DNA of 64,000 nucleotides from Candidatus Ruthturnera sp. Tsphm01. GTDB taxonomy: Bacteria; Pseudomonadota; Gammaproteobacteria; PS1; Pseudothioglobaceae. The position numbers and the translations under genes were made by a program. The stretch lies in assembly GCA_030142985.1 (NCBI GenBank), contig CP125320.1, positions 501,639-565,638 on the forward strand, given 5' to 3'. The notes beneath the pieces are model-generated. The model ran no database searches, had not been told where the DNA came from, and saw nothing but the letters and a program-made list of their open reading frames with translations. Below are positions 1 through 64,000 of the stretch, piece by piece; within the stretch, counting starts at the first letter, position 1; each line of letters begins with the position of its first letter.

Positions 1-1855
1 GGTAGCGACGTTCTTTGCCAAAGGCATTTTGGCTAATTTTAGGACCGGGTGCGCTTTGCCTGCGTTTGTATTCGTTGTTAAGCACCATTTGGGTGACGTG
101 TTTAACGGTTTGTTTGTTAAAGCCTTGTTTGATGATGTATTCAGCGGACTGTTTTTGCTCGATAAATAATGCTAGAATTGCATCCAGTTCGTCATAAGGG
201 GGTAGGGAGTCTTGGTCAATTTGGTTGGGGGCAAGTTCGGCAGATGGCGCTCTATCGATAACGCGCCCTGGAATGATGGTTGATAGGGTGTTCCTATATT
301 TAGCCAGTTGGTAAACTAAGGTTTTACTAACATCTTTAAGAGGCGCGAAGCCGCCTGACATATCGCCATATAGAGTGGCGTAGCCTACTGCCATTTCAGA
401 TTTGTTACCTGTGGTGAGTACGATTTTGCCTAGTTTGTTAGAGATTGCCATTAGTAGCGTGCCACGCACACGAGCTTGTAGGTTTTCCTCGGTGGTATCG
501 GTCGCCATGCCGTTAAATAGTGTATTAAGTTGCGTGTTAAAGCTGTCCACCATGGTGTGAATGCTGATTTCATGATAATCAATATTCATTGCTGTGGCTT
601 GCATTTTGGCATCTTCAAGGCTCATATTTGAGGTGTATTTATAAGGCATCATAATGGCTTTAATATTCTCAGTACCAATAGCATCAGCAGCAATGGCAAG
701 AGTAAGTGCAGAATCGATACCGCCAGATAAGCCGATTACTACGCCATTAAAAACGGCGTTTTTCTCAATATAGTCTTTGGTAGCAAGCACTAAGGCATTG
801 TAAATGGTTTTTTCAATCGGGTCAGTGTCAGGTAGTGCAGTAGGGAGGGTAAAACTAACGCTTTGAACTATTTCCTTAAATAAGGGCAATTGCAGAGTGA
901 TATCAGCATTTGAGTTCATGGCAAAAGATGCACCATCAAATACCAACTCATCTTGTGCGCCAACCATATTAACGTAAATAAAATCAGTTTTAATTGCTAA
1001 TACACGTTGTTTGATTTGTTCAATTCGTTGTGAGTGTTTGCCAATTTGGAATGGAGAGGCATTAATACTGATGATAATTTGCGCACCCTGATTGGCCGTA
1101 ATAGAGATAACCTCTGGCGTCCAAGCATCTTCACAGATAACCAAGCCAATTCTTTTGCCTTGGCATTCAAAAATAAAAGTCTCATGACCGGATTTAAAAT
1201 AACGTTTTTCATCAAATACACCATAGTTTGGTAGATTTTGCTTGTGATAAACACGAAGTTGCGAGTTTTGAACAAGGTAAGCACCATTGTATAAAACACC
1301 ATCTTGTTTTGAGGGTGCGCCAAATATAATAGCAATGGCGTCAGGAATAGTTTGATTGATTAGGGTTATTTTATCTTGAACTTGTTGAATAAACCCTTCA
1401 CGTAATAGTAAATCTTCAGGAGGGTAGCCAATGAGTGACAATTCGGGAAAAATTAACAAATCACAACCTCGAATATGCGCTTCTTTAGTCAGTTTAATGA
1501 TTTTTTGAGTATTTCCATCTAAATCGCCAACAATGGGGTTAATTTGCGCAATGTCTATTTTGATGACCTTAGAGTTGTTTGCAAGTTTTTCTAGTTGCTC
1601 TTGCCAAAATATGGCCTTTGATTTACTACCAGTAATTTTTGCATGTTCCAATTTAGTATGGGCAACAACTTCTGCAGGATTGATATCCAAAATATTTGCA
1701 AACAACCAGGCGTGGGTTTCAGAAAGGGCAGCTTTTCCTGATTTATATTTGCTTAAATTGGACTGATTAATTGCATATTTTTGTGATATTTTATAGTCTG
1801 AAAAGCCAGTCTTTTTGCGTACTTTAGCCAGATAATCCTTGGTTTTATTTGCCAT
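1..1855 (-). CDS. nadE: Glutamine-dependent NAD+ synthetase with N-terminal HTH domain (3' end off window)
   Basis: It makes NAD+ from deamido-NAD+, ATP and glutamine in the cytoplasm. The frame is open from the ATG at 1855 to the window edge (618 codons) and still reads the typical C-terminus (KRRQSAPGPK, FGKERRY), so only a short tail is missing. Residues 1 to about 90 are not part of normal NadE: they look like a small phage-type HTH protein (DUF3693-like). From residue 96 (KVIKIDIAQINP) comes the glutaminase (nitrilase-fold) domain with Glu138, Lys205 and Cys241 (LVICEDAW), then a synthetase domain with the PP-loop SGGIDS near residue 375. I translated the junction codon by codon and found no stop or shift. 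There is no good start codon just before residue 96, so the fusion is probably expressed as one protein. Confidence 0.92.
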   Translation of the reverse strand, partial: MANKTKDYLAKVRKKTGFSDYKISQKYAINQSNLSKYKSGKAALSETHAWLFANILDINPAEVVAHTKLEHAKITGSKSKAIFWQEQLEKLANNSKVIKIDIAQINPIVGDLDGNTQKIIKLTKEAHIRGCDLLIFPELSLIGYPPEDLLLREGFIQQVQDKITLINQTIPDAIAIIFGAPSKQDGVLYNGAYLVQNSQLRVYHKQNLPNYGVFDEKRYFKSGHETFIFECQGKRIGLVICEDAWTPEVISITANQGAQIIISINASPFQIGKHSQRIEQIKQRVLAIKTDFIYVNMVGAQDELVFDGASFAMNSNADITLQLPLFKEIVQSVSFTLPTALPDTDPIEKTIYNALVLATKDYIEKNAVFNGVVIGLSGGIDSALTLAIAADAIGTENIKAIMMPYKYTSNMSLEDAKMQATAMNIDYHEISIHTMVDSFNTQLNTLFNGMATDTTEENLQARVRGTLLMAISNKLGKIVLTTGNKSEMAVGYATLYGDMSGGFAPLKDVSKTLVYQLAKYRNTLSTIIPGRVIDRAPSAELAPNQIDQDSLPPYDELDAILALFIEQKQSAEYIIKQGFNKQTVKHVTQMVLNNEYKRRQSAPGPKISQNAFGKERRY

Positions 1856-1876
1856 TATTAATACCTTTAGTTGAAT

Positions 1877-1960
1877 GTAATTTTTACCTATTATAGTTAA
1901 TTTTTACCATCTGTGTTTAGCCATTAAATTAGTTAAAAAATACCAGTCATGGTAAAAACA
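1877..1960. promoter_or_regulatory. nadE promoter with repeated candidate operators
   Basis: On the minus strand a perfect TATAAT (1895-1890) lies about 35 bases before the nadE start. It is bracketed by two identical copies of GGTAAAAATTA (1908-1898 and 1888-1878), 20 bp apart, about two helical turns. A third related copy in the opposite orientation, GGTAAAAACA, is at 1951-1960 and forms part of a TACCA-GTCA-TGGTA inverted repeat (1941-1954). No strong -35 box is visible. Repeats on both sides of a -10 box fit repressor binding; the HTH of the NadE fusion is the obvious candidate, which is inference. Confidence 0.55.
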
Positions 1961-2019
1961 CCATAAATACTACATAAGTTATTGATTTATAATAAAAATA
2001 TTAATAATTAATTTATTGC

Positions 2020-2048
2020 TTTACAAGTGTAAAAATCGATGGTATATT
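2020..2048 (+). promoter_or_regulatory. Sigma70-type promoter of the Sel1-repeat gene
   Basis: TTTACA (2020-2025), a 17-base spacer and TATATT (2043-2048) lie 35 bases before the ATG at 2083. A GAGG ribosome binding site sits before that start. Confidence 0.5.
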
Positions 2049-2082
2049 GCGTCTAACTAAACAATAAATAAGAGGTGAATTA

Positions 2083-2451
2083 ATGAGCCAAATTTACAAA
2101 CACTTATTAGCAGAATCAAGCTTAAACGTTGAGACTGTTGAAATTCAATATCAAGCCTATTTAGGCAATGCTAAAGCGCAGTACCAGTTGGCTGATATTT
2201 TTCAAAAAGGCGAGGGTATTGCTAAAAATTACGCAAACGCTTTTTACTGGTACAGAAGGGCTGCACAGCAAGGCAATTTAGCTGCTCAATTTAACGTTTG
2301 GTATGCTTATTTAAATGGCGAAGGTACGCAAGTAAATGAACAAAAAGCCAACAAGTGGTATGCCAGAGCATCACTAAACAACGCCAGTTCTACGAAATCA
2401 GTCATTACTCAGTTAATAAACAACCATCGTACACTAAATTACGACATTTAA
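2083..2451 (+). CDS. Small Sel1-repeat (TPR-like) protein
   Basis: A 122-residue protein with two Sel1-like repeats, about residues 28-62 (NAKAQYQLADIFQKGEGIAK) and 63-98 (NLAAQFNVWYAYLNGEGTQ). Sel1 repeats form paired helices that mediate protein contacts. No signal peptide or membrane segment is visible, so it is probably cytoplasmic. It stands alone, divergent from nadE and followed by the aap operon after a 117-base gap. The start is supported by a GAGG about 8 bases upstream and a good promoter. The partner and role cannot be told from sequence. Confidence 0.8.
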   Translation: MSQIYKHLLAESSLNVETVEIQYQAYLGNAKAQYQLADIFQKGEGIAKNYANAFYWYRRAAQQGNLAAQFNVWYAYLNGEGTQVNEQKANKWYARASLNNASSTKSVITQLINNHRTLNYDI

Positions 2452-2568
2452 CAAAGGTACAAAACAAACACCTCACACGTAATAACAAATCTCTGTTAAA
2501 ATCTTTCAAACGCAAATTCTATTCGTAAATTTGTATTTTTTTTGATTTTATATAAAGGAGAAAAGTCA

Positions 2569-3576
2569 ATGAATCAATTTTTAAAATTTTCTATGGTGTC
2601 ATTACTGTCCATTAGTGGTCTTAATGTTCAAGCAGACACGCTAACCAATGTACAAGCTAAAGGGCTCTTGAGTTGTGGTGTAACAACTGGATTAGCTGGA
2701 TTTTCAACGGTTAATAAGCATAATAAATGGGTAGGACTAGATGTAGATTTTTGTCGTTCAGTTGCTGCTGCAACTTTAGGCGATAGCGAAAAAGTTAAAT
2801 TCATTCCATTAACTTCAAAAGAGCGTTTTACTGCACTACAAAGTGGTGAAATTGATATCTTATCAAGAGTAACAACTTGGACACTAACACGCGACGCTTC
2901 ACTTGGTTTAAACTTTGCAGGTGTTATGTATTATGATGGTCAAGGCTTTATGGTAAAGAAAAGTCTTGGAGTTAAAGATGCTGATGAACTTGATGGTGCT
3001 ACCTTTTGTGTTAACAAAGGCACAACCACTGAACTTAACTTGGCAGATTACGCCAAAAAACAAGGTTTTAGATATAAAACCGCTTCAGCAGACACCATTG
3101 AACAAACTAAGTCAAACTTTGAAATGAGTCGCTGCGATGCTTTAACTACTGATCAATCGCAACTATATGCCTTAAAAACATCACTTAAAGACCCGTCGTC
3201 CGCCATTGTATTGCCGAATGTTATTTCTAAAGAGCCACTTGGCCCTGTGGTGCGCCAAGGTGATGACAAATGGTTTAATATTGTACGTTGGACGCTTAAT
3301 GCCATGATTACTGCTGAAGAGTTAGGTGTCACCAGTGCTACGGTGGATAATCCAAGCAGAAATGCTGAGGTTAATCGCTTGTTGGGCAACTCTGGTACCA
3401 TGGGAGAATACCTTGGTTTGGATAAGAAATGGGCGTATAACATCATCAAACAAGTCGGTAATTACTCTGAAAGCTTTGAGCGTAATATCGGTGTTGATAC
3501 GCCAATTAATATTACTAGAGGCTTAAATGCTTTATGGAAAGATGGCGGTATTTTATATTCACCGCCATTTAGATAA
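2569..3576 (+). CDS. aapJ: General L-amino acid ABC transporter, periplasmic binding protein
   Basis: The periplasmic binding protein of the Aap uptake system for polar L-amino acids. Residues 1-22 (MNQFLKFSM to NVQA) form a signal peptide. The mature protein has the family hallmarks VGLDVDFCRSVAAA, ERFTALQSGEIDILSR and VNKGTTTELNLADY, and its 335 residues match family length. I chose the ATG at 2569 over an in-frame start at 2542 because AAGGAG (2555-2560) precedes it and the signal peptide begins there. It is the first gene of aapJQMP; a hairpin follows it before aapQ, which would favour excess binding protein over permease. Confidence 0.94.
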   Translation: MNQFLKFSMVSLLSISGLNVQADTLTNVQAKGLLSCGVTTGLAGFSTVNKHNKWVGLDVDFCRSVAAATLGDSEKVKFIPLTSKERFTALQSGEIDILSRVTTWTLTRDASLGLNFAGVMYYDGQGFMVKKSLGVKDADELDGATFCVNKGTTTELNLADYAKKQGFRYKTASADTIEQTKSNFEMSRCDALTTDQSQLYALKTSLKDPSSAIVLPNVISKEPLGPVVRQGDDKWFNIVRWTLNAMITAEELGVTSATVDNPSRNAEVNRLLGNSGTMGEYLGLDKKWAYNIIKQVGNYSESFERNIGVDTPINITRGLNALWKDGGILYSPPFR

Positions 3577-3582
3577 ACCCTT

Positions 3583-3614
3583 AAAAACCAGTTTAATTAA
3601 ACTGGTTTTTTTTT
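3583..3614 (+). terminator. Intercistronic hairpin with T-run after aapJ
   Basis: AAAACCAGTTTA is followed directly by its inverse TAAACTGGTTTT and a run of T. It has the form of an intrinsic terminator but sits inside the aap operon, 7 bases after the aapJ stop and 26 before aapQ. It probably acts as a partial terminator or as an mRNA 3' end stabiliser. Confidence 0.75.
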
Positions 3615-3639
3615 AAACCCCAACTTTACTCATTTAAAA

Positions 3640-4806
3640 ATGAATATACTTAGTTTTTTAAACAACAGCAAAACTAGATTTTTTCTATTTCAAATTATTG
3701 CAGTATCGATTGTTGCCTTTATTGCTTATCATGCTGTTAGTAATTTAAATTACAACATTGATCGTTTGGGTATTCATAGTGGTTTGGGTTTTTTAGACCT
3801 TAGGGCGGGTTTTGATATTGCTGAACATTTTATCGCGTATACACCTGATTCTAGTAATCTTGACGCATTTTATGTGGGCTTAATCAATACCATTGTAGTT
3901 TCAATTATTAGTATTATTTTTGCAAGTGTGTTAGGGGTAATCATTGGCATTGCTAGATTGTCTAATAATTATTTAATTTCTAAATTGGCTGAGATTTATG
4001 TAGAAATTTTTAGAAATATCCCCATCCTTCTACAAATTTTATTTTGGTACAATTTAATGTTAATCAGTTTGCCATCACCTCGCGATAGTTTTGAATTTTT
4101 TAACATTGCTTTTTTAAATCTTAGAGGGATTTTTCTACCTAAACCTATTTTTGAGTCTGGATTTATTTGGGTGATGTTGGCTTTTTTTATGGGTGTTTTC
4201 ATCTCTTTTTTTATTAAATGGTTTTTTAATAAAAAACACGATTTAACAGGCGTCAAACAACGAACATGGGGCTATCATTTATTAAGTTTATTAGGGCTTC
4301 CATTAGGGGTTTATTTAATGTTAGGTTCGCCTGTATATTTTGACTATCCCGGACTTCAAGGGTTTAATTTTAGAGGTGGATTCACCTTTTCGCCTGAATT
4401 TTTAGCACTTGCGTTTGCACTGAGCATCTACACAGCCACTTATATTAGTGAGGCGATTCGCGCAGGCATAGAGTCCGTTGATAAGGGGCAAAAAGAGGCA
4501 GCCCTTGCAATAGGCTTAACACAAACACAAGCGCTTAAATTTGTACTATTGCCACAAGCTTTTAGAGTTGCTATACCGCCTATTATTAATCAATATCTTG
4601 GTCTCACTAAAAATTCCTCCTTAGCTGCGGCTATTGGCTATGCTGATTTTGTGGATGTTTTTTCAGGTACAGTGCTTAACCAAGTAGGTCAGGCAGTTGA
4701 GATTATCTTAATAACCATGGCGGTTTATTTAACTTTGTCACTGATTATTTCGTTAGGGCTTAATCTTGTTAATCACAAAATGCGCATTAATGGCTTGAAC
4801 GAATGA
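3640..4806 (+). CDS. aapQ: Amino acid ABC transporter permease AapQ
   Basis: One of two inner-membrane permease subunits of the Aap importer. At 388 residues it is long for an amino-acid permease, as AapQ is. The N-terminal part carries membrane segments (ISIIFASVLGVIIGIAR), and the EAA-type loop that contacts the ATPase lies near the end (SEAIRAGIESVDKGQKEAALAIGLTQTQAL). It overlaps aapM by four bases (ATGA), so the two are translationally coupled. Confidence 0.93.
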   Translation: MNILSFLNNSKTRFFLFQIIAVSIVAFIAYHAVSNLNYNIDRLGIHSGLGFLDLRAGFDIAEHFIAYTPDSSNLDAFYVGLINTIVVSIISIIFASVLGVIIGIARLSNNYLISKLAEIYVEIFRNIPILLQILFWYNLMLISLPSPRDSFEFFNIAFLNLRGIFLPKPIFESGFIWVMLAFFMGVFISFFIKWFFNKKHDLTGVKQRTWGYHLLSLLGLPLGVYLMLGSPVYFDYPGLQGFNFRGGFTFSPEFLALAFALSIYTATYISEAIRAGIESVDKGQKEAALAIGLTQTQALKFVLLPQAFRVAIPPIINQYLGLTKNSSLAAAIGYADFVDVFSGTVLNQVGQAVEIILITMAVYLTLSLIISLGLNLVNHKMRINGLNE

Positions 4807-5900
4807 GTATTTTTACCCCCAAACAGTCTAGACCGTCGCCTAAGACACAAGTAGGCATTTTAAGCTGGACAACAAAATATTTATTTTCTTCCAAAATTGA
4901 CATAGCACTTAGTTTATTTGCCTTTTATTTACTTTATCTTATTCTACCGCCTTTGTTAGATTGGATGATTTTTAGCGCTGATTTTTCTGCAAAAACCAAT
5001 GCTGAATGCACCAGAGAGGCGGCTTGCTGGTTCTATATTGGCGAAAAAATGAACCTATTTATGTATGGCATGTATCCGTTAGAAGAATATTGGCGACCTA
5101 ATTTATTGCTTGCTATTACGCTATCCTTTGCTTTTATAGTACGCCTTTTAAGGTTCCAACCTTATAAAAATAAAGCAGCACTAGCACTCTTTATTATTTA
5201 TCCAGTGGTTGCTTTTTTCTTGCTTTATGGTAATGATTTTTTAGGCATAAAAATTGTTGAAACCGATCAATGGGGTGGCTTAATGCTGACTATTGTGGTG
5301 GCATTAGTGGGTATTGTCGCCTCATTTCCTATTGGTATTTTTTTGGCGCTAGGTAGGCAATCTAGGATGGAAATCATCCGATTTCTAAGCATTGCTTATA
5401 TTGAAATTATTCGTGGTATTCCTTTGATTACTATTTTATTTATGGCATCGGTTATGCTGCCACTTTTTTTTACTGAAGGGATTAATTTTGACAAACTACT
5501 TAGAGCTCTTATTGGCATTACTTTATTCCAAAGCGCCTATATTGCTGAGGTTATTCGAGGTGGGCTACAAGCCGTACCTAAAGGGCAGTACGAAGCCGCA
5601 GATGTGGCTGGGCTTAGTTTTATTCAAAAAACTGTGTTTATCATATTACCTCAAGCACTCAAAATATCCATTCCTAATATTGTTGGCTCGTTTATTGCGT
5701 TGTTCAAAGACACTACCTTAGTGCTTATCATCGGTATTTTTGATATGCTTGCTATTGCTGAGCTGGCAACCAGTGACATAAATTGGATGGGTAGAAAAAC
5801 CGAGGGTATTGTTTTTGTTGCTATTGTGCTTTGGAGTTTGTTATATCTAATGTCACGCTACTCAAAAGCTTTAGAGGGACGTTTTAATACACAATATTAA
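4803..5900 (+). CDS. aapM: Amino acid ABC transporter permease AapM
   Basis: Second permease subunit of the Aap importer, 365 residues, several membrane segments. The C-terminal half has the family fold with the ATPase-contacting loop AEVIRGGLQAVPKGQYEAAD followed by LSFIQKTVFIILPQAL. It overlaps aapQ by four bases and is followed 12 bases later by aapP with an AGAG binding site. The aapQ-aapM-aapP order is the standard one. Confidence 0.93.
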   Translation: MSIFTPKQSRPSPKTQVGILSWTTKYLFSSKIDIALSLFAFYLLYLILPPLLDWMIFSADFSAKTNAECTREAACWFYIGEKMNLFMYGMYPLEEYWRPNLLLAITLSFAFIVRLLRFQPYKNKAALALFIIYPVVAFFLLYGNDFLGIKIVETDQWGGLMLTIVVALVGIVASFPIGIFLALGRQSRMEIIRFLSIAYIEIIRGIPLITILFMASVMLPLFFTEGINFDKLLRALIGITLFQSAYIAEVIRGGLQAVPKGQYEAADVAGLSFIQKTVFIILPQALKISIPNIVGSFIALFKDTTLVLIIGIFDMLAIAELATSDINWMGRKTEGIVFVAIVLWSLLYLMSRYSKALEGRFNTQY

Positions 5901-5912
5901 AAGAGAGTTAAT

Positions 5913-6656
5913 ATGAAAACAAACGACATTATTACAATTAAAGGGGTTAACAAGTGGTATGGTGATTTTCATGCACTTAATGACATTAATTTAACCGTTA
6001 AAGAAGGGGAGATTATTGTCATCTGCGGACCTTCTGGCAGTGGCAAGTCAACACTGATACGCTGTGTTAACTTTTTAGAAAAGTTTCAAGAAGGTAGTAT
6101 TGTTGTGGATGGTATCAAACTAACTGATAATGTTAAAAAAATCAGGCAAATTAGATCCGAAGTATCTATGGTTTTCCAGTGTTTTAATCTCTTTCCGCAT
6201 CTTAGTGTTATTAATAATTTAACTCTTGCACCAATTTGGGTGCACAATACAACCAAGCAAGAGGCAAATAAAAAAGCATTATCCTTGTTGGATAGAGTGG
6301 GCATTAAGGACCAAGCTTATAAATACCCAAACCAACTAAGTGGCGGGCAGCAACAACGTGTTGCAATCGCAAGAGCATTATGCACATCGCCTAAAATTAT
6401 GCTATTTGATGAACCGACCTCAGCACTTGATCCAGAGATGATTTCTGAGGTGTTAGATGTTATGGTAGATCTTTCTAAAGAGGGGATTACTATGCTTTGT
6501 GTTACTCATGAGATGGGATTTGCTAAAAAAGTAGCAGACCGTATTATTTTTATGGATGAAGGGCAAATTATTGAACAGAATGAGCCAAATACTTTCTTTA
6601 ATAATCCAGAATCAGACAGATTGCGCTTGTTTTTAGATCAAATATTAACCCAATAA
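5913..6656 (+). CDS. aapP: Amino acid ABC transporter ATP-binding protein AapP
   Basis: Cytoplasmic ATPase that powers the Aap importer. In its 247 residues are Walker A GPSGSGKST (39-47), the ABC signature LSGGQQQR, Walker B IMLFDEPTSALDP and the switch histidine in VTHEMGF. Last gene of the aap operon. The complete transporter suggests this organism can take up external amino acids, useful for mixotrophy or for life in a host. Confidence 0.95.
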   Translation: MKTNDIITIKGVNKWYGDFHALNDINLTVKEGEIIVICGPSGSGKSTLIRCVNFLEKFQEGSIVVDGIKLTDNVKKIRQIRSEVSMVFQCFNLFPHLSVINNLTLAPIWVHNTTKQEANKKALSLLDRVGIKDQAYKYPNQLSGGQQQRVAIARALCTSPKIMLFDEPTSALDPEMISEVLDVMVDLSKEGITMLCVTHEMGFAKKVADRIIFMDEGQIIEQNEPNTFFNNPESDRLRLFLDQILTQ

Positions 6657-6672
6657 CACCCTATTTGAAATA

Positions 6673-6700
6673 TTTACCCAGACTTTAGTTTTTGGGTAAA
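6673..6700 (+). terminator. Possible weak terminator after aapP
   Basis: TTTACCCA and TGGGTAAA form an 8-bp stem with a 12-base loop, 16 bases after the aapP stop. There is no clear T-run behind it, so termination is doubtful. Confidence 0.35.
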
Positions 6701-6735
6701 CTGTTCTTATTATCTTTAAATAAATTTATTTAGCG

Positions 6736-7158
6736 ATGGGCTTATTCAGTAAACATAAAAAAAATACACAAAAGTTTGATAAAAATCAAGACTGGAATAA
6801 AGATTTAAAACGCAATAATTTCTTAAAAAATATTGCAGAACAACAAGCATTTGATTTTAAAAAAAACATTGGCACAACTAGTGATTTAGATGAACATTGT
6901 ACTAAGAAAGGACTAAGTTTTAATTATGCAGAAATAAGTTCGGACCAAGTCAAAATTTTAAAACAATGTAGGGCTGAAAGCAGCGCTGATGAATTAATGA
7001 AAATTCTAAAAAGAACACATAAGACAAGATTCAAAAATGATATTTTAAATCAACTACTTGAGTATGACTTTTTTGAACGAACCATTCCAGAAAAACCCAA
7101 AAGCCCGAAGCAAAAATACAGACTCACCAAGCAGTTTGTTAATGTAAATAAAATATAA
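6736..7158 (+). CDS. Small protein with winged-helix-like C-terminus, function unknown
   Basis: A 140-residue protein starting MGLFSKHKKN. The first 80 residues are charged and match nothing I know. The C-terminal part (VKILKQCRAE to QKYRLTKQF, about 77-133) resembles the winged-helix domain found at the end of AlbA_2-type regulators and some Fic proteins, notably the phrase RTIPEKPKSPKQKYRLT. It could be a small DNA-binding protein or a remnant of a larger one. It lies alone between the aap operon and the thioredoxin-like gene; the start has no strong ribosome binding site. Confidence 0.6.
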   Translation: MGLFSKHKKNTQKFDKNQDWNKDLKRNNFLKNIAEQQAFDFKKNIGTTSDLDEHCTKKGLSFNYAEISSDQVKILKQCRAESSADELMKILKRTHKTRFKNDILNQLLEYDFFERTIPEKPKSPKQKYRLTKQFVNVNKI

Positions 7159-7338
7159 GTGTAAATTTTAGTTGAAACCTTAGTTTTTTTGGCTTTTAGC
7201 TCTAAATTCTTTGTTTTTACAAGCCTTTATGAAAAAGTAATGATACACCCTTAAACTTATATAAAAATCGTTTAAGAAATAAATTTTCTTGAGTTTTTCT
7301 ATAAGTTATTGATTTTAAATAAAATTTAAATTGACAAT

Positions 7339-7686
7339 ATGTCCTCCTGCACTGACGTTTCAATTGACACTTTTCAAAATTTAGTACTTGATGAATCTCA
7401 CAAGTGTTTGATGGTATTAGATATTTCAGCACAGTGGTGCGAGCCTTGTAAGGCTTTAGAACCCGCAATTAAATCAGTTGCTAATGAGTATAATGAGCGT
7501 GATTTTTTATTAACAAAGCTAGAAGCTGAAGATGAAAATATGAAAATTGCTGGTCGTTATCATGTTCGTGGGTTTCCAACTGTTATTGCTTCTATTAAGG
7601 GTGAAGAGGTTAATCGTTTCCACTCGGTACAATCACATGATTTTATTCGTTGTTTTATTGACAAAAATTTGGCTAAATTTAAATGA
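7339..7686 (+). CDS. Thioredoxin-like protein (CEPC active site)
   Basis: A 115-residue thioredoxin-fold protein. The redox site is WCEPC at about residues 33-37, where classical thioredoxin has WCGPC, and the cis-proline loop is RGFPTV. There is no signal peptide, so it acts in the cytoplasm as a disulfide reductase or a partner of one. Its stop overlaps the hemH start (ATGA), so the two are co-translated. The Glu in the active site argues against the main housekeeping thioredoxin; the substrate is unknown. Confidence 0.85.
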   Translation: MSSCTDVSIDTFQNLVLDESHKCLMVLDISAQWCEPCKALEPAIKSVANEYNERDFLLTKLEAEDENMKIAGRYHVRGFPTVIASIKGEEVNRFHSVQSHDFIRCFIDKNLAKFK

Positions 7687-8657
7687 AGATAGGTATTTTA
7701 CTAACTAATCTTGGCACGCCAGATGCACCTACAAAGACTGCTTTAAGGCGATACTTGTCTGAATTCTTATCAGACCCTAGAGTGGTTGACCCGCCCAATA
7801 AATTAATATGGTGGCTGGCGCTAAATGTCGTTATTCTTAACATTAGACCTAAAAAATCAGCCAAAAATTACGCCAAGATTTGGAATAAAATCGGCACTGG
7901 TTCTCCATTATTAAGTATCACCAAGTTGCAATTACAAGGCGTTAAAAGAACATTGCTTGAACAGCATGAAAACTTAGTGTTTGAGATGGGTATGCGTTAT
8001 GGAAATCCTTCTATTTCATCAGTTTTAGATAAGTTACACGCCCAAGGTTGTGAAAAAATCATTGCCTTGCCACTTTATCCTCAATATTCGAACACAACGA
8101 CACTTTCAACATTAGATGCTATTAATCAAACATTGGACTCTTGGGCACAAAAACCAGAAATAGTCTTCATTGAGCATTATTATGACAATAATGACTATAT
8201 TCAATCCCTTGCTAATTCGGTGTTAGAGCACCAAACCAAGCATGGAAAAGCAGACAAGTTAATAATTTCATTTCATGGCATTCCCCAACGATATGTTGAC
8301 AATGGCGATGTATATTATGATCATTGCGTTAACACGGCTAAGTTACTCGCCAAAAAGCTAGATTTGAATGAAAGCAACTATTTGTTCAGCTTTCAATCTA
8401 TTTTTGGACGAGAGCCGTGGACTAAGCCGCAAACCAAAGAAAGATTAGAAATATTGGCTGGTAATGGTGTTGCGCATATTCAAGTTATTTGCCCAGGGTT
8501 TTCGTCTGATTGTTTGGAAACCTTGGAAGAGATTGAATGCGAAAATCGTGATTATTTTACCCATGCTGGTGGTCGTCAGTTTAGCTACATTCCTGCACTA
8601 AACGATAGAGATGACCATATAAAGATGCTTTCTGATTTGATTTCCAAACATTTATAA
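7683..8657 (+). CDS. hemH: Ferrochelatase
   Basis: It inserts Fe2+ into protoporphyrin IX, the last step of heme synthesis. The 324 residues match the usual bacterial length. Visible hallmarks are GILLTNLGTPDAP at the start, LPLYPQYS, the metal-site histidine in SFHGIPQRY and the catalytic glutamate region SFQSIFGREPWTKP. It overlaps the upstream thioredoxin-like gene by four bases. Heme supply fits the cytochrome maturation genes at 28-31 kb. Confidence 0.96.
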   Translation: MKIGILLTNLGTPDAPTKTALRRYLSEFLSDPRVVDPPNKLIWWLALNVVILNIRPKKSAKNYAKIWNKIGTGSPLLSITKLQLQGVKRTLLEQHENLVFEMGMRYGNPSISSVLDKLHAQGCEKIIALPLYPQYSNTTTLSTLDAINQTLDSWAQKPEIVFIEHYYDNNDYIQSLANSVLEHQTKHGKADKLIISFHGIPQRYVDNGDVYYDHCVNTAKLLAKKLDLNESNYLFSFQSIFGREPWTKPQTKERLEILAGNGVAHIQVICPGFSSDCLETLEEIECENRDYFTHAGGRQFSYIPALNDRDDHIKMLSDLISKHL

Positions 8658-8761
8658 TTACTTCGCATAATTTATATTATGTTAAATAATAGTTTTTTAA
8701 ATCATACCCTACAAGGTTTTGACAACACTCTAAGACAATCCCCTTGCTACAGTTTATAAAA

Positions 8762-9769
8762 ATGTCTGGTTTATTCAATATCAAGTTAAGTTCTCAAAAC
8801 AAAAACTATGAGTGCTCGTCAAACGATTCTGTGCTTGAAAGTGGGCTTCGCCATGGCTTATCTATGCATTATGAATGTAGTAACGGCACTTGTGGCGTTT
8901 GCAAGGCTAAGCTGATTAGTGGTGTTGTTAAAAAAATTAAACATCATGACTTTGCCTTATCTAAAAATGAATTAAATAATGCTGAATTCTTAATGTGTTG
9001 CAACTCTGTAGAGTCAAACATTGAAATTGAGCTAGATTTGATTGACGATGTGAGATCAATTGCCATTCAGAATATTGACACAAAAGTTAAAAGCATTCAT
9101 TTTATTAAAAAAGACATGGTGGTGCTTACTTTAAGAACACCTAGATCAAAAACCTTGCAGTTTATGGCAGGTCAAGATGTTGAATTGTCTTTTAAGGGTG
9201 ATACTTCTAGACACCCCATGGCCTCTTGCCCTTGCTATGGCATGGCGCTTGAATTTCATATTCGTAACAACAAGCTAGATGCCTTTGCACAGGCTATTTT
9301 TAACAAATCACTCAAAGTTAAAAGTAAAGTAGCCTTAAAAGGACCTAAGGGTATATTTGTTCTTAAAGAAGCCTCAACACTACCCATGTCGTTTATTGCA
9401 TGGGACGGTGGTTTTGCTTTAATTAGAAGTTTAGTTGAGCATGCTTTTTCGCTACAAATGCCTAATCCAATACATTTTTACTGGGCTTACCCTGCTACTG
9501 AATCAGCGCCTTATTTAGACAATCACGCAAAGTCTTGGCAAACAATGATAGATAAATATATCTATCGTTCTATCGCTTGTGAGTTTAACCGTTATCAAAA
9601 AAATGACTGTTATAAGTTGGCAAAACAGATTTTTAGTGCACTAGATTTATCGATCGTTAACCAGTCTGAGGTGTATCTTTGTGCGCCAGCTGAGGTGTTA
9701 ATTTACTTAAGTGAATTGTTGTTTGAAAATGGATTAGATGAATCTCAACTGATTGCCCTGCCAATTTAG
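8762..9769 (+). CDS. 2Fe-2S ferredoxin / ferredoxin-NAD(P)H reductase-like protein
   Basis: The N-terminal plant-type ferredoxin domain has the cluster motif CSNGTCGVC and a later MCC (LMCCNSVES). A flavodoxin-reductase-like part follows, with a flavin-binding phrase SRHPMASCP resembling RxYSxxS. The nucleotide half is degenerate: where the family has GGTG.AP..S this protein reads WDGGFALIRS, and the end reads LCAPAEV instead of a CGP motif. It may therefore pass electrons without using NAD(P)H in the usual way. I chose the ATG at 8762 because the alternative at 8744 is a TTG; neither has a clear ribosome binding site. Confidence 0.8.
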   Translation: MSGLFNIKLSSQNKNYECSSNDSVLESGLRHGLSMHYECSNGTCGVCKAKLISGVVKKIKHHDFALSKNELNNAEFLMCCNSVESNIEIELDLIDDVRSIAIQNIDTKVKSIHFIKKDMVVLTLRTPRSKTLQFMAGQDVELSFKGDTSRHPMASCPCYGMALEFHIRNNKLDAFAQAIFNKSLKVKSKVALKGPKGIFVLKEASTLPMSFIAWDGGFALIRSLVEHAFSLQMPNPIHFYWAYPATESAPYLDNHAKSWQTMIDKYIYRSIACEFNRYQKNDCYKLAKQIFSALDLSIVNQSEVYLCAPAEVLIYLSELLFENGLDESQLIALPI

Positions 9770-10101
9770 TTGTTTTTTTAATGTGAGACCTTTGAATAAT
9801 ATTGGCGATGATGAAGATATAGTGGAATTATTTGATAATTTACACAATGAAATTAGATTTAATTTACATTTATAAAAAATAAAGCCTTATAACAAATCAT
9901 TCCACCTGACCGCTAACGCGTCAGGTAATTTCTGCCGTTAGAACGACTTAAAATTCTATTGTATTTAATATAAAAAATATAAAATTAGTGGCATTAGAAC
10001 TATTATGGGTATATTTTTCCACGCTCCACTTCAGTAAAAAGGTTGAAATCATATCTTTTTTGGACAAAAAAACGAGTGTTATGGTGTGAATTCAAGTTTT
10101 T
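9770..10101. other. Intergenic stretch with an IS-end remnant and a hairpin
   Basis: GAGACCTTTGAATAA at 9785-9799 matches the terminal repeat of the IS5-type element found elsewhere in the window. A short open stretch to the TAA near 9875 (DDEDIVELFDNLHNE) may be the tail of a lost gene. ACCTGAC/GTCAGGT (9904-9926) forms a hairpin without a clear T-run. I see no intact gene here. Confidence 0.5.
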
Positions 10102-10527
10102 TTAGTTGGCTAATTCAATTTTTCTAAGCGTTTGTGCTAGTTTGTCTAACGAGGCGTTAATAAGTTTGTATGCGCCTTCTGCACCATATAATTTTGCTAA
10201 TTCAAGTGATTCATTAATCACGACTTTATAAGGCACTTCTGGGCTAAATTTAAGTTCAAAAGCGCCTAGATACAAAACAGCATGCTCAACAGAGCCTAGT
10301 TGTTCAGTTTTGCGACTAATGGTGGGTTCAATAATCTCATCTAGTAAAGATCTATTTTTAAGGATATTGATAAATAAGTTTGAAAAAAAAGCTTTTGAAA
10401 TTTTGCCTTGTTTTTGGTTTAAAAATTGCTGTTCAATTTGTAGCACTTCGCCACCTGATACTAAATATTGATATAGCGCTTGTACCACGCGTTCGCGGGA
10501 GCGTTGTTTGGGGGTTTTAAAGACCAT
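10102..10527 (-). CDS. nusB: Transcription antitermination factor NusB
   Basis: NusB joins NusE (S10) on boxA RNA for rRNA antitermination. The 141-residue all-helical protein has the family signatures RSRERVVQALYQYL near the start, LGAFEL in the middle and VVINESLELAKLYG near the end. Its start is two bases after a TAA that closes a probable ribH tail, the usual ribH-nusB arrangement. Upstream sequence beyond 10580 is IS material, so the native promoter is probably lost. Confidence 0.92.
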   Translation of the reverse strand: MVFKTPKQRSRERVVQALYQYLVSGGEVLQIEQQFLNQKQGKISKAFFSNLFINILKNRSLLDEIIEPTISRKTEQLGSVEHAVLYLGAFELKFSPEVPYKVVINESLELAKLYGAEGAYKLINASLDKLAQTLRKIELAN

Positions 10528-10529
10528 GA

Positions 10530-10580
10530 TTAAAAAACTTGAGCATCTGCTTGTCGCATTAAATAGAGCATTTCAATCAT
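10530..10580 (-). pseudogene. ribH: Probable 3' tail of ribH (lumazine synthase), truncated by IS material
   Basis: Reading on the minus strand just before nusB gives MIEMLYLMRQADAQVF and a TAA at 10532-10530. The pattern IEM.xLMR resembles the C-terminal helix of lumazine synthase, which commonly precedes nusB. The frame stops matching where IS sequence begins at about 10580. Only 16 codons remain, so the identification is tentative. Confidence 0.4.
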
Positions 10581-10808
10581 TGCCATGAGTCACAACCTTA
10601 AAACTGGAATAAACATTTTTAAACAGATGTGAGACTTGCAGGATTGTTGCGTCCAATGAGTGGCAAAAGGGTAAAAATAGAGAAATGTGGCGATGAAAAC
10701 TCAGATAAACAAAATGTTTTTTAGGTTTTTATGGAAAAATAGGGAAAATTTTGAAAAATTGTAAAAGTTGAAATTAGGATGGGAAATTATGAATTATGCA
10801 AAGGTTTC
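10580..10808 (+). mobile_element. Truncated right end of an IS5-type element
   Basis: This stretch is nearly identical to the right end of the element at 25066-26331: the last transposase codons (TTGCCATGAGTCACAACC onwards), the 3' untranslated part and the terminal repeat, here GCAAAGGTTTC. The left four fifths of the element are missing. Differences include a deletion near 10750 and a tip base change (GGTTTC for GGTCTC). It joins the ribH tail to the ferritin remnant. Confidence 0.9.
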
Positions 10809-11030
10809 AAGGCAATTGTGTTTTTGATGGAGGAATTAGAAGCAATTGATTGGTATAATTAGCACATTGATGCCTGTCAAGATACTGAATTATCAGCCAT
10901 TTTGGCACATAATCGCGATGAAGAAAAAGAGCATGCGGCAATGGTCTTGGAGTGGATTAGACAAAAAGATGGCTCTTTTGACAAAAAGTTAAAAGATTAT
11001 TTATCCACCAGTAAGCCTATTACACATTAA
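10809..11030 (+). pseudogene. Encapsulated ferritin (EncFtn) gene, 5' end lost and interrupted
   Basis: In frame from the IS junction it reads KAIVFLMEELEAIDWYN, a TAG at 10860-10862, then HIDACQDTELSAILAHNRDE and EKEHAAMVLEWIR to a TAA at 11028-11030. This closely follows encapsulin-associated ferritin, including the metal-site residues in EELEAIDWY and EKEHAAM. The first 30 or so residues are missing, replaced by the IS end. No C-terminal cargo peptide follows. No encapsulin shell gene is in the window. Confidence 0.85.
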
Positions 11031-11069
11031 AAAAATCATAAGAAGTCTTAGACTTTTTAAAGGATAATT

Positions 11070-12401
11070 ATGAATACAGATTATGACATAATCGCCATTG
11101 GTGCAGGATCTGGCGGATTATCAGCAGTAGAACGTGCAGCAGAATATGGCAAAAAATGCCTAGTTATTGAGGTAAAAACCATTGGTGGTACTTGCGTGAA
11201 TGTTGGTTGTGTGCCTAAAAAAGTGATGTGGTTTGCTGCCAATACTGGAACCATGATTAAAAATGCTCAAGGCTTTGGCTTTAAAGTTGAGCAAAAAGGG
11301 TTTTCTTGGAAAAAACTTAAAGCAGGGCGAGATAATTACATCAAAGGCATCACCGATTGGTACGATGGCTATTTGCAAAAATTGGGTATTGATTACATTC
11401 ACGGCTTTGGACAATTGGCTGATAAAAATACCGTATCAGTCAATGGCAAAGAATATACCGCTGAACATATAGTTCTTGCCCCTGGTGGGGATCCATCTGT
11501 ACCACACATTGAAGGTGCTGAATATGGTATTACTTCTGATGGTTTTTTTACACTAGAGGAATTACCCAAAAAAGTGGCTGTGATTGGTGGTGGCTATATT
11601 GGCGTTGAACTAGCTGGTGTGTTAAATGCACTAGGTAGTAAAGTAGCGCTTTTCGGCAGAGCGGATAAATTATTGCACGGTTTTGATTCTATGATTCAAA
11701 ATGCACTTTATAAAGACTACTCAAGTCACGGCATTACCATCCACCACAATACCCAAATTGACAAAGTTTCAAAAGACAAAACTTTATTTACTAATCAAGG
11801 TGAATTTACTGGATTTGATACAATTATTTGGGCAGTCGGTCGAAACCCAATGACACAACATTTAGGACTTGAAACTGCTGGCGTTAAATGCGACCAAAAA
11901 GGTTTTATCCTAACAGATAAATTTCAAACCACCAATATTGGCAATATTTTTGCACTGGGTGACGCTACTGGGCATACACCTCTTACGCCAGTAGCAATTG
12001 CTGCAGGTAGAAGACTGTCTGATAGACTCTACAACAATATGACCGACAGGCACTTAGACTACAATAATATTACCACTGTGGTGTTTTCACATCCACCGAT
12101 TGGCACGATTGGTCTAACTGAAGTGCAAGCTAATGAGAAATTCGACAAGGTAAAAATTTATAAATCAGAATTCACGCCAATGGCTGACGCCCTACTTAAA
12201 CAAAAAACCACCACTGCATTAAAACTAGTTTGTGTAGGTGATGATGAGAAAGTAGTTGGTTGTCATATCATGGGCCATGGTGCTGATGAAATGCTACAAG
12301 GTTTTGCAGTAGCCATTAAAATGGGTGCCACTAAAAAACAGTTTGACGATACAGTGGCGATTCATCCTACCAGTGCTGAAGAGTTGGTAACAATGCGCTA
12401 G
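11070..12401 (+). CDS. gor: Glutathione-disulfide reductase
   Basis: A flavoprotein that reduces glutathione disulfide with NADPH. The FAD-binding GAGSGG motif near residue 12 is followed by the redox-active pair in [13 protein letters not shown], a second nucleotide fold at [13 protein letters not shown], the FAD signature IFALGDATG and the C-terminal catalytic region [10 protein letters not shown]. The 443 residues match the family. AAGGA precedes the start. Lipoamide dehydrogenase shares these motifs, but the C-terminus and overall pattern fit glutathione reductase better. It converges on the nuclease gene with a 3-base gap. Confidence 0.93.
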
Positions 12402-12404
12402 AAC

Positions 12405-12881
12405 TTAACGACGATTTATTTTCCGCCATCGATACGGTCTAATCGGTGGCGTGTGAAAACCCCAAAAACCACGTTTGCTTACCTTGGCACTTTCTTCTTC
12501 TTTTTGATAGGCGTTTCTATAAGAAAATGCCATACCATGTGTTACCATATACGCCCCAATATCAACCCCACCTTTGTAAATACGCACTAAAACACGATTG
12601 TAATAATCAAAACCCATTGGTTTAATTAATAATTCACCTGGTAAATTTTGTAACAAATTTTGCAAATAATGCTTAGAAAAATAACCACAATCAATCGTTT
12701 TATTACTAGTTTTTTGGCATTGTTGTTGTATTTCTGGCGTGTCTATGCCTTTGATTCGCATTTGTAAACTAAGACTATCACCATCAACCACGTACAATGT
12801 TTTTTCACTACTCAATGAAAAATTATCCAAATTTGCAAATATATCAATATTTAGTAAAAAATACAAAATAAATAATCTCAT
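12405..12881 (-). CDS. Secreted thermonuclease (SNase) family protein
   Basis: A 158-residue staphylococcal-nuclease-fold protein. The N-terminus (MRLFILYFLLNIDIFA) looks like a signal peptide, so it is probably periplasmic or exported. Motifs seen: VVDGDSL with the calcium-site aspartate, RIKGIDTPE with catalytic Arg and Glu, YNRVLVRIYKGG and KRGFWG near the end. The probable role is degradation of extracellular DNA or RNA. It diverges from hisI. Confidence 0.85.
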   Translation of the reverse strand: MRLFILYFLLNIDIFANLDNFSLSSEKTLYVVDGDSLSLQMRIKGIDTPEIQQQCQKTSNKTIDCGYFSKHYLQNLLQNLPGELLIKPMGFDYYNRVLVRIYKGGVDIGAYMVTHGMAFSYRNAYQKEEESAKVSKRGFWGFHTPPIRPYRWRKINRR

Positions 12882-12938
12882 ACAAAGTCTATCATCTAAC
12901 GGTAAAATTAACTATTTTATCTTAGGTCTTTGTAAAAC

Positions 12939-13319
12939 GTGAATGCATTAAAGCAAATAAAATTTGACGATAATGGCTTGGTGCCTGCCATTGTTCAAGA
13001 TTTTCAAACAGGAGAGGTTTTGATGTTTGCTTGGATGAATCAAGAGTCTTTAACACTAACCATTGAAAAGCAACAGGCGGTCTATTATTCTCGATCACGT
13101 CAAAAACTTTGGTTTAAGGGCGAGCAGTCGGGACATGTGCAACTCATTAAAGAAATCTTTACAGATTGCGATAATGACGTTATCCTGCTCAAAGTAAAAC
13201 AGGCTGGAGGTATTGCTTGTCACACAGGTAGAAAATCATGTTTTTTCCAAAAGTTAGATAAAAATAACTGGAAAACCATTGCTAACGTATTAAAAAATCC
13301 GAAAGATATTTATGGATGA
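12939..13319 (+). CDS. hisI: Phosphoribosyl-AMP cyclohydrolase
   Basis: Third step of histidine synthesis, opening the ring of phosphoribosyl-AMP. The 126 residues carry the zinc and magnesium motifs [10 protein letters not shown] and [10 protein letters not shown] plus AWMNQESL. The start is a GTG at 12939 ([11 protein letters not shown] fits the family start). It overlaps hisE by eight bases; the two functions are on separate genes here, where enterobacteria have a fused HisIE. Confidence 0.94.
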
Positions 13320-13629
13320 TATACTAATAAAATTAGAACAAGTTTTAGAGCAAAGAAAATCTGCTAAAACAGATGAATCTTATGTTTCAACTTTGTACAA
13401 TAAAGGCACGGATGAAATTTTAAAGAAAATTGCTGAAGAATCTGCTGAGGTGATTATGGCAACTAAAGATGGTGCAAATGATAAAATCATCCATGAAGTG
13501 GCCGACCTTTGGTTTCACACGCTTGTACTGCTTTGCTTTAAAGAGATAAAAGTAGATCAAATAACGAATGAATTATCCAGACGATTTGGCTTGTCTGGTT
13601 TTCAAGAAAAAGCCAATAGAAACAATTAA
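13312..13629 (+). CDS. hisE: Phosphoribosyl-ATP pyrophosphatase
   Basis: Second step of histidine synthesis, hydrolysing PR-ATP to PR-AMP. The 105-residue all-helical MazG-like protein has the metal-binding signature [12 protein letters not shown] followed by [14 protein letters not shown]. It overlaps hisI and is followed by tatA after a short gap containing a run of eight G, so hisIE and tatABC are probably one transcript. Confidence 0.94.
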
Positions 13630-13645
13630 ACAATAGGGGGGGGAC

Positions 13646-13864
13646 ATGATGCCAGGACCGTTTGAACTGATTATCATTTTAGTAATCGTACTGCTTCTTT
13701 TTGGCGGAAAGCGCTTAAAAAATATTGGTGGTGATTTAGGCAATGCAATTAAAGGCTTTAAAAAATCCATGAAAGAAGAGCCGATAGATAAGCTTGATGA
13801 AAAAGACGATGTTGTTGAAGCTAAAATTATTAAAGAAGAAGTACAAATAAAACAAGAAAAATAA
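13646..13864 (+). CDS. tatA: Sec-independent protein translocase TatA
   Basis: Pore-forming subunit of the twin-arginine export system for folded proteins. The 72-residue protein has one N-terminal membrane helix ([18 protein letters not shown]), the FGGKRL hinge, the amphipathic helix [18 protein letters not shown] and a charged tail. There are two adjacent ATG codons, 13646 and 13649. A run of eight G at 13636-13643 serves as ribosome binding site; its spacing fits the second ATG better. Confidence 0.94.
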
Positions 13865-13867
13865 ACC

Positions 13868-14170
13868 ATGTTTGATGTTGGCTTTTGGGAATTTGCTTTA
13901 ATTGGTATTATTACACTCATTATAGTTGGGCCAGAACGCATGCCCGCGATTGCTAGAAAAGTAGGCACTTATGCTGGCAAAGCCAAGCGTTTTATTGCTA
14001 ACATTCAAAATGATATTAGCGATGAACTTGAAATGGACAAACTTAAAGAACATTTAGATACCATGGATAAAAAGTCTAATATTTTAGAAATTTTTGATGA
14101 CACTAAAAATACTTTGAGTGACACCAAAAATACCTTGAATGATATTAAAAATAACACTGATCAAAAATAA
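13868..14170 (+). CDS. tatB: Sec-independent protein translocase TatB
   Basis: TatB forms the twin-arginine signal receptor with TatC. It has an N-terminal membrane helix (FWEFALIGIITLIIVGPERMP, 100 residues in all) with the conserved GPERMP hinge. The cytoplasmic tail contains a short tandem repeat, DTKNTLSDTKNTLNDIKNN, probably coiled coil. It starts 3 bases after tatA and its stop overlaps the tatC start by one base. Confidence 0.94.
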   Translation: MFDVGFWEFALIGIITLIIVGPERMPAIARKVGTYAGKAKRFIANIQNDISDELEMDKLKEHLDTMDKKSNILEIFDDTKNTLSDTKNTLNDIKNNTDQK

Positions 14171-15039
14171 TGCCCAATAAAGAAATGACTTTTGTTCAGC
14201 ATTTAGTTGAACTCCGCAATATTTTATTGCGCTCTGTTATTGCTATTTTTGTTATTTTTATTGGTATTTTTCCTTTTGCCAATAAGGTTTATGGTTTTAT
14301 TGCAGCACCCATTATAAATGTACTGCCTGAAGATACTAACATTATTGCCATTGGTGTTATATCACCATTTTTAACACCTTTAAAAATGGCACTCATTATT
14401 GCTGTTTACGTAGCTATGCCCTATCTTTTATACCAAATCTGGTCGTTTGTTGCGCCTGCACTTTACAAGCGCGAAAAGCAAATGATTTTGCCCTTAGTTG
14501 TCTCATCAACCATTTTATTTTATACAGGGTTGTTGTTTTCTTTTTATGTTGTTTTTCCTGTTATATTTGGTTTTCTATCTAGTGTTGGTCCTAATATTGT
14601 CGACTTTACCCCAGATATTCAACACTACCTAGACTTTGTTCTCAAAGTTTCTTTTGCCTTTGGTGTGGCTTTTGAAGTGCCGATTGCCACAATTTTACTG
14701 ATTATGTTTGGCATAACAACGGTTGAAAAATTAAAGAGCAACCGCCCTTATGTTATTATTGGTGCTTTTGTTTTGGGCATGTTATTAACCCCGCCTGATA
14801 TCATATCTCAAACTTTAATCGCAATTCCAATGTGGTTACTATTTGAAGCAGGTCTGATTTTTGCACCACTATTCAAACAAAACAAGCAAGAAACGCCTGA
14901 TGAGCCTCCACCAAACTCTAGTAAACCCTCTTCAGAAGAAGAAATAATCTCAGGTGATGATGATTGGAGTGATGATGAAATGGAAGCAGAAATGAAAAAA
15001 ATTGACGATGAAATGGAAAGACTAGATAAAGAGCAATAA
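14170..15039 (+). CDS. tatC: Sec-independent protein translocase TatC
   Basis: Polytopic inner-membrane receptor for twin-arginine signals. It has six membrane segments and the conserved start FVQHLVELRNILLRS, then VAPALYKREK and FGVAFEVPI. After the last segment comes an unusual acidic tail of about 50 residues (SSEEEIISGDDDWSDDEMEA), longer than in most TatC proteins and also seen in some relatives. Last gene of tatABC; it converges on the ANTAR gene with a 2-base gap. Confidence 0.95.
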   Translation: MPNKEMTFVQHLVELRNILLRSVIAIFVIFIGIFPFANKVYGFIAAPIINVLPEDTNIIAIGVISPFLTPLKMALIIAVYVAMPYLLYQIWSFVAPALYKREKQMILPLVVSSTILFYTGLLFSFYVVFPVIFGFLSSVGPNIVDFTPDIQHYLDFVLKVSFAFGVAFEVPIATILLIMFGITTVEKLKSNRPYVIIGAFVLGMLLTPPDIISQTLIAIPMWLLFEAGLIFAPLFKQNKQETPDEPPPNSSKPSSEEEIISGDDDWSDDEMEAEMKKIDDEMERLDKEQ

Positions 15040-15041
15040 CC

Positions 15042-15626
15042 TTATTCTAACAATTCAAAAGCATTAATCACACTTTCAGCCACATCAACAATACGCTTGT
15101 TTTTATTCATTGCCATTTTACGTAACGATTGATAAGCCTCATCTTCATTAATATTTTTATGTTGTATTAACAAGCCTTTGGCTCTTTCAACTGCTTTGCG
15201 CTCTGAAAGCTTATTTCTAGTCGCATCTAACTCATCTTTAAGTGCTTGAAATTCTCTAAATCTAGCAATCGCCACATCAATAATGGGTTGCACCCTGTTC
15301 TCTTCAAGCCCATCAACAATATAAGCATGCACGCTAGATTTAATAGCAGAACTTGTCATTCTAGGGCTTGATTCCTCGGTAAACATAACAATAGGTTTAG
15401 GTTTAGTTTTATTAATATCTGTTAAATTTGCAAATACTTGCTCATCGGGAATATCTGCATTAACAATCACCACATCTGCATGTGTCATTTCATTGCTGTC
15501 TTGTAAGTTTGAGCTGTCACTCATACGGCAAATCACTTCGTGACCCTTGTCTTGCAAAGCTCTACGTAACATGGCTGAACGCCCTGTGTTTTTATCAACT
15601 AAGATAATTTTTAAAGCTGTATTCAC
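15042..15626 (-). CDS. ANTAR-domain response regulator (NasT/AmiR type)
   Basis: The first 115 or so residues form a receiver-like domain (KIILVDKNTGRSAMLRRALQ, then VVIVNADIPDE with the acceptor region at Asp58). A coiled coil follows (FREFQALKDELDATRNKLSE) and then an RNA-binding ANTAR domain, ERAKGLLIQHKNINEDEAYQ and SLRKMAMNKNKRIVDVAE. Such proteins bind paired hairpins in nascent mRNA and prevent termination, often of nitrogen genes. Its start overlaps the CBS gene stop by four bases. Its position beside the amt genes suggests a nitrogen role, which is inference. Confidence 0.9.
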   Translation of the reverse strand: MNTALKIILVDKNTGRSAMLRRALQDKGHEVICRMSDSSNLQDSNEMTHADVVIVNADIPDEQVFANLTDINKTKPKPIVMFTEESSPRMTSSAIKSSVHAYIVDGLEENRVQPIIDVAIARFREFQALKDELDATRNKLSERKAVERAKGLLIQHKNINEDEAYQSLRKMAMNKNKRIVDVAESVINAFELLE

Positions 15627-16063
15627 TTAATGCGTGATTTAAAAATAGCCCTATGCACGTCACCAATACTAACAATGCCGACTAACTTATTATTGTGAGT
15701 CACTGGAATCCTTCTGAAATTTTTAAGCCACATAGTAGATGCTGCTTTAAGGCATGGCATACTTAAATCAATACTAGAAACATCTTTAGTCATCAATTCG
15801 CCCACTTTAACATTCATTGTGTCTTTGTAATTATGCTCCATATTTTCAAAATCAAAATGCGTATTGCTCATCACTTCATCTAGTTTTGGAAACATATGTT
15901 GTAGAATATCTTTTTCAGAGATAATGCCGACTAAATTATTATCATCATCCACCACTGGAGCGCCACTAATACGATCCATCACCATGATAATAGCAACGTC
16001 TTTGACTAGTTGATTAGGGGTGATTGTTTTCACATTAGTTGACATAATATCTTGAACTTGCAT
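15623..16063 (-). CDS. CBS-domain protein
   Basis: A 146-residue protein made of two CBS domains (VQDIMSTNVKTITPNQLVKD to ISEKDILQ, about 2-57, and VGELMTKDVSSIDLSMPCLK to SIGDVHRAI, about 86-141). CBS pairs bind adenine nucleotides and act as energy sensors. It is translationally coupled to the ANTAR regulator downstream, so it may set the activity of that regulator, though no direct evidence is in the sequence. Confidence 0.9.
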   Translation of the reverse strand: MQVQDIMSTNVKTITPNQLVKDVAIIMVMDRISGAPVVDDDNNLVGIISEKDILQHMFPKLDEVMSNTHFDFENMEHNYKDTMNVKVGELMTKDVSSIDLSMPCLKAASTMWLKNFRRIPVTHNNKLVGIVSIGDVHRAIFKSRIK

Positions 16064-16121
16064 GTTTATACCTCAGTATCTTTTATTAAAACTTTCATTC
16101 TACCTGATTTCCATTAAATTC

Positions 16122-16155
16122 AAAAAAAACATAGGGCAAAAATACCTTATGTTTT
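16122..16155 (-). terminator. Intrinsic terminator after the glnK-amtB-porin block
   Basis: On the minus strand AAAACATAAGG and CCCTATGTTTT pair across an 8-base loop and run into eight T. It lies about 100 bases after the end of the porin-like pseudogene and before the CBS gene. Confidence 0.75.
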
Positions 16156-16257
16156 ATTGATAAAAGCTTCTGTATTGTTAAATACAATTAACAAAGCAAA
16201 TAACAACTTTTTTATATAAAGCCAAACTTGGCTAGTAACGCAGAATCCTTTAATATA

Positions 16258-16905
16258 TTAAAAACTTTTGCCAATACTAAAAACAACGTAGTCCTCGCTA
16301 TTACCATTTGTTGGTTCTAATTTATTCCAAGCAATGGCATAATCAAGTTCGCCTATAGATTTAGCAAGTGTTATAGAATAGTATTTATTACTATCTTTAT
16401 AATCACCATATACCAATGTGGTATCTATTTCTGACAACTCTAAATTATAGGATATTTCAAGATTGTCATTTGCGCCATCGATACCCTTGTATTGTGTCAA
16501 TCCAAAACCTTTGTGAGATGCACTCACATAAACTTCCTCAAAATTGGCAGTAGTTGCATTCAGATATTGATAACTGATATAACCAACCTCATAATCAGCC
16601 CCATTATAACTCATGGCATATAAATCCATTTCAATAGAAGCATCTTTTCCGTTAGTATTTTTAAAACTAACATTTGAGCCCCATACCCTAAGTTTAAATC
16701 CATTGTCAAAATCATAATCCAACCCACCTTAAATAGTTACTTCTTTATCATGATTATTTGCACTAACCCTCTCCAAACGTAGTCATTAGCAATAGTAATA
16801 TTGCCACTAATTGATGATTGCACCTCTTCAACTAAAGATACAGAACTCATTGTTAAAGTTAAGCCAAAATTGTTAATAATATATTTTTTTTGTCTTATTT
16901 TTCAT
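16258..16905 (-). pseudogene. TorF/Gcw_chp-type outer-membrane protein gene, frameshifted
   Basis: The intact part (16258-16722) reads YDFDNGFKLRVWGSNVSF and other beta-strand patterns of the TIGR02001/TorF porin-like family and ends in an aromatic residue (IGKSF). The 5' part is broken. From the ATG at 16905 the frame stops after 10 codons. A second frame gives ANDYVWRGLVQ, the typical start of the mature protein, then a one-base shift, and the last frame has a TAA at about 16734 where Gln is expected. Homologues often sit next to glnK-amtB, as here. Confidence 0.8.
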
Positions 16906-16940
16906 GTTTTTCCTTGCTTTAATTTTAAAAATTTTGTTTA

Positions 16941-16965
16941 AAGTAAGCGTCAAAAAGCGCTTACT
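16941..16965. terminator. Hairpin between amtB and the porin pseudogene
   Basis: AAGTAAGCG and CGCTTACTT form a 9-bp stem 22 bases after the amtB stop. The T-run is on the plus-strand side, so on the minus strand it is more likely an mRNA 3' stabiliser or a partial terminator than a strong stop. Confidence 0.5.
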
Positions 16966-16986
16966 TTTTTGTATTACTTACTACCT

Positions 16987-18198
16987 TTATTTGGTAAATT
17001 CAGGATAAGCCTCCAAACCACATTCCGAAATATCAACACCTGAGAATTCCTCCTCTTCAGAAACTCGAATACCCATTGTCATCTTAAGTACTAACCATAA
17101 CACCATTGAAGTGCCAAATACCCAAATAAAAATTGTTCCTGCACCTGCCAACTGTCCGCTAAATGACACGCCACTATTAGTTAATGGCACTGCTAACAAA
17201 CCCCATAAACCGACCACACCATGGACAGAAATTGCACCCACTGGATCATCAATCTTAAACACTCTATCTAAAACATTAATCGAAAATACCACCAAAATAC
17301 CACCAACAGCACCAATCAATGTCGCTTCCAAAGCACTTGGTGTATCCGGACCTGCGGTAATTGCCACCAATCCAGCCAATGCGCCATTAAGTGCCATGGT
17401 TAAATCTGCCTTGCCCCATAATAGTTTAACCAATAATAATGCTGCAATTACACCGCCTGCTGCTGCTGCGTTGGTGTTTAAAAATACCATTGCTACTGCA
17501 TTAGCACTCTCCTTACTTGCCATTGCTAGCACCGAGCCACCATTAAATCCAAACCAACCCATCCACAAAATAAACGTCCCTAAAGTTGCCATTGGCATAT
17601 TAGCACCAGGAATTGCTCTAGAATTGCCTTCGGCGTCATATTTACCCTTACGAGCGCCTAACGCTAATACACCAGCCAAAGCTGCTGCTGCGCCTGCCAT
17701 ATGTACAATACCCGAACCTGCAAAATCAGAAAAACCTAAATCAGCCAATTTAAACAAACCAAAAACTGCATCGCCATTCCAAGTCCAAGCACCTTCCATT
17801 GGATAAATTACTGCTGTGAATACAACAGCAAAAGAAAAAAAAGCAAATAACTTCATTCTTTCTGCTACTGCGCCTGAAACAATTGACATCGCTGTTGCAA
17901 CAAATACGACTTGAAAATAAAAATCTGCCGCATTTGAATATTTATCACCCGTACCACTAATACCATCTAGTAGAATACCACCACCATACATAATATCATA
18001 ACCAACCACCATATACATCGTACAAGCAATTGCAAATAGACCAATATTTTTAGTCAGAATTTCAGCCGTATTTTTACTACGAACCAATCCTGCTTCTAAC
18101 ATCGAAAAACCAGCAGCCATCCACATAACCAACGCACCCATTACTAAAAAGTAAAAAGTATCTAGGGCGAATTGTATTTCAATTAATGTATTTTCCAT
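16987..18198 (-). CDS. amtB: Ammonium transporter (first copy)
   Basis: Inner-membrane ammonia channel, 403 residues, 11 predicted membrane segments. The pore histidines are in GIVHMAGAAAALAG and ISVHGVVGLWG, and the phrase WMGWFGFNGGS is present. There is no separate signal peptide, unlike the second copy. It follows glnK by 9 bases. The C-terminal tail (RVSEEEEFSGVDISECGLEA) is the part P-II proteins dock on. Confidence 0.95.
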   Translation of the reverse strand: MENTLIEIQFALDTFYFLVMGALVMWMAAGFSMLEAGLVRSKNTAEILTKNIGLFAIACTMYMVVGYDIMYGGGILLDGISGTGDKYSNAADFYFQVVFVATAMSIVSGAVAERMKLFAFFSFAVVFTAVIYPMEGAWTWNGDAVFGLFKLADLGFSDFAGSGIVHMAGAAAALAGVLALGARKGKYDAEGNSRAIPGANMPMATLGTFILWMGWFGFNGGSVLAMASKESANAVAMVFLNTNAAAAGGVIAALLLVKLLWGKADLTMALNGALAGLVAITAGPDTPSALEATLIGAVGGILVVFSINVLDRVFKIDDPVGAISVHGVVGLWGLLAVPLTNSGVSFSGQLAGAGTIFIWVFGTSMVLWLVLKMTMGIRVSEEEEFSGVDISECGLEAYPEFTK

Positions 18199-18207
18199 AT
18201 TGCCTCC

Positions 18208-18555
<348 letters not shown>

Positions 18556-18578
18556 TTAACTTCTCCTTTTTTTAAAAC

Positions 18579-18630
18579 AAAAAAAAGCCAATTGTTATGT
18601 TTGTAAAAAAATACAAACTCAACGACTGGC
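18579..18630 (-). terminator. Strong hairpin with T8 directly before glnK
   Basis: On the minus strand GCCA...TGGC (18630 to 18587) encloses a GTTG/CAAT segment and a perfect GTTTGTA/TACAAAC stem with a six-base loop, followed by eight T (18586-18579). It begins two bases after the stop of the small ORF and ends 24 bases before the glnK start. It may end the ligA transcript, control glnK by readthrough, or both. A weak TTGAGT-17-CATAAC promoter overlaps it. Confidence 0.7.
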
Positions 18631-18631
18631 C

Positions 18632-18874
18632 TCAATGCCTTTTATTTTCAATTTCATCATGAAACTGACAAAAAAAAAGACACTTACCTAGAATTTCTTT
18701 TTCAAAAAATCTAAATAAACGTCTATGTTCTTTTACTAAACACCCACCTTTAGGCGTTAACTGGTAATCAGTATAACCATAAAAACAAGACAATGTTGTT
18801 GTTTTTAACAAAAAAATCGTATCATTAATGCTATTTATTGTATGGTTAAATTTTAGATAAATAATCAGCTTCAA
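18632..18874 (-). CDS. Small cysteine-containing protein, function unknown
   Basis: Open frame of up to 80 codons after ligA, overlapping its end by 29 bases. The last 50 residues look protein-like (CFYGYTDYQLTPKGGCLVKE, HRRLFRFFEKEILGKCLFFC), with five Cys. The only possible starts are TTG codons (18874, 18811 or 18793), none with a good ribosome binding site. I do not recognise the family. A T8 hairpin follows directly after the stop, so it would be the last gene of the ligA transcript. Confidence 0.4.
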   Translation of the reverse strand: MKLIIYLKFNHTINSINDTIFLLKTTTLSCFYGYTDYQLTPKGGCLVKEHRRLFRFFEKEILGKCLFFCQFHDEIENKRH

Positions 18875-20741
18875 TCATCACTACCACGCCAAATTTTTCA
18901 GCATCTTGAATTTTCTTTTGTCCAGTCTTATCACCAATGACTAAGTAATCTGTTTTGGCGCTAATGGTAGTTGAAACTTTAATTCCAATTGACTTAGCAT
19001 GTTTTTTCATATCATCTCTTGAATGGCTCATTTTTCCAGTAAAAACAACTTTTTTATTAAATAACTCATTTGTTAATGTTTGTAAATTTTTAGTTAATAG
19101 GGTTGTTTCCAAATTAAAACCATATCGATATAATCGATTAAACTCATCAGCAATAGAGATTAACCCTTGTACGATTATTTGTGCTGTTAGTTCGGCAAAG
19201 CCATCAATATTAGTTATTTGCTCTAAATTTAAATCAAAAATATCATTCAAATAATAAGACTTTAAAAGGTTTTCGCAATTACCTAAGCCCATTCGATGCA
19301 TGCCAAATGCTGCTAAAAAACGCCAATCTTCAACCTGCTCACTAACAGAACGATTTAGCTGGTTAATAAGATTCATACTGGTTTTTTCACCAAACCCCAT
19401 TACCATTAAATGCTCTATATTTAAAGCATAAATTTGTGAAACTAACCTAATATCATGTGCATATAATTTTTCAATAGTAGCAACGCCCAAACCGTCATTA
19501 TTAGCCAATATTTTAAAAAAATAGGTCATTTTCCCAATAATTTGAGCAGGGCAATTTTTATGATTAATACACATTAGAAAATCTGATTCCCAAACAAGAG
19601 GCTTGTTGCAACTTGGGCAATTATCAGGAATATCAACAGGCATAGGCTTTAATACAGATATAATTTTAGGAATAACCAGACCAGAGCGAGTTAACTCAAC
19701 CACACTGCCCATACCCAAGCCTTGCTTCTTAACCAATCCGTAATGATGCCCTGTTGCACGCACAATGGTTGCACCGCTTAACAAGGTAGGCTCTAACTCT
19801 GCTACTGGAGTTATTTTTCCACTACGCCCTACTTGGGGTGTCACACTAAGCACTTTAACTTGCGCTTTGTCTTTGTTTTCTTTAAAGGCAACTTGCCAGC
19901 GATGAAATTTTCGATTAGCACCCATTTGTGTTTTTAAATCAGTATTAACTACCTCAAAAACCACGCCATCTACATCAAAATCTACCATCACCAACACTTG
20001 AGCAATAATTTGGTCAAATTTAGTGACTAATTCAGCCACAAAACCCGACCAAGCTGGCAATTGAACAAATGGAACAAACAAAGCAGCTTTATCTATAATA
20101 GCCTTTTGGGCTTGTTCGTCTAAGGCTTTTTCTTTAATAAGACTGGCTTGAAAATTACGCGGGTATTCAAAACTGTGTGCTAAATATTTTTCAAAATAGC
20201 TTTTTTTAATTACAATTTCACCCGCACCAAGTCCGCGTTCAGCGTCGTTAAAAACACACAAACCTCGCTCAAATACTCGGGAAATGTTGCTACCTTTCTT
20301 GCCATCACCTCGCGTGTAGAGCCTATTGCCATCATCAAATCCAGCAAAACCGTCTAATTTAGGTGTGGCTTTGATTTGAATAGCATCCAAACCCAGTCCA
20401 ATCTGCATGGCTGATTTTTCTAATCGTTCTATCCATTTGCTTATTTCATCCCATGAATACGCCTTGTCAATGGAAAGCATTGCCTCTGGTAATAAGACTT
20501 TTTCCTCAGAAAAAGCTCGACCTTCTGGCTCTATGAATTTAAATAGTGGATTGTCAGGGTCTCTATCTTTAAGTGCAACAAGATAAATAAAGTCATAATC
20601 TTGGTCGCTAACAATAGGTTTTCCAGCTCGGTAAGCCAGATTAGCTATTTGGCAAAATTGCACTAATTCTTTATCTGACAACTCATCCACCAATATCTCT
20701 TGACGAACGAGTTTATCAACAATATTTTGTGACAGTGCCAC
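18846..20741 (-). CDS. ligA: NAD+-dependent DNA ligase, divergent LigA type
   Basis: It seals nicks using NAD+. In order: N-terminal Ia region, LSIDKAYSWDEI, adenylation site with the catalytic Lys in TPKLDG, TRGDGKKGS, the DGVV motif, OB-fold region VGRSGKITPVAELEPT, a four-Cys zinc finger (CPSC, then CINHKNC), HhH region and a C-terminal BRCT domain (NKKVVFTGKMSHSRDDMKKH). At 631 residues it is a little shorter than the usual 670. Several stretches are unusual: YPRNFQASL stands where NPRNAAAGSLRQ is normal. It may be a second, divergent ligase or the sole one. Confidence 0.85.
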   Translation of the reverse strand: MALSQNIVDKLVRQEILVDELSDKELVQFCQIANLAYRAGKPIVSDQDYDFIYLVALKDRDPDNPLFKFIEPEGRAFSEEKVLLPEAMLSIDKAYSWDEISKWIERLEKSAMQIGLGLDAIQIKATPKLDGFAGFDDGNRLYTRGDGKKGSNISRVFERGLCVFNDAERGLGAGEIVIKKSYFEKYLAHSFEYPRNFQASLIKEKALDEQAQKAIIDKAALFVPFVQLPAWSGFVAELVTKFDQIIAQVLVMVDFDVDGVVFEVVNTDLKTQMGANRKFHRWQVAFKENKDKAQVKVLSVTPQVGRSGKITPVAELEPTLLSGATIVRATGHHYGLVKKQGLGMGSVVELTRSGLVIPKIISVLKPMPVDIPDNCPSCNKPLVWESDFLMCINHKNCPAQIIGKMTYFFKILANNDGLGVATIEKLYAHDIRLVSQIYALNIEHLMVMGFGEKTSMNLINQLNRSVSEQVEDWRFLAAFGMHRMGLGNCENLLKSYYLNDIFDLNLEQITNIDGFAELTAQIIVQGLISIADEFNRLYRYGFNLETTLLTKNLQTLTNELFNKKVVFTGKMSHSRDDMKKHAKSIGIKVSTTISAKTDYLVIGDKTGQKKIQDAEKFGVVVMIEADYLSKI

Positions 20742-20752
20742 CTTTTGTTTAG

Positions 20753-21883
20753 CTAAAATTGCTTAGCAATATTACCTAAGAATTGATAACTGAAGTCAAT
20801 TGTTGCTTGCCTATTCCTTTCAGATAAGTCATTAAAGTAAACTTCTGTTATATTACTATCAACCTGCCTAACAACAATTTGAAAAGATTTTTTAATCGCG
20901 TCATCGCCAAATAATCGTGAGAATATACCTTTATCCTCTTCTTTAGCAATATTGATATAAAAACTACCCTCTTTAACATCTCTATCTTCAACATCAACAC
21001 TAAGTTGGTCTAATGCCCAGCCGATATTATTCCAAGTCTCATATCGTGTTAATGAGAATACCAACTTGGCATAACCACCAATACTTTTAGCAATCTTAAC
21101 TGTTAGTTTTTGTTGCTCTCTAGTGTTTATAATTTTCTCTCTAGCAAGTGCATGGTCACTACCTAAAAAGGTCATTAACCGATACAGCATTTCTGTTTCA
21201 AGCGCGTGATCTTTGGCTTGAGATTGCCAAATGGTATTTTCATCATCGCTACCTTTATTAGTTAATACTTCTTGCATTGAAGTGAGTGATAAATAAACCT
21301 CGGTCTTATTACCGTTGTCGGTAGGCTCAATACGAAGTCGATATTTATCAACAATTGGTAGTGTATATCTATTTTTTGTCGCCTTTCTGAGCATAGAACG
21401 AATAAAACCTAAAGATTGGTCTGGAATTTCCGGGTGATTCTCTAAAAAATCAGTTTCCATAACGCCAATTTTTTTATTAGCTTTTTTGATAACAAAGCCG
21501 TGAGATTTAAAGAAACTTGTAGCCAGCTCCCATACTGTATCTGGTTTTTTATCAACCACCAACCAACGAAGACTGCCAGACTTTATCACCTCAACATTAG
21601 AGAGTGTTCTTAAAACACTTGAAGTCCCTTTAATTGTACTGTCTTTTTCAGAAAAACTAATCAAATCTTGTTGAATATTAGCAACATACTCACTTAACTT
21701 TAAGGCATTTTTAGCACTAGGTTTGGTTAAATCTGGCGGAACTTCTAAAGAAGTTAATGTTTTATTTGAATAGTATTTAATATCTATTTCGCCAAGTCCA
21801 TCTTGTTTTTCTTGATTGTCTAAAGAAATACAACCACTTAAAGAAAATACAAAAAGCAGTGTTATTAATTTTCTGATTAGCAT
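20753..21883 (-). CDS. bamC: Outer-membrane assembly lipoprotein BamC
   Basis: Lipoprotein of the Bam complex that inserts beta-barrels into the outer membrane. The signal peptide ends with the lipobox LSGC (Cys18). The N-terminal region YYSNKTLTSLEVPPDLTKP is the unstructured part that contacts BamD; two helix-grip domains follow. It lies directly after dapA (2-base gap), the classic gammaproteobacterial dapA-bamC pair, which supports the call although BamC sequences diverge. Confidence 0.88.
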   Translation of the reverse strand: MLIRKLITLLFVFSLSGCISLDNQEKQDGLGEIDIKYYSNKTLTSLEVPPDLTKPSAKNALKLSEYVANIQQDLISFSEKDSTIKGTSSVLRTLSNVEVIKSGSLRWLVVDKKPDTVWELATSFFKSHGFVIKKANKKIGVMETDFLENHPEIPDQSLGFIRSMLRKATKNRYTLPIVDKYRLRIEPTDNGNKTEVYLSLTSMQEVLTNKGSDDENTIWQSQAKDHALETEMLYRLMTFLGSDHALAREKIINTREQQKLTVKIAKSIGGYAKLVFSLTRYETWNNIGWALDQLSVDVEDRDVKEGSFYINIAKEEDKGIFSRLFGDDAIKKSFQIVVRQVDSNITEVYFNDLSERNRQATIDFSYQFLGNIAKQF

Positions 21884-21885
21884 TA

Positions 21886-22776
21886 TTATATAACTCCTAA
21901 ATTGGATAAATCTTGCTCTAGCACTGCTTGAGCTTGTTGTGATAATACCGTTAAAGGTAAGCGAATGCTATGATTGCATTTACCCATTTTAAACATTGCC
22001 CATTTAACAGGAATTGGGCTAGACTCAATAAACAAATGTTGATGCAAATCAATCAGTGGTGCATTGGTCAATTCTGCTAATTCCCTGTCACTCTCAAGTG
22101 CAAATTGATAAGCAGAAGCCACCTGCTTTGGCACAACATTGGCCGTCACAGAAATACCACCATGCCCACCCATTAAAATAAACTCAACCGCTGTCGTATC
22201 GTCACCACTATAAAGTAAAAAACCATCCGCACATTGATCAATCAATGCTTGTGCAACATTCAAATCACCCGTTGCATCTTTCATGCCAATAATATTATCA
22301 ATGTTGGATAAACGAAGCGCTGTTTCTACGCAGAGGTCAACTGCTGTTCTACTAGGCACATTATATAAAATTTGGTCAATATCTACCGTCTCAGCAATCA
22401 ACTTATAGTGCTGATACAACCCCTCTTGAGTTGGCTTGTTGTAATACGGTGTGACTAAAAGACAAGCATCCGCACCAATTGCTTTGGCAGTTTTAGTGAG
22501 CTCAATAGCCTCAGAAGTGGAATTTGCACCCGTACCAGCAATAACTGGAATGCGTGAATTGGCAAATTCAATCGTTGCCCGTATTACTTCAATATGTTCA
22601 TCTTGATTAAGTGTTGCGCTTTCACCTGTAGTACCCATCGAAACAATTGCTTTAGTGCCAGCATCAATATGAAATGCCACCAGTAATTTTAGTGCACCAA
22701 AATCTATCGACCCATCATCAAACATCGGGGTGATTAGAGCGACCATTGAGCCAGTTAGTGGGTGATTTATGTGCAC
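21886..22776 (-). CDS. dapA: 4-hydroxy-tetrahydrodipicolinate synthase
   Basis: First committed step of lysine and diaminopimelate synthesis, condensing aspartate semialdehyde with pyruvate. The 296-residue TIM barrel has GTTGESATL, the tyrosine in YNVPSRTAVDL and the Schiff-base lysine in IIGMKDATGD. First gene of dapA-bamC. The pathway continues with dapE at 27-28 kb. Confidence 0.96.
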   Translation of the reverse strand: MHINHPLTGSMVALITPMFDDGSIDFGALKLLVAFHIDAGTKAIVSMGTTGESATLNQDEHIEVIRATIEFANSRIPVIAGTGANSTSEAIELTKTAKAIGADACLLVTPYYNKPTQEGLYQHYKLIAETVDIDQILYNVPSRTAVDLCVETALRLSNIDNIIGMKDATGDLNVAQALIDQCADGFLLYSGDDTTAVEFILMGGHGGISVTANVVPKQVASAYQFALESDRELAELTNAPLIDLHQHLFIESSPIPVKWAMFKMGKCNHSIRLPLTVLSQQAQAVLEQDLSNLGVI

Positions 22777-22835
22777 TTTAATTATTTAATAAAACCAATT
22801 AGTGTGAATTATATACGAATCCGTTTTTATCAACA

Positions 22836-22874
22836 TAAAAAAAACCTGCTAATGGTCTAACAATTAACAGGTTT
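22836..22874 (-). terminator. Intrinsic terminator after the second amtB
   Basis: On the minus strand AAACCTG and CAGGTTT pair, extended by TAAT/ATTA, and run into a T tract (the A-run at 22836-22844 on the plus strand). It lies 19 bases after the amtB stop and shields dapA from the glnK-amtB transcript. Confidence 0.8.
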
Positions 22875-22892
22875 AATTAAACTTAGTTTAAC

Positions 22893-24173
22893 CTACAAAT
22901 CGTAGCCTTTTTCTTCATGAGAAACAATATCCAAACCTTGTTGCTCTTCCTCTTTACTTACTCTTAACCCTGTTATGACACCCACCAATTTAAGGATAAG
23001 ATAAGTAGCAATAGCCGTATAAACAACCGTTGCCACCACACCTATGAATTGAATTTGTAATTGGTCAGAAATTACAATTGCCTCGCGTTCCCAACCACCT
23101 TGTCCAGAAAAAATACCCAACTCTTTAGAGGCAAAAAACCCTACCATCAAGGTGCCAATAATGCCGCCCACACCATGCACAGGAAATACATCTAACGAAT
23201 CATCAATTTTAAACTTTTGCTTGATGATAATCACCGCATTAAAACACACAATACCCGCAATAAAGCCAATCACTAAAGCACCCGCAGGGCCTACAAAACC
23301 TGAGGCTGGTGTAATTGTCCCCAAACCTGCAACCATACCTGTTACTGTACCTAATGCAGTTGGTTTGCCAAATTTAATCCACTCGTAAAACATCCACGTA
23401 ATTGCACCCGTTGCCGCTGAGATGTGCGTCACTAAAATAGCCATCGCCGCATCCCCGCCTGCTGCCAAAGCAGAACCACCATTAAAGCCAAACCAGCCAA
23501 CCCACAACATTGCTGCACCTGTAATGGTCATGGTCATATTATGCGGCGGCATAGGTTTTTTTAAAAAACCTTTTCTAGGTCCTAAAACAATAGCCGCTAC
23601 TAGCGCTGCAATACCCGCAGTAATATGAACAACTGTACCACCAGCATAATCAAGCACATTGCCTAGCCAGCCACCACCCCACACCCAATGAGTAATGGGT
23701 GCATAAACCAATAATAACCAAATAGAGCTAAATAATAACACCGCTGAAAATTTCATTCTTTCTGCATAGCCACCAATAATTAAAGCCGGGGTAATAATGG
23801 CAAATGTCATTTGAAACATAACAAATAAAGATTCTGGAATTGAGCCTTTGACTGTATTTATGCTGACTTGTGCCAAAAGCACATTAGAAAAATCACCAAA
23901 GTAAGGATTATCACCTGAAAAAGCAATAGAATAACCCACTACAAACCACAAAATACTTATAATGCCCGCAATAGCAAAACACTGTATTAGTATTGATAAG
24001 ATGTTTTTAGTACGAACTAGCCCACCATAAAATAACGCCAAACCTGGCAATGCCATAAACAACACCAAAGCCGTTGATGTCATTATCCAAGCCGTATCAG
24101 CGCCGTTAATATTTTGTGCAAACACACCCATTGGTAGACACGCCAATATTGTTAATATTTTCTTCACTACCAA
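22893..24173 (-). CDS. amtB: Ammonium transporter (second copy)
   Basis: A 426-residue ammonia channel with a cleavable signal peptide (MVVKKILTILACLPMGVFA) and 11 membrane segments. The pore histidines are in TVVHITAGIAALVAAIVLG and FPVHGVGGIIGT; WVGWFGFNGGSALAAG is present. This is the classical AmtB type and clearly differs from the copy at 17-18 kb. It follows its own glnK by 4 bases. Confidence 0.95.
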   Translation of the reverse strand: MVVKKILTILACLPMGVFAQNINGADTAWIMTSTALVLFMALPGLALFYGGLVRTKNILSILIQCFAIAGIISILWFVVGYSIAFSGDNPYFGDFSNVLLAQVSINTVKGSIPESLFVMFQMTFAIITPALIIGGYAERMKFSAVLLFSSIWLLLVYAPITHWVWGGGWLGNVLDYAGGTVVHITAGIAALVAAIVLGPRKGFLKKPMPPHNMTMTITGAAMLWVGWFGFNGGSALAAGGDAAMAILVTHISAATGAITWMFYEWIKFGKPTALGTVTGMVAGLGTITPASGFVGPAGALVIGFIAGIVCFNAVIIIKQKFKIDDSLDVFPVHGVGGIIGTLMVGFFASKELGIFSGQGGWEREAIVISDQLQIQFIGVVATVVYTAIATYLILKLVGVITGLRVSKEEEQQGLDIVSHEEKGYDL

Positions 24174-24177
24174 CCCC

Positions 24178-24516
24178 TTAAAGCGCGTCTTTATCGGTTT
24201 CGCCTGTACGAATACGAACCACTTTGTCTAAATTGGTCACAAAAATTTTACCATCACCCACCTTGCCAGAATTAGCCACATTACTAATCGCTTCAATCAC
24301 TTCATCAAGTCTTGAAGCCTCAATCGCAATTTCTAATTTAATTTTAGGTAAAAAGTCAACTTGATACTCCGCTCCTCGATACAACTCAGTGTGCCCTTTT
24401 TGACGACCAAACCCTTTTACCTCAGTCACTGTTACGCCAGATACACCAACCTCGGATAACGCCTCTCTAACATCGTCTAATTTATGCGGTCTTAAAATCG
24501 CTGTTACAAACTTCAT
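24178..24516 (-). CDS. glnK: P-II nitrogen regulator GlnK (second copy)
   Basis: A 112-residue P-II protein, close to the copy at 18.2 kb but shorter by three residues in the B-loop region (NVANSGKVGDGKIFV). The uridylylation tyrosine is in YRGAEYQVDFLPK. AGGAGA precedes the start. It forms a two-gene operon with the adjacent amtB and has a good sigma70-type promoter, without the leader hairpin of the first copy. Confidence 0.95.
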   Translation of the reverse strand: MKFVTAILRPHKLDDVREALSEVGVSGVTVTEVKGFGRQKGHTELYRGAEYQVDFLPKIKLEIAIEASRLDEVIEAISNVANSGKVGDGKIFVTNLDKVVRIRTGETDKDAL

Positions 24517-24583
24517 GCTTTTCTCCTTTTTTTCTTAATGAGTCTAGATGAATAATACAATTTCCATTGCAATACGTTACCTA

Positions 24584-24612
24584 ATTATAGAAATTATTTA
24601 TAAAAAAAGCAA
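24584..24612 (-). promoter_or_regulatory. Sigma70-type promoter of the second glnK-amtB
   Basis: On the minus strand TTGCTT (24612-24607), a 17-base spacer and TATAAT (24589-24584) lie about 68 bases before the glnK start. I saw no sigma54 (GG-N10-GC) promoter here. Confidence 0.55.
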
Positions 24613-24656
24613 TAGTCCATGAGTGTTTATACTGATAATATAAATTTATCTAATTT

Positions 24657-24762
24657 GAGACCTTTGCATAAGTATATTGACGATTTGTGGCTCTGTGCAT
24701 CTTGATTTCTTCATGTGAAAACTCCTTGTTTTTTATTGTAGAATTTCCTACTTTAGAAGTGT
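24657..24762. repeat. Isolated IS-end repeat and flanking sequence
   Basis: GAGACCTTTGCATAA at 24657-24671 equals the tip of the IS5-type element at 25066. The following bases differ from that element and resemble the copy at 9785 (TATTGACGAT compared with TATTGGCGAT). The rest of the stretch has no gene I can recognise and leads into the transposase fragment. Confidence 0.55.
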
Positions 24763-25047
24763 TTGGTTTTTTGGAGGTATTACAACACTTACCCACGCAC
24801 ACCAAAAATGAATGCGCATTGCGAGCGTTTTAACCGCACCTTGCAGGATGAACTTGTTGATTACCATCTCTATGACCTAGAAAACACCGAAGTGTTTAAT
24901 GAAAAAATGAGTGATTATCTGTTTTGGTATAACGCCAAAAGACTGCATTATGCACTTGGACAAATCTCACCAATTGAATACATTAAAATGAATGAGAAGA
25001 AGTATGGGGAAAAGTGCAATATGTTATGGACGCATACACAACACTAG
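24763..25047 (+). pseudogene. C-terminal fragment of a DDE integrase-type transposase
   Basis: The frame reads TYPRTPKMNAHCERFNRTLQ, then DYLFWYNAKRLHYALG and ISPIEYIKM, the end of the retroviral-integrase-like core (IS3/IS481 type) with the last catalytic Glu in CERFNRT. The first two thirds of the protein, with the two Asp, are absent. A TTG at 24763 is the only upstream start, so it is a non-functional fragment. Confidence 0.85.
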
Positions 25048-25065
25048 AATATTTAATAACAGGGG

Positions 25066-26331
25066 GAGACCTTTGCATAAATCAACTAAAAACCCAACAA
25101 TCTAGTAAAATAACACCCATCTAAAAACAACTTTAAAAATATCAAAAATGTCTTGGAAAAACACCCAACAAAACTCATTTGCAGATTCTCTTGTTGTTGA
25201 GCATAAGTCTCTGTCATAACTGGATGATGTATATAACATCATCAATTGGAATGAGATAGAACAAACACTTTCGAACTTGTATTCATCTAGACTAGGTGCA
25301 CCTAGTTATCCGTCACTGATGATGTTTAAAATCCTAATCCTTCAAGTTTGGTACGGTCTAAATGATGAGGCGCTAGAAAAGCAAATTGCCAGAGATTTAA
25401 TGTTCAGACGTTTTATTGATTTGTCTTTGTCTGAAAATGTGCCTGATCATTCTAGCATTTGGCGTTTCAGGCAACTACTCAGCACCGAGAAATTACTAGC
25501 GCCTCTACTAGAGCAAATCAATACCCATCTTGAACAAAATTCAATCATTGTTTCCTTGGGTTCAATCAACATCATTGATGCCACCGTTATAGAAGCCAAA
25601 CAATCACGCAAGCGTAAAGGCAAGGATGGCAACAACACTCAAGACAAAGAGGCAAAATACAATGTCAAAATAGCAGCCGATGGCAAACGTAAAACCACCT
25701 ATGGTTTTAAAATGCACGCCAATACCGATGAAGATGGTTTTGTTAAGAAAATGACTTACACTCCAGGTAATGTACACGACTCACAAGAGTTTGATAAATT
25801 ATTAGAGGTAGAACGCACTAACAGTAAAATAAAAACATGTGGACAAGTCTATGCTGATAGCGCTTATGCCAATAAAAACAATGATGAAAAACTAGGCAAA
25901 GAAAATAATAAAATATTGCACCGTGCCTACAGAAACAAGCCTTTAACCAAGCAACAGAAACAAGAGAATAAACAACGCTCATCCATTCGCTATATTGTTG
26001 AGCACACTTTTGGACTACTTAAGCTTCATCACGGATTAGCCAAGGCAAGATACCTTGGACTAGAAAGAAACAAAACCAGAGCGCAACTAATTGCCATGAG
26101 TCACAACCTTAAAACTGGAATGAACATTTTTAAACAGATGCGAGACTTGCAGGATTGTTGCGTCCAATGAGTGGCAAAAGGGTAAAAATAGAAAAATGTG
26201 GCGATGAAAACTCGGATAAGCAAGATGTTTTTTAGGTTTTTATAGAAAAATAGGGAAAATTTTGAAAATATTTTTGAAAAATTGTAAAAGTTGAAATTAG
26301 GATGGGGAATTATGAATTATTCAAAGGTCTC
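25066..26331 (+). mobile_element. IS5-type insertion sequence, full length but transposase interrupted
   Basis: Terminal inverted repeats are GAGACCTTTGCATAA on the left (25066) and TTCAAAGGTCTC on the right (ending 26331). AGGGG stands on both outer sides (25061-25065 and 26332-26336), a possible target duplication. The element is 1266 bp with one transposase. A truncated near-identical copy is at 10580-10808. It sits between the transposase fragment and trmD. Confidence 0.85.
25148..26170 (+). pseudogene. IS5-family transposase with in-frame stop
   Basis: From ATG 25148 the frame reads MSWKNTQQNSFADSLVVEHK and reaches a TAA at 25217-25219 (codon 24), then continues in the same frame for 317 codons with the whole catalytic region: IIDATVIEAK (first Asp), VYADSAYANK (second Asp) and IRYIVEHTFG (Glu). 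The open part from 25277 begins with TTG only. A single nonsense change thus probably inactivates a recently active gene, unless suppressed or restarted internally. Confidence 0.85.
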
Positions 26332-26374
26332 AGGGGGTATTATATAAGGTCTTTGCTGAGTTAACTGGTAAAGA

Positions 26375-27094
26375 CTATTTTTTAAACGGAAGTGTTACAC
26401 TTATAGGTTGAATTCGCCAGTCGTTATATAATAAATCTTTGCGTTTTTCTTGGGTTTTTTTGATGGATTGCTCTTTTCGCCAAATATTGATATTAGCTTG
26501 ATGTCCGCTTAATAGCACTTCTGGTACTGTTTGATTGTCAATAACCTTGGGGCGTGTGTAATGTGGGTAGTCTAGTAAGCTATTTGTAAAAGAGTCGTTT
26601 AATGAATCAGTATTGCCAAGTACATTTGGGATTTGCCGACTAATTGTATCAATAAGTACCATAGCTGCTAGTTCTCCACCACTAATAACATAATCACCAA
26701 TGGAAATCTCCATATCAATATCATGCTCAATAATGCGCTCATCTACGCCTTCATAGCGCCCACATAGTAAAGTAATTGAGTCAATCTTGGATAATTCTTT
26801 AGCTAATTTTTGCTTAAGAGGTTGTCCTTGTGGTGATAGATAAATGACTTTAGTTTTTGGGTTTGATTGTTTGATTTTGTGAATACAATCACGAATAGGC
26901 TTGACCTGCATTACCATTCCAGCACCGCCACCATAGGGTTTATCGTCAATATTTTTGTATTTGTTGTTGCTAAACTCTCTGAGTTGCCAAGTATGAATTG
27001 AAAGGTGTGATTTTTTGATGGCACGCGCAATAACACCTTCATCCTTAATGGCATTAAACATATTAGGAAACAGAGTAATAACATCAAAGCGCAT
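26375..27094 (-). CDS. trmD: tRNA (guanine37-N1)-methyltransferase
   Basis: It methylates G37 next to the anticodon to prevent frameshifts. The 239 residues show the trefoil-knot (SPOUT) signatures FPNMFNAIKDEGVIARA, GGGAGMVM, LLCGRYEGVDERIIE and EISIGDYVISGGELAA. In most gammaproteobacteria it sits in rpsP-rimM-trmD-rplS; here it stands next to dapE, and the IS5-type element lies just downstream, so that order is broken. Confidence 0.95.
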   Translation of the reverse strand: MRFDVITLFPNMFNAIKDEGVIARAIKKSHLSIHTWQLREFSNNKYKNIDDKPYGGGAGMVMQVKPIRDCIHKIKQSNPKTKVIYLSPQGQPLKQKLAKELSKIDSITLLCGRYEGVDERIIEHDIDMEISIGDYVISGGELAAMVLIDTISRQIPNVLGNTDSLNDSFTNSLLDYPHYTRPKVIDNQTVPEVLLSGHQANINIWRKEQSIKKTQEKRKDLLYNDWRIQPISVTLPFKK

Positions 27095-27097
27095 AAA

Positions 27098-28228
27098 CTA
27101 GGTGAGTATATTTTTTAAGACATAGTAATAGATATTACTCAAATCTTCTAAATCTTGGGTGGATACGCACTCGTCAACTTGGTGAATAGTTGCGTTTAAA
27201 GGCCCTAGTTCTACCACTTGAGCCTCTAAAATTGGCGCAATAAAACGCCCATCAGAAGTGCCACCTGAAGTGGATAGTTGGGTGCTAATATTTTTGACAG
27301 TTTTAATGGCATCAACACAGGCATTGACTAATTCGCCTTTTAGGGTTAAAAATGGATAGCCAGAATGCTCCCAAGTGATTTGATATTCAAAATTGTGCTT
27401 GTCTAAAATCACGCAAACTCGGCTTTGCAATTGCTCGTGAGTGCTTTGCGTGGAATAACGAAAATTAAAAACAACATCGCTTTCACTTGGAATAACGTTA
27501 GTTATCCCTGTGCCTGAGTGAATATTAGATATTTGAAAACTGGTGGCTGGAAAATACTCATTGCCCTCATCCCAAACCTCATTGCACAAATCATTTAACG
27601 CCGACATGGCTAGGTGGATAGGATTATTTGCCAAATGCGGATAGGCAATATGCCCTTGTTTACCAATGACTTTTAAAGTGCCATTTAAAGATCCGCGACG
27701 ACCATTTTTAATCACATCTCCTAACTCATTAGTGGCTGATGGCTCGCCCACTAAGCAATAATCAACAGTTTGATTGATTTCTTTTAAGTGCTGTGCAACT
27801 TTGACAGTACCATCAGTAGCAGAACCCTCCTCGTCAGAGGTGATTAAATACCCAATTGAACCTTTGTGATTAGGATAATCTTTAACAAATCTATCGGTTG
27901 CACTAAGCATAGCTGCCAAAGATCCTTTCATATCAGCCGTTCCACGACCATGCAACATGCCATCTTGAACTTGGGCAGAAAAAGGCGGCATGCGCCATTT
28001 TGACTCATCACCCACAGACACGACATCGGTATGCCCTGCAAACACAAACACAGGAGATTGATGACCACGAATTGCCCAAAAATTATCAACATCGCCAAAT
28101 TTTAAATCAGTGATTTCAAAATTAAGACGATTCAAATGGTTGGTCATAATAGACTGACAACCCTTATCTTGGGGGGTGAACGAATCTATACTAACTAACT
28201 TTTTCGCTAATTCTAAGGTTTTACTCAT
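27098..28228 (-). CDS. dapE: Succinyl-diaminopimelate desuccinylase
   Basis: Zinc metallohydrolase of lysine and diaminopimelate synthesis. The 376 residues have the metal-site motifs FAGHTDVVS, GRGTADMKGSLAAM and TSDEEGSATDGT, and SGGTSDGRFI near the end. It starts 4 bases after the ccmI stop and ends 3 bases before trmD begins, so ccmF-ccmI-dapE-trmD are probably co-transcribed. Confidence 0.95.
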   Translation of the reverse strand: MSKTLELAKKLVSIDSFTPQDKGCQSIMTNHLNRLNFEITDLKFGDVDNFWAIRGHQSPVFVFAGHTDVVSVGDESKWRMPPFSAQVQDGMLHGRGTADMKGSLAAMLSATDRFVKDYPNHKGSIGYLITSDEEGSATDGTVKVAQHLKEINQTVDYCLVGEPSATNELGDVIKNGRRGSLNGTLKVIGKQGHIAYPHLANNPIHLAMSALNDLCNEVWDEGNEYFPATSFQISNIHSGTGITNVIPSESDVVFNFRYSTQSTHEQLQSRVCVILDKHNFEYQITWEHSGYPFLTLKGELVNACVDAIKTVKNISTQLSTSGGTSDGRFIAPILEAQVVELGPLNATIHQVDECVSTQDLEDLSNIYYYVLKNILT

Positions 28229-28232
28229 TAGA

Positions 28233-29399
28233 TTATTTCACGCTCAAATGAATGAATGGATTGTCAGCCACATTAATGACTTTGCTAAGTACTTGTATAT
28301 CACTCGCACCTCGCATGGCAGAGCCAGTTGCGCTAATGCGCACTACTGTAATCACTTGGTCATGGCGCGATAGTTGATTGCCTTGTATCACAGAGTCTTG
28401 GTCGGTTAAAACAACTTGACCTGTAAAATCCTTAAGCTTGATTTTTTTAATCGCAATTGGCATCGGTCTACCCTTGACTGCCTTGACGTAAATCATGATA
28501 AAATCTTCGCTAGATCTTGACTTTAACACCTCGTCAGACACATCAACATATACACTAATAGAATGCTCAGGCATTTCCTTACTCCCTTCAACCGTTTTTA
28601 ACTCAGATAGAATGTTAACCAAAGCCACTCGATCAATACTACCTTTTGGCATAGCATTAAGTGCGCGTTGCCAAAGCCCTTTGGCTAAATTAAAATCTCG
28701 CTGACTCACAGCAAACATGCCCGCCAAATACAAAGCTTCTGGTGCATTTGGATCAATTTCCAAGGCTTGCTTAATTAATTTAACAGACTGCTCTGAAAAT
28801 TGACTATCATTAGCACTAATCATCATAGAGGCATACTCAACTAACAATCTCAGGTCTTTGGGGTTGATTTGATAAGACTTCTCATAGGCATCTATTGATA
28901 AGTCTAACCTCCCAAGTTCAAAATACGTCAATCCGAGTATTTTCCAAGCTTGTGCATCATGTTCATTGGTTTGTAAATACTGTACAATATTTTCAGCACT
29001 TTGCCCTAAACTTAATGGTTTTTTCGGACTTTCAAGTGGCTGTACAATGTTATTTTTTGGTGTCAAGTATTGATAAATACCAACGGACATAAGAGGTAAT
29101 AATACCAATATTAATATCAAAACCCATGTGTTGTTATTGGTATTATTTTGAATATTGCCCACTTGTTGAAGTTCAATAGCTAGTGTTGTTGAAATTTCTT
29201 CTTTGGCTTGATTGAATTGTTCTTCATCAATCAAATTTTGGTGTAAATCTTGCTCAAGTTCTAGCAACTTTTGTTTGCCTAAGGTAATATTAGAACTTTC
29301 AAGATTAATTTTATTGGATTTAAGTGGTCGATATAAAAACCAAATTATCCAAATAGAAGAGGTAATTACCATCAAAGCAAACCATAGATATAAACTCAT
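28233..29399 (-). CDS. ccmI: Cytochrome c maturation protein CcmI (CycH)
   Basis: Membrane protein that delivers apocytochrome c to the heme ligase. It has two N-terminal membrane helices (LYLWFALMVITSSIWIIWFL and WVLILILVLLPLMSVGIY) around a charged loop, then TPR repeats (AQAWKILGLTYFELGRLDLS, PEALYLAGMFAVSQRDFNLA) and a periplasmic C-terminal domain. It overlaps ccmF by four bases. ccmG and ccmH, usually in between, are not here. Confidence 0.88.
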   Translation of the reverse strand: MSLYLWFALMVITSSIWIIWFLYRPLKSNKINLESSNITLGKQKLLELEQDLHQNLIDEEQFNQAKEEISTTLAIELQQVGNIQNNTNNNTWVLILILVLLPLMSVGIYQYLTPKNNIVQPLESPKKPLSLGQSAENIVQYLQTNEHDAQAWKILGLTYFELGRLDLSIDAYEKSYQINPKDLRLLVEYASMMISANDSQFSEQSVKLIKQALEIDPNAPEALYLAGMFAVSQRDFNLAKGLWQRALNAMPKGSIDRVALVNILSELKTVEGSKEMPEHSISVYVDVSDEVLKSRSSEDFIMIYVKAVKGRPMPIAIKKIKLKDFTGQVVLTDQDSVIQGNQLSRHDQVITVVRISATGSAMRGASDIQVLSKVINVADNPFIHLSVK

Positions 29400-31300
29400 C
29401 CTTTCACCCTCAATCGATATCTTCTGTCAAATGTGGCTAATAACGCGCCCAATGCAATCAATAGCCCTCCTAGCCAAATCCAGCGTATGAGTGGCTTGTA
29501 ATAAATTCTTAAACTCCATGAATCGTCTTCTAAAGACTCGCCTAATGCGATATAAATATCACGATATAAAGATCGGTCGATAGCCGCTTCAGTCATAGGC
29601 ATACCAGTGACATATTGGCGTTTTTCAGGTCTTAAATCGGCTATTTTTTCACGCTCAAAATAGACCTCTACATGACCTTTATTTCCTTGATAATTTTGAC
29701 CAGATAGAGGTGTTACACTTTTTAAAATAAAATCATAACCTGCTATGGTGATTGGTTTATCAATATCCATTTTTATATCTTTTTCAACACCGTACTGGGT
29801 TGTAACTGTAGCACCTAATAAGAATACGGCAATACCAATATGAGCAAAAATCATGCCGATGAAAGCAAGACTCATGCTACCTTTTTGTCTCAATCTTTGA
29901 AACAAAAGTATCAATGAGTGTGCAACTATCCAAATAAACAAAAAAACAGCCAATAAAACTGAGATATTATCAACCAATAACGCACTAACAATAAACAACA
30001 AACCCACACCTACCCACGCCCACTTTAATAAACCCGTTAGCCTTTGTGTGGTATCTTTCTTCCAGCGCAAAAAGGGGATAATCACCATCGCCAACACTGC
30101 TGGAATCATAATAGGCACGAACACTGCACTAAAATAAGGCGCACCCACTGAAATTTTACCTAGGTCTAATGCATCTAATAGTAGTGGATAGAGTGTGCCT
30201 AAAAAGACACTTAACATTGCTGCTACTAATAAGATATTGTTAACTAGTAAACCACTCTCTCTTGATAAAAGAGAGAAGGTGTTATTACTTTGCATGAGTG
30301 AAGCGCGCCAAGCATATAACGCCAACGAACCACCAATTACAATCACTAAAAATACTAAAATAAACAAACCTCTAGCAGGGTCAGCAGCGAATGAATGCAC
30401 CGAGGTAAGAATGCCTGACCTGACTAAAAACGTGCCTAATAAACTTAATGAAAAACCAGAGATAGCTAATAACACAGTCCAATGTTTAAATGCACCGCGC
30501 TTCTCACTCACGCTTAAGGAGTGCACCAATGCTGTTGCCACTAACCATGGCATAAATGAGGCATTTTCTACCGGATCCCAAAACCACCAGCCGCCCCAAC
30601 CAAGCTCGTAATACGCCCACCAAGAACCAAGTGTGATGCCAAATGTTAGAAATGCCCATGCCATTAATGCCCAAGGGCGCGACCACCGTAGCCAAGTAGA
30701 ATCTAGTTGTCCACGAATAAGCGATGACAAAACAAAGGCAAATGGAACTGCCAACCCTACATAACCCATATATAGCATGGGTGGGTGGATAATTAAACCA
30801 AAATCTTGCAACAATGGATTAAGTTCTCGTCCTTGTACTGGCACGATATCCAAGCGCTCAAAAGGATTAGAAGTTAGGAGTAAAAACAATAAAAAACCAA
30901 TACTAATTAAACCAAGAATAATAAGAATATGGTTTAATACTTCAGCGGGTAAACGCCTAGAAAATATAGATACTGCCACACTCCAAGCAGCTAAAATTAA
31001 AGCCCACAGCAATAAAGAACCTTCGTGCGCACCCCAAACGGCTGACATTTTAAAAATACTGGGCAACTGCGTATTTGAATTACTTGCAACGTACTTGACA
31101 GAAAAATCATCCACCACAAAGGCATTCATGAGAATAACAAAGGCGATTAAAATCCAAAAGAACTGCATCAATAACAAGGATCTAGACAAGCCAGAGAGTG
31201 TGGTATCGTGCTTAATAATACCTATGGTTGGCAAAACAACTTGCAATACTGCGAACACCAATGCAAGCACCAATGCAAAATGTCCAATTTCAATTAACAT
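29396..31300 (-). CDS. ccmF: Cytochrome c heme lyase subunit CcmF
   Basis: Large inner-membrane protein that attaches heme to apocytochrome c. The 634 residues hold many membrane segments, the tryptophan-rich heme-handling motif WGGWWFWDPVENASFMPWL and conserved histidines (VWGAHEGSLLLW, IHPPMLYMGY). It starts 6 bases after serB ends. It works with ccmI downstream; other ccm genes lie outside the window. Confidence 0.95.
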   Translation of the reverse strand: MLIEIGHFALVLALVFAVLQVVLPTIGIIKHDTTLSGLSRSLLLMQFFWILIAFVILMNAFVVDDFSVKYVASNSNTQLPSIFKMSAVWGAHEGSLLLWALILAAWSVAVSIFSRRLPAEVLNHILIILGLISIGFLLFLLLTSNPFERLDIVPVQGRELNPLLQDFGLIIHPPMLYMGYVGLAVPFAFVLSSLIRGQLDSTWLRWSRPWALMAWAFLTFGITLGSWWAYYELGWGGWWFWDPVENASFMPWLVATALVHSLSVSEKRGAFKHWTVLLAISGFSLSLLGTFLVRSGILTSVHSFAADPARGLFILVFLVIVIGGSLALYAWRASLMQSNNTFSLLSRESGLLVNNILLVAAMLSVFLGTLYPLLLDALDLGKISVGAPYFSAVFVPIMIPAVLAMVIIPFLRWKKDTTQRLTGLLKWAWVGVGLLFIVSALLVDNISVLLAVFLFIWIVAHSLILLFQRLRQKGSMSLAFIGMIFAHIGIAVFLLGATVTTQYGVEKDIKMDIDKPITIAGYDFILKSVTPLSGQNYQGNKGHVEVYFEREKIADLRPEKRQYVTGMPMTEAAIDRSLYRDIYIALGESLEDDSWSLRIYYKPLIRWIWLGGLLIALGALLATFDRRYRLRVKG

Positions 31301-31306
31301 GAGTGA

Positions 31307-32110
31307 TTATTGATTGAATAAATCTATTATTTTATCTAAACCACCGAAGTTAATGACAATATTTGCATGCTTTATAACGCTAGGCTTGCCATGGTAAGCA
31401 ACGCTCACTCCGGCAACGTCCATCATATCTAAATCATTAGCACCATCACCCACCACAATAACCTGATTGTATGACAAGCCCTGTTTATCGCACAACTCCT
31501 TAACAAAATCCGCCTTAGCCTGTGCATTAATAATTAACCCTTTTATAACGCCAGTTAATTGGTTATTCTCAATCTCTAGCACATTAGCACATGCATAATC
31601 TAGTGCTAAATCTTGAGCCAAACGATTGGTAAAATAAGTAAAACCACCTGATACAACCGCGGTTTGAATGGACTTGGTTTTAAAAAATGAGATAAGTGCC
31701 TTACCGCCAGGGTTAACCGCTAAATACCGAGTGTAAACCTTATCTAACACATCAACACCAAGCCCTTTTAACAAGGTAACACGCTTGATCAAAGAGTCAC
31801 TAAAGTCCAATTTACCTTGCATGGCAAGCTTAGTAATAATTGCTACTTGTGGTTTAACATTGGCAAAATTAGAGATCTCATCAATGCATTCAATATTAAT
31901 CAAAGTTGAATCCATGTCACTGACAAACAGTTTAATATTAGAAAAATCAACCTCAGGCAAATAGTTAAAATCAATTTGATATTGTTGTCTTAAATCATCA
32001 AGACTGTCTAATACCATTTGATGACGGATATGAGTATTGAAAACTTGGAAATTGCTTGAAATTTTCTTAGCAATATTTTCATCTAGACTGTGTTGAATAA
32101 TAATTTTCAT
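31307..32110 (-). CDS. serB: Phosphoserine phosphatase
   Basis: Last step of serine synthesis. The HAD-family motifs are visible: DMDSTLINIECIDE (nucleophile Asp), SGGFTYFT and the metal site GDGANDLDMM. The 267 residues match the usual SerB with a short N-terminal extension. It lies downstream of the tRNA-Leu gene on the same strand. Confidence 0.95.
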   Translation of the reverse strand: MKIIIQHSLDENIAKKISSNFQVFNTHIRHQMVLDSLDDLRQQYQIDFNYLPEVDFSNIKLFVSDMDSTLINIECIDEISNFANVKPQVAIITKLAMQGKLDFSDSLIKRVTLLKGLGVDVLDKVYTRYLAVNPGGKALISFFKTKSIQTAVVSGGFTYFTNRLAQDLALDYACANVLEIENNQLTGVIKGLIINAQAKADFVKELCDKQGLSYNQVIVVGDGANDLDMMDVAGVSVAYHGKPSVIKHANIVINFGGLDKIIDLFNQ

Positions 32111-32132
32111 GTTTAAACTAACAACCTAATAT

Positions 32133-32217
32133 TGGTGCGGAAGGAGAGACTCGAACTCTCACGTCTTTCAACACTGGAACCTAAATCCAGCGTGTCTACC
32201 AATTCCACCACTCCCGC
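32133..32217 (-). tRNA. tRNA-Leu (anticodon UAG)
   Basis: The minus strand folds into a tRNA with acceptor GCGGGAG paired to CTTCCGC, discriminator A and encoded CCA. The long variable arm and TTCGAGT loop fit a class II leucine tRNA. The anticodon loop reads TTTAGGT, giving UAG for CUA codons and, with modified U34, other CUN codons. Confidence 0.95.
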
Positions 32218-32311
32218 ATTTGAATCTAACACCCTCTCAGGGAGTTAGAAGATTCGAAATTATACCTAATTAATATCATGGTAACGACCTTTAGAATATG
32301 AAGGAAAGTGC

Positions 32312-32548
32312 ATGGCAGTTAATAACATAGTATCAGCAATGGCTGGTGTCATTATTATGGTTTCACTACTACTAGGCGCACAAGAAATCAGTCCATTTAC
32401 TTATAACTCTAATTGGTTGTGGTTGACTGCATTTGTTAGTTTTAACCTGTTTCAATCGGCGTTCACAGGGTTTTTCCCAGCAGTAATTATTGTAAAAAAT
32501 TGGGCGCTAAATAACCACACCTACGCGCAAACTTTACCTACTAAATAA
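32312..32548 (+). CDS. DUF2892 family small membrane protein
   Basis: A 78-residue inner-membrane protein with two helices (VSAMAGVIIMVSLLLGA and WLWLTAFVSFNLFQSAFTGF) and the family phrase NLFQSAFTGFFPA. The family is often found near rhodanese or sulfur genes; its function is not established. GGAAAG precedes the start. It converges on cysG with a 15-base gap. Confidence 0.85.
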   Translation: MAVNNIVSAMAGVIIMVSLLLGAQEISPFTYNSNWLWLTAFVSFNLFQSAFTGFFPAVIIVKNWALNNHTYAQTLPTK

Positions 32549-32563
32549 GGCTTGTAATTTCTA

Positions 32564-33964
32564 TTATTTTTTAGATGATGTTGATTTGATGTCAAACCAA
32601 TTCAGTTTTTCTCTTAATGTCACCACTTCGCCAATAATAATCAAAGTGGGGGCGTGGATAGTTTCATTTTCTACCAAGTTTGGCAATTCTTTTAAGGTTG
32701 TGGTGTAAACCTTTTGTTCAGGTGTTGTGCCTTTCTCAACCAATGCCACTGGCATATTTGGGCGCATGCCATGTACGATTAACTGTTCTGATAAATGTCT
32801 CGCACCGTTAAGTGCCATATAAAATACAATGGTTTGTTGTTCAAGCGCTAACTCATGCCAGGGTAAATTCATACTGCCATCTTTTAAGTGCCCTGTTACA
32901 AAACGACAAGATTGCGAATAATCTCTATGCGTTAATGGAATGCCTGAATAAGTAGAACAGCCAGAAGCTGCTGTAATACCGGGTACTACTTGAAAAGGTA
33001 TGCCATTTTCAGCCAACGTTTCAATTTCTTCACCACCACGGCCAAAAATAAAGGGATCACCCCCTTTAAGACGACAAACTCTTCTACCTTGTTTGGCTAA
33101 ATCTACCAATAATTGATTAATATCGCCTTGTGGCACAGTGTGGTTATCACGCTCTTTACCAACATAAATCAACTGCGCATCACGCCTAACTAATTCCATT
33201 ACCCCGTCTGAAACTAAGCGATCATACAAAACTACATCTGCCTGTTGCATAAGACGTAACGCCCTAAAAGTTAATAAATCAGGATCACCTGGGCCACCAC
33301 CCACTAAATAAACTTCGCCTATTTGGGCTTTAGTGGTATTATCAAGTTGTACTTGTAAATCTTCTTTGGCTTCTTGTATTTTACCTGAAAATACTTTTTC
33401 AGCAATAATGCCAGAAAAGGCTTTCTCCCAAAAATGTCTTCTATCTTCAATGTTGCTAAACTTTGCCTTAACTTGGTCTCTAAAATTACCTGCTAATTCC
33501 GCCAACTTACCATACGCATGTGGCAATGTACTTTCTAACTTTGCACGGATTAGACGTGCTAATACTGGCGCCTTCCCTGATGATGAAATGGCAATCACGA
33601 TAGGACACCTGTCCACAATTGAAGGCATAATAAACGTACACAAATCTGGAGAATCAACCACGTTAACAGGGATATTGTTTTGATTGGCCAACTCAGACAC
33701 TTGCTTATTAAGACTGGTGTTGTCTGTCGCTGAGACAATCAAAACTTGTCCCTTAATATCAGATGGCTCAAAACTCTTTTCAAGATAAGTAATTTTATTG
33801 TCACCGGCTAATTTAGCCACATTTTTACAACTACTTTTTGCAATACAAGTTACTTGCCCATGGGCTTTTAACAAAAGATTGATCTTGCGATAAGCAATAT
33901 CGCCACCACCAACAACCAAACAAGATTTTTGTTTAATATCAATAAAAATAGGCAGGTAATTCAT
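32564..33964 (-). CDS. cysG: Siroheme synthase (multifunctional)
   Basis: It turns uroporphyrinogen III into siroheme: precorrin-2 dehydrogenase and ferrochelatase in the N-terminal part (CLVVGGGDIAYRKINLLL), methyltransferase in the C-terminal part (VYLVGGGPGDPDLLTFRAL, VCRLKGGDPFIFGRGGEE). I chose the ATG at 33964 (MNYLPIFIDI), giving 466 residues as in the family, over an in-frame ATG at 34045. Siroheme serves sulfite reductases, including the reverse Dsr enzyme of sulfur oxidisers, which is not in this window. Confidence 0.95.
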   Translation of the reverse strand: MNYLPIFIDIKQKSCLVVGGGDIAYRKINLLLKAHGQVTCIAKSSCKNVAKLAGDNKITYLEKSFEPSDIKGQVLIVSATDNTSLNKQVSELANQNNIPVNVVDSPDLCTFIMPSIVDRCPIVIAISSSGKAPVLARLIRAKLESTLPHAYGKLAELAGNFRDQVKAKFSNIEDRRHFWEKAFSGIIAEKVFSGKIQEAKEDLQVQLDNTTKAQIGEVYLVGGGPGDPDLLTFRALRLMQQADVVLYDRLVSDGVMELVRRDAQLIYVGKERDNHTVPQGDINQLLVDLAKQGRRVCRLKGGDPFIFGRGGEEIETLAENGIPFQVVPGITAASGCSTYSGIPLTHRDYSQSCRFVTGHLKDGSMNLPWHELALEQQTIVFYMALNGARHLSEQLIVHGMRPNMPVALVEKGTTPEQKVYTTTLKELPNLVENETIHAPTLIIIGEVVTLREKLNWFDIKSTSSKK

Positions 33965-34058
33965 AGATTGTTTGGTGCAACTAATGAGTTGGCACAAGTA
34001 AAATAAAAGTTTATTATAATGTTTTAATAATTCATATAGATACAAAACACTTATTGTT

Positions 34059-34466
34059 ATGCCTAATAAACACTATACCTGCCCTTTTTCCCACCTAATA
34101 CTTAGCGGTAGATGTGGTTGTAAGTTTGGTGCAAAAGATTGTATTGCAGAAAAAGAATTTGGTGCTTGTTTGGACCGCTCATCTTCCAAACAATGTCAAT
34201 CGTTGTATGTTCATTTGCGCGATAATAGCGATTTTGTCTTAAACGCACACCATCAAAATAATTTATCAGCCGGGCAGCAATCAAAAATTAAAATGGGTGG
34301 TTTGTTGGCTTTGCAAGAAATTCTTAACATCGAAAATAGCAATCAAATTGAAGACATATCTAATCTGGTAAGAATTATCGAAGAAAAATATATAGATTTT
34401 GAAAACATCCACTTCTCAAGAATCATGCCTAGAATTGCGCAATTCAAATTTAGAAAAAAACCTTAA
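34059..34466 (+). CDS. Conserved cysteine-rich protein, function unknown
   Basis: A 135-residue soluble protein with six Cys in the first 46 residues (CPFSH, GRCGCKF, KDC, GAC, KQC) and a helical C-terminal half (SAGQQSKIKMGGLLALQEIL). The Cys spacing suggests a metal or iron-sulfur site. I recall similar proteins in other sulfur-oxidising proteobacteria but no established function. It is divergent from cysG, and its stop overlaps the hda stop by four bases. Confidence 0.75.
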   Translation: MPNKHYTCPFSHLILSGRCGCKFGAKDCIAEKEFGACLDRSSSKQCQSLYVHLRDNSDFVLNAHHQNNLSAGQQSKIKMGGLLALQEILNIENSNQIEDISNLVRIIEEKYIDFENIHFSRIMPRIAQFKFRKKP

Positions 34467-35137
34467 ATACCCAATGTTTGCTTAACAAAGGAAATAGAAA
34501 TATTACTTTTTCTCTGTAATGAGGCCTCATCTAAAACACTAATTACGTTCAAAACATCGTTCAAATCACGTGAAAAAACTTTGAACAAATAATGATATAC
34601 TTTGCTGTTTATATTGATATTGATATCCGCCATTTTGCGCTCAATAATAAGAATTTTTTGCTCATCATTAAGTGTTTCCAATGTGAAAGCAACCGCTAAA
34701 GACAGGCGTGTTTTTAAATCTTTTAATAGATTCAACTCACCAAGAAGACTGCTTGCAGAAACAATCAACTTAGTATTGGTTGGCTTAATTCTGTTGTATA
34801 AATCAAATAATGCCTGTTGTTGAGTAATGCTTAAATAATCAACGTTGTCAATACAAATCCAGTCAACAGGCTCTAAATCACTTATTGCCTCCTCTGGTAA
34901 CTCTTGTTTTATATCAATATAAGCGACATTTAATTGTTGATCTAGTGCACTAAAAGCGCAGCCTTGCAATAGGTGGGTTTTGCCACTAGATTTAGCACCT
35001 GAAATAAAGACAACAGCCGAGCCTTTTTGAGTCAATAATTGGTTAACAAAATCTAGGACTTGTTGGTTTTTATTGCCAATAAAACTGGATACTAACATTT
35101 TTGAATTTAATGAAAGTGGTAATCCAAGTTGGTTCAT
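34463..35137 (-). CDS. hda: DnaA-related regulator Hda
   Basis: AAA+ protein that stimulates ATP hydrolysis by DnaA after replication starts. The 224 residues begin with the sliding-clamp-binding motif QLGLPLSL, followed by Walker A SGAKSSGKTHLLQ and Walker B WICIDNVDYL. It is shorter than DnaA and lacks the DNA-binding domain. It overlaps pgsA by four bases. Confidence 0.9.
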   Translation of the reverse strand: MNQLGLPLSLNSKMLVSSFIGNKNQQVLDFVNQLLTQKGSAVVFISGAKSSGKTHLLQGCAFSALDQQLNVAYIDIKQELPEEAISDLEPVDWICIDNVDYLSITQQQALFDLYNRIKPTNTKLIVSASSLLGELNLLKDLKTRLSLAVAFTLETLNDEQKILIIERKMADINININSKVYHYLFKVFSRDLNDVLNVISVLDEASLQRKSNISISFVKQTLGI

Positions 35138-35700
35138 TGAGAATTTTTTTTCTCTTGCAAGATAACTTGTTCAACCCAAATCCATACATAATCTGCACCG
35201 CTAAGTACGGTTGAGGTGGCTACAATAATAAAGAAAATAATACTGTATTGTGGTGAGGCTGAATAAATTTGCACCATCACTAAAAACAAAACCAGTGCAA
35301 TTTGTAATACGGTATTAATTTTTGAAAGTTTTGAGGGTGATAATAAATCATTTTTAGATACGCCTGAACCAATAAAACACCCAATCGTGCCTGAAACAAT
35401 CATAAAATCACGCAAAAAAACCAATACTAACAACCACAATGGCAATAACCCAATCGCATATAAAGCCACAAAACTACTAACCAACAGCAACTTGTCTGCC
35501 ATTGGATCTAAAATAGAACCTAATCTACTTTGAAAGGAAAAACGTTTGGCAATCCATCCATCCAGCGCATCAGTAATGCCTGCAATGAGAAACAGTACCA
35601 TTGCCAAAAAATATTGATGATTTAACAAAGTCATAACAACTGGCACTGTTAAAATAATGCGTAAAATTGAAAGCACATTAGGCAATGAAGAAAAACTCAT
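35134..35700 (-). CDS. pgsA: Phosphatidylglycerophosphate synthase
   Basis: Inner-membrane enzyme transferring phosphatidyl from CDP-diacylglycerol to glycerol-3-phosphate. The 188 residues have the CDP-alcohol transferase motif DALDGWIAKRF...GSILDPMADK and several membrane helices (NVLSILRIILTVPVVMTLL). Its stop overlaps the hda start (ATGA), so pgsA-hda are coupled. It is divergent from purM across 54 bases. Confidence 0.94.
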   Translation of the reverse strand: MSFSSLPNVLSILRIILTVPVVMTLLNHQYFLAMVLFLIAGITDALDGWIAKRFSFQSRLGSILDPMADKLLLVSSFVALYAIGLLPLWLLVLVFLRDFMIVSGTIGCFIGSGVSKNDLLSPSKLSKINTVLQIALVLFLVMVQIYSASPQYSIIFFIIVATSTVLSGADYVWIWVEQVILQEKKNSQ

Positions 35701-35754
35701 TTTTTTATTTACTAAAAAGAATTCAAAAGAAATTAATTATACGGAAAAACTTTC

Positions 35755-36756
35755 ATGTCATCACTCTCATATCTTGACTCAGGCGTTGATATTACCAAAG
35801 GTAATGCGCTTATTGAGCAAATCAAACCGATTGCTAAATCAACCACTAGACCTGGGGTGTTGGCAGGTCTCGGTGGTTTTGGTGCGATGTTTGAATTACC
35901 CATTAATAAATATAAAAATCCAGTTTTAATTTCAGGCACAGATGGTGTTGGCACCAAACTTAAAGTAGCGCAAATGTTAAATAAGCACGATACGATTGGC
36001 ATTGATTTAGTTGCCATGTGTGTGAATGACTTAATTGTCCAAGGCGCTGAACCGTTATTTTTCCTAGATTATTATGCAACAAGTAAATTAAATACTAAAT
36101 TAGCCACATCCGTTATTTACGGCATTGGCGAGGGCTGTAAGCAATCAGGTTGTGCTTTAATTGGTGGCGAAACAGCTGAAATGCCAGGCATGTACCAAGG
36201 CGAGGAGTACGACCTTGCCGGTTTTTGTGTGGGCGTTGCTGATAAAAATAAAATAATTGACGGTACAAAAGTCACTAAAGGCGACCATATCATTGCCCTG
36301 GCATCTTCTGGTCCGCATTCTAATGGCTATTCACTAATACGCAAAGTACTTGCACAATCAGACCCAACTGACGAACAATTAAACGCATTAATTGAGCCCA
36401 CTAAAATCTATGTAAAATCAGTATTATCATTGATTGAAAAGTTCTCAATACATGCTATTTCACACATTACAGGCGGTGGTTTATTGGAAAATATTCCTAG
36501 AGTATTGCCTAAAAAATTGAGTGCAAAACTTAACACCGACTCTTGGCAACTACCAAGTATTTTTCAGTTTTTACAAGACAATGGCAATATTGATATGATG
36601 GAGATGTATCGAGTATTTAACTGTGGTGTAGGTATGGTTATTATTGTGCCAGAGGAACAAAGTACTAATGCCATTCAACACTTAAACGAGCTGGGCGAAC
36701 ATGCTTGGCTAGTGGGTGAAATTATAAACAATCAAGGTAATCAAGTTATTATTTAG
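35755..36756 (+). CDS. purM: Phosphoribosylformylglycinamidine cyclo-ligase (AIR synthetase)
   Basis: Fifth step of purine synthesis, closing the imidazole ring with ATP. The 333 residues begin [15 protein letters not shown] and contain [27 protein letters not shown] and [11 protein letters not shown]. It starts the purM-purN-DUF3108 cluster typical of gammaproteobacteria. Confidence 0.96.
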
Positions 36757-36770
36757 CTTGTATATTAAAC

Positions 36771-37376
36771 ATGAATGGTATTGTTTTAATTTCTGGTAAT
36801 GGCTCAAACCTGCAATCAATTATTGACCATTCTACAGCTATTGATTTAGACATTAAGGCAGTTATTAGCAACCATAGTAGTGCCTACGGTCTTAAGCGCG
36901 CCGAGCATGCAAACATTCCTACCCATACACTGAGCCATAAACAATTTTCGTCTAGAGAGAAATTTGACCAAGCATTAAGCAACATTATTAATCAATACAA
37001 TCCTGAGATTATTATTCTTGCTGGTTTTATGCGCATATTAAGCGCTAAATTTACGCATCAATATTCAGGCAAAATGCTGAATATTCACCCCTCGTTATTG
37101 CCAAAATTTCCAGGACTTAATACCCATCAAAGAGTGATAGAATCCAAAGAAAGACAACATGGTGTTAGTATTCACTTTGTGACTGAACAACTTGATAGAG
37201 GTCCGATTATTGCCCAAGCTAGTGTTGATATCTGTGATACAGATACAACAGAGTCTTTAACAGAGCGTGTTCTGCTTGAGGAGCATAAATTATTCCCCAA
37301 GGTTATTCATTGGTTTACACAAGGCAGGCTAAAACTCAAAGGGAATCACGCCATGCTAGACGGAAAAGTCTTATGA
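36771..37376 (+). CDS. purN: Phosphoribosylglycinamide formyltransferase
   Basis: Third step of purine synthesis with 10-formyl-tetrahydrofolate as donor. The 201 residues have ISGNGSNLQSIIDH, the catalytic region LAGFMRIL and NIHPSLLPKFPG, and HFVTEQLDRGPII. It lies 14 bases after purM and overlaps the next gene by four bases. Confidence 0.96.
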   Translation: MNGIVLISGNGSNLQSIIDHSTAIDLDIKAVISNHSSAYGLKRAEHANIPTHTLSHKQFSSREKFDQALSNIINQYNPEIIILAGFMRILSAKFTHQYSGKMLNIHPSLLPKFPGLNTHQRVIESKERQHGVSIHFVTEQLDRGPIIAQASVDICDTDTTESLTERVLLEEHKLFPKVIHWFTQGRLKLKGNHAMLDGKVL

Positions 37377-38113
37377 GATCGCCTGCCTTAATTATATTCA
37401 CAATCTTAATTAACCCCACAGCATACGCCTTAAAAGCACATACTGCCAATTATCAATTATCAATTAACGGTTTTAAAGTAGCCAAAGAAGTGAGAACATT
37501 ACATAAACTAGATAAACATTATTTTTATACTGCAAATGCCATAACATCGGGACTTGTAGCCCTTATAAAAGACTATTCCATAGCAGCAAGCTCTACTTTT
37601 TCCACTAATCGTCAAGGGGTCAATGCCATACATTACCAAATCATAGAACAAGAAGACGGAAAATTAGTTAAAAATTATGCCATTGATATCCACTCAAAAA
37701 ATCATACTGTTGTGTCTATCCTCACTAAAACACAACCAAGAATTAAAACCTGGCAGTCTAAAAGTGGTAACATTGTTGATCCGCTAAGTTTGTTTTTAGC
37801 TTTATCAAATGATTTAGAGTACAACCCTAACCAATCTATATTTACCTATCAAGTGGCCAATGGAAAATCAATCGAACAGCATCAATACAAAAGAACTAAT
37901 GGACATCTGATTAAAATTAATAAACAATCTGTTAAAGCCATTAAAGTTAACAGAATAAACGCTAATAACAATATAGAAGCTTACTTTTTGCCCAAGTATC
38001 AATATTTGCCTGTATTGATAGAGCAAAATAAAGGCAACAAAAGATACACCTACACATTAACTGGTTTGCAGATTAAAAATAAAGTCAAAGATAAACTACA
38101 AGTAAGCTTTTAA
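37373..38113 (+). CDS. DUF3108 domain secreted protein
   Basis: A 246-residue protein with a signal peptide ([19 protein letters not shown]) and a beta-rich body with the DUF3108 pattern ([40 protein letters not shown]). It is probably periplasmic; function unknown. I chose the ATG at 37373, which overlaps the purN stop as ATGA, over a start at 37310 that would lie inside purN. The order purM-purN-DUF3108 is widespread. Its 3' end overlaps the uvrA end by 18 bases. Confidence 0.85.
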
Positions 38114-40909
38114 ATATTCACCTGTATACGATCCTTTAACTTGAGCCACTTCTTCTGGCGTGCCAAATGCAATAATCTGCCCACCTTTATTACCCCCTTC
38201 AGGACCTAAATCAACAATCCAATCTGCGGTTTTAATCACATCAAGATTGTGTTCAATAATCACAATGGTATTGTTGCGCTCGCACAACCGATTAATAACT
38301 GATAGTAAAAGCTTAATATCATGAAAATGCAAGCCTGTTGTTGGTTCGTCAAGAATATAGAGTGTTTGCCCAGTGTCCATTTTTGACAATTCTTTTGCTA
38401 ATTTAATGCGTTGCGCCTCACCACCAGATAAGGTGGTTGCATTTTGTCCAAGCGTGATATAAGAAAGTCCAACATCCATCAGGGTTTGTAATTTTTGCTT
38501 AATTTTAGGCATTGGCTGAAAAAATTCACAAGCCTGCTCCACAGTCATATCAAGCACCTGCGCAATACTTTTTCCCTTGTAAAGCACTTCTAAAGTTTGT
38601 TGATTGTAACGTTCGCCTTGGCATACATCGCATGACGCATAAATATCTGGCAAAAAATGCATTTCCACCTTAATCAGCCCGTCACCCTTGCACGCTTCAC
38701 ATCTACCGCCTTTAACATTAAAACTAAAACGTCCCGCCTTATAACCACGCGTTCTTGCCTCTAAAGTTTGTGAAAATAAATCACGCACTAATGAAAACAC
38801 ACCTGTATAAGTGGCTGGATTAGAGCGTGGCGTGCGTCCAATTGGGCTTTGGTCAATATTGACAACCTTATCAAAATAATTTAGACCTTTAACTGATTCA
38901 TACTCAGCAGGCGTTGTTTGTGCGCGATTAAGTTCCCTAGCTGCTAAAGCATACAAGGTATCGTTAATTAAGGTCGATTTTCCAGAGCCAGACACGCCTG
39001 TAACACAAGTTAATACACCCACAGGGATAGACAAGTCAACCTTATTAAGATTATTACCTTTAGCACCTTTAATACACAACCACTGACTGGCGCTTTTACG
39101 TTTAGCAGGCACTTTAATACTTTGGCGGCCACTTAAATAATCCCCTGTTAAAGACTTAAGGTTGTTTTCAATGTCTTTAGGGCCGCCTATTGCAACAATT
39201 TCACCACCACGAATACCGGCACCAGGGCCAATATCAATCACATAATCAGCTTGTTTAATTGCCTCTTCGTCGTGCTCCACAACAATCACTGTATTGCCAA
39301 TATCACGCAAATAGGTGAGTGTATTTAATAATTTTTGATTATCCCTTTGATGCAAACCAATTGAAGGCTCATCAAGCACATACAAGACACCCATTAGCCC
39401 TGCACCGATCTGGCTGGCTAGGCGAATGCGTTGCGCTTCACCACCTGACAAACTATTTGCCCTACGCTCAAGACTTAAATAGTCTAAACCCACATTAATT
39501 AGAAATGCCAAGCGTTGGACAATTTCTTTTAAAATCTTATCCGCAATTTGACCACGAGTTCCTTCTAGCTTTAACTCTTTGAAAAAATCATAAATATCGA
39601 CAATGGAAAGTTTGGTGATGTTTGATAAGTTTTGCCCATCAATAAATACATTTCTAGCCGATTCATTCAATCTATCACCATGACACTCAGTGCAATCTTT
39701 ACTCACCACATAACGGGAAAGTTCTTCTCTAACGCTACGAATTTCACTTTCTTCATAACGGCGCATCATTCTTGGAATGATGCCTTCAAATGACTTGGGC
39801 TTAGACCAGCCTTTACGTCCTTTTATTTTGGAAAAGTCAATATTATCTGTACCACTCCCATAAAGGATAATTTCTTTGTGCTTGTCGCTTAATTGTTCAT
39901 AAGGGATTTCAATACTAAAATCATAATACTTACCTACCAACATTAGTATTTGATAAAAATAAGCATTTGAACGACCCCAGCCATAAATAGCACCATCTGC
40001 CAAACTCATACTAGGGTTGGCCACAACTTTTTGCTCATCAAACGTATCTCTTACACCTAATCCATCACAAGTTTGACAAGCGCCAACTGGATTGTTAAAT
40101 GAAAAAAGTCTAGGCTCTAATTCACTTAATGAATAGCCACACTTAACACAAGAAAATTTAGCAGAAAATACCTTTTCTTGCCAAGATGATTCATCTTCCA
40201 TAGATGCAACTCGCACCAAACCAGCACTCAAATTAAGTGCAGTTTCTAATGATTCAGACAGGCGAGAAGCCATGTCTTCTCGTATTCTTAAACGATCAAC
40301 GATAATTTCAATAGTATGATTAACTTTACCATTAAGTGCCTTCATTTTATTTATATACACGACTACACCATCAACTCTAGCCCTTAAAAAACCTTGGTGA
40401 TTTAATTCTCCCAATAATTTTCCATGGCTACCTTTGCGATTTTGCACAATGGGTGCTAACAACATGATTTTTTCATCCATTGGCAATTTGCCAATACTAT
40501 CCACCATTTGAGAAATGGTTTGAGATTCAAGATTAATTTGGTGTTTTGGGCACTTAGGAATGCCTGCACGAGCAAACAACAATCTTAAATAATCATAAAT
40601 TTCTGTAATTGTACCAACTGTTGAGCGTGGGTTATGTGAGGTGGCTTTTTGCTCAATAGAAATGGCTGGGGACAATCCCTCAATATGATCAACATCAGGC
40701 TTCTCCATGAGTGACAAAAACTGACGCGCATAAGCCGATAAAGACTCTACATAACGGCGTTGCCCTTCTGCATAAATAGTGTCAAAAGCCAGTGAAGATT
40801 TACCTGAACCAGACAAGCCAGTAATCACAACCAACTTGTTTCTAGGGATGTCAATATCAATATTTTTTAAATTGTGAACTCTAGCACCACGAATACTAAT
40901 TTGATCCAT
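38096..40909 (-). CDS. uvrA: Excinuclease ABC subunit A
   Basis: DNA damage sensor of nucleotide excision repair. Two ABC ATPase halves are visible: Walker [14 protein letters not shown] near the N-terminus and [14 protein letters not shown] in the second half, ABC signatures [10 protein letters not shown] and [10 protein letters not shown], and zinc fingers ([21 protein letters not shown]). I chose the ATG at 40909 ([17 protein letters not shown]), giving 937 residues, over the longer frame from 40963. No LexA-type box was seen upstream. Confidence 0.95.
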
Positions 40910-40992
40910 ATAAAATATGTCAGACAAAGGGTTAATTATAACCATCAAGACAGGTAAAATCATCCCAATATTATGACTTTTAGCACACGTTA

Positions 40993-41706
40993 ATGAGTAA
41001 ATACAAACGCATCTTATTAAAACTCAGTGGTGAGGCCTTGGCCAGCTCTGAAAATACAATTGACCCAGTAACGCTAAATAAAGTTGTTAATATTATCAAA
41101 TCAGTACTTAATCAAAATGTTGAAATAGCAATTGTTGTTGGTGGTGGTAATATTTTTAGAGGCGCAGCACTCGCACAAGTTGGTATGAATCGTATTACTG
41201 GTGACCATATGGGCATGTTAGCAACGGTTATGAATGCACTTGCTATTGCAGATGCTTGTCAAAAAAATGAGGTTGATACACTAGTCATGTCTGGCTTTCC
41301 AATTGGTGGTGGTGTGTGTGATTCGATTAACCATGTGCGTGCTAAACAAGCCTTAAACAAGGGTAAGGTCGTCATTTTTTGTGCAGGCACAGGCAGTCCA
41401 TGTTTTACCACTGACACTGGTGCAGCACTACGTGCTATTGAAATTGATGCAGATGCTGTATTTAAAGCCACCAAAGTAGATGGTGTTTATACTAGCGACC
41501 CTGTCAAAAATCCTGATGCAAAACGTTACGACTCATTAAGTTTTGATGAGGCAATTGAGAGAAATCTTAAAATTATGGATGTGTCTGCATTTGCACTATG
41601 TCGCGAACATGATTTAGAAATTTGTGTATTTAGTATGCTAAAAAATACCAATACATTATCAGATATTTTAAAAGGTAAGCCTTTGGGCACTATTGTAAGG
41701 AAATAA
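40993..41706 (+). CDS. pyrH: UMP kinase
   Basis: It phosphorylates UMP to UDP, the committed step to UTP and CTP. The 237 residues have [22 protein letters not shown], the [15 protein letters not shown] stretch and [14 protein letters not shown]. It forms the conserved pyrH-frr pair (4-base gap); rpsB and tsf, usually upstream, are replaced by divergent uvrA. Confidence 0.96.
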
Positions 41707-41710
41707 AATA

Positions 41711-42268
41711 ATGTTAAATGAAATACAACAAGACGCACAAAATAGAATGAATAAAAGTGTCACCTCGCTTAAAGGTGCTTTTAGTAAAATTAGAGCAGGT
41801 CGTGCACACCCGTCACTACTTGAACAAATTCATGTGGATTATTACGGCTCTATGGTGCCACTGTCTCAAGTGGCTAATATCAGTGTAGAAGATTCACATA
41901 CACTTAAAGTATCTCCATGGGAAAAGGACATGGTGGCTGTGATTGAAAAAGCCATTATGAAATCAGACCTGGGACTTAACCCGCAAACTATGGGGCAAGT
42001 TATGCACATTCCTTTACCGCCACTTACCCAAGAGCGCCGAGGTGAGTTGGTAAAAGTCGTCAAAGATGAAGCAGAACAAGCTAAAGTTGCCATTCGAAAT
42101 ATTCGTCGCGATGCTAATTCTGATTTTAAAGAACTGTTAAAAGAAAAAGAAATTTCAGAAGATGAGGCTAGAAAAGCAGAGGATGATATTCAAAAAATTA
42201 CTGATGCACATATTAAAGAAATAGAAGTCAAACTTGGTGAAAAAGAAAACACTCTATTAGAAATTTAA
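41711..42268 (+). CDS. frr: Ribosome recycling factor
   Basis: It splits post-termination ribosomes together with EF-G. The 185-residue protein has [15 protein letters not shown] near the start, [20 protein letters not shown] in the middle and [19 protein letters not shown], the length and pattern expected. Second gene of pyrH-frr, followed by a terminator. Confidence 0.96.
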
Positions 42269-42293
42269 TCTAGGTTTTAAATAGTTAGTCAAT

Positions 42294-42323
42294 AAAAAAA
42301 CCCATCTTATATCAGGTTTTTTT
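42294..42323. terminator. Bidirectional terminator between frr and the small secreted-protein gene
   Basis: AAAAAAACC and GGTTTTTTT pair across a 12-base loop, giving T-runs on both strands. It serves convergent frr and the gene ending at 42330. Confidence 0.75.
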
Positions 42324-42329
42324 AATGAT

Positions 42330-42719
42330 TTAATAATTATTAATCTGACGATTTTCTATGCAAGTAAAGTAATCTACCCACCTTTCAGGTGAAAATAATG
42401 TACCCATTTCATCAATTGGACCTGTGTTGTACAAAAATCCACTGGCTAATACTTGTTTGAATCTTTCGATATTAGCACTAGATAGGTTAAGTCTATCTTT
42501 ACAAGCTTTATGCGCTGCCATTGTCACTGGAACGCCAGTTGTGGTTTGCCCAATTACCTTAGAAGTATCGGTTAATGTCATTGTGTCAGGATTGTGCCTA
42601 CCCGCCACTACTTTATCAAAGATTGGCTCTACAGGCCCCATATCACGATCATCTCCACCGGCCATTATGCTACCCGCCAAGGCATATACTACAACAAGGC
42701 TTAACGTTTTATTTAGCAT
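42330..42719 (-). CDS. Small secreted protein, function unknown
   Basis: A 129-residue protein with a signal peptide (MLNKTLSLVVVYALAGSIMA) and a mature part with two Cys (HKACKD, YFTCIEN), which could form a periplasmic disulfide. I do not recognise the family. GGAGAT lies before the start. It stands alone between frr and cmoB with its own terminator, and the clear signal peptide argues that it is real. Confidence 0.65.
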   Translation of the reverse strand: MLNKTLSLVVVYALAGSIMAGGDDRDMGPVEPIFDKVVAGRHNPDTMTLTDTSKVIGQTTTGVPVTMAAHKACKDRLNLSSANIERFKQVLASGFLYNTGPIDEMGTLFSPERWVDYFTCIENRQINNY

Positions 42720-42818
42720 TTTTTATCTCCAAATTATTCAAAAAAAAGTTGACTTATTCGCTCTTTGATTCTATATTTTATACTACTTATTTTGACATAG
42801 CCACCTTTACATAAATTT

Positions 42819-43772
42819 ATGCTACGTGATTTCTCTAAATGCGCTCAATTAACACAATTAGATTTGATATGCACACAACTTATCAATCTATCAACCCAGG
42901 CATTTAATAAAAATAACGGCAACAAGCCTAAATGGGAACAAGCCATTGAGCAAATTAAAACTCAAAATACTGGCAGTCTTTATTTTGTAACGCCTTATTT
43001 GAATATTGGCGCTCATATTAATAATCTCACTTTGGAAAAAGCTTTAAAACAACTCATGCCTTGGCGCAAAGGACCTTACCAAATTGGTGATTTACAACTT
43101 GATAGCGAATGGCGTGGTGATATGAAATGGCATAGAATTATTCCCCATATCAAGCCACTTAAAGATAAAGTTGTACTTGATGTTGGCTCTGGCAATGGCT
43201 ACTTTACCTATCTTATGTCCATATCAGGTGCCAAAATTGCACTAGGCATCGAACCATTTTTATTATTTAATTATCAATTTAAAGCCATTCGCACATTAAT
43301 TAACCATCCACCAAATGCATTTGTATTGCCATTACGCCTAGAAGAAATACCAAAAAAACCCTTGTTTGATACGGTATTTTCCATGGGTGTTTTATATCAC
43401 CAAAAAGACCATAAGTTGCACTTGAAACAATTAAGAAATGTCATGAAGCCAGGTGGGGAGCTTATTTTAGAAACACTCATTATTGATTTGGGAAAAGTTG
43501 AAAAAATAATCCCAAAAGAGCGCTATGCTAGAATGCGAAATGTTTATTGTCTACCATCAGTAAATACACTACATACTTGGCTTGAAGATGAAAAATTTAA
43601 AAATATTAAATTGCTAAATATTACCAAAACCACATCAAAGGAACAACGAACAACCCATTGGATTGGCAATAACACACAATCTCTTAAAGATTTTCTTGAC
43701 CCGAGCAATAGTAATTTAACCATCGAAGGGTTGCCAGCACCTAAACGTGCAGTCTTTATTTGTCAAAAATAA
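42819..43772 (+). CDS. cmoB: tRNA U34 carboxymethyltransferase CmoB
   Basis: It transfers carboxymethyl from carboxy-SAM to 5-hydroxyuridine at tRNA position 34, giving the wobble base that lets one tRNA read several codons. The 317 residues have MPWRKGPYQIGDLQLDSEWR, the SAM motif VVLDVGSGNGYFTYLM and FSMGVLYHQKDH. CmoA, which makes carboxy-SAM, is not in the window. A substrate could be the tRNA-Leu(UAG) at 32.1 kb, as in E. coli. Confidence 0.93.
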   Translation: MLRDFSKCAQLTQLDLICTQLINLSTQAFNKNNGNKPKWEQAIEQIKTQNTGSLYFVTPYLNIGAHINNLTLEKALKQLMPWRKGPYQIGDLQLDSEWRGDMKWHRIIPHIKPLKDKVVLDVGSGNGYFTYLMSISGAKIALGIEPFLLFNYQFKAIRTLINHPPNAFVLPLRLEEIPKKPLFDTVFSMGVLYHQKDHKLHLKQLRNVMKPGGELILETLIIDLGKVEKIIPKERYARMRNVYCLPSVNTLHTWLEDEKFKNIKLLNITKTTSKEQRTTHWIGNNTQSLKDFLDPSNSNLTIEGLPAPKRAVFICQK

Positions 43773-43780
43773 ATTGAATA

Positions 43781-43854
43781 GAGGTCTTTGCATGATTATA
43801 GATGATGGATTTTATTCGAGACCTTTGCATAATTATGAATTATAAAAAGATCTC
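43781..43854. repeat. IS-tip repeats: one solo tip and one palindromic pair
   Basis: GAGGTCTTTGCATGATTATA (43781-43800) is a variant of the IS5-type tip. At 43818-43854 a left tip GAGACCTTTGCATAATT is followed after two bases by its inverse, ending AAAGATCTC, with no transposon body between. It looks like what remains when two ends come together after loss of the interior, or a very small non-autonomous element. Confidence 0.7.
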
Positions 43855-43889
43855 GAACTAGTATAATTATTCTTTTTTTTAAAATTATT

Positions 43890-44780
43890 ATGAACCATCG
43901 CTCACTCTTAGTAATGATAATTCTGTTACTTTCTGCAAATATCTTTGCAGTGCCAAATATTGTGGTTAGTATTAAACCCATTCACTCTATTGTTAGTAGT
44001 CTAACTCAGGGAATAACAAAACCGAAATTATTATTAAAAACTAATCAGTCAGCACATCATGCTCACCTAAAACCTTCTCAATTATCTTTATTGAGCTATG
44101 CAGACTTAGCTATTTTTATTCATCCTGATTTTGAAGGTGGGCTTAAAAAAGCATTGGCTAGTCTTAATGCTAATAAAAAACTAATTATTGGCAATGTAAA
44201 AAACATTCATCTTATTCACAATGAAGAGCATGACGGACATGACAAAGAGCATGATGAATATCAGGAGGTAGTCAACTATCACCTTTGGCTAGATATAAAT
44301 AATATGCAAATATTTGCAAAAGAATTGATTGAAAGATTGATTAAAATTGACCCTGATAACCAATCAAATTACACAACTAATTTAGACAAACTAAACAAAA
44401 GTTTAAACACACTCAAACAAGACATTAATCAAAAATTATCAGTTTATAAACCCAAAGCACTTGCAGGTTATTCCAATGCTTTTGATTATTTTACCAATGC
44501 CAATCAATTAAAAAAATCAACCAATATTACGAGTTACCACGGTGAAAGGTTGAGTATATTTAAAATTCTTAAAGCTAAAAAGACAATGAAAAATACACAA
44601 ACAAAATGTTTGCTCACCACCATAGAAGTGCCAAAAAAACGCACTAATTCACTGACCGAAGGTCTGAATATAAATTCAGCAAATATTGACATTATAGGTT
44701 TTAATATTCAACAAGGGTCTCATCATTATTTTGAACTGATGCATAATATCACCAATAAAGTTATCCAATGTCTCAGGTAA
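43890..44780 (+). CDS. znuA: Zinc ABC transporter substrate-binding protein
   Basis: Periplasmic metal-binding protein. The signal peptide is MNHRSLLVMIILLLSANIFA. Zinc-ligand histidines are in SAHHAHLKPSQ and YHLWLDINN, and a His/Asp/Glu-rich loop (HNEEHDGHDKEHDEYQE) between them is typical of ZnuA rather than manganese binders. The 296 residues match. No permease or ATPase gene (znuBC) is adjacent. Its 3' end overlaps bioC by 13 bases. Confidence 0.9.
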   Translation: MNHRSLLVMIILLLSANIFAVPNIVVSIKPIHSIVSSLTQGITKPKLLLKTNQSAHHAHLKPSQLSLLSYADLAIFIHPDFEGGLKKALASLNANKKLIIGNVKNIHLIHNEEHDGHDKEHDEYQEVVNYHLWLDINNMQIFAKELIERLIKIDPDNQSNYTTNLDKLNKSLNTLKQDINQKLSVYKPKALAGYSNAFDYFTNANQLKKSTNITSYHGERLSIFKILKAKKTMKNTQTKCLLTTIEVPKKRTNSLTEGLNINSANIDIIGFNIQQGSHHYFELMHNITNKVIQCLR

Positions 44781-45556
44781 GATTTGCCTTTAATAAAGCC
44801 TCAAATGATTATAATGATTATGCATTTTTACAAAAAGAAATTGCTGTTAGATTAGATCAGAAGCTTAATGCTATTTCATCCAAAGCTGATATTATTCTTG
44901 ATCTTGGTGCGGGTACTGGCTTGCTTAGCCAACAACTAACTAAGAGATTTTCAGACTCGAAAATCATCTGCCTAGACTTTGCTCAGCAACCCTTAAAACA
45001 CAACCTATCTAGCAACAAGATTTGTGCCAATGCCAATCACTTGCCATTACTAGATAATAGTGTTGATATGATTACTTCCAACTTAATGATGCAATGGTGT
45101 CCAAACCTTGACACTTTGTTTTCAGAATGTTTTCGTGTGCTTAAAAACAATGGATTATTTTTATTCTCTACCTTTGGCCCAGATACGCTAAAAGAATTAA
45201 AAAAAAGTTGGTCAATTGTGGACAACAAAACACATGTCAACACCTTTATTGACATGCACAATATTGGTGATCAGATGTTACAAAGTGGATTTCAGAATCC
45301 TGTGATGGAAATGGAAACCTTGACACTTACCTACCAAACAGTCATTGATTTATTGCGCGATCTTAAAGCCATTGGTGCCCAAACAGTTACTAAACGCTCA
45401 AAATCTCTAACTGGTAAAAATAAGTTCCAACTAATGATTAAAATGTATGAATCTTATAAAAATAACGGAAAATTTCCGGCCACTTACGAAGTTATTTATG
45501 GACATGCGTGGAAAAAAATGACTAGCGCTGGAAGTATTGCACTTGAAAGTCAATAA
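44768..45556 (+). CDS. bioC: Malonyl-ACP O-methyltransferase BioC
   Basis: It methylates malonyl-ACP so that fatty-acid synthesis can build the pimelate part of biotin. The start RFAFNKASNDYNDYAFLQKE is typical for BioC, followed by the SAM motif IILDLGAGTGLLSQQL and the phrase SNLMMQWCPNLDTLFSECFR. It has 262 residues and overlaps znuA. Other bio genes are outside the window. Confidence 0.92.
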   Translation: MSQVRFAFNKASNDYNDYAFLQKEIAVRLDQKLNAISSKADIILDLGAGTGLLSQQLTKRFSDSKIICLDFAQQPLKHNLSSNKICANANHLPLLDNSVDMITSNLMMQWCPNLDTLFSECFRVLKNNGLFLFSTFGPDTLKELKKSWSIVDNKTHVNTFIDMHNIGDQMLQSGFQNPVMEMETLTLTYQTVIDLLRDLKAIGAQTVTKRSKSLTGKNKFQLMIKMYESYKNNGKFPATYEVIYGHAWKKMTSAGSIALESQ

Positions 45557-45561
45557 AAAAA

Positions 45562-46341
45562 TTAATTAAAGTATTTACTAATATTAAGCTCCTGCACTTT
45601 TAATACAGAAGATTCAATCATGCCTTGACGTTTAAAATCAATTAATATTTTATCCACTATAGGAGTGCTTGTTTTCACGCTCATACCTGCATGAAGACGA
45701 TTGTCATAAAGAATCTTTAACAACAAATAATCCAAACCTGTTAATAAATCTAGCACACTTTTGTCATTTGCAATAGAAGGACTAACCCAATCTGAATCAT
45801 TTGGAAGTCCCATTGCTTGCGTTAATTCCTCAACAATACAAGCAGGCAATAAGCCATAACTCATTGCATGATCAACAGGAATAATAACCAATGCACTGGT
45901 TAACTCAGATTGCTTGTTTTGCTTGAAATATAACAAACAATTAGTCTGAGTATCAAGATTTTTTATTTTAGTGTTAACATAACGACGAATCGCCGATTTA
46001 TAATGCGCTTTTTTGGTTAATAGTATTTTAAAATTTGGATTTTTATCATTTTTATTAACAACTACTCCTGTGATTTTAGATAAATCTTGAAAGTGGTCTT
46101 GAATAAGCGCCTCAGCAATATCAACAGGCTTATCTAAATTAAAATAATCAATCCGATACCTAATGGGCTGTTGCCAACGCCTTAAGTTTGTTCGCCCTAA
46201 TTGGTATTCATTCTTATAAGCAATTTCAAAAAAAGCTTTTTTAATATAATTCTTAGATTGCCAAGGTGTTAGTAAATCGGCATATACAGCGCTTGAATAA
46301 AAACCAAACAACAATACCCACACCCCACTCAAAAAAGGCAT
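45562..46341 (-). CDS. DUF2927 secreted protein of the type I secretion locus
   Basis: A 259-residue protein with a signal peptide (MPFLSGVWVLLFGFYSSAVYA). The DUF2927 core is CIVEELTQAMGLPNDSDWVS followed by PSIANDKSVL and LDYLLLKILYDNRLHAGMS. The EELTQ.MGLPND phrase sits where a metalloprotease helix could be, but HExxH is absent. It starts 4 bases after the HlyD-type gene ends, so it belongs to the secretion operon. Its task is unknown; a periplasmic helper or processing factor is a guess. Confidence 0.8.
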   Translation of the reverse strand: MPFLSGVWVLLFGFYSSAVYADLLTPWQSKNYIKKAFFEIAYKNEYQLGRTNLRRWQQPIRYRIDYFNLDKPVDIAEALIQDHFQDLSKITGVVVNKNDKNPNFKILLTKKAHYKSAIRRYVNTKIKNLDTQTNCLLYFKQNKQSELTSALVIIPVDHAMSYGLLPACIVEELTQAMGLPNDSDWVSPSIANDKSVLDLLTGLDYLLLKILYDNRLHAGMSVKTSTPIVDKILIDFKRQGMIESSVLKVQELNISKYFN

Positions 46342-46345
46342 TTAA

Positions 46346-47518
46346 CTACTTCTCGTTAAGAGCACCACCAAAACCACGTGTAACTGGCTTGGTTAAATAA
46401 GAAAATAAAGAGCGCCTTCCTACCTTAATATCAATCGTAGCTGACATGCCTAGTTTAACCTTAATCGTACTAGATTTAGCATTATTTTCATGCTCTGGTC
46501 CTTCAATTTTAACATTTACTTGATAAAAGGTTATTTGCTTTCCCGAAGGGGTTTTGTCCAATAGGGTGTCTGAACTGATGTAATTCAGTGTACCTTTTAA
46601 ACCACCGAAAATAGTATAATCAAACGCATCAAGTTTAATCACTACTGGCATGCCTAATTTTAGTCTACCAATATCAACAGGACTAATTTTTACCTCTAAT
46701 ATAGTACCACCTTGAGAAGGGGATACTTCCATCAATTGATCGCCAGCACGTAAGACACCTCCAACAGTCGTTACCTTTAACTCTTTAACAATGCCTGACA
46801 CAGGTGAATGAATATCAGTATATCCTAGAACGCTTTTTTGTTTTTTGAGTTTATATAGATTTTTAGCTAACTCACCCTCTAACTTTTCAATCTCAGTACT
46901 GGATTTTTCGTAATAATTGTTTTTAGTATCTACCACCCTACGCCTAAAATCCAATACTTTTTGCCTTGCTTTTAAAACTTCTAATTGACTAACATCACCT
47001 GTTTTTTCTAAACTTTGAATAATTTCCCACTCTTTATTGCTTATCGAAAGACTTTCTTCTAATATGGATACTTCTTGATCTAAAGAGCGTTTTTTCTGGA
47101 TATACAAAGACCTTTGTGCATTCATAAAATCAGGATATTTTTGGGTTAATTCATCAAATACAATAGGTTTTTCTAAAATCTCTGCATTGGCTCTTGCTAG
47201 CGCTGATTTTAAATGTGCCACTTGAGATCTTACTTCATAGTAGCCTGCCTGCGCACGATCTTTTTCAAGTGTTGCTAGAAGCTGACCTTTTTTAACGTAA
47301 TCACCTTTATTGACTAGTAATCTAGATAAAACACCACCATCAGCTACTTGAATAATTTGGTTACTACCATTAGCAACTACCTTGCCTAGAGAAGAGCGCA
47401 CCGTCTCATCAATATCAAATAACGATGCCCACAATATAAAAGCAATAAAGCCACCTAATAAAACATAAACAACCGAAAATGAATGTTCAATTTTGAGTAA
47501 AAATTTCTCTAAATTCAT
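46346..47518 (-). CDS. Type I secretion periplasmic adaptor (HlyD/LapC family)
   Basis: It links the inner-membrane ABC exporter to the outer-membrane channel. The 390 residues have one N-terminal membrane helix (VVYVLLGGFIAFILWASLF), lipoyl halves (IQVADGGVLSRLLVNKGDYV and GYTDIHSPVSGIVKELKV), a long coiled coil between them (about 100-210) and the beta-barrel end (LKLGMPVVIKLDAFDY, VKLGMSATIDI). It overlaps the exporter gene by four bases. Confidence 0.93.
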   Translation of the reverse strand: MNLEKFLLKIEHSFSVVYVLLGGFIAFILWASLFDIDETVRSSLGKVVANGSNQIIQVADGGVLSRLLVNKGDYVKKGQLLATLEKDRAQAGYYEVRSQVAHLKSALARANAEILEKPIVFDELTQKYPDFMNAQRSLYIQKKRSLDQEVSILEESLSISNKEWEIIQSLEKTGDVSQLEVLKARQKVLDFRRRVVDTKNNYYEKSSTEIEKLEGELAKNLYKLKKQKSVLGYTDIHSPVSGIVKELKVTTVGGVLRAGDQLMEVSPSQGGTILEVKISPVDIGRLKLGMPVVIKLDAFDYTIFGGLKGTLNYISSDTLLDKTPSGKQITFYQVNVKIEGPEHENNAKSSTIKVKLGMSATIDIKVGRRSLFSYLTKPVTRGFGGALNEK

Positions 47519-49608
47519 GATTTGACCTCTTTTGCTTTGCTAGAAAGTTGAGCAATTACATCAGCCTTTGGTCCATCCATCACTATTTGATTTTTATTAA
47601 CCACAATTAAGCGATCAACCAATTCTATCATTTCCATTTTATGTGTTACCAATACCAATATGTCTTCTGCTTTTATTGTTCGCTTGAACATATTAATTAA
47701 CAATACTTCTAAATTGCGATCAACAGATGCGGTTGGTTCATCTAATAGCCATATTTTAGGTGCACGCAAAACTACCCGAGTTAAATTAAGTAATTGCTTT
47801 TGTCCACCAGATAGACCCAAACCACCTTCAAATATTTCTTGCTCTAACCCTTTTTCGGTAGAAGAGATAACACTATCTAAAAAGCCTGTCAATTTAGCTA
47901 CCTCTAAAATCTTATCATCACCTGGATCAACCAAACCTAAAATTAAATTTTCTCTAATCGTGCCTTTAAATAACCGCCCTTCTTGTTGTAAAAAACCAAT
48001 TTTTTCGGCTAAAACGGGTTTTGAGATATGAGCCAAATCAATGTCATCTAATAAAACTCGACCAGAGTCGGGCTTATACATGCCACTTAATATACGTAAT
48101 AACGATGTTTTCCCAGAGCCGATAGGACCTAAAACACCAATTTTTTCACCTGGGTTAATCTTCATTTCTGGCAAAACTAAGGCCACCTTTTCGCCATAAT
48201 TTATTTGTGTTGTTGCTTCAATATTGAATTCACCACGTAGGTTTTCAGGCACAATGGGTGAGTCAACACCATCATGGTCACATTTCAAATCCCAGATTAC
48301 ATCTAGCGACCTAATTGCTGATTTTGTGTTTGCCCATTGCACTAAATGAGATGGAATTTGCGCAACAGGCGCTAAAATCCGACCTGACAAAATAGAACAA
48401 GCAATCAATCCACCCATTGTTAAGCCCCCACTACCAATTAATAATGCGCCTAATGCCACCATTAATACAAATGAAGATTGTTGGAAAAATGCCACCATAT
48501 ACTGGGATTGGTCAGTCATTCTCTTCATCTCTAAATCATAACCACGACCCTCATCGGTGACATTCATCCAATTAGAAAGCATGCGCCAACCACCTTGACC
48601 AGATTTAATCGTCTCAGCGCCTTCAACCGACTCCACTAACAAGCCTACTTTAAGATTAACAGATTCATTAATATTATCTGCTAGAATTTCTATTTTTTTA
48701 TGGAAATATAAGCCTGTTAAGGTTGCTATAATAAAAAACGTCGTAGGCAACAAGGCCAAATAACCACCAATAGCAGCAATTAATAAAATATAGAACAGCA
48801 CAAACGGCACATCAACTACCAAATAAGTCGTAATGGCAGATAAAAAACTACGCACCGATTCATAACCCCGCATTTGTGAAGCCAAATTACCCACACTCTT
48901 TGGCAATTGGTCCATGCGTAATGCTAAAAATCGTTTATACACATCTCTAGACAAGCGCCTATCTATATTATCAATTAACTTTTCATACAGCCCTGCTCGC
49001 ACCAGTTTAGCAATAAAATCTAGTACTATCATTACCAATACACCTATTGTCAGTACCAGTAAAGTTTGCATCGCACCTGTTGGTACAACACGATCATAAA
49101 TCTGCATAGCATAAAAAGCACTAGCAACAGCTAAAGTATTAATCAGAACACCTGCTAAAGAGGCGTCAATTAACCATTTTTTGTGGGTAATTAATTCAGT
49201 TTTAACCATTTGAAAAATTCGACTATTGTTTACGTCAAACTTTTTCTTCATTTTTATGCCAAAAACCTCATACTTGTTCAAGTCGTCAAGTACTACTTCT
49301 AGCCAAGTGCTTTGCTCTTTAGAAAACCATTCTGCTACCCATTCGCCTTTGGCATTATAACTTTTAAGAATACCCCACTGTTGAAATTCGTCAAAAATTA
49401 ATAAGGGCAACAAAGAAGGGTCATTAATAGATTTTAATGTCTTAGGGTTGGGAATTAATAATGCATGACATATATTACGCAACATTGCCAATTTTTCAAT
49501 TGAGGCGTTGTGTTTATCCTCAATAACTTGCTGTAATTCTACTGTATCAAAACGAGATCTTTGCAGTTGTGATAAACGCTGCAAACTGAATAATAAACTT
49601 TGTTCCAT
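47515..49608 (-). CDS. Type I secretion ABC transporter (LapB type)
   Basis: Inner-membrane exporter, 697 residues. An N-terminal C39-like domain comes first (about 1-130), without a visible catalytic Cys, as in LapB-type exporters. The membrane domain follows (LIDASLAGVLINTLAVASAF), then the ATPase: Walker A GPIGSGKTSLL, signature LGLSGGQKQL, Walker B IWLLDEPTAS and VTHKMEM. It powers secretion of the large protein at 51.9-55.9 kb through the TolC-type channel. Confidence 0.94.
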   Translation of the reverse strand: MEQSLLFSLQRLSQLQRSRFDTVELQQVIEDKHNASIEKLAMLRNICHALLIPNPKTLKSINDPSLLPLLIFDEFQQWGILKSYNAKGEWVAEWFSKEQSTWLEVVLDDLNKYEVFGIKMKKKFDVNNSRIFQMVKTELITHKKWLIDASLAGVLINTLAVASAFYAMQIYDRVVPTGAMQTLLVLTIGVLVMIVLDFIAKLVRAGLYEKLIDNIDRRLSRDVYKRFLALRMDQLPKSVGNLASQMRGYESVRSFLSAITTYLVVDVPFVLFYILLIAAIGGYLALLPTTFFIIATLTGLYFHKKIEILADNINESVNLKVGLLVESVEGAETIKSGQGGWRMLSNWMNVTDEGRGYDLEMKRMTDQSQYMVAFFQQSSFVLMVALGALLIGSGGLTMGGLIACSILSGRILAPVAQIPSHLVQWANTKSAIRSLDVIWDLKCDHDGVDSPIVPENLRGEFNIEATTQINYGEKVALVLPEMKINPGEKIGVLGPIGSGKTSLLRILSGMYKPDSGRVLLDDIDLAHISKPVLAEKIGFLQQEGRLFKGTIRENLILGLVDPGDDKILEVAKLTGFLDSVISSTEKGLEQEIFEGGLGLSGGQKQLLNLTRVVLRAPKIWLLDEPTASVDRNLEVLLINMFKRTIKAEDILVLVTHKMEMIELVDRLIVVNKNQIVMDGPKADVIAQLSSKAKEVKS

Positions 49609-49625
49609 ATTTATACTACCAAAGA

Positions 49626-49871
49626 CTATTTAAAAAATTTAGAAGTAATACTTCTTTGCACGACACCCAACACAGGTAAAGAGTTATTATTCTTTAAAAG
49701 TTGTGCTGGATAAACTTTATTTAAAAAATCTGCACTAATTTTAGCAATAAATAATGCTTTACTACTTGATTTTGATTGATCATTTTGATTTGTAAAAATT
49801 TTACCAAAAGAACATGTTGAAGGCACCGTGGCAACTACATCTAGCGCTAAAATATACTTGATTAAACCCAT
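49626..49871 (-). CDS. Small protein between TolC-type and exporter genes, function unknown
   Basis: Open frame of 81 codons from ATG 49871 (MGLIKYILALDVVATVPSTC), extendable to 49919. The order and strand fit the secretion operon. I see no known motif and no good ribosome binding site, so it may be a short real gene or chance. Confidence 0.35.
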   Translation of the reverse strand: MGLIKYILALDVVATVPSTCSFGKIFTNQNDQSKSSSKALFIAKISADFLNKVYPAQLLKNNNSLPVLGVVQRSITSKFFK

Positions 49872-50080
49872 ATTATTTATAAAACCGTCAAAACGGAGTA
49901 AATTATAACGCCATAACACTTATTGATGTATTTTTTTTCACCTTCTTCATTTGCTTCAAATAATCCTCTTTCTAGTATTGTTTTTTGCGCCATATAATTT
50001 TTTTTTATTAGTTCGATTATTGTTAAGAAAAGTCTTTGTATTTAGTTTAATTTACGCTCTCATATTTTCTCATTAAAATT

Positions 50081-50389
50081 TTATTGATTTTTTTCATCTT
50101 TTTCAATACTATTTATTTTGCTTTGATTGCTTTTAACATCCTTAGATTCAGTGATTTTATTAAGGTATTGATATTGAGAATTGATATTATTTTTACGCCA
50201 CACACTTTTATTTAAAACGTTGGGTGTTGTTTTAACGACTTTGTTTTGCTCTTCACTTGTAACCAGCGCTTCTTTTATCTTAGTTTGTTTTTGTGTGATA
50301 TTACTTTGTTTTTTATTTTGCTCTTGTTTAGTGCTATTCTTCTCTTTTTTCGTAATTTTTTCTACCCGTTTTGTTTTTATGATATTTTT
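50081..50389 (-). other. In-frame open extension after the TolC-type stop
   Basis: Directly after the TAA of the TolC-type gene (50390-50392) the same frame stays open for 102 codons to a TAA at 50081-50083. It is rich in Lys, Gln and Asn (VEKITKKEKNSTKQEQNKKQ; VWRKNNINSQYQYLNKITES). The 470-base gap between the genes is thus mostly former coding sequence or a readthrough tail; no start codon or ribosome binding site begins it. The rest, 49920-50080, shows nothing clear. Confidence 0.55.
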
Positions 50390-51928
50390 TTAAAAAACAA
50401 ATTTGGTTGACTTTTCATGACTATTATTTTCTTCTTTGTCAAGAAGTTCTACAAACTTTATAAAATCCCTTTTCTTTAAAGATGACTTGAAATTTTGAGT
50501 ACTATCAATATCAAAATACCAAATAACTCTTTCTACTGGTTTTTCATCAGGTATAACAAAATTTAGCATTTTATCAATAGTATTCCATTTCTCTTTAGGG
50601 CTAATTGTTGGATGCCATAATATCTTATCTACACGGTTAAATGCCAAACTCTCATTAATAGAAGAACCGATGTCTTCAACATAGACGAAAATACGCCAAT
50701 TTGACAGTATCATTTCTCTGTAAACACCTGCTAGTTGGGACTCTAATTGAGAAACTTCACGAATAGAGTTCATAACCTCCTGCCATGTCTTTCTACCTGC
50801 TAAGAATTGTCGATAATAGGACTTTCGTACTTTTTTTGTATTGGTTAGTGACGACTCAAGCAATGCTTCTTGCTTTTTCAAAGAGATAGAAGACATCCAA
50901 TCTAGCTCAATTTGTTGTGTTACTTTATTTTCTTCATCTATAATTTTTGCTTGTAATGACTGATAACGACTCTTAATTTGTCTGGTTTGTGAAAAATTAG
51001 ACAACCCTGCGCCAAAGTTACTATTAAATTCAATAAAAACACGGTCTTCAGTTTTGGCATCTTCTTTAATAAAACTACCCCACTGACGCTCAAATTTAAG
51101 ATTAACACCTGGATAAAGTTTGGCACGACTTTGATCTAGTTCAGCATTAATTACCAATATTTCTGCTCTAATTTGCTTAATTCTAGGGTTGATTAATAAT
51201 GCTCTTTTATTTAACTTACTTTGATTGTTTTCAAACTTAACAATACTAAAATCTCTAACCAAATTTTTTGGATCTAGAGAGATGCCTAATAGTTCTTCTA
51301 AATAAAGCAAACTACTTTCATGTTGAATAATAGCTGCATTAAGACCAGCATCCGCCTGAGTTGAACGTGAGTTTGCTAAATTTAAATCATTTCTAGAAGA
51401 CAGACCTTGTTTAATACGACGTCTTAGACGAGCGCGTAATATATCATGTTCTTCTTTGCTCTTACTATATGACTCTTTTTTTAAATAACTGTCATACCAC
51501 CTACTGTAAGCATCGATTACTCTTAAAGCTAAATTTTGTTGTGCGGCCTTAGTTGATGCTTGAGCTGATAAAAGCTGAGCTCTTGATTTTGCCAAGCCTG
51601 CATCAATAAGCCCGCCCGCCCAAAGTGGCTGTGTTAAACTAATGATCGAAACACGGCTATCTCCTTTGCTATAACTAGAATCTGTACTAGAACTGTTAAC
51701 TTGACTTACTGAAAAATTAGGCGTTGGAAAGTATTGCCATTTAGCACCAATAATCTCATCTTTAGCAGCATTCTCTAAAAAAATATTACTTTTAATAGAG
51801 GGGTGATAGGCGATTGCCTTATTGACTAAATTAGATAAATTAAACTCACCTTTTGATTGCTCTTGTGCACTCACACCACCAAGGAAAAAGCCAAAAAAAA
51901 ATAATAATATAACCGTTCTTTTAATCAT
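50390..51928 (-). CDS. Type I secretion outer-membrane channel (TolC/LapE type)
   Basis: Outer-membrane factor that completes the type I export channel. The signal peptide is MIKRTVILLFFFGFFLGGVSA. The TolC-like helical barrel shows KAIAYHPSIKSN, LTQPLWAGGLIDAGLAKSRA, RRRIKQGLSSRNDLNLANSR and RQFLAGRKTWQEVMNSIREV. The 512 residues exceed the usual 450: a tail of about 80 residues (IWYFDIDSTQNFKSSLKKRD) follows the barrel, and the frame remains open beyond its TAA. It starts 8 bases after the large secreted-protein gene. Confidence 0.92.
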   Translation of the reverse strand: MIKRTVILLFFFGFFLGGVSAQEQSKGEFNLSNLVNKAIAYHPSIKSNIFLENAAKDEIIGAKWQYFPTPNFSVSQVNSSSTDSSYSKGDSRVSIISLTQPLWAGGLIDAGLAKSRAQLLSAQASTKAAQQNLALRVIDAYSRWYDSYLKKESYSKSKEEHDILRARLRRRIKQGLSSRNDLNLANSRSTQADAGLNAAIIQHESSLLYLEELLGISLDPKNLVRDFSIVKFENNQSKLNKRALLINPRIKQIRAEILVINAELDQSRAKLYPGVNLKFERQWGSFIKEDAKTEDRVFIEFNSNFGAGLSNFSQTRQIKSRYQSLQAKIIDEENKVTQQIELDWMSSISLKKQEALLESSLTNTKKVRKSYYRQFLAGRKTWQEVMNSIREVSQLESQLAGVYREMILSNWRIFVYVEDIGSSINESLAFNRVDKILWHPTISPKEKWNTIDKMLNFVIPDEKPVERVIWYFDIDSTQNFKSSLKKRDFIKFVELLDKEENNSHEKSTKFVF

Positions 51929-51936
51929 TTTAACGG

Positions 51937-54900
51937 TTACAACACAATTAAATTATCTGCCTGCAAGTCACTCAGGGTAATTGCCACACTACCTGTATTT
52001 TGCAAAGTAATAGAAATATCAGAAACAAAAGTTCCACCACTGCCACTAGAATCACTGCCGTTGGCATCAATATTTAAAGTGGTTGTAGTGCCTGAATGCG
52101 ACACTTGGATATAATGATTCAAATCTTCACTACTTGTATAGGATAGTAAATCCTTAAGATCTAGTTTGTCGCCACCACTGCCTATTTTAAAATCAGTAAT
52201 AGTGTCATTGCCATCAGTAATAGCATTGTAATCAAAGGTATCAATACCACCATTTCCTGTAAGTATGTCATTACCTAAACCTCCTATAAAAGTGTCGCTA
52301 GAACTTGTGCCAATTAATGAAGCATCAGCATCTTTTGTGCCAATTTTTAAATTATCAACCACATTACCCGCTCTGTCTTTTAGATGAAAATTATCGCTAT
52401 TAGGCCTAACATAGCTTATTTCAATAGCACTAACGTCATCAACTGTATCTCGAACAGAAAGATATACCTTATTATCATTAGTTTTCACTCGAGTAACTTT
52501 GTTATTCTCAATAGTAAACGCATCTATTGCAGCGCTACTTGTTGTGTTAATGAAATATAAGTCTTCGCTAAAAATTAAAATAATCGTGTTACCACTACCC
52601 TCTGTTAATTGATATTCTGGCGCAATACTATCAACAATAACTTTATAATTAATTTTAAAAGTAGCCGTATTGCCAGCTTTGTCAGTTTGACGGACTATAA
52701 TGTCTCGCGCCTCATAGATGGTATTTTCCGCTAAACTGAAAGAATATTTAGTATCGCTAGTATCGCTAGGACTACCGCTATTACCTGCTGTCCAATCTTC
52801 ACCACCATTCAGTGAATACTCCCAAGTAGCATCTCTCTCTATATTACTTACTTCAACACTAGTAATACTAGTAACATAATCTGAAGTAGACGTGCCTGTA
52901 TCTATTAATGCAACACTCGGTGTGCCTACTTTCGCATCAACAGTAAAGTGTTTTAAATCCGACATATCACTCACATTGCCTGACTTGTCAATAATTTTAA
53001 CACCTAATTCATAAACCTTTCCATCTGCCGAACCATCAAGATTTAATGATACTGTCTTACTTCCATTAATAATATCTTGACTACTAATCTCAAAAAATCC
53101 TGTTAGCTTTTTTCCTTTGTTATAAAAAAACAAAGTATCTCCTGCAATAACGCCAATACCACTAATGTCAACGATAACACTTAGATAATTATCGTCCGTT
53201 ATTGCATTATCTTGCACCTCACCTGTAACATCTCCTATGTCATCAACAATACTACTGATGGTCGGCTTTGAAGGGGAAATATTATCAACACTATAGGTTT
53301 TACTCACTATATTGCCAATACTATTTCCTGCTTTGTCTTGTAAAGCCTTGGTGTTATCGCTTTGATTGTACGCTATACTAATTTCTGCTGATGCTGAAAT
53401 AACATTGCCTAAAATATAAATTAATACTTTTTCACCATTAATTTCAACCCTATCGATTATTTGATTATTACCATCAATACTGATAGTAAAAGATTCATTG
53501 TCAAAGGTAGCAGGTTTTATGATATCTTCATCAAACGTAAGCGTAATTTGGCTTTCTTTTACCACGTCGCTATCATCTTCAAAAATTCTTATGAAATCTA
53601 AATCATCATCTTCCTCATACACAGCTGATGTTGTGTCTATATCCCATTCCTTATTAGAGGTTTCTACACTTACATTTCCTGCTTTATCAGTTTGTCTAAC
53701 TTTAATTTGACCAGCTACATAAATGCCACTTTCTAAAACAATTGTTGTTGTGTCTTTTTCAGTAATTGCATTAGGAATCACTCTCCAAACACTACCACCA
53801 TCTAATAAATATTCTACTTTAGCGCCTTCCTCTATGTTTGAAATCACAAGCGTGTTATGGTTGGTAATATTATCTGAAGCATGTAAGCCTGTATCTTCTT
53901 GTAAGGCTAAACCTAGTTTCTCAACGCTAAAATCAAGTGTTAGTATATAAGTCTGAGAGAAACTTCCAGCATTGCCTGCTGCGTCAATTATTTTGACACT
54001 GAATGTATATTCTTTGTCATTATTATTACCAATCGTTGTTAAATCAAGAGTGACATTTATATAGTTATTTGTAATATTATCTGCAGTTAATTCAAATGTA
54101 CTGCCAAACTGAGAGTTGCCATCATTTATTTGAACGATATCACCTTTTTCCGCTTTACTGCCTTCTAATAAAATTTTCATTGTGACAGAAGTATCTTTGG
54201 TTGTATCACCACTATGAATCTTTCCTCTGCTATCAGTAATTTTTTCAATACTAGAAAATAGTGGTGCGGTACTATCCAAAGTGTAGTGTTGAACTGCAAT
54301 ACGACCGTTGATATTATTAAAAGTTGGGCTGGTTGCCGTATTATCTGTAATAGCAAACTGAATGGAGTTTTCACCTTCTTCTAAATCCACTGACCAAGAA
54401 ATAGCTAGCGTTTTAGTTGCAACAAAACTAGTAATATCAGTCCAACTGTCTCCACTATCAACACTACCCCAAAGTTTCTCATTATTTAGTGCTTGTGTTA
54501 AAGTGGCTGTAATATCTTGGGATAATACTCTAGTAATATAATTATCATCAGTGTCCCCAGAGGCAGAATAAGTAGTGTCGTCACTAATATTGATATTTCC
54601 AATTTGAGATTCAAAACTGTTAATAAAATTAGCGTCTATATCTGCATTTTCAGATTGTTCATTTGATTTTTCAGCACCTGCAATTAAATCATTTGCTACA
54701 TCTTGATTTAATTTATCATTAGTAATACCATTAGCCAATTCATTTAATACTTCATTAGTAGATTTTCGGACATCATTATTCCTGTTCCTAGTTTCCATGC
54801 CAGAAATGGCTGCCAAAGCATAACCTAATGCTTGTTCATCCTCAGTTGCATCAACATTGGTAAAATCATCATCTTTTTTAGTATTAACAAGTGCAGGCTT

Positions 54901-55878
54901 GGTGGTGATAATATCGCCATTCAAACCAAATGCTGTGGCAATATTTCCATTAGCAGCGCTAATCTCAGTAGAAGTAAAATCTGATAAATCAGTATCTGCA
55001 TTGCTACTATCTTGAAATAATTGACGTGTGGCTATTTCGGTTAACATATTAATATTAACAGTCATGTCATTGCCATTTGAACTAGTAATAGCACGTAAAT
55101 CTACGCTTAAGTCTTTGTTTTGACCTGTACCTTCATCTAAATAATCTGCATCAGAGTTTTCATCTTTCAAGCGAATAAGGATATTACCCGTGTAAGCTTT
55201 ATTGAATTTTATCGTAAACGAGCCATCGTCTTTAAAACTAGTTGTTGTTTTTAATATTTCTCCATTCTTATTGTAAACTTCAATTGTATAACCACTCACA
55301 TCAAAAACCTGCCCTGCACTAATACTACCTGAAATAGTAAATGTAGTTGAATCACTACTAAAACTGCCACTTGCCAATCCAAGCGCGCCTAGAGCGCCTG
55401 CACCTAAGGTTGATAATGACCATGAAGAATCTGGGCTAACATACGATTGATTTAAAAATTGTAATAACTCATCTTCACCAAAGGCTATCCCTTGGAGTAT
55501 TGACTTATCGCCATAAACATAAACCACTTCAGTGCCATCAACTAAAACCACAGACTGATTGCCAATCACATGATATAAAGCACCTGCAGAGGGCAGAGAA
55601 ACCACACAGCTCAAATCAACACAAATTGAAAAATAATCATCAAAAACAACAGTGGTAGAATCATCCAATAATAAAGTTAAATCATCACCTACTTTCTTTG
55701 CAATAACATCAAAATCTACATTTAGTATTTTATTATCTTGTTGAAAAATAATTTGATAAGCGTCGCCATGCTTAACCTGGATATGCTTGTCTTGAGCCTG
55801 ATTAACAACAATATTTTTCTGGTTTAGAGTGCCAGAATTAATTGCTTGTTGTGCTTTAATTTGTTGTTTGTCTTCCAC
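51937..55878 (-). CDS. Large type I secreted Ig-like/RTX protein (BapA/LapA-like adhesin)
   Basis: A 1313-residue extracellular protein without a Sec signal. Residues 1-150 resemble the BapA prefix domain (VKHGDAYQIIFQQDNKILNV, then a Cys pair in SICVDLSCVV). Next are a carboxypeptidase-like Ig domain (ISGSISAGQVFDVSGYTIEV) and several Ig-like repeats, including two SwmB-type ones ending ALQDKAGNSIG and HLKDRAGNVV. The C-terminus has an RTX piece (GGLGNDILTGNGGIDTFDY) and a type I signal (TGSVAITLSDLQADNLIVL). It is the first gene of its own secretion operon. Adhesin is the likeliest role; toxin or biofilm matrix is possible. Confidence 0.88.
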   Translation of the reverse strand: MEDKQQIKAQQAINSGTLNQKNIVVNQAQDKHIQVKHGDAYQIIFQQDNKILNVDFDVIAKKVGDDLTLLLDDSTTVVFDDYFSICVDLSCVVSLPSAGALYHVIGNQSVVLVDGTEVVYVYGDKSILQGIAFGEDELLQFLNQSYVSPDSSWSLSTLGAGALGALGLASGSFSSDSTTFTISGSISAGQVFDVSGYTIEVYNKNGEILKTTTSFKDDGSFTIKFNKAYTGNILIRLKDENSDADYLDEGTGQNKDLSVDLRAITSSNGNDMTVNINMLTEIATRQLFQDSSNADTDLSDFTSTEISAANGNIATAFGLNGDIITTKPALVNTKKDDDFTNVDATEDEQALGYALAAISGMETRNRNNDVRKSTNEVLNELANGITNDKLNQDVANDLIAGAEKSNEQSENADIDANFINSFESQIGNINISDDTTYSASGDTDDNYITRVLSQDITATLTQALNNEKLWGSVDSGDSWTDITSFVATKTLAISWSVDLEEGENSIQFAITDNTATSPTFNNINGRIAVQHYTLDSTAPLFSSIEKITDSRGKIHSGDTTKDTSVTMKILLEGSKAEKGDIVQINDGNSQFGSTFELTADNITNNYINVTLDLTTIGNNNDKEYTFSVKIIDAAGNAGSFSQTYILTLDFSVEKLGLALQEDTGLHASDNITNHNTLVISNIEEGAKVEYLLDGGSVWRVIPNAITEKDTTTIVLESGIYVAGQIKVRQTDKAGNVSVETSNKEWDIDTTSAVYEEDDDLDFIRIFEDDSDVVKESQITLTFDEDIIKPATFDNESFTISIDGNNQIIDRVEINGEKVLIYILGNVISASAEISIAYNQSDNTKALQDKAGNSIGNIVSKTYSVDNISPSKPTISSIVDDIGDVTGEVQDNAITDDNYLSVIVDISGIGVIAGDTLFFYNKGKKLTGFFEISSQDIINGSKTVSLNLDGSADGKVYELGVKIIDKSGNVSDMSDLKHFTVDAKVGTPSVALIDTGTSTSDYVTSITSVEVSNIERDATWEYSLNGGEDWTAGNSGSPSDTSDTKYSFSLAENTIYEARDIIVRQTDKAGNTATFKINYKVIVDSIAPEYQLTEGSGNTIILIFSEDLYFINTTSSAAIDAFTIENNKVTRVKTNDNKVYLSVRDTVDDVSAIEISYVRPNSDNFHLKDRAGNVVDNLKIGTKDADASLIGTSSSDTFIGGLGNDILTGNGGIDTFDYNAITDGNDTITDFKIGSGGDKLDLKDLLSYTSSEDLNHYIQVSHSGTTTTLNIDANGSDSSGSGGTFVSDISITLQNTGSVAITLSDLQADNLIVL

Positions 55879-55959
55879 TATATTCCCTTATAAAACTTGG
55901 ATAACTCTATACTTTCATTAGAATATGCACCCAAACTTAGTAAAATACTAAATTTCAGC

Positions 55960-55965
55960 ATTATA
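55960..55965 (-). promoter_or_regulatory. Possible -10 box of the secretion operon
   Basis: TATAAT on the minus strand, about 80 bases before the large gene, whose start is preceded by AAGGGAA. No convincing -35 box accompanies it. Confidence 0.35.
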
Positions 55966-56103
55966 CACAATCAAAAGTTTGTCAGTCTTTAATATAAAGC
56001 CTAAATATTTTCTGAAAAATAGAATTTAATTGCAATCCTCCCAAAAATTAATTTCTAACAAAAGTAGAATTTTTTTTTATAATAAAAACACAAGGAGATT
56101 CAA

Positions 56104-56272
56104 ATGAAAATAACACGTAAATCAGATCCACAAATCATGCAAATTCTTAATCAGGCAAAGTAGGCACACCAGTATCTGAACTATGCAGAGAACACGGCAT
56201 GAGTAGCACTCTAAACACGGTGGCATGGATGCCTCTATGATTGGCAGACTTAAAGAACTTGAGGCTATTTAA
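56104..56272 (+). pseudogene. IS3-type OrfA transposase remnant
   Basis: ATG 56104 with an intact AAGGAG reads MKITRKSDPQIMQILNQAK and hits a stop. A shifted frame continues GTPVSELCREHGMSS, and a third gives GGMDASMIGRLKELEAI. This is the helix-turn-helix OrfA of IS3-type elements with two frame breaks and a loss of the KWR.KY segment. No OrfB follows. Confidence 0.85.
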
Positions 56273-56334
56273 ACAATGAAGATTCTATTTTTAGCAGTGG
56301 TTAATTTTACAAATTTATTCTTGGCTTAATGTCT

Positions 56335-56487
56335 TTACTGCACAAAGTCATCAGCCTGATTAAAGCGATAGCCCTGTTTACCACTATTACGCTTAATCTC
56401 GCGTGAGATTGTAGTGTGTGATACGCTTACTCTTTAGCTATGGTTCTTCATGATTTTGCCATTCTTACGGGCAATCCACATGTTTTT
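56335..56487 (-). pseudogene. IS30-type transposase N-terminal remnant
   Basis: The minus strand reads KNGKIMKNHS, a stop, then VSVSHTTISREIKRNSGKQG and YRFNQADDFVQ to a TAA at 56337-56335. It matches the HTH region of IS30-family transposases. The catalytic part is gone. Between it and the IS3-type piece, and from 56490 to 56612, I see nothing else. Confidence 0.8.
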
Positions 56488-56612
56488 CTAAGTATAAATA
56501 TAGTGATTATAAACAACTGGCTAATCTTTAAACATAAATTCATAAATTGAATGTATTTTTGATTTTTGCGATTAAGTTAAGTGATGTGTTTATAATGCAA
56601 ATTTACTTTGGT

Positions 56613-58067
56613 TTAGAATAGTGATAATGCTAATTTCATCCAAAAATCTGGGAATAAACCAACTACTAGTATTAAGATAGCATTAATTGACAAAACTAAC
56701 TGCATGTCTATTGATGCATGAATGGTTATGCCTTTGTTGATTTTATCAAAATACATATATTTAATAATTTGTAAATAATAATAAGCACTAATAACAGCAA
56801 AGATAACAACAATGACTGCAACCGTTATAAATCCTGCTGATATCACCTGTTGAAGGATGAAAAATTTTGAATAGAAGCCTACTAATGGCGGAATTCCCGC
56901 CATAGACAGCATGACAATTAGCATCATCAATGCAAACCATGGGGAGTGTTTACTAAGCCCCTTAAAGTCAGAAATTTGATCAACTTCAAAGCCTTGTTTA
57001 TTGAGTAAAATAATCATACCAAATACTGCTAAACTCATCAGCACATAAACCAACATATAGAAAGTGGCTGCACCATAACCCGTTAGTGTTCCAGTGACAA
57101 AGCCTAACATGATAAAACCAACATGTGAAATGGTTGAATAGGCTAGTAGTCGTTTAATGTTGGTTTGCATGAGCGCAACAACAGAACCTAGTGCGATGGA
57201 TAAAATAGATAGCACCATGAATAAATCTGACCAATAGGCGTGCATGCTACCTAGACCATCAACTAAGATGCGTACCAACATAGCAACTGCTGCTATTTTA
57301 GGTGCGGTTGAGATAAACAGTGTGACCGAAGTTGGTGCGCCTTGATAGACATCAGGTACCCACATATGAAAAGGCACAGCGCCTAATTTAAAAGCAATAC
57401 CAATAACCAAAAACACTAAGCCAAAATTAATAATCAGCGTTTCTCTTGAAGCAAGATTGGCGTTGGATGCAAAACTAGCAATGTCACTAATATTAAGACT
57501 ACCACTAATACCATAAATCATGCTCATGCCGTATAACAGCAAACCTGATGCAATTGCGCCTAAAACGAAGTATTTAAGTGCTGCCTCAATGGAATCTACT
57601 CTTTCACGTGCAATAGCGATAAGTGCGTACAGTGACAAAGATAAGATTTCTAGACCTAGATATAAGGCTAATAGGCTGTAGCCTGATATCATCACCATCA
57701 TACCTAGCACTGACAATAAAACCAAAACAAAATACTCACCCCTAAAGAGTGAGTGCGCTTTTAAATAATGACGTGAGTAAACCATGGCAACCATTGTAGT
57801 GGCCATTATAAATACTTTAAATACTGACGCCATGTTGTCCAGCACGAATGAGCCACTAAAAATGATTGTCTGCGGATGATTAATTAAGTTAAATGCCAAT
57901 AACCCACTGATTAATAAACTTAGTTGGGTTAAATAATAGGTAACTTGCTTAAAACGTTTATATAAGAATAAATCTAGCAATAAAATTACTACAATTGCAC
58001 TGAGTAAAAAAATCTCTGGTAGTGCAACCCATAAAGATGATATGTCAAATTCGATAAAATTATTCAT
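56613..58067 (-). CDS. nuoN: NADH-quinone oxidoreductase subunit N
   Basis: Antiporter-like proton-pumping subunit of complex I in the inner membrane. The 484 residues span about 14 membrane helices; visible are the conserved Glu-bearing LALYLGLEILSLSLYAL, the Lys in FKLGAVPFHMWVPDVYQGAP and LLAYSTISHVGFIMLG. Last gene of the nuo cluster; transposase debris follows. Confidence 0.96.
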   Translation of the reverse strand: MNNFIEFDISSLWVALPEIFLLSAIVVILLLDLFLYKRFKQVTYYLTQLSLLISGLLAFNLINHPQTIIFSGSFVLDNMASVFKVFIMATTMVAMVYSRHYLKAHSLFRGEYFVLVLLSVLGMMVMISGYSLLALYLGLEILSLSLYALIAIARERVDSIEAALKYFVLGAIASGLLLYGMSMIYGISGSLNISDIASFASNANLASRETLIINFGLVFLVIGIAFKLGAVPFHMWVPDVYQGAPTSVTLFISTAPKIAAVAMLVRILVDGLGSMHAYWSDLFMVLSILSIALGSVVALMQTNIKRLLAYSTISHVGFIMLGFVTGTLTGYGAATFYMLVYVLMSLAVFGMIILLNKQGFEVDQISDFKGLSKHSPWFALMMLIVMLSMAGIPPLVGFYSKFFILQQVISAGFITVAVIVVIFAVISAYYYLQIIKYMYFDKINKGITIHASIDMQLVLSINAILILVVGLFPDFWMKLALSLF

Positions 58068-58070
58068 AAG

Positions 58071-59576
58071 TTAAAGTTTAGACGTTAAGGCTTGGTGTAA
58101 TAAATGTTCAATTGAGGTGTGCATCAACTCAATCACTGGTTGTGGATACAAGCCCATGACTAATACTGCTACTGCTAAAATAGCAAGAATTGAAAATTCA
58201 CGAGCATTAATGTCTTTTAGTGTTGCTACAGCAGGATTGGTAATAGTACCCCAAAATACTCGTTTCACCATCCATAATGTATACGCCGCACCTACAATGA
58301 GTGTGCTTGCTGCTAATACACCATACCAAATATTTGCTTGAATGGCGCCTAGGATAACCATAAACTCTCCTACAAAACCTGAGGTGCCTGGTAAGCCTGC
58401 GTTGGCCATTGCAAATAACACAGCGAAGCCTGTGAATTTGGGCATAGAATTAATAACACCGCCATAAGTTGGTATTTCTCTTGAATGCAAACGATCATAC
58501 AACACACCCACTACTAAAAACATAGCAGCTGAGATAAAACCATGTGAAATCATTTGCACCATAGCACCTTCAAGACCTAATAGCGACCCTTCTATTGCAT
58601 CTGGCTTATAAGCTAAAAATAAGGTAAACACACCTAATGTTACAAAACCCATATGTGAAATTGAAGAATAGGCAATGAGTTTTTTCATATCACGCTGTAC
58701 GAGCGCAACAAAACCAATATAAACAATGGCAATGAGTGATAACACAATGATGATTTCTGAAAACTCTAATGAGGCATCAGGCGTGATGGGTAATGAAAAG
58801 CGGAAAAAACCATAACCGCCCATTTTTAGCATGATTGCCGCTAGAATAACGGAACCACCTGTTGGCGCTTGTACGTGTGCATCTGGTAGCCAAGTATGCA
58901 CGGGGAACATAGGAACTTTAACCGCAAATGCCATAAAAAATGCCCAAAAAATATAACCTTGCTCTACAAGGCTTAATTCCAAATTGTGCATATCAAGGAT
59001 TGAAAATGAGCCACCTTTGTTATACATATAGATAAGCGACACCAACATAAATACCGAGCCTAAAAAAGTATATAGAAAAAACTTAATGGAAGCATACACT
59101 CGGTTATCCCCACCCCAAATACCAATAATCAACAACATGGGAATTAATGATGCCTCCCAAAATACATAAAATAGAATGGCATCTAATGAGGAAAATACAC
59201 CAATAATCAAACCCTCCATCATCAGAAAAGCCGCCATATAATGGGCGCACCGCTTGGTAATCACTTCCCAGCCTGCAATAATAACTAAAATCGTTGAAAA
59301 GGTTGTCAAAATAATCAGCGGCATAGAAATACCATCTACACCGATGTGATAATTAATGTTAAATTGTGATATCCAAGATGTTTTTTCAACAAATTGCATC
59401 AAATGTGTTGATGAATCAAAACTTGTATAAAGGCTTAGTGACATAATAAAAACAAGTATTGAAATGATTACACTCACCCAACGGGCTGTATTGGCGCGAT
59501 TGTTGCCAATAAAAATCACCAATACGCCAGAAAAAATTGGCAACCAAATTAGCAAACTAAGCAGTGAATCTTCCAT
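58071..59576 (-). CDS. nuoM: NADH-quinone oxidoreductase subunit M
   Basis: Second antiporter-like pump of complex I, 501 residues. Conserved stretches include YHIGVDGISMPLIIL, LFYVFWEASLIPMLLIIG (key Glu), KVPMFPVHTWLPDAHVQAPT and LIAYSSISHMGFVTLG. It lies 3 bases before nuoN. Confidence 0.97.
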   Translation of the reverse strand: MEDSLLSLLIWLPIFSGVLVIFIGNNRANTARWVSVIISILVFIMSLSLYTSFDSSTHLMQFVEKTSWISQFNINYHIGVDGISMPLIILTTFSTILVIIAGWEVITKRCAHYMAAFLMMEGLIIGVFSSLDAILFYVFWEASLIPMLLIIGIWGGDNRVYASIKFFLYTFLGSVFMLVSLIYMYNKGGSFSILDMHNLELSLVEQGYIFWAFFMAFAVKVPMFPVHTWLPDAHVQAPTGGSVILAAIMLKMGGYGFFRFSLPITPDASLEFSEIIIVLSLIAIVYIGFVALVQRDMKKLIAYSSISHMGFVTLGVFTLFLAYKPDAIEGSLLGLEGAMVQMISHGFISAAMFLVVGVLYDRLHSREIPTYGGVINSMPKFTGFAVLFAMANAGLPGTSGFVGEFMVILGAIQANIWYGVLAASTLIVGAAYTLWMVKRVFWGTITNPAVATLKDINAREFSILAILAVAVLVMGLYPQPVIELMHTSIEHLLHQALTSKL

Positions 59577-59578
59577 AA

Positions 59579-61540
59579 TTAAAGCTTAAGTAATGGGTTG
59601 TCGCCTGCAAATAGCACCCAAGTTAAAATAATTAATAAACTAAAAATCATAAAAAAAGCATAATGATAAACATAACCTGTTTGAATGGGGCGTACAATTT
59701 TGCCAACTAGACCAATGAGTTTTGCGCTACCATTAACCAGTATCTTGTCAATCAAACCAACATCTGACACCTTGTATAAAAGATTGCCTAATTTCTTAAC
59801 ACCACTGACAAAAACAAGGTCATTAAAACGATCAAAACCGTACAAAGATTCAAGTACGTAGTTGGTACGGTGGCATTTTTTTTGTACCCAATCAGCCCAT
59901 TGTGTTCTATAAATTGAAAAAACCCAAGCAGTAGCAATACCGCCTATCATCATCCAAAATGGTAAGGTTTGTATTGCATGAGGAATCATTGAGGCTGCGC
60001 TATGAAATTCACGATTCAATTCAGCCATAGAGGCGTGGCTTGAGGCAATGGTAATCGCATTATCTAGCCAGCCATTAAACAACATAGGCCCAATCGTCAA
60101 ATATCCAATCACTAAGGATGGAATGGCTAAAGCAATTAATGGAAATGTCATTGAAGGTGCGGATTCATGTAAATGTTTAGCAATATGTACATCCACCCTA
60201 GACTCGCCATGAAACACCAAAAAGAACATTCTTAATGAATAAAAGGCGGTAATAAACACCCCTACCACCACCGCAACATAAACCCAACTTGCATATGGTA
60301 ATGATGAAAAGTGCACTGCTTCAATAATCATGTCTTTCGAGTAAAAACCTGCAAAACCTGGAAAGCCAATCAGGGCTAATGTGCCAATAAGTGCAGTCCA
60401 ATAAGTAATTGGCATTTTTTTACGTAACCCACCCATCTTGCGAATGTCTTGCTGATGATGCATGGCAACAATAACTGAACCTGCGCCTAAAAATAATAAC
60501 GCTTTAAAAAATGCGTGCGTCATCAAATGGAAAATAGCAACTGAATATGCGCTAACTCCTAGCGCAACTGTCATATAGCCTAATTGTGACAAAGTTGAAT
60601 AGGCCACTACTTTTTTAATATCGTTTTGTACAATGCCGAGCAATCCCATAAATAAAGCAGTAATCGCACCTACAATCATAACCACTGTTAGTGCAACATC
60701 ACTTAGTTCAAACATGGGTGACATGCGTGATACCATAAAGATGCCTGCCGTTACCATGGTTGCTGCATGAATTAGGGCTGAAATTGGCGTAGGACCTTCC
60801 ATTGAGCCAGGCAACCAAACATGTAGTGGCACTTGTGCAGATTTACCCATTGCGCCGACAAATAGTAACAAACAAATAATAGTAATAATATCTAAACCCC
60901 AAAGTTGTTGGTTCATCGTCTTATTAAGGCTTGAAAATACTTCCATGTAGTCTAATGAGCCACTAAACGCCAATACCAAGCCAATTCCTAATAAAAAACC
61001 AAAATCACCCACACGATTAACCAAAAAGGCTTTAAGATTTGCTTGTACCGCACTTTCTTTGTGATGCCAAAAGCCAATTAATAAATATGAAACCAGTCCA
61101 ACTGCCTCCCAACCAAAGAAAAGTTGCATAAAGTTATTACTCATCACCAGTATAAACATTGAGAATGTAAACAGTGAAATATAACTAAAGAACCTCGTAT
61201 AGCCAGTATCATCATGCATATAGCCAATGGTATAAATATGCACCATGAGTGAGACAAAAGACACCACCACCAACATTACAGCCGTTAAATTATCAATTAA
61301 AAAACCAACACTAACATTTAAATTATTAATTTGCATCCAAGTGTAGAGATTTTGATTAAAGACTTCACCTTGTTCTAAAACGTGATAATTAAAAACATAT
61401 AAAGACAATATAGTTGAAATTAACACACCTAGAATAGTTAATACATGTGTGGCTGTTTTACCAAGCATAGTACCAAAAAATCCTGCAAAAATTGCGCCTA
61501 CTAAAGGTGAGAGTGCAATTGTTAAGTAAAGTTTTTCCAT
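59579..61540 (-). CDS. nuoL: NADH-quinone oxidoreductase subunit L
   Basis: Distal proton pump of complex I with the long lateral helix. The 653 residues have LFFGWEAVGLVSYLLIGFW, KSAQVPLHVWLPGSMEGPTP and VAYSTLSQLGYMTVALG. The C-terminal lateral helix and its anchor are present (YHYAFFMIFSLLIILTWVLF). It lies between nuoK and nuoM with 2-base gaps. Confidence 0.97.
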   Translation of the reverse strand: MEKLYLTIALSPLVGAIFAGFFGTMLGKTATHVLTILGVLISTILSLYVFNYHVLEQGEVFNQNLYTWMQINNLNVSVGFLIDNLTAVMLVVVSFVSLMVHIYTIGYMHDDTGYTRFFSYISLFTFSMFILVMSNNFMQLFFGWEAVGLVSYLLIGFWHHKESAVQANLKAFLVNRVGDFGFLLGIGLVLAFSGSLDYMEVFSSLNKTMNQQLWGLDIITIICLLLFVGAMGKSAQVPLHVWLPGSMEGPTPISALIHAATMVTAGIFMVSRMSPMFELSDVALTVVMIVGAITALFMGLLGIVQNDIKKVVAYSTLSQLGYMTVALGVSAYSVAIFHLMTHAFFKALLFLGAGSVIVAMHHQQDIRKMGGLRKKMPITYWTALIGTLALIGFPGFAGFYSKDMIIEAVHFSSLPYASWVYVAVVVGVFITAFYSLRMFFLVFHGESRVDVHIAKHLHESAPSMTFPLIALAIPSLVIGYLTIGPMLFNGWLDNAITIASSHASMAELNREFHSAASMIPHAIQTLPFWMMIGGIATAWVFSIYRTQWADWVQKKCHRTNYVLESLYGFDRFNDLVFVSGVKKLGNLLYKVSDVGLIDKILVNGSAKLIGLVGKIVRPIQTGYVYHYAFFMIFSLLIILTWVLFAGDNPLLKL

Positions 61541-61542
61541 TA

Positions 61543-61848
61543 TTAACCCTTTAAACTGTTAGTAACATCAACACTAATAGAACCACGGTTTCTGAACAGC
61601 AAGGTTAAAATCGCTAAACCAATGGCAACTTCAGCTGCCGCTACCGTCAAAATAAAAAAAACAAAAATTTGCCCTGCTTCATTGCCTAAGAAATGTGAAA
61701 AAGCAACAAAATTAGTATTAACAGCAACCAAAATTAATTCTATACACATTAATAGTGTGATGATATTGGCACGATTAACAAAAATACCCACCAAGCCAAT
61801 GCAAAAAATAACACTGCTTAGAATTAAATAATCACTCAAACTGACCAT
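61543..61848 (-). CDS. nuoK: NADH-quinone oxidoreductase subunit K
   Basis: Small membrane subunit of complex I with three helices, 101 residues. The conserved Glu residues are in [17 protein letters not shown] and [18 protein letters not shown]. It adjoins nuoJ directly. Confidence 0.96.
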
Positions 61849-62460
61849 TTATTTATCCTCCTTACTAGGCGAGGTAATTGAAACAAGCCTTACCCTATCT
61901 TTGGCTTGAACATTCACTTGTTCAGAAATAGATTGTTTTTTACGGCTTGTTTCATTTCTGTGTACCAAGGTAATAGCAGCAATGATTGCAATCAATAATA
62001 ACACCGCAGCAAGCTCAAATGGATACACATAAGTGGTATAAAGTTGCATTGCTAATACCGTAATATTACTATAATCCGCACCATGACGCGCTGGGCTGCT
62101 GAACACGTCTAGTCCAAATTGATTAGCGCCTAACACTAAGCTCATCTCAGCAACAATAATAACAGCAACAATAAGTCCTAGTGGTAAATAGCCCGTAAAT
62201 TTTGCCCTGAGTGTTGATTTATCGATATTAAGCATTTTAATCACGAATAAAAACAACACCATGACTGCACCCACATAAACCAAAATCAAAGTAATGGCTA
62301 AAAATTCAGCCTCAAGTAAAATCCAAATACTGGCAGCACTAAAAAATGCCAGCACTAAAAATAAAACTGCCTTTGCTGCATTGCGTGAAAAAATCATCGC
62401 CAAGGAGCTGGCGACAAACCAAAATGAAAGGATATAAAATATTATTTGTTCGGAGTTCAT
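61849..62460 (-). CDS. nuoJ: NADH-quinone oxidoreductase subunit J
   Basis: Membrane subunit of complex I next to the quinone channel, 203 residues, five helices. It has FLAITLILVYVGAVMVLFLF with the conserved Tyr/Gly stretch and YVYPFELAAVLLLIAIIAAI with the conserved Glu. A charged tail of about 35 residues ends the protein. Confidence 0.96.
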   Translation of the reverse strand: MNSEQIIFYILSFWFVASSLAMIFSRNAAKAVLFLVLAFFSAASIWILLEAEFLAITLILVYVGAVMVLFLFVIKMLNIDKSTLRAKFTGYLPLGLIVAVIIVAEMSLVLGANQFGLDVFSSPARHGADYSNITVLAMQLYTTYVYPFELAAVLLLIAIIAAITLVHRNETSRKKQSISEQVNVQAKDRVRLVSITSPSKEDK

Positions 62461-62469
62461 TATCTACCT

Positions 62470-62961
62470 TTATTTATACTTAGCGTCTTCAAGTCTGACT
62501 TGACTAATAGCTTGTTCATTTTTACTGCCTACTTCTAATAGGCGTTCCTTAGTCATAATACTACCTTGTCTTGACTCAAATGCATAATCAAAAATTTGTG
62601 TCTCAACAATCGCATCAACAGGACAAGCTTCTTCGCAAAATCCGCAAAAAATGCACTTAAATAAATCAATATCATATTGAATAGTGCGGCGTGTACCATC
62701 ATCGCGCATTTCAGATTCAATGGTAATGGCATTCGCCGGACAAACGGCTTCGCACAATTTACAAGCAATGCAGCGTTCTTCACCATTGGGATAGCGACGT
62801 AGTGCATGCAAACCTCTAAAACGTGGCGATATCGGGGTTCTTTCTTCTGGGAATTGGACGGTAATTTTTTTATTGACTAGTTCTTTGGCGGTAATTTTTA
62901 GCCCAGTACGTAACTCGCTTAGAGTGAAATCTTTAACCAATTTGTTCAATTTTTTAATCAT
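62470..62961 (-). CDS. nuoI: NADH-quinone oxidoreductase subunit I
   Basis: Peripheral subunit carrying two 4Fe-4S clusters that lead electrons to quinone. The 163 residues contain both CxxCxxCxxxCP motifs, [19 protein letters not shown] and [19 protein letters not shown], and [17 protein letters not shown] before them. Located between nuoH and nuoJ. Confidence 0.97.
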
Positions 62962-62974
62962 AAGATATGCTCAC

Positions 62975-64000
62975 TTAAAACCATGGTCCTAATTCTAATT
63001 GGGTCATTAACGCCACAACAAATATCCAAATAATGGTGATTGGTAAAAACACCTTCCAAGATAGACGCATAATTTGGTCGTATCTAAAGCGTGGAAAAGT
63101 AGCACGCACCCATAAATATAAAAACATAAAGAAGGTTGTTTTTGCCAATAGCCAAACAATGCCTGGTACCCAAGCAAATGCACTTTCAAGATAAGGGATG
63201 GCTTCAAAAGGAGAATGCCAACCACCAAAGAACATCACCACAGCAAGCACTGCCATTAAAATCATATTGGCATATTCTGCTAAGACAAAGACCGCAAACG
63301 TCATGCCAGAGTATTCAACATGTGTGCCTCCAACAATTTCTGATTCACCTTCCACAACATCAAAAGGTGCACGATTGGTTTCTACAAGGGCTGAAATAAA
63401 AAAGATAACCATCATCGGAAACAAAGGAATAAAGTACCAATGAACAATACCACCTTGTTGTGCTTGAACAATGGTGTTTAAGTTGACACTGCCAGCAATC
63501 ATTACAACTGTTACTAGCGCAAAACCAATAACAATTTCGTACGAGACCAACAAAGATGCACTTCTAAGTGCTCCCAATAGTGGGTATTTGGAATTGGATG
63601 CCCAGCCTGCCAAAATAATACCGTAAACCCCGATAGAACCAATCGCTAAAACATACAACAAACTAATATCTAGATTGGTAACGTAAATACCTTCATCAAA
63701 TGGAATTACTGCCCATACTGCAATGGCAGGTGCAATAGCCAATACAGGTGCCAGTAAAAATAGATAAATATTTGCCTTGGTAGGAAAAATGATTTCCTTG
63801 GTCATTAACTTTAAAGCATCAGCAATAGGCTGCAACCAGCCCTTTGGGCCAACACGATTAGGACCGATACGTAATTGCATATAACCAATCACTTTGCGTT
63901 CAGCGTAAGTAAAATAAGCCACCACTAACATCAATGGCATCACCAAAGCAATTGCCTTAATCAAAATAATAAAAATACTAGCCACTGTACCATCAAGCCA
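62975..64000 (-). CDS. nuoH: NADH-quinone oxidoreductase subunit H (5' end off window)
   Basis: Membrane subunit that forms the quinone chamber of complex I. Conserved stretches are [37 protein letters not shown], the Glu-rich loop [20 protein letters not shown] and [20 protein letters not shown] at 63985 could start it, but the frame stays open to the right edge (WLDGT before it), and family N-termini are longer, so the true start is probably outside. Confidence 0.95.

Follow-up and report, generated by a model that had tools for sequence, protein, structure and literature searches.

A candidate NasS-less antiterminator and its predicted double attenuator before the ammonium and nitrite genes of Pseudothioglobaceae

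In low-oxygen seas, bacteria of the SUP05/Thioglobus group and their symbiotic relatives in mussels and clams play an important part in the cycling of sulfur and nitrogen. Comparative sequence analysis indicates that, in these marine sulfur-oxidisers and symbionts, an ANTAR protein operating without NasS appears to open two stop signals that precede ammonium and nitrite genes. We analysed a 64-kb stretch of DNA (the window) from a genome consisting of a single contig of 1,523,273 bases, with a listed completeness of 100%, and propose that its ANTAR protein is very probably an orphan RNA-binding antiterminator of the NasT type, controlling glnK-amtB and nirB at tandem attenuators. The nearest named records to the window are Ca. 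Ruthia, Ruthturnera and Vesicomyosocius, and the hosts of this genus are presumably vesicomyids. Comparisons were made across a panel of 58 genomes, of which 37 belong to the family of the window (Pseudothioglobaceae; hereafter, the family) and 21 do not, and across 54 loci, comprising the window and 53 loci from a related-locus search.

Organization of the locus and of the glnK leader

The genes considered here all lie on the minus strand:

15042-15626, minus strand: NasT-like ANTAR protein with a receiver and an RNA-binding ANTAR domain (194 aa; ORF and Pfam)
15623-16063, minus strand: protein with two CBS repeats, optional companion of the ANTAR protein (146 aa; ORF and Pfam)
16258-16860, minus strand: TorF-like porin pseudogene, outside the switch (TIGR02001, E 3.5e-9, under its cut-off; in-frame stops)
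16987-18198, minus strand: ammonium transporter gene amtB, in second place in the putative controlled unit (TIGR03644, E 3.1e-186)
18208-18555, minus strand: glnK, P-II protein, first gene after the double attenuator (profile match)
about 24199-24516 (G000:C1:525837-526154), minus strand: second P-II gene, probably glnB, near the glnK locus (profile match)

The ANTAR protein, the only one found in the genome by a genome-wide profile search, matches PF03861 (E 6.4e-19; 67.9 bits versus a cut-off of 27.3) and Response_reg (E 3.1e-7), in agreement with the initial annotation, which had assigned it to the NasT type. Because the genome yielded no match to PF13379, we call the protein NasT-like and do not speak of a NasS-NasT system. 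Its neighbour contains two CBS stretches (PF00571, E 6.5e-28), and the overlap of four bases claimed for the two genes is real, with bases 15623-15626 (GTGA) providing both the GTG start and the TGA stop. The glnK and amtB block is likewise as the annotation described it, but the claim that a terminator alone separates this block from the CBS-ANTAR pair was wrong, since 923 bp (16064-16986), including the TorF-like porin remnant, lie between the CBS gene and amtB. Longer matches to this pseudogene occupy the same position in mussel-symbiont loci. Two P-II proteins of the genome match strongly, and a weak relative is also encoded.

The glnK leader (18579-18775, minus strand) consists of two ANTAR attenuators in series, P1a-P2a-T1-P1b-P2b-T2, situated behind a -10 box; P1 and P2 follow what we take to be the usual names of these hairpins, and loops are given in brackets:

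18770-18775, minus strand: -10 box TATACT, 5' of both terminators
18739-18758, minus strand: P1a hairpin, AACGCCU[AAAGGU]GGGUGUU (leader reading)
18717-18730, minus strand: P2a hairpin, GAAC[AUAGAC]GUUU, 3' arm common to T1 (leader reading and covariation)
18670-18723, minus strand: T1, first terminator (stem 18679-18723, U-tract 18670-18678)
18648-18668, minus strand: P1b hairpin, with a five-base loop in this genome
18628-18639, minus strand: P2b hairpin, GGC[AUUGAG]GCC, 3' arm common to T2 (scan and covariation)
18579-18630, minus strand: T2, second terminator (stem 18587-18630, U-tract 18579-18586)

Folding of this leader is stronger than that of shuffled sequences (z -5.3), none of 200 shuffles being as good. 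When the entire window was scanned for A1/G4 hexaloop hairpins whose 3' arm begins a terminator, the one match was located in the glnK leader (18636, minus strand), as compared with a mean of 0.45 matches in 20 shuffles; since the scan was written after the motif had been seen in the aligned leaders, it serves as a check and not as a blind find. An Rfam search of the window reported only a tRNA, and in the glnK leader every family stayed below its gathering score. All 38 glnK leaders contain a -10-like box 5' of P1a, with the exact sequence TATAAT in 36 of them (TATACT in the window and TACAAT in L062), against a background of TATAAT in 1.8% of 45-nt blocks. Therefore, both terminators are probably inside the glnK transcript.

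The series of two units was read in each of these 38 leaders. Among the 38 first units, 98.0% of the cells are paired in P2a, 75.5% and 91.1% in the P1a helices, and 97.5% in T1, which shows two-sided changes at 6 of 14 pairs; pairing and covariation of T1 exceeded those of 500 out of 500 shuffles, in a control that, as with those for T2, P2a and P2b, leaves the kinship among leaders in the statistics. The 35 second units (L033, L040 and L045 were left out, having no P2b by pattern) are paired in 100% of the P2b cells and in 86.9% of those of T2, reaching 99.5% in the inner helix of T2, with two-sided changes at 11 of 17 pairs. Covariation thus supports both the terminator and the antiterminator states, which exclude each other, with P2 and the terminator overlapping at both T1 and T2.

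The loops are conserved to different degrees. G4 of the P2a loop occurs in 38/38 leaders, a figure that attests to the presence of a site of this type in every leader, because the P2a pattern requires G4, and A1 occurs in 36/38. Both A1 and G4 are found in the P2b loop of 35/38 leaders, the other three lacking a good P2b. P1a forms a strict hexaloop in 27/38 leaders, and the loop of P1b has six bases in 16, five bases in 16 and neither length in six. Unit A of the window contains two A1/G4 hexaloop hairpins. The named Vesicomyosocius loci L033 and L040, where AmtB is gone or decayed, have a glnK P2b without G4 and keep the pairing of P2a and T1 through changes on both sides.

Because the established mechanism of ANTAR proteins, as set out in parts of PMC3369931 and PMC8934654, involves the P1-P2 hairpins, we propose the same action here. 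RNA polymerase would start at the -10 box 5' of glnK and then meet T1 and T2, each of them preceded by a P1-P2 pair in which the 3' arm of P2 also contributes to the 5' side of the terminator stem. Binding of the ANTAR protein would stabilise P1 and P2, preventing the formation of T1 and T2 and allowing transcription of glnK-amtB; with the protein unbound, transcription would halt at one or the other terminator. Control of nirB would be exerted by this protein too, through a second tandem leader located elsewhere in the genome. The suggestion in the initial annotation that the glnK leader is an RNA target of the ANTAR protein is thus probably correct, the element being located there and conserved.

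The ANTAR protein and its predicted regulon

Nine of the 11 RNA-contact residues of EutV (structure 6wsh, which we take to be EutV from its title and paper) are identical in the ANTAR protein of the window, and the equivalents of EutV R142, K143 and K149 are kept in 56/56 family rows. Conversely, the phospho-acceptor place of the receiver is occupied by Asn in all 55 proteins of the family clade that have a residue at that position, versus Asp in 27 of 29 proteins outside the family clade, a set in which L003 and L176 represent one genome's single place. The annotation had also raised the possibility of a separate NasS-like gene elsewhere; we looked for it with PF13379 (NMT1_2) and found no match in the genome of the window or in any of the 12 genomes of its genus. 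NasS-type matches were weak in two of the 37 family genomes and strong in 6/6 ANTAR-bearing genomes from outside the family. The neighbours of ANTAR in the loci of the proteins outside the family clade include, by eye, NasS- or NrtA-like proteins and in no case the CBS protein. NIT domains were detected in three of the 37 family genomes, and not in that of the window. With NasS absent and the phosphorylatable Asp lost, both usual input routes, NasS and phosphorylation, are unlikely. G075, whose genome of 1.1 Mb is assigned to another family, encodes an ANTAR protein (L150) 86% identical to that of the window, with different neighbours, one of which reads like ureG (the neighbour labels UreG, hppA and NarK are presumptive and were assigned by eye).

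Other potential targets were searched for with R1, an RNA model built from the 35 second units, in which P2a is not modelled. The genome of the window contains two strong R1 sites, one at glnK (E 4.6e-13) and the other at C1:243886-243994 (E 1.5e-11), which is the leader of nirB, coding for a nitrite reductase of 791 aa, and carries both units. Two further, weak matches were rejected as targets, C1:715389 (E 0.10), whose surrounding genes have no evident link to nitrogen, and C1:920434 (E 7.3). R1 sites occur in 33 of the 37 family genomes and in none of the 21 others, six of which possess other ANTAR proteins; ANTAR proteins are present in 39/58 genomes, including 33 of the 37 from the family. 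Both the protein and the RNA were found in 31 family genomes, the protein alone in two, the RNA alone in two and neither in two, and all but one of the four discordant genomes are less than 90% complete.

The R1 sites retrieved at E<=0.1, in a survey covering all but a few weaker or glnK-placed matches, precede glnK or nirB except in L129, L131 and L136. The site in L136 is weak and lies 5' of an MFS transporter gene; L129 and L131, from one genus, show a double ANTAR leader, with a possible 11-codon leader ORF, before a gene that by eye we take to be serB. Among 21 distinct nirB leaders (23 rows, including three of the window's own locus, all selected with R1 apart from L036), the strict pattern identified P2a in 18, P2b in 19 and both in 16. 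In the four genomes of around 1.0 Mb from the genus of the window, R1 matches strongly at nirB and weakly at glnK, and glnK of G012 retains the RNA though the ANTAR gene is some 0.5 Mb distant.

Elsewhere in this genome, behind nirB and an MFS transporter gene and outside the window, a transposase-like gene adjoins that of a 494-aa molybdopterin oxidoreductase, apparently truncated (L089, 6766-9342). NtrC was rejected as a regulator of glnK in the genus, because strong Sigma54_activat matches occur in just four of the 37 family genomes (G000, G007, G031 and G035), the remaining 33 having none; the sigma-54 activator of the window's genome (L177, 2060-4971) comes after a membrane kinase of the HAMP type, which contains a CxxCH motif and is not NtrB-like by eye.

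The CBS gene and possible inputs to the switch

The initial annotation had proposed a CBS protein that senses adenylates as partner of the ANTAR protein, with conservation of the pair as its own test. Five of the 54 loci are cut by contig ends; the 49 informative ones, with enough upstream sequence, comprise 15 with an intact CBS gene beside ANTAR, two with a broken copy (L042 and L052) and 32 with none. The 4-bp overlap occurs in six loci (the window, L031-L034 and L040), all in the window's genus; outside this genus, intact CBS genes end 16-34 nt ahead of ANTAR, and loci without the overlap often contain a TATAAT-like box immediately 5' of the ANTAR start. CBS homologues (E<=1e-10) were found in 25/58 genomes, 22 of them among the 37 of the family, and are absent from 12 of the 33 ANTAR-bearing family genomes, 10 of which retain the RNA element. 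Pair conservation therefore stands within the genus, where both genes are present in 12/12 genomes, even those of 1.0 Mb, but fails overall, and a general partnership is not supported because the pair is not conserved. A fixed partnership was likewise rejected, given the 32/49 loci without CBS and the broken copies beside an intact ANTAR gene. Thus, CBS appears to accompany the ANTAR gene as an option.

The same CBS gene occurs directly upstream of sat (ATP sulfurylase) in four loci from sister genera (L139, L140, L142 and L144), where sat was identified with Pfam in L139 and by eye in the rest. Three of them continue with what we take by eye to be aprM, aprB and aprA, and L142 stops within the first apr gene. 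The ANTAR-side copy of G016 is broken and its sat-side copy is intact, G027 and G032 contain two CBS copies each, and G045 and G050, from outside the family, contain a CBS homologue and no ANTAR gene. Only 4 of 20 inner branches are well supported in a CBS tree of 24 rows, where ANTAR-side and sat-side copies are intermixed and two further genomes (L141 and L143) were tagged as sat by expectation, their neighbours not being listed; this poor resolution gives no direction of movement between sat and ANTAR. No paper was retrieved from the literature on CBS domains in connection with ATP sulfurylase, aprA and sulfur oxidation, and on CBS domains together with ANTAR and NasT a single paper, about sigma-54, came up. 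Both S-x-x-D motifs, which we read as adenosine motifs, are kept in 24/24 CBS sequences, and adenylates are perhaps bound by this protein, whose gene is found at sat too. That second home is suggestive, but no demonstration, of a coupling of nitrogen to the energy obtained from sulfur.

We weighed the proposed antiterminator against a simpler explanation of the leader and considered what might inform it. It is highly improbable that the two hairpins are ordinary terminators unrelated to ANTAR: T1 follows ligA and could end its transcript, but the two-terminator layout also precedes nirB and serB, the -10 box lies 5' of T1 in 38/38 leaders, the loop G4 and the P2 pairing are conserved, and R1 sites are lacking in the 21 genomes outside the family. 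T1 was thus rejected as a mere ligA terminator on account of the nirB layout and of the -10 box. As to the signal received by the antiterminator, the CBS protein might be its true sensor, binding adenylates and, as a stand-in for NasS, holding or releasing it through contact. The gene overlap, the persistence of both genes throughout the window's genus, the lack of NasS or NIT proteins there and the intact S-x-x-D motifs agree with this role, which we nevertheless consider unlikely in view of the 32/49 loci without an adjacent CBS gene, the 12 ANTAR-bearing family genomes that dispense with it, 10 of them still with the RNA, its presence beside sat in sister genera, the homologues without ANTAR in G045 and G050, and the broken copies in L042 and L052. 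Still less likely is a version particular to the clam-symbiont genus, in which the CBS protein, whose gene is shared with the sat locus, replaces NasS, reads the level of adenylate or APS set by sulfur oxidation and gates the double attenuator, so that the uptake of ammonium through glnK-amtB and the reduction of nitrite through nirB would track the energy yield of sulfide. Tuning of the ANTAR protein by CBS may occur, limited to genomes with coupled genes.

Alternatively, an ANTAR protein freed of NasS could be active by default, as such proteins presumably are in the absence of NasS, with its amount as the signal; this amount would be set by read-through from glnK-amtB or by a promoter of the ANTAR gene itself. 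We regard this as possible, though not probable: it fits the absence of NasS from 12/12 genus genomes, with two weak matches among 37 family genomes, the loss of the phospho-Asp in 55/55 proteins and the position of the gene, which in many loci lacking CBS follows amtB at 82-300 nt, but the long-kept double attenuator suggests that regulation matters, and in G012 the ANTAR gene is far from glnK-amtB. It is rather doubtful that nitrogen status is conveyed to the ANTAR protein by GlnK or, in some genera, by a protein of 312 aa (311-322 aa) that is presumably sensor-like. In favour of GlnK, its gene is the first target and is kept in 1.0-Mb genomes with AmtB lost or decayed; however, we know of no contact between a P-II protein and an ANTAR protein, and a second P-II is present. 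In several genera, ligA and glnK flank the gene of the 312-aa protein, which is preceded by an ANTAR-type hairpin (R1 or scan match) in L035 (3149-4084) and L081 (3103-4071), and has homologues ahead of ANTAR in L003, L175 and L176, with YkuI_C, below its cut-off, as its sole Pfam match; it is, however, absent from the window's genus.

Relation to known systems

An orphan antiterminator acting on a double RNA attenuator, without NasS, thus remains our preferred reading and offers a testable account of ammonium and nitrite control in the SUP05/Thioglobus group. The predicted switch persists in symbiont genomes of 1.0 Mb without AmtB. Full-text searches of the accessible literature returned no paper containing both ANTAR and SUP05, or both ANTAR and Thioglobus, and we did not meet the conserved double unit, the family-wide orphan NasT-like protein with an Asn receiver or the two homes of the CBS gene in the literature searched.

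Elements of the same kind are known at genes of the same kind, because ANTAR RNAs 5' of genes for P-II proteins, ammonium transporters and nitrite reductases were already listed in 2012 (PMC3369931), in a paper whose main text, tables aside, does not name Ruthia or Vesicomyosocius. The leaders described here differ in that the double unit is conserved in one family and common to nirB. The occurrence of several units before one gene is not new in itself, since one Desulfotomaculum has 13 ANTAR elements in six transcription units, according to the same part of PMC3369931. Free-standing CBS-pair proteins such as MJ1225 (3kh5) also have two CBS repeats and S-x-x-D motifs, whereas the gene studied here is placed beside ANTAR or directly upstream of sat.

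A close comparison is with the NasS-NasT systems of Paracoccus and Bradyrhizobium, as described in sections of PMC3795266 and PMC6759348, which share with ours a receiver-plus-ANTAR protein and whose targets include the leaders of genes for nitrite reductase and P-II proteins, here predicted; glnK2 falls in a Bradyrhizobium nasT mutant (PMC6759348, in part). Unlike in those systems, NasS is absent here, the receiver Asp is replaced by Asn and two attenuators are arranged in series. Likewise, the leaders resemble the dual-hexaloop RNA of EutV, as presented in portions of PMC8934654 and PMC3369931, in their P1-P2 hairpins with A1 and G4 and in the overlap of P2 with the terminator, and the proteins agree at 9/11 of the RNA-contact residues (PMC8934654, in part). 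They depart from the EutV system, as described in those portions, in having no phospho-acceptor, a P1b loop that is often of five bases and two units per gene.

Follow-up and report, generated by a model that had tools for sequence, protein, structure and literature searches.

A predicted tandem of ANTAR-type attenuators in the leaders of glnK-amtB and nirB in Candidatus Ruthturnera sp. Tsphm01 and its relatives

Introduction

Published ANTAR sites consist of two hairpins whose hexaloops begin with A and have G as the fourth base (A1/G4); a linker of 5-12 nt separates the hairpins, and the second overlaps the 5' arm of a terminator (PMC3369931; PMC3369936). Leaders of this kind were predicted in 2012 ahead of genes for P-II proteins, ammonium transporters and nitrite reductases, with 13 sites spread over six transcription units in Desulfotomaculum acetoxidans (PMC3369931).

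In this study, we analysed a window of 64,000 nt from Candidatus Ruthturnera sp. Tsphm01 (contig CP125320.1), together with its family relatives, among them Candidatus Thioglobus, SUP05, Candidatus Ruthia, Candidatus Vesicomyosocius and the thiotrophic symbionts of Bathymodiolus. A long hairpin with a T8 tract, here T2, had originally been noticed directly before a glnK gene. Our reading, to which we give a probability of about 0.88, is that T2 is the second terminator of a leader with two serial ANTAR attenuators, that this leader is opened by the NasT-like protein encoded in the same cluster, and that nirB-narK is controlled together with glnK-amtB.

Results

The hairpin and the cluster behind it comprise the following features:

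18579..18630, minus strand: T2, intrinsic terminator of unit 2 (stem 18630-18587, T8 tract 18586-18579)
18208..18555, minus strand: glnK1, predicted first controlled gene (Pfam P-II, E 6e-30; Tyr51 present)
16987..18198, minus strand: amtB1, ammonium transporter, marine subtype (TIGR03644, 619 bits against a cut-off of 514)
15623..16063, minus strand: CBS-domain protein, in part of the family only
15042..15626, minus strand: ANTAR protein, NasT-like (pseudo-receiver plus ANTAR), proposed antiterminator (Pfam, E 6e-19)

T2 ends 23 nt before the start of glnK1 (ATG at 18555, minus strand). The 71-nt stretch that contains it had a folding energy of -24.4 kcal/mol, compared with an average of -9.6 for its shuffles (z -5.65), and none of 200 shuffles was as stable; the entire 290-nt gap between ligA and glnK was also unusually structured (z -5.26). 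Across 29 relatives, 11 pairs of T2 showed changes on both sides, with 65 both-side-changed cells against 18.7 in shuffles (0 of 500 shuffles reached this value) and at most 7 in slid versions. Stability and covariation thus bear out the hairpin of the original prediction, and its statement that no promoter has space behind the hairpin also held, as none fits between T2 and the ribosome-binding site. The weak start that it had offered at TTGAGT-17-CATAAC is not needed: this match sits within the T2 stem, and a TATAAT-like box precedes hairpin P1 instead. A promoter inside T2 was dropped as a candidate, being unnecessary and not conserved as such.

The ANTAR gene, which had been placed in the same block, was confirmed there, and in the family it usually lies behind glnK1-amtB1, with or without a CBS-domain gene. 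In the window the CBS and ANTAR genes overlap by 4 bases (15623-15626), which suggests translational coupling. The CBS protein was rejected as an obligatory sensor, because its gene is absent beside the ANTAR gene in the leader-bearing genomes G014, G031 and G034.

T2 proved to form the final portion of a conserved leader, about 185 nt long, with two consecutive ANTAR-type attenuators. The earlier elements, which the original prediction had missed, are a further terminator, T1 (18723-18670), the hairpins P1, P2, P1' and P2', and a conserved -10 box upstream of all. From 5' to 3' on the minus strand, they are:

18770..18775, minus strand: -10 box TATACT (TATAAT in most relatives), with a weak -35 and a predicted RNA start at about 18763
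18739..18758, minus strand: P1, recruitment hairpin of unit 1, AACGCCU[AAAGGU]GGGUGUU (loop, covariation and its own fold)
18717..18730, minus strand: P2, antiterminator hairpin of unit 1, GAAC[AUAGAC]GUUU, overlapping the 5' arm of T1
18670..18723, minus strand: T1, intrinsic terminator of unit 1 (stem 18723-18679, T9 tract 18678-18670)
18648..18668, minus strand: P1', hairpin of unit 2 (covariation, loops and fold)
18628..18639, minus strand: P2', antiterminator hairpin of unit 2, GGC[AUUGAG]GCC, overlapping the 5' arm of T2

The P1-P2 and P1'-P2' linkers are 8 nt each in the window, against an ANTAR range of about 5-12 nt (PMC3369931). We aligned 34 leaders and found the same order in them: TATAAT box, P1, T1, P1', a GG-AUNGAA-GCC motif, T2, ribosome-binding site and gene. 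An exact TATAAT stood at a fixed spacing before P1 in 30 of the 34, the window having TATACT, while no conserved -35 box was found across them. When 58 relatives were searched at the DNA level, the stretch 18731-18566 was found to be kept before glnK throughout the family; several genomes carry extra copies, and all of these directly precede a gene for a NirB-type nitrite reductase. Joining P1 and P1' into a single pair around T1 was rejected, since the linker would be far too long and every terminator has its own P2.

We then assessed covariation in the remaining helices. The number of both-side-changed cells was 21 for P1+P2 (8.2 in shuffles), 20 for T1 (6.3) and 18 for P1'+P2' (5.6), and in each case 0 of 500 shuffles reached the observed value. 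In T1, 97% of cells were paired and 7 pairs had changes on both sides. When the partner was slid by 1-3 columns, most of the covariation signal was gone. These slid controls, together with the loop signature, weigh more than the shuffles, because related sequences may beat shuffles without structure. The P2 stems are short, with 3-4 pairs, and consist partly of terminator bases, so that some of their covariation is that of T1 and T2. The paired ANTAR hairpins for which a covariance check had originally been proposed were found in the leader, and all its helices covary.

Folding of the window RNA gave a matching picture. When the RNA was cut at P2 or P2', the two hairpins of that unit folded; when it ran through the 3' arm, the terminator folded instead, about 14-16 kcal/mol more stable. 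The complete RNA folded into P1 with T1, and T2. The leader of nirB in the same genome folded alike, except that the four-base P2 was absent from the minimum-energy fold.

A loop scan revealed A1/G4 loops at matching places in most leaders, with the consensus CC[AAAGRY]GG for P1, GAAC[AUWGRC]GUUU for P2 in the foot of T1 and GGY[AUNGAR]GCC for P2' in the foot of T2. In the alignment, A1 was present in 31/32 P1 loops, 32/32 P2 loops and 29/29 P2' loops, and G4 in 32/32, 31/32 and 28/29, respectively; positions 3, 5 and 6 of these loops vary while A1 and G4 are nearly invariant. In unit 2 of the window, the A1/G4 hexaloop is that of P2'. The P1' loop is a hexaloop in several relatives (AAAGAG/AAGGAU) and shorter in others, including the window; because it is short in this genus, unit 2 may respond weakly there.

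Among the 26 terminators that a simple rule identified in the window, only T1 had the full paired motif, and the P2 part was present in T2 and one other. A terminator-like site at about 7324 (minus strand) has a P2-type A1/G4 loop in its foot and no P1, possibly by chance. As a control, 278 other terminators from the window and other loci, with copies of known leaders excluded, were scanned, and 12 had the paired hexaloop motif. Ten of these 12 lay before nitrogen or serine genes (glnK, nirB, narK, urtA, serC and a NasS/NrtA-like gene) or within a leader in which the model had detected unit 1; of the other two, one lay within the amtB coding sequence and one before a gene without an assignment.

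The ANTAR gene at 15042-15626 is the only one in its genome, and the family as a rule has one per genome. Its product is a receiver-ANTAR protein of the NasT kind, 34-52% identical to ANTAR proteins of other families, most of whose genes have an NMT1_2 gene alongside. The phospho-acceptor Asp of the receiver is replaced by Asn (VIVNADIP). Compared with the RNA-contact residues listed for EutV (PMC8934654), 9 of 11 were identical (R142, K143, K149, E160, Y164, R168, M172, N173 and R177), and the two changes in the alignment were K147 to Arg and R175 to Asn. Within the class, several other families have a NasS-like gene next to the one for ANTAR. A search for NasS-like proteins (PF13379, NMT1_2) gave no match in the own genome, and of 37 family genomes only one exceeded the cut-off, weakly, at 24.7 bits. 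Sigma54 was clear in only 4 of the 37, the own genome among them; owing to this rarity, NtrC-sigma54 control is unavailable to most of the family.

To follow the leader across genomes, we built covariance models for unit 1 and unit 2, whose E-values are rough. In the own genome they identified a second double leader outside the window (C1:243815-243997; 63 and 77 bits), which directly precedes nirB (TIGR02374, 740 bits against a cut-off of 578), a NarK-family transporter gene and a PP2C/kinase gene. A double leader stands before the nitrite-reductase operon in most relatives as well; narK alone, urtA, serC and serB are further targets, each seen in one genome or a few. Among 83 family genomes, unit 1 was detected in 70, unit 2 in 65 and the ANTAR gene in 68; in the 49 near-complete ones the counts were 48, 48 and 47. 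The sole near-complete genome without unit 1 (G019) also lacks the ANTAR gene and glnK. G007 has both the ANTAR gene and the nirB leader but no glnK1-type match. Among the matches listed for the 83 genomes, unit 2 directly followed unit 1 in 88 of 109 sense-strand unit-1 matches. When 369 genomes of the class were searched with the unit-1 model, only G038 and G134 matched outside the family, and weakly, so this form of leader is essentially family-specific at that sensitivity. The elements of the leader, their overlaps and covariation, its duplication and its distribution are direct observations on the genomes.

Several relatives carry altered leaders. In G010 (L018), unit 1 and its promoter are lost and unit 2 directly follows ligA. 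In G009 (L007), the inner part of T1 is lost, while the base of the stem and the T tract are kept. In the 1.0-Mb clam symbionts G001, G004, G005 and G008 (L016, L014, L019 and L015), unit 2 before glnK has decayed and the nirB leader is intact; most of these glnK leaders have lost the G4 loop of P2'. This decay suggests relaxed control of ammonium uptake in the host. In G029 and G033 (L180/L181), an ANTAR leader is followed by an apparent 11-codon remnant of a glnK start, which overlaps the beginning of serB. A duplicate of the leader, with part of glnK attached, seems to have been put to new use before this serine-biosynthesis gene. G022 (L182) has a unit-1 leader before serC.

Of the options raised originally for glnK, conditional termination by the ANTAR protein is the one that these data support, through the paired A1/G4 hexaloop hairpins that overlap the 5' arms of two terminators, their covariation, family-wide conservation and co-occurrence with the ANTAR gene. 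Weighing against this reading are the short P1' loop in the genus, the lack of a conserved -35 box, the decayed unit 2 before glnK in the 1.0-Mb symbionts, the short P2 stems, the rough E-values of the models and the case of G007. We also considered whether T1 and T2 are ordinary ligA terminators, with the glnK promoter inside or after T2. T2 does come after ligA and could terminate, and its stem holds the TTGAGT-17-CATAAC match; however, the double leader with its own TATAAT box also precedes nirB, where ligA is not upstream, conserved A1/G4 loops overlap both 5' arms, and a promoter would not fit between T2 and the ribosome-binding site, so that this explanation is very improbable. Still less credible is a riboswitch or ribosome-sensing leader, with glutamine, ammonium or another small molecule bound directly. 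A conserved structured leader with terminators before nitrogen genes would suit it, but Rfam gave no match to the leader at gathering or relaxed thresholds, the ANTAR motif accounts for all hairpins and leaves no complex aptamer core, and the leader tracks ANTAR presence. It is just as hard to credit that the two terminators release a small RNA of 90-185 nt which acts in trans, with glnK control as only a side effect: two strong terminators would yield short RNAs and the own genome has two copies, but each copy lies directly 5' of a coding start and points the same way as the gene, and the loops bear the signature of an ANTAR site.

The second glnK-amtB pair of the window (24516-22893, minus strand) was matched by neither RNA model, and no comparable hairpin with a T tract was found upstream of it, in agreement with the earlier claim that it lacks the hairpin. 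The "normal promoter" ascribed to it amounts to a 9/12 match, of a kind no commoner there than chance. The leaders of the two copies differ, as had been supposed, and their regulation may differ too. An IS5-family transposase gene (window 25277-26170) lies near this pair.

Discussion

The promoter, the termination, the binding of the ANTAR protein and the direction of control are inferred from sequence, and the mechanism of serial ANTAR attenuation would run as follows. Transcription would start near 18763, and by default RNA polymerase would stop at T1 (about 90 nt) or, once past it, at T2 (about 185 nt). The active ANTAR protein would bind the hexaloops and hold P2 and P2'; since the foot of each terminator's 5' arm is then occupied, neither T1 nor T2 would form, and glnK-amtB and any co-transcribed downstream genes would be made. 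The same protein would open the double leader before nirB-narK, and because it is common to both leaders, ammonium uptake and nitrate assimilation would form one regulon. Two units in series would probably make the off state tighter and the response steeper. As the ANTAR gene lies downstream in the glnK-amtB cluster, positive autoregulation is likely, if the transcript extends that far.

Our guess for the input signal is general nitrogen limitation, because NasS is missing and family leaders also precede urea-transport and ammonium genes. A bolder scenario, which we put forward tentatively and consider rather unlikely as a whole, is that NasT, having parted from NasS, was relocated to the glnK-amtB operon and became a general nitrogen-limitation regulator gated by a new partner, e.g. 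GlnK, with the doubled attenuators acting as a tight AND-like lock in lineages mostly without sigma54.

The serial-attenuator reading predicts how nitrogen uptake is switched in abundant marine sulfur oxidizers and animal symbionts, most of which lack sigma54 and hence the textbook route through NtrC. It also provides a natural example of an antitermination lock in tandem form and a NasT without NasS with a testable signal. The natural variants (G010 with unit 1 lost, G009 with T1 trimmed and the reduced symbionts with unit 2 decayed) separate the roles of the two units.

Among known systems, the eut leaders that EutV controls in Enterococcus faecalis (Ramesh 2012, PMC3369931; structure, PMC8934654) are alike in their dual A1/G4 hexaloop hairpins with a short linker, in the overlap of P2 with the 5' arm of an intrinsic terminator and in the conserved RNA-contact residues of the protein. 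They differ in that the eut system has four terminators before four different genes, whereas the glnK leader has two complete units in series, and in that EutV is phosphorylated, whereas the ANTAR protein of the window has no phospho-Asp. The NasS-NasT and NasR systems (PMC3795266, PMC3369936) have in common with the present case a protein of the NasT type and a leader ahead of genes for nitrite reductase and nitrate transport. Unlike in NasS-NasT, the search for a NasS-like (NMT1_2) protein was negative in the own genome and in nearly all family genomes, the ANTAR gene lies with glnK-amtB and not with nasS, and the leader is doubled and common to glnK. The sites of Desulfotomaculum acetoxidans resemble the present ones in the kinds of target gene, the motif and the occurrence of several sites per transcription unit (accessible text of PMC3369931). 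That part of the text makes no statement on a tandem within one leader and does not name the Thioglobus/SUP05 family, and our literature search gave no account of glnK being under ANTAR control in SUP05/Thioglobus. Since multiple ANTAR sites per transcription unit are on record there, tandems may exist elsewhere. Judged by the literature that we searched, what appears to be new is that two complete attenuators stand in a conserved tandem within one leader, that glnK-amtB and nirB share this tandem leader, and that a NasT without NasS is its predicted regulator.
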